From positions 1 to 22,895 of the IMG/VR virus record IMGVR_UViG_3300042563_001643: a stretch of DNA of 22,895 nt; one strand, written 5' to 3'. The position numbers and the translations under genes were made by a program. Shown piece by piece: positions 1 to 22,895 of the stretch (its first letter is position 1; each line of letters starts with the position of its first letter). The notes under the pieces are model-generated. The model saw nothing but the letters and a program-made list of their open reading frames with translations, did no database searches and was not told the DNA's origin. The stretch comes from a virus.

Positions 1-662
1 ATGTTAAGCTGGTATCCTATTCACAACCCACAGACGAATTTAGAGATTTGGGCATCGATGATGCGCAGGAACTCATTGCGTATTGCGCCCGTGTGTCCAA
101 CCCAAGCAACCAATTTAACTCTGAAACGTCAGAGAAGCTTATACGATACTTGGTCAAGCACCAACACTGGAGCCCACTTGAAATGGTGTCAGCCTGCGTT
201 GAAATCACTACCACCCGTGACATTGCCCGACAGATACTTAGACACAGAAGCTTTAGCTTCCAGGAATTCAGTCAACGCTATGCTGACCCAACTAAAGATC
301 TCAAGTTTGTTACAAGAGAAGCAAGACTGCAAGACCCCAAGAACAGACAGAATAGTGTCGACGTGGAAGATCAACTGTTACAAAATGAATGGTTCCGAGC
401 TCAACAACGAGTCATCTATGCCGCACAACGAGAATACGAGTGGGCTATCGCTAATGGCATAGCCAAGGAACAGGCTCGTGCTGTTCTACCTGAAGGTCTA
501 ATTGAAAGCAGATTGTATATGAACGGCACTCTGCGTTCGTGGATTCACTTTATTGAATTACGTAGTGGTAACGGCACACAGAAAGAGCATCAGTTGATTG
601 CATTGGCCTGCGCCAAAGCCATTGCTGCCATATTTCCAATGAGTGAAAGCCTGGTACAATGA
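1..662 (+). CDS. thyX: FAD-dependent thymidylate synthase ThyX, 5' end cut off by the window
   Basis: ThyX methylates dUMP to dTMP using methylene-tetrahydrofolate and FAD/NADPH. The reading frame enters at base 3 (VKLVSYSQP...) without a start codon in the window, so the gene begins upstream; the ATG at 48 is internal, because the ThyX-like N-terminus lies before it. About 219 codons are visible, near the usual family length. The diagnostic ThyX signature RHRSFSFQEFSQRY (RHRx-S-x4-SxRY type) is encoded around 238-282. The C-terminal part (LRSWIHFIELR, then GTQKEHQ) also fits ThyX. The stop overlaps the next ATG in an ATGA, which suggests translational coupling. Phages often carry thyX to supply thymidylate for replication. 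The identification is strong; only the 5' end is missing. Confidence 0.95.
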   Translation, partial: VKLVSYSQPTDEFRDLGIDDAQELIAYCARVSNPSNQFNSETSEKLIRYLVKHQHWSPLEMVSACVEITTTRDIARQILRHRSFSFQEFSQRYADPTKDLKFVTREARLQDPKNRQNSVDVEDQLLQNEWFRAQQRVIYAAQREYEWAIANGIAKEQARAVLPEGLIESRLYMNGTLRSWIHFIELRSGNGTQKEHQLIALACAKAIAAIFPMSESLVQ

Positions 663-1042
663 AAGAAAAAATTGATCAGTTTTGCAAAAACTACGAGATA
701 CAAATTGTAGATGATCAAAAACGGAGGGCTAGATACCATCCTCCTAAGTATTTTACAGATCCCAGTCGTGCTGATATCATTCGCAATGATATTGTAGACT
801 ACGAAACAGAAAAAGTCTTCACAGTTCAAATACCCGAAAGCCGCTTTCGTGCTCTGATAGAAATGGAACAGAGATTTTTTGGTCTACAAAATCATCGTTA
901 CAGCGATGCTGATATGTTTGCCATGCTTATGGAAAAGGAGCGTGAAGAAAGTTGGCATAGGCAGTCAAACACGGCTGTCCAAAAAGCCTACGAACAGTAT
1001 AGTTTGATGCTTAATTTGTCAGGCTACCAAAGAAAAATATAA
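659..1042 (+). CDS. hypothetical phage protein, 127 aa
   Basis: I do not recognise this gene. It encodes a 127-residue charged, soluble-looking protein with no signal peptide or membrane segment. The N-terminal half is basic (QKRRARYHPPKYF) and the C-terminal half is rich in Glu, Arg and Gln and probably helical (EMEQRFFGLQ, MEKEREESWHRQ). The start is chosen because ATG 659 forms a four-base ATGA overlap with the thyX stop, so the two are probably one transcript and translationally coupled. The next gene starts two bases after its stop. Being co-transcribed with thyX does not by itself give a function. Confidence 0.75.
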   Translation: MKEKIDQFCKNYEIQIVDDQKRRARYHPPKYFTDPSRADIIRNDIVDYETEKVFTVQIPESRFRALIEMEQRFFGLQNHRYSDADMFAMLMEKEREESWHRQSNTAVQKAYEQYSLMLNLSGYQRKI

Positions 1043-1043
1043 A

Positions 1044-1397
1044 ATGAATGAAGTGCAGATAGTATCAGCTTGTCTGGCATTCTTAGTTCTATGTGGAGCA
1101 GTATACGGCCACATAGGATTTGCCAAAATGAAAGAATGTTATGGTATGTGGTTTACAAAGGAATATTGGACTGACTATAATACTGTAGAGTTTGCCAGTT
1201 GGGCGGCCAAAGCCTGTATCATTATCCCCGGATTGATATTTGGTATTAGTATTTGGTGGTTGTATTTCTTCACCTTAGCAACGAGTCTAACACTTATTTG
1301 GGCCAGTGAAAAGAAACTATTACCAACTCTTGTAGGATTCAATACCATTTGGGTTTGGATCAGCTGTATGGTATTATCCCAAAATCTTATAAAATAA
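1044..1397 (+). CDS. small membrane protein, about four helices
   Basis: This is a 117-residue hydrophobic protein. Likely membrane segments lie at about residues 5-22, 55-75, 77-90 and 94-113, separated by short loops; the loop around 27-50 (FAKMKECYGMWFTKEYWTDY) is polar and aromatic. There is no cleavable signal peptide and I recognise no family. It follows the preceding gene by one base and precedes a strong promoter region, so it is probably the last gene of the thyX transcript. It probably sits in the inner membrane of the infected cell; a holin or superinfection-exclusion role is possible but unsupported. Confidence 0.75.
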   Translation: MNEVQIVSACLAFLVLCGAVYGHIGFAKMKECYGMWFTKEYWTDYNTVEFASWAAKACIIIPGLIFGISIWWLYFFTLATSLTLIWASEKKLLPTLVGFNTIWVWISCMVLSQNLIK

Positions 1398-1400
1398 AAC

Positions 1401-1416
1401 GATTCAAAAAAGAATC
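1401..1416. repeat. short inverted repeat just upstream of a -35 box
   Basis: GATTC (1401-1405) and GAATC (1412-1416) are separated by six A residues and end four bases before the -35 hexamer at 1420. It could be a weak transcription stop for the thyX transcript or a protein-binding site next to the promoter. Five-base arms this rich in A/T can arise by chance. Confidence 0.3.
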
Positions 1417-1419
1417 TTA

Positions 1420-1448
1420 TTGACAGGTTTCTAAAAAGATAGTATAAT
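1420..1448 (+). promoter_or_regulatory. perfect sigma70-type promoter P1
   Basis: TTGACA at 1420-1425 and TATAAT at 1443-1448 are both full consensus hexamers with the optimal 17-bp spacer. The site lies in the 81-bp gap before the ATG at 1479. Transcription would start near 1455, giving a leader of about 24 nt. It would be read by the host sigma70 holoenzyme and is probably an early promoter. The small inverted repeat TGTTCAACA (1454-1462) covers the expected start point. Confidence 0.9.
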
Positions 1449-1478
1449 TAAGTTGTTCAACAGAGAAAATATACTATT

Positions 1479-2315
1479 ATGGCACAACATACACGTTACT
1501 GGAGTTGCAGTCCTTTTGCAGACTGGGTTCGAGGCACACCTAAGAAGGATGCTCTAACTTCAGACGGATGGGCCGAATGGGAAGATGAAGCCAAACGCTA
1601 TCATCCTGTCCGTTACTGGTTAGCCGAAGAGGGTCTAGGCTACGTCCAGGATTTTGTAACTTGGCCTGTAAGGAAACTATATGATATCAAGTACTACATT
1701 AACAACCGTTGGGTTAGCCGCACTCATAGCCTTACCGCTCATCCCAGGGATATTAAGCCTGGCCAGTGGCAGGACGTGGGGAACCGCTTTCTGCCTTGCC
1801 TATTCAATGAGCTGGTTGATTTTGTTGAGATAGAATCAGCTTGGAGTCACATTGCTTGGAGTGATGCCAAAGACAAAGCAAAGTACAATGCTCCATTTTG
1901 GGCAAGTGGTTGGTTCCGTTGGCGTGTGTGGCGTTGTCCTCAAGCTGGACTTGATCACTTAGATTGGGCAATGACACTGACTAACACTGACTGGTGCGAA
2001 CCTGATCATCCAGAATATGGTAAGCCTACTGGACAAGCAGTTCGTGCTAAAGAAATCAAAGAACTTTACACTTGGTGGACTGTAACTCGTCCTGCTCGTC
2101 CTGATGCTTACGATGCCAGTGGTTGGACTGAATACTGCGAACAGGCTAGAATTCTCAACGGTGGCAGATTGTTTGGCAGCAAGAAGACTCCTGAACTTGA
2201 AAAATTGAGCGACAAGTCACACAAGCTACTTCAGAAGATTGAAGCCGCATACGAAAAAGAAGATGAAGCCATGATGATTCGTTTGATCAAAGCAAGAGAT
2301 AGTCTATGGACATGA
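1479..2315 (+). CDS. tryptophan-rich hypothetical phage protein, 278 aa
   Basis: I recognise no functional family. The 278-residue protein contains 20 Trp residues (about 7%), spread over the first 220 residues, with motifs such as WASGWFRWRVWRCPQ and YTWWTVTRPARP, and many Tyr and Phe. The last 50 residues differ: Lys/Glu-rich and helical (ELEKLSDKSHKLLQKIEAAYEKEDEAMMIRLIKARD). There is no signal peptide or clear membrane helix. It is the first gene behind perfect promoter P1, so it is probably expressed early and strongly. No strong Shine-Dalgarno is visible (only AGAGAAAA upstream of ATG 1479). Its end overlaps the next gene. Confidence 0.8.
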   Translation: MAQHTRYWSCSPFADWVRGTPKKDALTSDGWAEWEDEAKRYHPVRYWLAEEGLGYVQDFVTWPVRKLYDIKYYINNRWVSRTHSLTAHPRDIKPGQWQDVGNRFLPCLFNELVDFVEIESAWSHIAWSDAKDKAKYNAPFWASGWFRWRVWRCPQAGLDHLDWAMTLTNTDWCEPDHPEYGKPTGQAVRAKEIKELYTWWTVTRPARPDAYDASGWTEYCEQARILNGGRLFGSKKTPELEKLSDKSHKLLQKIEAAYEKEDEAMMIRLIKARDSLWT

Positions 2316-2641
2316 TAGCCGAAACCCCAGCCAGAGGTATTTTAAAAGTTAACGAGTGGGGCTCCTCTAAGATGTACAAGGTTGTCTGCGAATGTGGCTC
2401 CGATGATTGTACACATACCATTGATATAGAAGCAGAAGACACAGGCGTAACTGTAACAATTTATACCACAACTAGAACCAACTTTTGGTCTATGTCACGT
2501 TGGAAACACATATGGACATTGTTAGTCAACGGCCATGTAGACTTTGAAACCAATATACATTTGTCAGAACAATCTGCTCTCAATTACGGTGAAACATTAA
2601 AACAAGCTGTGCAAGATGTCAAAAATTTCAAGAAGCCCTGA
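2312..2641 (+). CDS. hypothetical phage protein with CxCxxxxC motif
   Basis: A small soluble protein of about 109 residues. I prefer ATG 2312, which makes an ATGA overlap with the upstream stop; an in-frame ATG at 2306 would add two residues. A Cys cluster VCECGSDDCTHTIDIEA near residues 25-40 could bind a metal or just be a surface loop; the motif continues into beta-strand-like sequence (GVTVTIYTTT) and a Trp-rich stretch (FWSMSRWKHIWTLL). I recognise no named domain. It belongs to the P1 transcript, and its end overlaps the next gene by 26 nt. Confidence 0.7.
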   Translation: MIAETPARGILKVNEWGSSKMYKVVCECGSDDCTHTIDIEAEDTGVTVTIYTTTRTNFWSMSRWKHIWTLLVNGHVDFETNIHLSEQSALNYGETLKQAVQDVKNFKKP

Positions 2642-3182
2642 ACGGCACACCTTTCAAAAAGAACAATACATAGAACGAATGAAAGAAAACGGTGAAGCTG
2701 TGAACGAAGACTATCTGGCTATGTATGACTCCTATGCGGAACAGCACGATGCCAAATTTCAAGATCCAGCAAGTCGCATTGAAAATATGGAATACGATCT
2801 ATTGACCACTGATTGGATTCTAGAAAAAGTTCGAGAAAGCGATGTTTATGCTCAAAATCTCTATGCGTCAATGTGTAATAGAGATTTTATCAAATATGAT
2901 GTTATGCCAATCCTAAAGAATCAACGCTGGTCGTGCAGTTGGAGATACGCTGGCGGTATTGTTGCCGATATGCGGCAAGCGGGTGACTACATTGATTGGT
3001 ACTGTAGTGGCATTCGGGGTGAGCGACTAACCGAAGAAGAATTTCAAAAACTATCACTAGAACAACAAGCTAAGGCAAAGGAATACGATGCTTATGTTGG
3101 GGAAGGTGTAGTTACCGATGAGATCCGAGAGGATCTGTTTCGTCTGGGCTGGGTAGTCCAAGACGACGAAATGGACGAATAA
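2616..3182 (+). CDS. hypothetical phage protein, 188 aa
   Basis: A 188-residue acidic protein without membrane segments. The N-terminal third is charged and helical (FQKEQYIERMKENGEAV). The most distinctive stretch is the central NQRWSCSWRYAGGIVADMR followed by GDYIDWYCSG, which I recall as typical of uncharacterised T4-like marine phage proteins, but no function is known to me. The C-terminus is very acidic (VVQDDEMDE). The start at 2616 lies 26 nt inside the preceding gene; an internal ATG at 2679 is an alternative but would lose a plausible N-terminus. It is the third gene of the P1 operon. Confidence 0.7.
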   Translation: MSKISRSPERHTFQKEQYIERMKENGEAVNEDYLAMYDSYAEQHDAKFQDPASRIENMEYDLLTTDWILEKVRESDVYAQNLYASMCNRDFIKYDVMPILKNQRWSCSWRYAGGIVADMRQAGDYIDWYCSGIRGERLTEEEFQKLSLEQQAKAKEYDAYVGEGVVTDEIREDLFRLGWVVQDDEMDE

Positions 3183-3205
3183 CCAAAAGGAGAACACTGT
3201 CCAAA

Positions 3206-3400
3206 ATGAACTGGGAACTTTATGAAGTATGGGCCGAGGACGAAGCTGGCCAAGAAGAGTTGATCGAAACAACTAACAGCCGCAAGCAGGCTTTTGAAAT
3301 TGCTCAGACTCAATTAGATTTGGGTTATCATGCCAGCATTGTCTATTTGGAAAACGAAGAAGGCGATCTGGAAAAGGTCAAAAGATTTGAACACGGTTGA
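3206..3400 (+). CDS. small acidic hypothetical protein, 64 aa
   Basis: A 64-residue acidic protein (MNWELYEVWAEDEAGQEELIE...) with an alpha/beta feel: a strand (YEVWAE), a helix (SRKQAFEIAQTQLDLG) and a strand (ASIVYLEN). A purine-rich AAAAGGAGA lies at 3185-3193, about 12 nt before ATG 3206, a longer spacing than usual. It ends at 3400, so the -35 hexamer of the next promoter overlaps its stop codon. It is probably the last gene of the P1 operon. I do not recognise a family. Confidence 0.65.
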   Translation: MNWELYEVWAEDEAGQEELIETTNSRKQAFEIAQTQLDLGYHASIVYLENEEGDLEKVKRFEHG

Positions 3401-3425
3401 CAATCCCAGTAAATGGTGTTATAAT
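3397..3425 (+). promoter_or_regulatory. perfect sigma70-type promoter P2
   Basis: TTGACA at 3397-3402 and TATAAT at 3420-3425 are full consensus with a 17-bp spacer. The -35 box overlaps the stop codon of the preceding gene. The predicted start point near 3432 leaves a leader of about 24 nt before ATG 3456. An inverted repeat, GTGTTA (3416-3421) and TAACAC (3438-3443), brackets the -10 and start point, and TGTTTAACA (3434-3442) resembles TGTTCAACA at the same place in P1. Confidence 0.9.
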
Positions 3426-3445
3426 ATAAGTATTGTTTAACACAC

Positions 3446-3450
3446 TGGAG
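3446..3450 (+). promoter_or_regulatory. Shine-Dalgarno that decides the start at 3456
   Basis: TGGAG at 3446-3450 lies five bases before ATG 3456 and overlaps the alternative GTG at 3450. This favours the ATG as the start of the 390-residue gene. Confidence 0.6.
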
Positions 3451-3455
3451 TGAAA

Positions 3456-4628
3456 ATGGCTACTAACGCAAAACATTTAGCAGAAGTTCGTGCAAAGAAA
3501 GGTCGTGACTTTAGCCCAAAATGGGAAGGACACGAAACCTGGGATACTAATCAATTCTTGCGTCAATTTCATAGTGCTATGGCCTGGTATCGGTTGGAAA
3601 GTTCTGCCAAAGAACTTAAACCTAAGGTCATAGATTGGATGAGTCAACAAGGCTGTACCAAAGAAGATATTTCTGCATTTAAGAAAACCAAGGACAATCG
3701 TTGCGGGATGACAATGGGAGCCGTTGCAGCCTGCTTGCTTAAGGGTATGCCTAGTGTACGTGACGAGTTTAATGACGGTCGAGACACTGCGGTTTGGTTG
3801 AGAGCCCGTATCAACGAAGTTATTGAACAAGGTCGAGACGATCTAGATGACAGCGACGAAGTTGTAGAAGTTAAAAAAGACGTATATGTTCCTAGTATCC
3901 AAGAAAGACTTCGTGAAGTATCGTTGGGAATGACTGAGGAAATCGAAACAGCCATCGAAGCGTTTCAAACTGATCCCGAAACATTTGATCCAAAAGCATT
4001 TAAAGTGCTGAACTTGCTCAAGGCAAAACAGGCCAAGGCAGCTCACGCTCGAATCATTCGTGATTTTTATTCTCGAAATCTTACAGAACTACTTGAACTT
4101 GCCAGTGGTCAGGCTGACGAGCAGTTGAAAGAAGGATATAGTCATCGTAGCAAGAAACAGATTAAATCCTTTATTGCATTTTTGCAAGAAATTGAAAGTG
4201 CCTGCAATATGTTAATGCAAGAGGCCAAGGTTAACAAGAAGCCCCGTGCTAAAAAGGCTGTGAGTAAAGACAAGATTATTGCCAAACTCAAGTACAAGAA
4301 GAGCGACGAGCCTCTCAAACTGGTTAGCGTTAACCCTGCAGACATTATTGGTGCTCAGGAATTGTGGATTTTTAACAGTAAAACACGTAAACTTGGCAAG
4401 TATGTAGCCGCTGAGTTTCAAGAACTTGGTATTAAAGGTACTACTATCACAGGTTTTAGTGAAATGAAATCAGTGCAAAAGACTTTGCGTAAGCCTGCAG
4501 AACAACTCAAGGCTTTTAAAGAGGCCGGTAAAGTAGCTCTGCGTAAGTTCTTAGAAGATATCAACGCAGTCGATACTAAAATGAACGGGCGTATCAACGA
4601 AGAAATTATGTTGTTAAAGGTTGTATAA
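3456..4628 (+). CDS. Lys-rich hypothetical phage protein, 390 aa
   Basis: A 390-residue, helix-rich, soluble protein behind promoter P2. The N-terminal third contains GHETWDTNQFLRQFHSAMAWY and a Cys/Met-rich loop. An acidic stretch (GRDDLDDSDEVVEVKKD, about residues 126-142) is followed by long amphipathic helices (about 150-245), a basic linker (KVNKKPRAKKAVSKDKIIAKLKYKK, about 250-275) and a C-terminal domain with VNPADIIGAQELWIFNSKTRK and NGRINEEIMLLKVV. I recall similar uncharacterised proteins in T4-like marine phages but know no function. The basic linker could contact nucleic acid. ATG 3456 is preferred to GTG 3450 because a Shine-Dalgarno sits in front of it. It is probably a single-gene early transcript. 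Confidence 0.8.
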   Translation: MATNAKHLAEVRAKKGRDFSPKWEGHETWDTNQFLRQFHSAMAWYRLESSAKELKPKVIDWMSQQGCTKEDISAFKKTKDNRCGMTMGAVAACLLKGMPSVRDEFNDGRDTAVWLRARINEVIEQGRDDLDDSDEVVEVKKDVYVPSIQERLREVSLGMTEEIETAIEAFQTDPETFDPKAFKVLNLLKAKQAKAAHARIIRDFYSRNLTELLELASGQADEQLKEGYSHRSKKQIKSFIAFLQEIESACNMLMQEAKVNKKPRAKKAVSKDKIIAKLKYKKSDEPLKLVSVNPADIIGAQELWIFNSKTRKLGKYVAAEFQELGIKGTTITGFSEMKSVQKTLRKPAEQLKAFKEAGKVALRKFLEDINAVDTKMNGRINEEIMLLKVV

Positions 4629-4645
4629 TAATTCAGTGAGAGTTT

Positions 4646-4653
4646 GATAAATA
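4646..4653 (+). promoter_or_regulatory. late-type promoter box GATAAATA
   Basis: GATAAATA matches the T4-like marine phage late promoter pattern NATAAATA exactly. It lies in the 30-bp gap after the 390-residue gene, and the next ATG (4659) begins five bases after the box, about where late transcription would start, so the message may be almost leaderless. Confidence 0.6.
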
Positions 4654-4658
4654 CTGAT

Positions 4659-5537
4659 ATGAATAATACCAATATCGATCAAACTCTAACTGAATTCAAC
4701 GATGCTTTTAAAGCACTGTTGGAACAGGCACATCGACCTGTTGCTCAGGAAATTACAGAATTTATAGAATTTCGTGCCAAAGACGGTGGCAAAAATAACG
4801 GCAAGGGAATTCTTTGGTTTGGTGAAGGCAATGTAAAACAATTTGTCTACAATGAAAAGCCAGATAGATTTTTCTCATCCGAGCACATTGAACTATTTAA
4901 AGATCGCACATTGATTATTGGCGGAGTGCCAATTCTCAGTTCTACAGAACTGGGCACGTCTGTAACAAAGAGTAATCTACGTGAATTAGGAAGACTACGA
5001 GGATTGATTGTAGACGGTTCAATGGTAATCGATCAATATGTCTATTACAATAAAGAAAATAATAGACTGGGACTAGGTACCGACACACCAAATGCAGGAT
5101 TATCTGTAGTACAAGACGGTATCGAAGTTGTGCTTGGAACCAAAGATCAAACACGAGGCATGGTAGGTACTCATGCTAGCACGCCTTTTGACATTATCAC
5201 AGATAACACAGCTAGAATAAGTGTATCATCCAATGGAAATATACAGTTAGGCAGTACTGAACAAGCTCCTATTCAGGTGGCAATTCACGGAAAATTAAGC
5301 ATTGGAGTTAGAAATCCTGATCCAAATGTTGATTTACACGTGAACGGATCAATAAGATTTAACGGACATCTGCAGTCATATGCAAGCACACCTCCGGACT
5401 ATGGGGCATATACTCGAGGTGATATAATTTGGAATTCAGAACCAGAAATTAAAACGTATATAGGTTGGGTATGTGCAAAATCTGGTGTGCCGGGAACTTG
5501 GTTACCATTCGGAGAAATCAAAGAAAGAGATAGATGA
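4659..5537 (+). CDS. fibre-like structural protein, 292 aa
   Basis: Probably a virion tail-fibre or other appendage protein. The N-terminal ~100 residues are helical and then mixed; from about residue 115 the sequence becomes beta-rich with the phage fibre motifs NNRLGLGTDTPNAGLSV, NGNIQLGSTEQAP and LSIGVRNPDPNVDLHVNGS (IGxGTxxPxxxLHVNG type). The C-terminus (RGDIIWNSEPEIKTYIGWVC ... PGTWLPFGEI) resembles the small terminal domain common in phage fibre and surface proteins. The start is ATG 4659; an in-frame TTG at 4644 would overlap the late box and is unlikely. No good Shine-Dalgarno is visible. The stop overlaps the next gene in an ATGA. The late box fits a structural role. Confidence 0.75.
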   Translation: MNNTNIDQTLTEFNDAFKALLEQAHRPVAQEITEFIEFRAKDGGKNNGKGILWFGEGNVKQFVYNEKPDRFFSSEHIELFKDRTLIIGGVPILSSTELGTSVTKSNLRELGRLRGLIVDGSMVIDQYVYYNKENNRLGLGTDTPNAGLSVVQDGIEVVLGTKDQTRGMVGTHASTPFDIITDNTARISVSSNGNIQLGSTEQAPIQVAIHGKLSIGVRNPDPNVDLHVNGSIRFNGHLQSYASTPPDYGAYTRGDIIWNSEPEIKTYIGWVCAKSGVPGTWLPFGEIKERDR

Positions 5538-6169
5538 TACCCAATTCTGTACTAGTCATAGGCAATGGCGAAAGTCGTGGTTCTATTAATATACAAAATT
5601 TACTAGGTAACATATCATTGGTAGGATGTAATGCCATACATAGAGACGCTGTGGTTAATCATCTTATTTGCTGTGATGAACGTATGGTGAGAGAAGCTGT
5701 AGAGAATCCAAACACAGCTTCAACATTTATATATGTTCGAGAACACGCATATCAATGGTTTCGAAAGGTGCAAAAGCACAAAAATATAATTCTATTACCT
5801 GATATCCCCGATCAAGAACACAATAGAATTGACCAACCAAGAAACTGGGGCAGTGGAACTTATGCATTACTGGTTGCTTCTCAGTTGCCAGATATTAAAA
5901 AAATTTATCTATTAGGTTTTGACCTGTATGGTAATGCCAATTTAGTAAACAATCTTTATAAAAATACAAAAAATTATTCTGCCGGAGGATCACACTCAAT
6001 TGATCCTAGCTATTGGATATGGCAAGCAGCTAAGGTATTCAAATTGTTTCCCACTATAGAATATAATATTGTAAATCATGACAATTGGCTAATGCCGCTG
6101 GAATGGAAAAAATCTAATGTTGAGTTTCTCAGCATAGAAAATTTTAAGAATCAGTTGCATAACAGTTAA
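5534..6169 (+). CDS. Rossmann-like, possible glycosyltransferase / MptE (DUF115)-like protein
   Basis: A 211-residue soluble protein. It opens with a nucleotide-binding-like strand-loop, SVLVIGNGESRGSI (residues 4-17), followed by LVGCNAIHRDAVVNHLICCDERMV. Further on, RNWGSGTYALLVASQL and KKIYLLGFDLYG (about 103-135) are the pattern I associate with GT29/GT42-like sialyltransferases and the DUF115/MptE Rossmann family. No precise substrate can be named. The gene is markedly AT-rich (about 25-28% G+C on sampled lines 5881-6000), unlike many neighbours, which suggests separate acquisition. ATG 5534 overlaps the preceding fibre-like gene by four bases, so it may glycosylate the fibre or host surface; this is inference. 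Confidence 0.65.
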   Translation: MIPNSVLVIGNGESRGSINIQNLLGNISLVGCNAIHRDAVVNHLICCDERMVREAVENPNTASTFIYVREHAYQWFRKVQKHKNIILLPDIPDQEHNRIDQPRNWGSGTYALLVASQLPDIKKIYLLGFDLYGNANLVNNLYKNTKNYSAGGSHSIDPSYWIWQAAKVFKLFPTIEYNIVNHDNWLMPLEWKKSNVEFLSIENFKNQLHNS

Positions 6170-6183
6170 ATAGACTGTATACT
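6155..6183 (+). promoter_or_regulatory. weak candidate promoter before the queD-like gene
   Basis: Two overlapping signals are present: TTGCAT (6155-6160) with TATACT (6178-6183) at 17-bp spacing, and GTTAAATA (6165-6172), one mismatch from the late box NATAAATA. Either would give a leader of about 90 nt before ATG 6272. The following leader holds AGCGG/CCGCT arms around 6190-6220 but no convincing terminator or riboswitch. Confidence 0.3.
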
Positions 6184-6257
6184 AAAACTTAGCGGACTTT
6201 TTACGTCATTCATCCCGCTTTATAAACTCTGCATGTCGTCAAACTTGCTACCTTAAT

Positions 6258-6264
6258 AAAGGAG
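6258..6264 (+). promoter_or_regulatory. strong Shine-Dalgarno AAAGGAG
   Basis: AAAGGAG with a 7-nt spacer to ATG 6272 fixes the start of the QueD-like gene and is one of the best ribosome sites in the window. Confidence 0.75.
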
Positions 6265-6271
6265 ACTAGAG

Positions 6272-6778
6272 ATGGCAAATCTACAACCCGTACTTTATAA
6301 GTACACTTCGACAAAAGAATATCACGATGCATTTCCCTGTGCTTACAGGCAATGGCGTAGTGATAGTCACTGTAATCTAATTCACGGCTATTCATTTAGT
6401 ATGAAATTTTACTTTGGCACCAACGACCTGGATGTCCGCAATTGGGCGGCTGACTATGGTGGTTTGAAAGAACTAAAGAAAACACTAGAGGATCAATTTG
6501 ATCATACCCTTATCGTAGCACAAGACGATCCTCAACTTGAAGTATTCAAAATGCTACAAGAAAAGAACATGGCCAAGATTGTTGTCCTACCTGCACTCGG
6601 ATGTGAAGCACTGAGTGATATGCTCTACAAGTATGTGAATGGTGTTTACATTCCAGAAATGTGGGGACCAGGCGAGGCTGCTAGACTTTGGTGCTATCGT
6701 GTAGAAGTGCGTGAAACACAGGCTAATATGGCATTCCGTGAAGGTCACCGCGAATGGAATGAGGATCTATTTGCGTGA
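6272..6778 (+). CDS. queD: 6-pyruvoyl-tetrahydropterin synthase / QueD-like protein
   Basis: Member of the PTPS/QueD fold, whose bacterial enzymes make 6-carboxy-tetrahydropterin on the 7-deazaguanine (queuosine/preQ0) route, or tetrahydropterins. The 168 residues include the catalytic-type Cys34 (SHCNLIHGYSF), the ADYGGLKELKK motif (60-70), the Asp77-His78 pair (QFDHTLIV) and Glu148 (VEVRET), all in family order. It is odd that two of the three usual zinc histidines look replaced: the AAHRL region reads CAYRQ (Tyr25) and HGH reads HGY (Tyr40). It is longer than typical bacterial QueD (about 120). No queC, queE or folE is visible nearby, so the product is uncertain: a DNA-modification precursor or a pterin. 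Its tga overlaps the next gene's GTG start. Confidence 0.8.
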   Translation: MANLQPVLYKYTSTKEYHDAFPCAYRQWRSDSHCNLIHGYSFSMKFYFGTNDLDVRNWAADYGGLKELKKTLEDQFDHTLIVAQDDPQLEVFKMLQEKNMAKIVVLPALGCEALSDMLYKYVNGVYIPEMWGPGEAARLWCYRVEVRETQANMAFREGHREWNEDLFA

Positions 6779-6966
6779 ACTCGTTTGAACGTATATGGGC
6801 CCGGGCAACTGGGCACCTAATGGGACAAACTGATGAGGATAGGCCGGATGTGCCTATCCTTTCTCTGCGAGAAGCTCGCATTGCTTTATTTTTAAAAACT
6901 TTTTGGGTAATCATTCACGTCATAACCTGTTTCTTTATTATTGCTAACACCCTCAGACATTGGTAA
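6775..6966 (+). CDS. small single-helix membrane protein, 63 aa, GTG start
   Basis: A 63-residue protein starting at GTG 6775 in a GTGA overlap with the QueD-like gene. The N-terminal half is soluble (FERIWARATGHLMGQTDEDRPDVPILSLREARIAL); residues about 38-58 (LFLKTFWVIIHVITCFFIIAN) form one strong membrane helix, with a short polar C-tail. I recall the DRPDVPILSLREA plus helix pattern as a conserved small protein of T4-like marine phages of unknown function. The soluble part probably faces the cytoplasm. Confidence 0.75.
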   Translation: MNSFERIWARATGHLMGQTDEDRPDVPILSLREARIALFLKTFWVIIHVITCFFIIANTLRHW

Positions 6967-6969
6967 ATA
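6962..6969 (+). promoter_or_regulatory. possible late-type box GGTAAATA
   Basis: GGTAAATA differs from NATAAATA at one position, as does the box before the SOD gene at 12437. It overlaps the stop of the small membrane protein and would start a transcript about 40 nt before ATG 7017. Confidence 0.3.
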
Positions 6970-7004
6970 ATATGCGCATATTTAATATGCATAACACACC
7001 AATT

Positions 7005-7010
7005 AAAGGA
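7005..7010 (+). promoter_or_regulatory. Shine-Dalgarno AAAGGA that decides the start at 7017
   Basis: AAAGGA ends six bases before ATG 7017. The upstream in-frame starts at 6960 and 6972 lack such a site, and the P-loop strand begins directly after Met 7017. Confidence 0.65.
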
Positions 7011-7016
7011 CCTAAT

Positions 7017-7877
7017 ATGACTAAACGCATTTTGATAATGGGATTACCTGGATCAGGTAAAACATACCTTGCACAAGCACTGAAAAAATATCTAGAAGCC
7101 AACGGTGATTTAATGAAAGTTAATCCCGGGCGAGTAACGAACTATGAAGGCATACCAGGTCCAGATTTTATGAAAGTAGGAGTAGATTGGTTCAATGCCG
7201 ATGATATCCGTAAAAAATATAACGATTGGGATTTTACTAACGCTGGGCGTATTCGTCAGAGTTTGCGTATGTTTCAATTTGCTATAGAATGTTCAGGTGA
7301 ATTTGTTATCTGTGACTTTGTTGCACCATTAGTTGAAATGCGTAACAATTTTAAAGCAGATTGGACTATTTGGGTGGACACTATTGACCAAGGCCGTTTT
7401 GAAGATACCAACAAAGCATTTGTGCCACCGGAACAATATGATTTCCGAGTTACAGAACAAGATGCCGATAAGTGGGCTGAGTTTATTGGAGATCATATAC
7501 TAGCCGATCGTAGACGTCCTCAATTTGATTGGAAAAAAGAAACAGTACAGATGTTAGGTCGTTGGCAACCTTGGCATGCCGGCCATCGTGCGTTGTTTGA
7601 ACGTCTGATTGCACGAACTGGTCAGGTAGTTATTCAGGTACGGGATGTACAGGGATGGCAAGGCAGTAATCCATTTGAAGTAGAAAAAGTCAAAGGCTTT
7701 ATTCGTCGTGATCTAGATCCCTTGTATCAGGGTCAATATGAAATTCAAGTAGTTCCAAACATTGTACACATTGGTTGGGGTCGTGGAGTAGGTTATACTT
7801 CAGGTGAAGAAACATTTGATGAATCTATTACTGACATCAGTGCTACAAAAATACGCAAAGAGCTTGGGCTTAAATGA
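7017..7877 (+). CDS. APS-kinase-like P-loop domain fused to an HxGH nucleotidyltransferase domain
   Basis: A 286-residue two-domain protein. Residues 1 to about 170 resemble adenylylsulfate-kinase-type P-loop enzymes: Walker A GLPGSGKT (9-16), WFNADDIRKKYNDWDFTNAGR (59-78) and a FVICDFVAP strand (96-104). Residues about 175-286 look like a cytidylyltransferase/NadM-type domain: GRWQPWHAGH (181-190, HxGH) and ISATKIRKEL (274-283, the ISxTxIR motif). The family pattern predicts phosphorylation of a small alcohol or sulfate nucleotide plus nucleotidyl transfer, possibly two consecutive steps in making an activated group. The substrate cannot be read from sequence. The start at 7017 fits the Shine-Dalgarno. 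The end overlaps a mini-ORF at 7874 in an ATGA. Confidence 0.8.
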   Translation: MTKRILIMGLPGSGKTYLAQALKKYLEANGDLMKVNPGRVTNYEGIPGPDFMKVGVDWFNADDIRKKYNDWDFTNAGRIRQSLRMFQFAIECSGEFVICDFVAPLVEMRNNFKADWTIWVDTIDQGRFEDTNKAFVPPEQYDFRVTEQDADKWAEFIGDHILADRRRPQFDWKKETVQMLGRWQPWHAGHRALFERLIARTGQVVIQVRDVQGWQGSNPFEVEKVKGFIRRDLDPLYQGQYEIQVVPNIVHIGWGRGVGYTSGEETFDESITDISATKIRKELGLK

Positions 7878-7915
7878 ACAAGTATCACGTTAGATTTAAC
7901 ACCAAACACAATGGC
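7874..7915 (+). repeat. direct repeat, left copy (partner 8535-8576)
   Basis: A 42-base segment repeated at 8535-8576 with 35 identical bases. The two copies flank the oxygenase gene. Most differences are synonymous, so both copies were diverged coding sequence rather than a recent tandem duplication. Confidence 0.85.
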
Positions 7916-7951
7916 GAAAGAATTATATTATTAAGAAATAGATTACAATGA
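7874..7951 (+). pseudogene. 25-codon remnant of the 74-codon gene at 8535
   Basis: ATG 7874 starts an ORF of 25 codons (MNKYHVRFNTKHNG then unrelated sequence). Its first 14 codons match the start of the gene at 8535 at 13 of 14 residues and 35 of 42 bases; six of the seven base differences are silent third-position changes. After the GGC codon at 7913-7915 similarity is lost. It overlaps the upstream kinase gene by ATGA and the downstream oxygenase gene by ATGA, so ribosomes can pass through it. It looks like a leftover 5' end at an insertion junction; translation of the mini-protein is possible but a function is doubtful. Confidence 0.75.
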
Positions 7952-8538
7952 TTTTAGAAATTGACAATTTATTAGATAGTGAAACTGCTGATAGTATTGA
8001 GAATTTTATGTTATCTACAAATTTTAATTGGGTATATATAAATTCAATATCAGGAGTCTGTGTCAATGATGAGGCAGTAGCTAATGATCCTAAAATTAAA
8101 GACTCTGACGGATTTATGCATATGTTTGTACATAATAAACAACCAGTAAGTCCACATGTTGGAATTATTCATTCATTAATGGGTTCATTGGAACAACATA
8201 CTGCTAAGACAGTAAAAGCAGTCGAACGTTCAAGGGCTGTATTAGTGTATAAAAATCCAACATTTGGAGATTTTTATCAGGGTCCTCATACAGATTATGC
8301 TAACCCTCACATGGTTATGATATACTATGTAAATGATAGCGACGGCGATACAATATTTTTTAATGAGAGACAAAAAGAACTTGTTGATAATAGCAAAAAG
8401 ACTGTTATTCAACGAATAACTCCTAAAAAAAATAAATGTATTATATTTGATGGATTACAATATCATGCTGGAAGTACTCCCAAAAACTCTCACAGGATGT
8501 TTATTAATATTAATTTTTATTTTGAAGAGGAAAAATGA
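7948..8538 (+). CDS. 2-oxoglutarate/Fe(II)-dependent oxygenase
   Basis: A 196-residue non-heme iron oxygenase of the 2OG-Fe(II) superfamily (prolyl-hydroxylase-like), which couples 2-oxoglutarate decarboxylation to hydroxylation of a substrate. The HxD iron ligands are His114 and Asp116 (GPHTDYANPH), the distal ligand is His173 (LQYHAGSTP) and Arg183 is the probable 2OG anchor (SHRMFININF). All key residues are present. The gene is strongly AT-rich (14 G+C in the 60 bases 7981-8040) compared with kdsA (32 in 60 at 9121-9180), and it lies between two copies of the 5' end of the 74-codon gene, so it is probably a transferred cassette. It overlaps both flanking ORFs by ATGA. Substrate unknown. 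Confidence 0.85.
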   Translation: MILEIDNLLDSETADSIENFMLSTNFNWVYINSISGVCVNDEAVANDPKIKDSDGFMHMFVHNKQPVSPHVGIIHSLMGSLEQHTAKTVKAVERSRAVLVYKNPTFGDFYQGPHTDYANPHMVMIYYVNDSDGDTIFFNERQKELVDNSKKTVIQRITPKKNKCIIFDGLQYHAGSTPKNSHRMFININFYFEEEK

Positions 8539-8576
8539 ACAAATATCACGTCAGGTTTAATACTAAACATCATGGC
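8535..8576 (+). repeat. direct repeat, right copy (partner 7874-7915)
   Basis: The first 42 bases of the 74-codon gene, 35 of 42 identical to the left copy. Confidence 0.85.
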
Positions 8577-8759
8577 TCGGAATTAGTTTGGCGTATCTTT
8601 GAAAATGGTGTAGAACATTTGGCCACAGATGTTCGAATCATTGGAGAAACTTTTACTGAGTGTACGCACGAGCATAACGAAACAAAGTGGAATATTGCCT
8701 GCAAGGGTAGAATGGTCTGGATTGACAAAGTTGCTGTTATTGTCACCGGAAAAGATTAA
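8535..8759 (+). CDS. conserved small phage protein, 74 aa
   Basis: A 74-residue soluble protein (MNKYHVRFNTKHHGSELVWRIFENG...) with alternating strands, containing one Trp-rich strand (LVWRIFENGVEHL), a His/Thr-rich loop (ECTHEHNETKW) and a basic C-terminal strand (GRMVWIDKVAVIVTG). The composition suggests a small beta barrel. I recall similar small proteins in marine T4-like phages but know no function. Its start overlaps the oxygenase stop by ATGA, and a truncated diverged copy of its first 14 codons precedes the oxygenase. Before the insertion it probably followed the kinase gene directly. Confidence 0.8.
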   Translation: MNKYHVRFNTKHHGSELVWRIFENGVEHLATDVRIIGETFTECTHEHNETKWNIACKGRMVWIDKVAVIVTGKD

Positions 8760-8773
8760 AATTTACTTAGTGT

Positions 8774-9607
8774 ATGAAAAACTTTAATATACATAATATA
8801 AAATTAGGAAACAACGAGCCGTTGGTATTAATTGCCGGGCCTTGTCAAATTGAAAGTCTAGATCACACACTCGAAACTGCACACAGTATAAAAGAAACCT
8901 GTGATAGTTTAGGGATCAAGTTTATCTACAAAAGCAGCTTTGACAAAGCCAATCGATCTAGTATATCAACTCGTCGAGGTGTTGGAATCGACGAAGGTTT
9001 AAAGATTCTTAATACTGTTAAACACAATTTTGGAGTGCCAGTTTTAACTGACATCCACGAAAGCTATCAGGCAGAATTGTGTGCTGCCGCTGGCATAGAT
9101 GTCTTGCAGATTCCTGCATTCTTGTGCAGGCAAACTGACCTGCTGCTAGCGGCAGGTGTTACAGGCTGTGCTATCAATGTGAAAAAAGGACAATTCCTTG
9201 CTCCCCACGATATGAAAAATGTTGCGGCAAAGATTGCCTCAACTGGCAATGAACGCATCATGTTATGCGAAAGAGGATACACTCATGGATACAATAACCT
9301 TGTTGTGGATATGCGTAGTCTACCCATTATGGCAGGCACCGGGTATCCAGTGGTTTTTGATGCCACACATAGTGTTCAGCAACCTGGTGGGCTGGGAACA
9401 GTCTCCGGAGGAGATCGCACTATGGTCCCGTACCTCGCGAGGGCAGCAGTGGCCACCGGATGCGTGAGTGCTGTGTTCATGGAATGTCATGAAGATCCAG
9501 ACAATGCCCCTAGCGATGGTCCTAATATGATCACATTATCTAATCTCAAAAACGTATTAGAAAGTCTTATAAAAATAGATGGAATTGTTAAATCCCTCCC
9601 AAACTAA
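8774..9607 (+). CDS. kdsA: 3-deoxy-8-phosphooctulonate (KDO-8-P) synthase
   Basis: KdsA condenses phosphoenolpyruvate with arabinose-5-phosphate to KDO-8-phosphate, the precursor of the Kdo that links lipid A to the LPS core. At 277 residues it is close to the E. coli length. Family motifs run in order: [10 protein letters not shown] (19-28), [55 protein letters not shown] and the C-terminal SDGPNM. Cys24 sits where metal-dependent (class II) enzymes have the metal-binding Cys and E. coli-type enzymes have Asn, so a divalent metal is predicted. The gene is G+C-richer than the oxygenase. It overlaps the next, glycosyltransferase-like gene by 29 nt. It is presumably an auxiliary metabolic gene acting on host or phage-directed sugars. 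Confidence 0.95.
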
Positions 9608-10394
9608 AGAAGAACGAAAGCGTCTCAAAGCCATTAGAAGACTTGAAAAAGAAGCTCGGCGACCGCAGAAAGAAACCGTTATTGTAGATACTAATCTTGA
9701 AAAAATAACTGTTCTGTGTGTAAAATTTGGTACCAAGTACGGCCGTGAGTACATTGAACGTCTTAGAAATATGGTATCTCGCCATCTAACAGTTCCTTAC
9801 GAATTTGTTTGTCTTACCGATGATCATCACCCCATAGAAGGTGTTCGAAGTATTGTGCAACCTATGAAAAATTATAAAAAAATATGGTGGCACAAGGTAC
9901 ATATGTTCGATCCCAATTTACCAATCAATGGTAGAATAGTCTATTTTGATCTCGATGTTGTAATACACAACAACATAGATAACTTAACTGTAGGACACGG
10001 AAACGCTTTCTTAGGTATAAAAGATTTTAATAGAAAATTTCACCCTTCTTGGATGTATCTCAATAGTTCTGTGATGAGTTGGATGCACGGTTCTCAGAGT
10101 CATATCTATCAACAATTCAACAACAATCCTAACGAAGCACAGAAATTACAAGGTGATCAAGATTGGATATGGAAGACCAGCAAGGATCGTATAAAATTTT
10201 GGCCCATAGAATGGATACAAAGTTACAAATGGGAAATACGTAGCAGAGAAGAACTAGTATTGAAGGACGGTAAACGAAACTTTAAATCAGTAATCAATCC
10301 AAAAATTCCAACCAATTGTAGTGTCTGTGTATTCCACGGAGATCCAAATCCTCACGATGTTTTAGATCCTTATGTCATTGACAACTGGCGGTAA
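9579..10394 (+). CDS. glycosyltransferase-like protein with DXD motif
   Basis: A 271-residue protein with a highly charged N-terminal helix (residues 7-32, [19 protein letters not shown]) followed by a GT-A-like core: [20 protein letters not shown] (43-62), YEFVCLTDD (74-82), [10 protein letters not shown] and the metal/nucleotide-sugar motif YFDLDVVI (DLD at 124-126), then QGDQDWIW and [12 protein letters not shown]. This matches the cyanophage-type DXD glycosyltransferase-like proteins I recall; donor and acceptor are unknown. ATG 9579 lies 29 nt inside kdsA and no strong Shine-Dalgarno is seen; a later start is possible but Met residues nearby are lacking. Coupling with kdsA suggests work on the same glycan. 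The -35 of promoter P3 is inside its last codons. Confidence 0.75.
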
Positions 10395-10406
10395 GTGTGT
10401 TATAAT
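10378..10406 (+). promoter_or_regulatory. perfect sigma70-type promoter P3
   Basis: TTGACA at 10378-10383 and TATAAT at 10401-10406 with a 17-bp spacer, inside and just after the end of the glycosyltransferase-like gene. The expected start point is 10411-10413, and the ATG of the next gene is at 10413, so the transcript would be leaderless or nearly so. Confidence 0.9.
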
Positions 10407-10423
10407 AGTAGCATGACTATTAT
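10402..10423. promoter_or_regulatory. 8-bp inverted repeat over P3 -10 and start codon, candidate operator
   Basis: ATAATAGT (10402-10409) and ACTATTAT (10416-10423) are perfect reverse complements separated by six bases. The palindrome covers the -10 hexamer, the expected transcription start and the ATG at 10413. Because transcription would start inside it, the hairpin would not form in the message, so a DNA-binding repressor site is the simplest reading. It has not been matched to a known operator. Confidence 0.45.
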
Positions 10424-10718
10424 TACCCCCGAAGCATTACGCACTCTGCTTCTTGAAAATGAGTGCATCGTAGAATTTACCAAAGTGAATGGTGAGACTC
10501 GATCAATGCCTTGTACACTTAAGGCAGAGTTTATTCCGCCTGCCCCTCCACATATTACTAACACAGATAATCCTATCGACTTTCCAAAAGTTAAAAAAGA
10601 AAATCCCAATGTTATGAATGTTTGGTGCTTAGATAAAAAGGAATGGCGATCTTTCCGTATTGCTAATGTAATTTCAGCGAAAGTTAAAGATGAAACTAAC
10701 ACAGTACAGCCGCAATAA
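10413..10718 (+). CDS. small SH3-barrel-like phage protein (DUF2693/WYL_2-like)
   Basis: A 101-residue protein. The pattern LLLENECIVEFTKVNGETRSMPCTL (residues 11-35), then KKENPNVMNVWCLDKKEWRSFRIANVISAKV (about 63-94) is what I recall for the small T4-like phage proteins grouped as DUF2693 (Sm-like SH3 beta-barrel, WYL_2). Such barrels may bind nucleic acid or ligands but the function is not established. The start is ATG 10413, since the in-frame GTG at 10395 lies upstream of the -10 box of P3 and could not be on that transcript. No Shine-Dalgarno exists; initiation is probably leaderless. A 29-nt overlap links it to the next gene. Confidence 0.75.
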   Translation: MTIITPEALRTLLLENECIVEFTKVNGETRSMPCTLKAEFIPPAPPHITNTDNPIDFPKVKKENPNVMNVWCLDKKEWRSFRIANVISAKVKDETNTVQPQ

Positions 10719-11085
10719 AATCCTAGAAACTTTTAAACGCTGGGATGTACCTAAAGACTTTGCCGATCCTATGTACAACTATCTTGTTCACGGATTTAGT
10801 CCAGGTGGATGTTTTACAGCAGTACTGGCTAATGACTTTGCCGGAGCAATTCGGCGCAGCCATCCCGGCAATACCGTTGAAGCATTTAAGTCCTTAGCAG
10901 GTTGGATAGGTGAATGCTTGCCGCCGGAGACAAAAGGTAGCTATAATAATGTTGAAGTTTGGTGCAGTCTACCTGCAGAAGTTCGTAGATTGATATTAGA
11001 AGACTACGAACTGATCCATACTGCACAAGAAGAAATTATGATGGCCCTGCAGAGTAAGTCCACAGTTGAACCCGTGCTTTATTAA
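10690..11085 (+). CDS. hypothetical phage protein, 131 aa
   Basis: A 131-residue helical protein. The conserved-looking core is RWDVPKDFADPMYNYLVHGFSPGGCFTAVLANDF (about residues 17-50) followed by RRSHPGNTVEAFKSLAGWI, a pattern I recall from uncharacterised T4-like phage genes. There is no membrane helix. The start at 10690 lies 29 nt inside the SH3-like gene. Its TAA shares a base with the ATG of uvsE, so the three genes form one unit behind P3. Confidence 0.75.
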   Translation: MKLTQYSRNKILETFKRWDVPKDFADPMYNYLVHGFSPGGCFTAVLANDFAGAIRRSHPGNTVEAFKSLAGWIGECLPPETKGSYNNVEVWCSLPAEVRRLILEDYELIHTAQEEIMMALQSKSTVEPVLY

Positions 11086-12131
11086 TGAAAGAAACTATGA
11101 TTAAACGAATTGGTTTTGCCTGTAAGTGGATTAATGATCCTGCAGAAGTAAACGGCATGAAGATCAATGCTCGTGACCGTGACTTAAATACAGGTGCTAC
11201 CACAGTTAGGTGGTTGCGTGAACATCCCCAAGAAGCAGAACAGCGGCTTTGGGATTTAATGGAACGAAACATAGAAGCCTGCTACAAATTAGTCAGCAGG
11301 GTAGGAACACTAGATGAAGATCTTAGAATGGTACGACTCTCAAGTGATATACTTCCTGTATACACTGAGCCTAGTTGGAAGTGGTTTTGGCGGCAGTCCG
11401 ATGTCAGAGCATTTGCAGAAAGAGGATTTGCCCGAGTGGGTGATGTGGCTCGCAAGAATAATGTTAGGCTCAGCTTTCATCCTGGCCAGTTTTGCGTGTT
11501 GGCGTCTATTAACCCGGGCATAGTAGAACGATCAATAGAAGAGTTCGAGTATCACGTTGATATGGCTCGTTGGATGGGCTATGGTCAAACATTTCAAGAC
11601 TTCAAGATCAATGTGCATATCTCAGGCAAGCTAGGACCACAAGGTGTTCGTGATGCTCTAAGCAAAATGACACCCGAGGCCCGAAACTGCCTTACCATCG
11701 AGAATGACGAAATGACCTGGGGCATTGATTCAAGCATTGAATTGGTCAAGGACTGTGCCCTGGTCATGGACATACATCATCATTGGATTAATTCTGGAGA
11801 ATATATTGAAGCAACTGACGACCGTGTTAAGAGGATTATTGATAGCTGGCGTGGTGTTCGCCCTGTGCTACATTATAGTGTATCACGGGAAGACTGCCTT
11901 ATTGACCATCCCGGACACATCCGTCCCCATCTTCCGTCCCTCTTAGAGCAGGGCTACAAGAAACAAAAACTCAGAGCACATTCAGAATTTTACTGGAATA
12001 CAGCAGTGAATGAATGGGCCTTGAGCTTCCGTGACAACTTTGACATCATGTGCGAAAGCAAGGCTAAAAATCTATCCAGCTTTGCACTCTATGAACAGAG
12101 TCTTAAGCAGCCGGCTTTGCTTTTGGCTTAG
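11085..12131 (+). CDS. uvsE: UV-damage endonuclease UvsE/UvdE
   Basis: UvdE-family TIM-barrel endonuclease, which nicks DNA 5' of cyclobutane dimers, 6-4 photoproducts and some other lesions. The 348-residue protein has the expected motifs: IGFACKW (9-15), RLSSDILPV (84-92), LSFHPGQF (129-136, His132), VHISGK (177-182, His178), TIENDE (204-209, Glu206), VMDIHHHW (227-234) and VLHYSVSRE (261-269). These His, Glu and Asp residues are the usual metal ligands, so the enzyme looks intact. ATG 11085 overlaps the previous TAA by one base; an in-frame ATG at 11097 is an alternative. The 3' end overlaps a convergent minus-strand gene by 29 nt. Confidence 0.92.
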   Translation: MKETMIKRIGFACKWINDPAEVNGMKINARDRDLNTGATTVRWLREHPQEAEQRLWDLMERNIEACYKLVSRVGTLDEDLRMVRLSSDILPVYTEPSWKWFWRQSDVRAFAERGFARVGDVARKNNVRLSFHPGQFCVLASINPGIVERSIEEFEYHVDMARWMGYGQTFQDFKINVHISGKLGPQGVRDALSKMTPEARNCLTIENDEMTWGIDSSIELVKDCALVMDIHHHWINSGEYIEATDDRVKRIIDSWRGVRPVLHYSVSREDCLIDHPGHIRPHLPSLLEQGYKKQKLRAHSEFYWNTAVNEWALSFRDNFDIMCESKAKNLSSFALYEQSLKQPALLLA

Positions 12132-12408
12132 GTGTTGCTTTTGGTTTAGGTGGTGCTTTTGCCGTTGCAGTCTTTGGAGCAGCAGGCTTCTTAGCTGGCT
12201 GTTGCTTTTTAGGTGCAGGCTTCTTAGCTGGCGCTTGTTCAACTACTGCCGCCGGGACAACTGCTTCTGGAACAACAATCACTGCCTCAACTGCTGGCGC
12301 AGGTGCTACTTCAACTGCTGGCGCAGGTGCTACCTCAACTTTGTATGGTACTTCCGCAGTTGTTTCTGCTGGCTTGGCACCAAATAGCTTCTTAATTAAT
12401 CCTAGCAT
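12103..12408 (-). CDS. Ala/Lys/Pro-rich, histone H1-like tailed small protein
   Basis: A 101-residue low-complexity protein. Residues 1-12 (MLGLIKKLFGAK) form a short amphipathic helix; residues about 25-40 hold the repeat VEVAPAPA twice; residues about 55-101 are a basic tail of PAKKPAPKK and PKPKAKP repeats like bacterial histone H1-like or Hc1 tails. This could bind DNA electrostatically or be a virion linker; the short N-terminal helix could be a membrane or capsid anchor. The chosen start (12406-12408) has AAGGAG at the right distance; the longer ORF from 12447 lacks this. It is one of only two minus-strand genes and converges on uvsE. Confidence 0.7.
   Translation of the reverse strand: MLGLIKKLFGAKPAETTAEVPYKVEVAPAPAVEVAPAPAVEAVIVVPEAVVPAAVVEQAPAKKPAPKKQQPAKKPAAPKTATAKAPPKPKATPKPKAKPAA
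12182..12232 (-). repeat. 18-nt exact repeat pair in the Lys-rich tail
   Basis: The same 18 bases occur at 12182-12199 and 12215-12232, 33 bases apart, encoding AKKPA-type units on the minus strand. This is internal expansion of the low-complexity gene. Confidence 0.8.
12287..12334 (-). repeat. 24-nt tandem repeat, two units
   Basis: Two adjacent 24-base units (12287-12310 and 12311-12334) differ at one base, and six more bases of a third unit follow. They encode the VEVAPAPA repeat and preserve the reading frame. Confidence 0.85.
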
Positions 12409-12415
12409 ATTAAAT

Positions 12416-12421
12416 CTCCTT
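12416..12421 (-). promoter_or_regulatory. minus-strand Shine-Dalgarno AAGGAG
   Basis: Read on the minus strand, AAGGAG lies seven bases before the start codon at 12408 and fixes that start. A late-like box, AATAAATT (12425-12432 on the minus strand, one mismatch from NATAAATA), lies just upstream. Confidence 0.6.
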
Positions 12422-12436
12422 AGGAATTTATTTAGC

Positions 12437-12444
12437 GGTAAATA
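12437..12444 (+). promoter_or_regulatory. late-type box GGTAAATA before the SOD gene
   Basis: GGTAAATA is one mismatch from NATAAATA and is separated by five bases from ATG 12450, the same spacing as the box at 4646. It lies in a 41-bp divergent gap that also serves the minus-strand Lys-rich gene. No Shine-Dalgarno is present. Confidence 0.45.
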
Positions 12445-12449
12445 CATAT

Positions 12450-13007
12450 ATGGAATTTAAATTCATTCAAAAGTTTATAATCGAAGGCAAAAAAGACAAA
12501 CTTGTACAGTTGACATTGCCCTACGACCGTGATGAGTTGGCGCCGATAAAAAGTAAAGAAACTATAGATTATCACTACGGTACGCTGTACAAGGCCTATG
12601 TTGATAGATATAATAAGGGCGAAGGCGACGACGATTTCAACGAAGCTGGTGCGTTTTTACACAATATCTATTTTGGTCAACTACAAAAACCAGAAGGTGC
12701 CAACAGACCATATGATGCTATTTTGGCGTTTATAGAAAAACATTTTGATACTTTTGACAGTTTCAAAGAAGAATTTGAAAAAACAGCCATGACAATACAG
12801 GGCAGCGGATGGGCATATCTAGCTCGTGATGGCAAGATCAAAACCATTGTGAATCACGAAATCAAAAATGATATTGTGCTGTTAATTGATTGGTGGGAAC
12901 ACGCTTGGGCTCTAGACTATCAAGCTGATAAAAAAAGTTATTTGAAAAACATATGGAAAATAATCGATTGGAGGATAATCAATGGCGTACTCGGACAAAG
13001 TAATTGA
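12450..13007 (+). CDS. sod: Fe/Mn-family superoxide dismutase-like protein
   Basis: Fe/Mn-SOD fold, which converts superoxide to oxygen and hydrogen peroxide. The 185 residues carry all four expected metal ligands: His42 (DYHYGTLYKAYV), His71 (GAFLHNIYF), Asp147 and His151 (LLIDWWEHAWALDY), plus GSGWAYL (118-124) and a normal C-terminal NIWKIIDW. The usual HH pair after the first ligand (HYGKHHxxYV in E. coli-type enzymes) reads TLYKAY, so the gateway His30 equivalent is missing while Tyr50 (Tyr34 equivalent) is kept. Activity may therefore be altered. It has no secretion signal. The end overlaps iscU by 26 nt, so SOD, IscU and IscA should be made together, probably late. Confidence 0.88.
   Translation: MEFKFIQKFIIEGKKDKLVQLTLPYDRDELAPIKSKETIDYHYGTLYKAYVDRYNKGEGDDDFNEAGAFLHNIYFGQLQKPEGANRPYDAILAFIEKHFDTFDSFKEEFEKTAMTIQGSGWAYLARDGKIKTIVNHEIKNDIVLLIDWWEHAWALDYQADKKSYLKNIWKIIDWRIINGVLGQSN
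12970..12975 (+). promoter_or_regulatory. Shine-Dalgarno GGAGGA inside the SOD gene for iscU
   Basis: The GGAGGA stretch at 12970-12975, six bases before ATG 12982, gives iscU a strong ribosome site although it lies within the SOD coding region. Confidence 0.7.
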
Positions 13008-13368
13008 TCACTATGAAAATCCCAGGAATGTGGGATCTTTTGACAAGAGTGATCCTGATATTGGTACTGGTATGGTTGGCGCACCTGCTTGCGGGGATGT
13101 TATGAAACTACAGATAAAGGTTGATCATGATACAGGTATTATTACAGATGCAAAATTTAAAACGTATGGCTGCGGATCGGCTATTGCGAGCTCGAGCCTC
13201 ATTACGGAGTGGGTCAAAGGAATGCACATCGACAACGCCGGAGAAATTAAAAACTCCGAAATTGCCGAAGAACTAGCACTACCGCCAGTAAAGATACATT
13301 GTTCAATACTAGCAGAAGATGCTATCAAGGCGGCAGTGAATGATTACCGTAACCGACACAGCAGCTAA
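12982..13368 (+). CDS. iscU: Fe-S cluster assembly scaffold IscU
   Basis: IscU is the scaffold on which [2Fe-2S] clusters are built with sulfur from IscS and from which HscA/HscB release them. The 128-residue length equals that of E. coli IscU and the sequence is very close to it by eye from [20 protein letters not shown] onward. Cluster ligands Cys37 and Asp39 (APACGDVM), Cys64 (YGCGSA) and Cys107 (IHCSIL) are present, as is the HscA-binding LPPVK (100-104). No IscS, HscA, HscB or ferredoxin gene is in the window, so it would work with host partners. The start is certain from the family N-terminus. It overlaps SOD by 26 nt and iscA by 29 nt. Confidence 0.97.
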
Positions 13369-13666
13369 AAGAATTAAGCAAACTCTAGCCAAACGTGGCA
13401 AAGGTGTAGGTATCCGCATAGGTGTTAGAACTACAGGTTGCAGTGGATTAGCCTACGTGTTAGAATATGTGGACGAGTACACTGCCGAAGAGGGAGTTAC
13501 TAATTTTGCTCAACAAGACTTTGTAATATTAGTTGATGCCAAAAGCCTAGTATACCTAAACGGGCTAACAATGGATTGGGTTCGCAATGGACTCAATGAA
13601 GGGTTTGATTTCGTCAATCCCAATGAACGTGATCGCTGCGGTTGCGGTGAAAGTTTTAGAGTTTAG
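13340..13666 (+). CDS. iscA: Fe-S cluster assembly A-type carrier IscA
   Basis: A-type carrier that receives Fe-S clusters or iron and delivers them, especially [4Fe-4S], to apoproteins. At 108 residues it matches E. coli IscA in length, with [19 protein letters not shown] (24-42), [11 protein letters not shown] (85-95) and the C-terminal CGCGESFRV. The three conserved cysteines are Cys34, Cys100 and Cys102. It resembles IscA more than ErpA or SufA by these stretches. AAGG at 13327-13330 is a plausible ribosome site within iscU. It is the last gene of the SOD-iscU-iscA unit and ends in an 11-nt convergent overlap with a minus-strand gene. Confidence 0.95.
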
Positions 13667-13943
13667 AAATATCTAGATCTGTATCAGTGGGCATATCCCA
13701 AATTTTCTTGTGATCTGCTCCTGTTCTCTGCGCAAATCTCTTAATATCACATCTAGAACAACAATGAAAATAGTTGTTGTTTAAACGCTTTCTATCTATT
13801 TTTTTTAGATCTCTTTCAAACACCGCATCGCAGTCATCACATTTTAAGATCACAATGGTTTTTGTCCGTGTGTAACTGTGTTGATTGCCCAGCTTACTAA
13901 TCCTAACATATTGATTTTTCTGTGATTTGGTCTGAATGAACAT
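13656..13943 (-). CDS. small zinc-finger-type phage protein, 95 aa
   Basis: A 95-residue basic protein with a likely four-Cys zinc site: CDDC (residues 35-38) and CCSRC (61-65), separated by a charged helix [18 protein letters not shown]. The N-terminal part ([20 protein letters not shown]) and the C-terminal [13 protein letters not shown] flank it. Similar proteins occur, as I recall, in T4-like phages; DNA binding or a homing-endonuclease-accessory origin are both possible. It is one of two minus-strand genes and ends inside iscA. The start codon lies four bases from a late-like box (13948-13955, minus), with no Shine-Dalgarno. Confidence 0.75.
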
Positions 13944-13947
13944 CCAG

Positions 13948-13955
13948 TATTTACA
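13948..13955 (-). promoter_or_regulatory. late-like box TGTAAATA on the minus strand
   Basis: On the minus strand TGTAAATA (one mismatch from NATAAATA) ends four bases before the ATG at 13943. Together with the plus-strand box at 13976 it makes a divergent late-promoter pair. Confidence 0.4.
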
Positions 13956-13975
13956 TTAGGCTTATAAAAACTTTG

Positions 13976-13983
13976 GATAAATA
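13976..13983 (+). promoter_or_regulatory. late-type promoter box GATAAATA before the long fibre gene
   Basis: An exact NATAAATA match. The expected start near 13989 gives a leader of about 25 nt; AGGA (14004-14007) precedes ATG 14014 at six bases, so this late gene has a normal leader and ribosome site. Confidence 0.65.
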
Positions 13984-14013
13984 TTATCGATATCCAAACA
14001 CATAGGATTTGCT

Positions 14014-17000
14014 ATGGCAAGAAAAATTATTAATATTGGTGCAATTGGCAACGACGGCACCGGCGACAGTATCAGAGACAGTTTTAGATCTGTCAATGAC
14101 AATTTTAGAGAACTCTATAGTTCACTAGGACTAGGTGAAAAACTAACATTCATAGGTCTAGACGATACTCCCGAATCATTCCCTAACGATTATGAAAATG
14201 CGTTAGTTGTTATCAATGATACCACAGACGGTGTAGTTTTTAAAAAACTAGAATCTGGTGAAGGTATTCAAATTGATTTTGAAACTAATCCAAATTCCAT
14301 TGTTGTTAACAGTTTGTTTTCAAACATCTCAGGCGATTCTAACCCAAATCTAGGAGGACCGCTCAATGCTCAAGGCGGGGGAGTAAGATATCCTATTGGA
14401 AATTTACCTAATATAGGATCTTTTTCTGAACTCGATGAGTCAATTAACAGAATAAACATAATTCACGGATCTACTGCTACAGAAAAAGACAGAGTGGCAG
14501 CCAACAAAGGTTATGTGGATTCTAAGATATCTCTTCAAGGTATAGATTCTATTGATCCTGCCACCAATACAGTTAACACTGCATTTGGTACCATGACCGG
14601 GCCGCTGGTACTTTCAAGAGACCCTGTAGACGATGACGATACGGCTTACAATGGTTTGATAGCTGCCACTAAACGATATGTTGATAGTTCCGGTTACAGC
14701 AGTACAGTAAATCTGTATGTGAGCACAGCCGGAGCAGATGATCGATCTGGTGTCGGACCAGATCGACAGGGCCGCAGTTTAGCCTATGCATATAAGACAC
14801 TAGAAGGTGCTCTTAAACGTGCAGAAGAATTGATTCTAGAAGCTCCGTTAGAAATTGGTCCTTACAAGAAAGTTCTTACCTGGAACAACGGTGATGAGCC
14901 TTGTACTCTAGTAGAAATTGACGATGAAAGTGCTACCACAGGAACTGGTTTTAGTCCTGCATTCATTTTTATGAATGTGGACACCGTTGAGATTGCCAGC
15001 GGAGGATTTAACTATCTCCCAGGCGATATACTCACTGTAGCCACCGGCACTGGTACAGCAGCAAGATATCAGGTGCTGTCAGTTGGACCAGGAGGCTCAG
15101 GAGGACGAGGTCCAGTCACTGCCATTAGACAGATTACTGGTGGCAACTACAGCGTGTTGCCTGCGCCGGTAAATCCTGCAGCTACTACCTGTCCCGGCAG
15201 CGGTGCCGGTGTTAGATCTGGATGTACACTGAATCTTACATTTAAGGTAGCTAGAGTACAGATTAACCCGGGCGGTGGCGGATCTGGATATGGCCTAGTG
15301 TCGGTAAGATTTGAGGGTGGCGGTGGCTCCGGAGCCTTTGGTGTAGCAGATGTTAGTCCAATTACTGTTGTTGGACCTCCAGCAGTTGGTGGATCGATAC
15401 AAAGTATCAGTATCACTAACGGAGGATCAGGATTTACTTCGCAGCCAACAATACGTGTGAGTCTTCCAAGATTTAGATTGCTTACCAGCGGTTACCGAAC
15501 AGACTTTACCGGAAATCCTGCATTGACTTCTGTAGCCGCTAACGCAGCCAAAGACATACGAGAAGGACTATATCTTCGTGGAGAAACTTCCGGAGCTCTT
15601 GCACAAATTCTAGCACACGACGGTACTCTAGACACATCCGGCAACGAAGAATTTGATGTTGATATTGTTAGCGGTGAATTCGTCCTTGGCGAGCCCATTT
15701 CATTTGGTGATGTAACCAAGAGTGTTCAAATTTCAGTATTTGTTGAAACCGGCATTTACCTAGAAAATTTACCATTACGTGTTCCTCAAAACGTGGCAAT
15801 AATAGGCGATGAATTTCGTAGAACTATTATTAGACCACAGATAGGTTTTGACAGTTCTAGTCCTTGGGCATTTTTGAATTTTAGACGAGATCCTGTAATA
15901 GACGGCCTAACTGTGGCCACTGAACTGTATGGTTATCACTATCTAGCAGATTCTTCACAGCCTGTTTATCCATTGATTAATAACAAAGGCGGCTTCAATA
16001 GTGCCGCACGACTGATCACCTTGAATAGAAAATTTATTCAAGATCAGGTCATAGGTTGGATCAATAATCAAATTTCTACAAACACGGCTCCTTTTACGTC
16101 TGCATTTGACTACAATGAAGATATCTGTTATAGAGATGTTGGATTGATCATAGACTCTATGGTATTTGATTTGAAATGGAGTGGCCAGAATCGCACAATT
16201 TCTGCTGCATTAAAATACAAAGGACCAGCAGTTCCAGGCAGTAATCCTGCATTGGCTATTGGTGCGCAACTCTCTCAGACTGTGGCAGGTATTCAGCGTA
16301 TCAACACTTTGGCTCAAGACATTATTGATAATGTAACTATTGCAACATTGTATACACTGACCGGTGCTGTGGCCACTACTACCACAGTACCAACACTACA
16401 GACTCTAGACGAAGGTCTAGTAGCAGAAGTAGGATCTGACACTGTGATTACACTGTTGACCAATGCTATAGTTGATGTTATCAGCAACAGTGGAACCGTA
16501 AACTATCCCAAAGACAATGGCGATATGGACATGTTCTTGTGCAACGATGCCGTGATCCTAAGAGCCATGACCATGCAGGGTCAAGGTGGATTTGGTATGG
16601 TACTAGATCCAGAAGGACAGATACTTGCTAAATCTCCTTACTGTCAAGAATCTGCATCCTTTAGTAGAAGTATAAATGCCAAGACATTTGCCGGTGGTAT
16701 GTTTGTGGACGGATTCACAGGCAATCAGAAATTTGTTATAGACAGCAAAGACAGTAATATATTTTTACGAGTATCAGGATTACTGAGACCTCCCAGAACT
16801 CCTTGTAGTTTTATTGTCAGTGGAGAAGTTTACAGAATAAACTATATCAGAGGTTATACCTTTGGTGTAGGTACTGCTACTGCTACCACGGGCGGATTTA
16901 GTACAGCTCAATTTATCTTAGATGAACTAACTCCTTACACGCCCGCTGCTGGATCAATTGCCTGTACATTTAGCACTCCAACTATAACCGTTGCATCTGG

Positions 17001-20000
17001 TCACGATCTACAACCAGGTGCCATTATTAAATTTAGTTCTACTGGCACATTGCCAACTGGAATCACCGCCAATCAAGAATACTATGTATTACTATCTGGA
17101 TTTACTGTTACTCAATTTAGAATCAGTGCATTGGCTGGCAACAACACAGCAGTGACTTTTGTGGGTGCAGGATCAGGCACACACAGTTTTATCAGAGTGT
17201 TTGAAGTTCTTATGCCTGGTAATCGTTCTATGCTCAGTAACGATTTTACACAGGTGTCTGATCTAGGTTACGGACTTGTAACTACCAACGGCGGATTAAC
17301 TGAAGCTGTGAGCATGTTTACCTACTACTGTCAAATTTCCTACTATTCACTGAATGGTGGACAGATTCGAAGCATAGGTGGATCTAGTGCTCACGGAAAC
17401 TTTGCATTGGTAGCAGAAGCCAGCGATCCGTTGGAAGTTCCGACTCCCACTGGATTCTACACCGATCTTGCACAGACTGCAACTGTGTATGCTGCCACAG
17501 TTGACACATTGAACGAAAGGGGAGAAAATGTATTATATTTGAACTACGATGATTTCTTTCCTTTGCCTGGAAGTGAATTAGAAATTAATCATGCAGGTCA
17601 AATTGTACGATATGCTACTACAACAGCAGAAATCCAAGATCTTGCTACCAAGCGTATTAAAATCAATATCAGCACAGGCGGCGGACTTGTTGCGGCAATA
17701 CCTCATGGGCAACGAATCACTATTCGAAATAACAGTTTTCATGTGTTGCACGGAGACATAGTAGATGTAGCTACTAGACCTAGTACTGCTTTAATAATCA
17801 ACGACAGTCCTTTTGTCTATAGGCAATTGGAATTCACACCCTATGATGAAACATATGATCTAGAAACCTATACCATTATAGGTATAAACTACGCCACTGG
17901 TGTCATAACCACTGATATCAATCATAGACAGCGAGCAGGATATCAGATAAGATTTGTTAAACCTCCGGGCGCAGTATTGCCCAACGAAATCACTGCAGGC
18001 GTTGAAGTTGTAGACGGTGCAATATACTTTATCAAGACTGCACCAACTGATACAACATTTACCATATCTCTTACAGCAACAGGTTTGGGCATAACCACAT
18101 TTACTGGATCAGCAGTGTCAGGAAGTCCCACAATGGTTCCATATGGATTGGGTTTGGCACAGGGTAGAGAAAATTATGATTATGTAGAAATCACTGTGTA
18201 TGAGCCGGGTGTAGAAACAGGTGCAGCTAATGCGGTGACCAGCGTGAGCACTGGAGGCAATACTTTTACCAAAAACAGTCACGGACTCACAGCAGGTCAA
18301 CCGGTTAGATTCACTGCCAGTGTGTTGCCCGCAGGATTGACTGCGAGCGTTGTGTACTTTGTAATCACTTCTGGTCTGACTGCCAATGATTTCAGTGTTA
18401 GTGTTAGGCCTTTGATCGACAGCACATTTATAGGCGTACCCACTTCTCTGGCATTTACAGTAGGCCCAACACTAGGAGTGTCTACTGGTAGTGGTCCTTA
18501 TTTCACAACCATTTCTAATATAACCTGCTTGAACAATTTTGTATTAGGATCAAGTTTGGTCACAAGACCAAATATCACCGGCGTGACTGCGGTAGGTGAC
18601 GGGGTTACCTGCACATTAACGTTTACTGCTCAAAACGTTCCTCCTTATTTGCCATTCCAGTTGATCACTGTGAGTGCTTTTGCCGCAGGTGGTGTGCCAT
18701 TTAATGGAGCACAAACCGTAGTGACCTGTACCAATACCACTGTGACGTTTGCCAGCGCAACCACTGCTACAGACAGTGGCGGAGTTATAGCTGTTGGCGG
18801 CACAGGAGCATTGGGCGCAGACTCAGTGCTTTATTCTGTTTCGGCAGCCACCAACAGTGTTGTTGTGCAATCTTCTACAGCGGCCACTGCAGGAACAACA
18901 GCTTTCCAAATAGAAGGTAGCGTGGTGGATATCACTACATCTGGCACAACTGTCTCCTACAAACTGATTCAAGGCGAACGTGGTGATGTCACATTTGGTG
19001 TAGGAAATCTTGGTGGTGCAGACGGTGATAGATTGGCTAATGGTATAGCAGCTGGTACAAATTACAGATTTGTACACGAAGGCCAAGAGTATGAAATAAC
19101 CAATTATCAAGACAGTCTTACTACTGGTCAAGACTATGCTCTACTAACCGTCAGCCCAGCACTGGTACGTAGTGTTGTAAGATTCAATGATCCGCCTACT
19201 CTCAAAGGATCAGCTCCAGGACCAAGTGCGCTGACCGATGGTACACTGACCATTAGAATTAGTTTGACTCGTGTGACATCACATGATCTATTGGAAATTG
19301 GCACAGGCGGATATGCTGATACCAACTATCCTAGCGAGATCTACGGGCCGCCCGTTAATTCAATTATTTCAGTACCAACATATGCCACACAAGCGGATAC
19401 AGAAACAGGTCAAATAGTTCAACGTGCGCAGATGCAGGAACGAGGTTCAGGTCGTACATTCTTTGTGACTACTGACCAATTTGGTAACTTCAACGTTGGT
19501 CCATTCTTTAGAGTTGACCAGGGTACTGGTACTATCACATTCTCAGCAAGTATTGCCCTGAGTCAATTAGACGGTCTAGGATTTAAACGCGGTACAACTA
19601 TTTCAGAATTCTCAACAGCAATGGATGAAGGCCGTGTTGATGCGGTGCCTACGGAATCAGCTGTGAGAACCTACATTGGTCGCAGACTGGGATTGGATTA
19701 CAATGGTAACGTTGTTGCTCTAGGCGAACGTGTGCCTAATAATGTGGGCTTCATGGCTCTTAGTGGAGCATTGCCTTGGGTCGGACCCGATGACATGGAC
19801 ATGAATTCTTACAAGATTGAAAATCTTGGAGTTCCCGCATTATCCAGCGATGCTGCTAGACTAGACAGCATTACAATTAGTAATCTAAAAGATACCGACG
19901 GAACTAATCTGTTTAACTTTTCACAGTCACAATCGGGACAATTATTAACCTTGGATGGTACCGGTAATACAATTATCAATGCGACACCCACAGGCGAAGT

Positions 20001-21459
20001 AACTTTTGATATATTGCTAGGTGATAGCACTACCAACATCATAAGAACCACTATCAGTGATGGTGTTATCGACAATGCCAATATCATGTCCACGGCAGCA
20101 ATCGATCAGGCCAAATTGAGTTTGAATGATGCCTATGCTACTATATCGGCTAGTCTTACCAACGTTACTGCAACTGGCAGCGGTTCTGTAGCTACTATAA
20201 CATTCCTTGTGGCGCAGCCCAGTGCTCCGTTTATTGCAGGACAAAAAATTGTAGTCACAGGATTAACTATTGCCGGATACAACGGCACGTATACAGTGTT
20301 GACCTGTAATACCACCGTTGTTACCTATAGTAATACAACTACTGGATCGGCTATTAGTGGAACTGTAGCAGCTCTAAGAGGTATATCAAGTTTTGACAGT
20401 GCGCAATTTACACTAACCAACGGTTGGGTCACAGTCAAAGACAACGGCCTAGCATTGACCAAATTAGCACAGGTAGGAGCAGATAGACTGCTGGGCAACA
20501 GCACAGCATCAACAGCTAATGTTGCTGAAGTGACCTTTGCTACAGTGGTTGACGAAGGCCTGGCTCTGAGACTGTCGGACTATGGTGCTGCAACTAACAC
20601 TGGTTATTTACGTCATACCGGTGGTGACGGATCTGTTCGTGCTAGTTGGTCGTACAGCATTGTTGACGACGCCTCAACTAACACTGTTAGCACTTTGGTT
20701 AAACGTGACAGTAACGGAGACTTTGCTGCACGTAATGTGGATCTTGCTCAGTTGAAGATCGACACGATTACTACTATCGATAGTAACGCATCGGGTACTG
20801 GCGGATTTATGCAGTACTATGGTTACCTAGGACAAGTGGGTATTTACATAGGTGATGGTACAGTACCGGCCAGTGACAAGAAAACTTTTTACAATAACAC
20901 ACAACACATATTCCGTAGTCAGGACAGTGCTACAACATTTGCCACTCTTGACTCAACTGGTATTAGTGTAGCAGCATTAAAAAATTGTACCAGTATTAGT
21001 ACAGGCGCTGTGACAACACCCGGAACTATAGAGGGCTATTGGTCATTGAGCGGTAGCAGTAGATTCCAAGCTACCTATGCTGCTGACCTAGCAGAATACT
21101 ACGAAGGCGATCGGGAGTATGCTGTTGGTACTGTTCTTATATTTGGTGGCGACAAAGAAGTTACTATAGCAAATCGACAAGGTGATCATAGAGTGGCTGG
21201 TGTTGTGAGCGATAATGCTGCCTATTCCATGAATGGTGATTGTCCAGGATTTAAAAATCAAGTGGCCTTACAGGGCCGTGTGCCTTGTCGCGTAGTTGGA
21301 AAGATTGAGAAAGGAGATCTGCTGATTGCCAGCAACATTGCAGGCTGTGCTGTGAGCGCAGGCGGAGATGCTAGAACAGGCACAGTGATTGGCAAAGCAC
21401 TAGAGAACTACAATTCAGATCATATTGGCACTATTGAAGTGGCCGTGGGAAGAAACTAA
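14014..21459 (+). CDS. very long tail-fibre/appendage protein, 2481 aa
   Basis: A virion appendage protein. The N-terminus INIGAIGNDGTGDSIRDSFR ... NDNFRELYSSLG (6-39) is the T4-like marine phage fibre start. Then follow TKRYVDSSGYSSTVNLYVSTAGADD (around 220-245), a Gly-rich segment (419-446), a beta-helix-like start YLENLPLRVPQNVAIIGDEF (about 582-601), HGLxxGxxVxF / YYV-type modules near 985-1060 and 1405-1490 with a related one near 1295-1375, NGxxTVxxC-type modules near 1520-1595 and 2050-2119, and GRTFFVTTDQFGNFNVGPFF (about 1812-1831). The C-terminal domain from DLAEYYEGDREY (2358) resembles the G2-type intramolecular-chaperone domain of phage fibres, so self-cleavage is possible. It overlaps the next fibre gene by one base. 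Confidence 0.88.
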   Translation: MARKIINIGAIGNDGTGDSIRDSFRSVNDNFRELYSSLGLGEKLTFIGLDDTPESFPNDYENALVVINDTTDGVVFKKLESGEGIQIDFETNPNSIVVNSLFSNISGDSNPNLGGPLNAQGGGVRYPIGNLPNIGSFSELDESINRINIIHGSTATEKDRVAANKGYVDSKISLQGIDSIDPATNTVNTAFGTMTGPLVLSRDPVDDDDTAYNGLIAATKRYVDSSGYSSTVNLYVSTAGADDRSGVGPDRQGRSLAYAYKTLEGALKRAEELILEAPLEIGPYKKVLTWNNGDEPCTLVEIDDESATTGTGFSPAFIFMNVDTVEIASGGFNYLPGDILTVATGTGTAARYQVLSVGPGGSGGRGPVTAIRQITGGNYSVLPAPVNPAATTCPGSGAGVRSGCTLNLTFKVARVQINPGGGGSGYGLVSVRFEGGGGSGAFGVADVSPITVVGPPAVGGSIQSISITNGGSGFTSQPTIRVSLPRFRLLTSGYRTDFTGNPALTSVAANAAKDIREGLYLRGETSGALAQILAHDGTLDTSGNEEFDVDIVSGEFVLGEPISFGDVTKSVQISVFVETGIYLENLPLRVPQNVAIIGDEFRRTIIRPQIGFDSSSPWAFLNFRRDPVIDGLTVATELYGYHYLADSSQPVYPLINNKGGFNSAARLITLNRKFIQDQVIGWINNQISTNTAPFTSAFDYNEDICYRDVGLIIDSMVFDLKWSGQNRTISAALKYKGPAVPGSNPALAIGAQLSQTVAGIQRINTLAQDIIDNVTIATLYTLTGAVATTTTVPTLQTLDEGLVAEVGSDTVITLLTNAIVDVISNSGTVNYPKDNGDMDMFLCNDAVILRAMTMQGQGGFGMVLDPEGQILAKSPYCQESASFSRSINAKTFAGGMFVDGFTGNQKFVIDSKDSNIFLRVSGLLRPPRTPCSFIVSGEVYRINYIRGYTFGVGTATATTGGFSTAQFILDELTPYTPAAGSIACTFSTPTITVASGHDLQPGAIIKFSSTGTLPTGITANQEYYVLLSGFTVTQFRISALAGNNTAVTFVGAGSGTHSFIRVFEVLMPGNRSMLSNDFTQVSDLGYGLVTTNGGLTEAVSMFTYYCQISYYSLNGGQIRSIGGSSAHGNFALVAEASDPLEVPTPTGFYTDLAQTATVYAATVDTLNERGENVLYLNYDDFFPLPGSELEINHAGQIVRYATTTAEIQDLATKRIKINISTGGGLVAAIPHGQRITIRNNSFHVLHGDIVDVATRPSTALIINDSPFVYRQLEFTPYDETYDLETYTIIGINYATGVITTDINHRQRAGYQIRFVKPPGAVLPNEITAGVEVVDGAIYFIKTAPTDTTFTISLTATGLGITTFTGSAVSGSPTMVPYGLGLAQGRENYDYVEITVYEPGVETGAANAVTSVSTGGNTFTKNSHGLTAGQPVRFTASVLPAGLTASVVYFVITSGLTANDFSVSVRPLIDSTFIGVPTSLAFTVGPTLGVSTGSGPYFTTISNITCLNNFVLGSSLVTRPNITGVTAVGDGVTCTLTFTAQNVPPYLPFQLITVSAFAAGGVPFNGAQTVVTCTNTTVTFASATTATDSGGVIAVGGTGALGADSVLYSVSAATNSVVVQSSTAATAGTTAFQIEGSVVDITTSGTTVSYKLIQGERGDVTFGVGNLGGADGDRLANGIAAGTNYRFVHEGQEYEITNYQDSLTTGQDYALLTVSPALVRSVVRFNDPPTLKGSAPGPSALTDGTLTIRISLTRVTSHDLLEIGTGGYADTNYPSEIYGPPVNSIISVPTYATQADTETGQIVQRAQMQERGSGRTFFVTTDQFGNFNVGPFFRVDQGTGTITFSASIALSQLDGLGFKRGTTISEFSTAMDEGRVDAVPTESAVRTYIGRRLGLDYNGNVVALGERVPNNVGFMALSGALPWVGPDDMDMNSYKIENLGVPALSSDAARLDSITISNLKDTDGTNLFNFSQSQSGQLLTLDGTGNTIINATPTGEVTFDILLGDSTTNIIRTTISDGVIDNANIMSTAAIDQAKLSLNDAYATISASLTNVTATGSGSVATITFLVAQPSAPFIAGQKIVVTGLTIAGYNGTYTVLTCNTTVVTYSNTTTGSAISGTVAALRGISSFDSAQFTLTNGWVTVKDNGLALTKLAQVGADRLLGNSTASTANVAEVTFATVVDEGLALRLSDYGAATNTGYLRHTGGDGSVRASWSYSIVDDASTNTVSTLVKRDSNGDFAARNVDLAQLKIDTITTIDSNASGTGGFMQYYGYLGQVGIYIGDGTVPASDKKTFYNNTQHIFRSQDSATTFATLDSTGISVAALKNCTSISTGAVTTPGTIEGYWSLSGSSRFQATYAADLAEYYEGDREYAVGTVLIFGGDKEVTIANRQGDHRVAGVVSDNAAYSMNGDCPGFKNQVALQGRVPCRVVGKIEKGDLLIASNIAGCAVSAGGDARTGTVIGKALENYNSDHIGTIEVAVGRN

Positions 21460-22895
21460 TGGCACAACAGACACTAAACGCAGGCAGTCCTCCAATTGTA
21501 TGGAGCACAGTAGAAGATGCATTTACAAAAATAAATGCAAATTTTGATGAACTGTATGGCTCAATAGGAGGACCGGGCGGAGTATTAGACTTTACCAGTC
21601 TCAGCACTGATATCAAACCTAGTTCCAGTGAAGTCTACGATCTTGGTAGTCCAACAGCTCGTTGGAGAGATCTTTATCTATCTGGATCAAGTTTATATCT
21701 GGGGTCAGCGCAGATAACTGCCAATCTAGCAGGTATACTAAATCTGCCATTGGGTACCACTATAAACGGACAACTGGTTATAGATCCTGCAAACACAGCG
21801 TTTAAAACTTTTTCAGTGGCAGGACAGTCGGACATTGTGGCAGACAGTGTGGTAGATACACTGAATGTGGCTGGTGGTACTGGCATTGCATTGACCACAA
21901 ATGCTGGCACTGACACACTGACAATTACCAACAGTGGTGTTACAGGTCTTGCGGGTACTGTGGGACAGATTGGTGTGAGTGCTGGCACTGGTACAGTAAC
22001 ATTGACCAATTTGGGAGTCACAAGTCTAACAGGCACAGCAGGTGGTATTGGGGTAAGTGCTGCAACTGGTGGTATAACATTGACCAATCTTGGTGTCAAG
22101 CAGATCGTAGGAACTCCTAGCGAGATAGGAGTTAGCGGTGATGGCACTGGAATAGTAACCATTACCAATCTTGCTCCTGCCAGTCCAACATTTAGATTTA
22201 TTGTTGTAGACAATGCTACTCTGCAGCCTGTATCTGCTGATAATATTTCAGATACACTGAATTTAATATCTGGTCCCGGACTAACAATTACCAAAGACAC
22301 TGCAACAGATACACTGACATTCAGTGTAAACAGCAATTTAGATATCAGAGGTTCAGTGTTTGCAGATGACTCTACCATGTTGGTAGATGCTACCAATGGT
22401 GTACTGAGAGGAAATTTTATAGGCTCTGTGTTCACAGACAATTCAACACAGATCATAGATGGCAACACTGCCACAGTCTACGGTAACATAGAAGCCACAA
22501 CATTGAGAACCAGTGAAGAAAAGATAGCACTAGGTGAAAATGCCGGTTTAAATCAAGCCTATCGTGCAGTTGCCATTGGTGCATCAGCTGGATCAGAAGA
22601 TCAAGGCACCCGTGCAGTCGCTATAGGAGGACAGGCAGGTGAACTTAGACAAAGCAACTACGGAGTGGCTGTAGGAGCATCAGCAGCATATTTTGAGCAA
22701 GGTGATAGTGCGGTTGCCATAGGTGACAATGCTGGTCAATCAAGTCAGGGTGACTATGCGATCGCTGTCGGACATTATGCAGGACACAATAATCAATCAG
22801 CAAACAGTATTATCTTAAATGCCAGCGGTGCTATACTCAACGGCGCAGCAGCTGGATTCTATGTTAATCCCGTTAGATCAACTACAAGTTCAGCA
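21459..22895 (+). CDS. second tail-fibre gene, open at the window end
   Basis: ATG 21459 shares a base with the TAA of the long fibre gene and opens a frame of 479 codons with no stop to the window end. The N-terminus MAQQTLNAGSPPIVWSTVED followed by FTKINANFDELYGSIGG is a variant of the long fibre's start module, and DLGSPTARWRDLYLSGSSLYLG (about 59-80) is a common fibre motif. Then come three 26-27-residue repeats (160-238) and five or more AVAIGxxAG repeats (355-453), a beta-roll-like head as in trimeric adhesins. The last visible residues (AGFYVNPVRSTTSSA) usually precede a C-terminal chaperone or tip domain. Likely trimeric; the host-binding tip lies beyond the window. Confidence 0.88.
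   Translation, partial: MAQQTLNAGSPPIVWSTVEDAFTKINANFDELYGSIGGPGGVLDFTSLSTDIKPSSSEVYDLGSPTARWRDLYLSGSSLYLGSAQITANLAGILNLPLGTTINGQLVIDPANTAFKTFSVAGQSDIVADSVVDTLNVAGGTGIALTTNAGTDTLTITNSGVTGLAGTVGQIGVSAGTGTVTLTNLGVTSLTGTAGGIGVSAATGGITLTNLGVKQIVGTPSEIGVSGDGTGIVTITNLAPASPTFRFIVVDNATLQPVSADNISDTLNLISGPGLTITKDTATDTLTFSVNSNLDIRGSVFADDSTMLVDATNGVLRGNFIGSVFTDNSTQIIDGNTATVYGNIEATTLRTSEEKIALGENAGLNQAYRAVAIGASAGSEDQGTRAVAIGGQAGELRQSNYGVAVGASAAYFEQGDSAVAIGDNAGQSSQGDYAIAVGHYAGHNNQSANSIILNASGAILNGAAAGFYVNPVRSTTSSA
21936..22172 (+). repeat. three tandem coding repeats of 26-27 residues
   Basis: Three units of the form GVxxLxGTxxxIGVSxxTG followed by xxTLTNL (26, 26 and 27 residues) run head to tail in the second fibre gene. 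Such repeats usually build a shaft. Confidence 0.8.
22521..22817 (+). repeat. AVAIG-type beta-roll repeats
   Basis: Five or more units of about 16-20 residues share the core A(V/I)A(I/V)Gxx(A)G: IALGENAG, AVAIGASAG, AVAIGGQAG, VAVGASAA, AVAIGDNAG, AIAVGHYAG. This is the pattern of the YadA/Hep_Hag head of trimeric adhesins, also used in phage fibres. Confidence 0.8.

Follow-up and report, generated by a model that had tools for sequence, protein, structure and literature searches.

A gene-start remnant beside an oxygenase gene in a giant T4-like phage points to gene gain by recombination

Gene gain in T4-like phages and the oxygenase locus

T4-like phages harbor intergenic homing endonucleases with co-conversion (PMC2988022). 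Cargo genes have been described at exchange boundaries marked by nuclease genes, between distant phages (PMC10448857). Illegitimate joining is a further possible route of gene gain in T4-like phages, one without recognisable junction marks (PMC2993671).

The locus described here resembles each of these systems in part. Like the free-standing Seg and Mob homing insertions (PMC2988022), it has a single-gene insert beside a conserved gene, with some relatives that lack any insert and others that have an endonuclease in its place; here, though, the inserted gene encodes an oxygenase, and part of the downstream gene's 5′ end persists as a remnant. As in HEG-islands (PMC10448857), cargo is swapped among distant phages at boundaries occupied by nuclease genes; unlike in those islands, the cargo has no flanking nuclease, either here or in the other oxygenase contigs examined. 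As in illegitimate recombination (PMC2993671), conserved genes have gained a new gene between them, for which recombination by the phage itself is a plausible route, but the junction keeps a readable signature, the recipient 5′ end, whereas the review reports no familiar mobile-element signatures there. A limited search of the open literature found no description of 5′-end scars of this kind.

The stretch analysed (the window) is a 22,895-base IMG/VR viral record from a giant T4-like phage. Its relatives include contigs of 338–353 kb, and T4-type major capsid genes (PF07068) are present in 9 of 12 long records of relatives. The window encodes, in order, a 63-aa membrane-like protein, a kinase, a 25-codon mini-ORF, a 2OG-Fe(II) oxygenase, a protein of 74 codons (its gene is referred to below as the small gene), and KdsA (Table 1). 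The small gene has no Pfam or PHROG match, and its protein has no tblastn match among isolated phages. Loci retrieved from other records are given L numbers.

Table 1 Features of the oxygenase locus, in window coordinates
Feature	Position	Strand	Basis
63-aa membrane-like protein gene	6775..6966	+	phrog_1679; directly before kdsA in 59/80 kdsA loci
kdsA 5′-end remnant (MRIFNMHN...), in frame into kinase	6972..7016	+	kdsA 5′ match; syntenic kdsA start position
Kinase, C-terminal half nucleotidyltransferase-like	7017..7877	+	PHROG kinase 5.6e-42; weak CTP_transf_like
Probable foreign tract: kinase 3′ end, left copy, oxygenase, right copy codons 1–14	7838..8577		Divergence from L002 raised at both edges and mosaic small gene; left edge only suggestive
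25-codon mini-ORF, ATGA overlaps with both neighbours	7874..7951	+	Sequence
Left copy, 14-codon 5′ remnant of small gene	7874..7915	+	tblastn, scan, codon comparison, shuffles
Cassette leader, mini-ORF end ERIILLRNRLQ, common to other oxygenase loci	7916..7947	+	Alignment with L083–L087
2OG-Fe(II) oxygenase, 196 aa, H114-x-D116 ... H173 ... R183	7948..8538	+	PF13640; residue alignment
Intact conserved 74-codon gene; codons 1–14 apparently of different lineage from remainder	8535..8759	+	Comparison with relatives
kdsA-like gene (DAHP synthetase I family)	8774..9607	+	PF00793 1.9e-69

A repeated gene start at a site that is empty in relatives

The original prediction, made from the window alone, held that the first 14 codons of the small gene occur twice, at 7874 and 8535. 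Both coordinates are right. The right copy (8535–8576) is identical to the left copy at 35 of 42 bases, whereas the best match among 300 dinucleotide-shuffled versions of the 3 kb that follow reaches 27 of 42 (mean 22.2, s.d. 1.03), so the similarity stands up statistically. The left copy is also found by tblastn of the 74-aa protein against the window's own record (E = 6.8e-6) and is the top match in a systematic scan of the retrieved loci. Codon-by-codon comparison bears out that six of the seven base differences are silent; the sole replacement is N13H.

The oxygenase gene is AT-rich, as had been noted, with a GC fraction of 0.30 compared with 0.40 for the kinase gene, 0.39 for the small gene, and 0.42 for the window. 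The predicted ATGA junctions on both sides are present, and three in total chain the kinase, the mini-ORF, the oxygenase, and the small gene: the kinase TGA overlaps the mini-ORF ATG at 7874, the mini-ORF TGA overlaps the oxygenase ATG at 7948, and the oxygenase TGA overlaps the small-gene ATG at 8535. The mini-ORF to which the left copy belongs, MNKYHVRFNTKHNGERIILLRNRLQ, was absent from the earlier description.

In the closest relatives (L001–L003), the kinase gene runs into the small gene with no oxygenase gene between them, as anticipated. Their kinase and KdsA proteins are 98% and 96% identical to those of the window, and their DNA is 95% identical up to window position 7913 and 90% identical from 8534 on. 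These loci provide an allelic empty site in close relatives, one of the features of free-standing homing endonuclease elements. More widely, the kinase gene directly abuts or overlaps the small gene in 65 of 80 IMG/VR small-gene loci, and a second copy of the small-gene start is present in none of the 80; the window alone has one.

The nearest relatives of the two copies belong to different small-gene lineages, in accordance with the proposal that the copies diverged apart before being brought together. Small genes like the left copy, which the prediction called for, exist: the nearest are L040, L041, L046, and L077, with three differences, and L002 has five. The first 39 nt of the right copy have two differences from L014 and L016 and eight from L002, and the remaining 180 nt of the small gene have 12 differences from L002 and 42 from L014. 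The small gene thus appears mosaic (Fisher p about 8e-4, which is optimistic because L014 was chosen as the best of 80). A transposable element with an exact target-site duplication is rejected, as the 42-nt copies differ at seven positions and resemble different lineages, and the oxygenase cassette has no ORF for a transposase.

Divergence is also raised upstream of the left copy. The last 40 bases of the kinase gene have six differences from L002, compared with only about 2% in the preceding 840. Together with the mosaic right copy, this may reflect co-conversion, and a tract of roughly 740 bp, from about 7838 to 8577, probably entered this phage from elsewhere. The left edge of the tract, which rests on few differences, is only suggestive because differences from L002 cluster elsewhere too. 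A tract with these limits implies that its donor already had the kinase end, the remnant, the oxygenase gene, and the small-gene start.

An oxygenase cassette with pieces of earlier neighbours

The oxygenase matches PF13640 with 30.1 bits (curated cut-off, 27). Residues H114, D116, and H173, corresponding to the iron-binding HxD...H triad, and R183, corresponding to the 2OG-binding arginine, are invariant in five aligned relatives. A fold model has a mean pLDDT of 29, which is too low to judge a double-stranded beta-helix, and a PDB profile search gave spurious ubiquitin matches only. Cyanophage 2OG-Fe(II) oxygenases (PHROG 274 and PHROG 61) are related, with about 31–34% identity over near full length, but the subfamily of the window has only six members found, all in phages bearing kdsA; none was found in bacterial genomes. 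PHROG 274 and many cyanophage records label this family DNA endonuclease V; the window protein matches the 2OG-Fe(II) profile, and the label is probably a misannotation. Downstream, at 12450–13666, genes for a superoxide dismutase, an IscU-like protein (NifU_N), and then an IscA-like protein lie in a row, shortly after a gene for a UvdE-type UV endonuclease; together they make up a phage gene cluster for iron-sulphur and oxidative-stress functions.

The other five members are in IMG/VR contigs L083–L087, with 83–85% protein and about 92% DNA identity. In these, the oxygenase gene stands in front of kdsA and never in front of the small gene. Their similarity to the window reaches left of the oxygenase start, and the end of the small-gene scar is kept in four of the five (L083, L084, L085, and L087). 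L085 has ACCAAACACAATGGCGAAAG before the oxygenase gene, exactly as in the window; it carries ACCAAACACAATGGCGAAAGAATTATATTA, with the same scar end. L083, L084, and L087 carry TTTAACAC(C/T)AAAC and then the same leader. A search for the source gene of the leader gave only the five known contigs.

A scar end common to four contigs of the kdsA type must be older than those genomes. Since the oxygenase gene and the scar end already stand before kdsA elsewhere, the first insertion predates the genome of the window, and this phage probably received a ready-made oxygenase allele. Recombination at the gene start, as first proposed, is supported; a first insertion in this very genome is rejected on account of the scar end shared with L083–L085.

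Remnants of kdsA itself are nested in the same region. At the syntenic kdsA start, the window has ATGCGCATATTTAATATGCATAAC, fused in frame to the kinase gene. Its first 24 nt have 3 mismatches in 21 to the kdsA 5′ ends of empty-site relatives; the best of 425 other ATGs in the window has 8. In L083 and L084, an 8-bp match, ATTTAACA, marks where kdsA ATGCGTACATTTAACA joins the small-gene scar. L085 has 45 nt of an L165-type kdsA start before the oxygenase gene (4/42 mismatches), its own downstream kdsA being of another type, and L086 has 24 nt of an L098-type kdsA start (3/21 mismatches). The kdsA fragments of the window, L085, and L086 adjoin the membrane gene that borders kdsA in the empty relatives. 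The fragments in the window and in L083–L086 indicate that DNA has entered at a gene start with the recipient 5′ end kept, several times in this region.

Other short occupants are found before kdsA. A 10-codon mini-ORF, MKIAIIGSET, lies between the oxygenase gene and kdsA at L083:4235 and L087:4594, and as MKIAIVGSET at L084:1913; it has ATGA overlaps at both ends, and its parent gene was not found. At L098:3768–4000, upstream of kdsA, another short gene separates the kinase gene from kdsA, so the stretch preceding kdsA is variable and has more than one kind of occupant.

Homing endonucleases at the junction and a proposed route of entry

At the kinase/small-gene junction, 8 of the 80 small-gene loci have a gene of about 210 codons, in about four distinct alleles. 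Those of L181, L044, and L176 encode SegE-like proteins with GIY-YIG and NUMOD3 domains, and all three types tested (L181, L057, and L033) match PHROG 314, homing endonuclease. The endonuclease genes of L176 and L181 overlap both neighbours. No clear remnant lies beside the endonuclease genes at this junction; L177 and L174, searched for an obvious one, have none.

A scar of the same kind is present in L007 with an endonuclease as the insert. There, a 16-codon remnant, MTHYVQVLNGEVKQVI, and a full gene, MTHYVQVIGNEIKQVW..., flank an ORF that has NUMOD3 repeats and matches PHROG 314; L005, L006, and L008 have the interrupted gene without an insert. Compared with the empty-site gene, the remnant has 4 differences in 45 and the full copy 13 in 45. 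Divergence in the remainder of the full gene is roughly equal to that in its first block, so that L007 shows a recipient remnant and does not show a short donor tract.

Beyond the window and L007, no convincing scar was found in all loci and about 1 Mb of related contigs. Collagen-like repeats and shadows of other frames account for the remaining matches of the scan, along with promoter repeats like that at L182:7057, and these were discarded. At L182:7057 and 7379 (minus strand), a promoter-like block that includes a ribosome site (TATAATATTGATATTGCAACACAA...) is repeated; it stands before several genes in this 338-kb relative. Separately, the leader of the second-type endonuclease (L033:2347–2380 and L057:2356–2389; ATGTTAGGACGTTGGCA in L057) resembles MLGRWQPWH, a conserved motif of the nucleotidyltransferase half of the kinase, and could be the scar of a previous target located within the kinase gene.

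We consider it likely that the left copy is a scar left when recombination at a gene start brought in a new gene, the recipient 5′ end being kept and the donor providing a fresh start. The empty site, the differing lineages of the copies, the mosaic small gene, the scar end present in other contigs, and the recurrence of such remnants with kdsA support the cassette gain originally proposed. In an ancestor, a break or switch would have occurred in about the first 14 codons of the recipient small gene. From a donor with the oxygenase gene followed by a small gene of its own, homologous recombination inside the small gene would have rebuilt the right side. The left side, with no matching upstream DNA, would have been joined by short or no homology, leaving the recipient 5′ end as a 14-codon remnant, with a complete start from the donor. 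Because the kinase stop overlaps the old start and is kept by selection, such a join would be tolerable only downstream of it. This lineage probably acquired the finished allele (kinase end, remnant, oxygenase, and new start) later, through ordinary homologous recombination spanning about 740 bp; elsewhere, the oxygenase gene would have come to stand before kdsA in other phages. Overlap of the remnant's start with the kinase stop, and of its stop with the oxygenase start, would make the remnant tolerable, and it may even be kept, as terminating ribosomes could restart on the new gene. Counting against this reading are the few differences that define the left edge of the tract, the exact oxygenase-type duplication being present at one locus only, the lack of clear remnants beside the junction endonucleases, and a cassette whose only ORF is the oxygenase, with no nuclease.

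Two special cases of gain at a gene start differ in what made the break. In the first, to which we give a little under an even chance, no nuclease is involved and T4-like forks or free 3′ ends switch template at short matches near gene starts. The 8-bp match at the kdsA/small-gene fusion of L083 and L084, the T4-type capsid genes of the relatives, and the view that T4-like recombination permits illegitimate joining (PMC2993671) are in line with this, but it leaves the use of the same junction by endonucleases unexplained. In the second, to which we give a somewhat lower chance, a GIY-YIG-type endonuclease cut near codon 14, and the oxygenase gene is cargo or a later replacement of the endonuclease gene. 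Homing endonucleases at the same junction make them a candidate cause of the oxygenase gain: relatives have endonucleases of no fewer than two types, one SegE-like and one other, all matching PHROG 314, in precisely this position, L007 has an endonuclease insert with the same scar type, and cargo carriage by endonucleases has been proposed (PMC10448857). However, there is no nuclease in or near the oxygenase cassette; a PF01541 search of 50 records found endonucleases in seven, none adjoining the oxygenase gene, and gave no match in the contigs of L085 and L087. Nuclease-triggered repair is plausible as a serious candidate, and that a homing nuclease made the break is possible, at somewhat less than even probability.

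The mini-ORF could instead be a functional leader peptide or small protein that resembles the N-terminus of the small-gene product and is no scar. In favour of this, the window, L083, L084, and L085 all keep an open frame that closes with the ATGA where the oxygenase begins, although their 5′ parts differ. Its sequence, however, is not conserved, because the 5′ part varies with the neighbour (small gene or kdsA) and in L086 a stop follows after eight codons, shortly before the ATGA; its likeness to resident genes is accounted for by history, and we regard a functional origin as quite unlikely. An assembly chimera of two phages, which a metagenomic contig with a foreign tract might suggest, is extremely improbable, since the small-gene/leader junction is inherited by several phages in independent contigs from different samples, no frame is disrupted, and the copies are not identical.

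Single-gene gain between conserved phage genes was already known, with junctions that usually bear no trace of how it happened. The trace in the window identifies the gene that was entered, the approximate point of entry, and the side probably joined by homology, and the route of the oxygenase cassette is readable because it carries pieces of its earlier neighbours. Gene-start scars as a general signature are a more speculative prospect, which we think unlikely: T4-like phages would load non-nuclease genes at homing-endonuclease sites, the newcomer would bring a replacement 5′ end with the old one kept as a translation-coupling mini-ORF, and moving cassettes would collect nested 5′ fragments. 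The overlap with homing-endonuclease sites makes it a directly testable idea that nucleases open doors for unrelated metabolic genes. The scars and the relatives show that T4-like phages can gain genes singly, with the target gene left unbroken.
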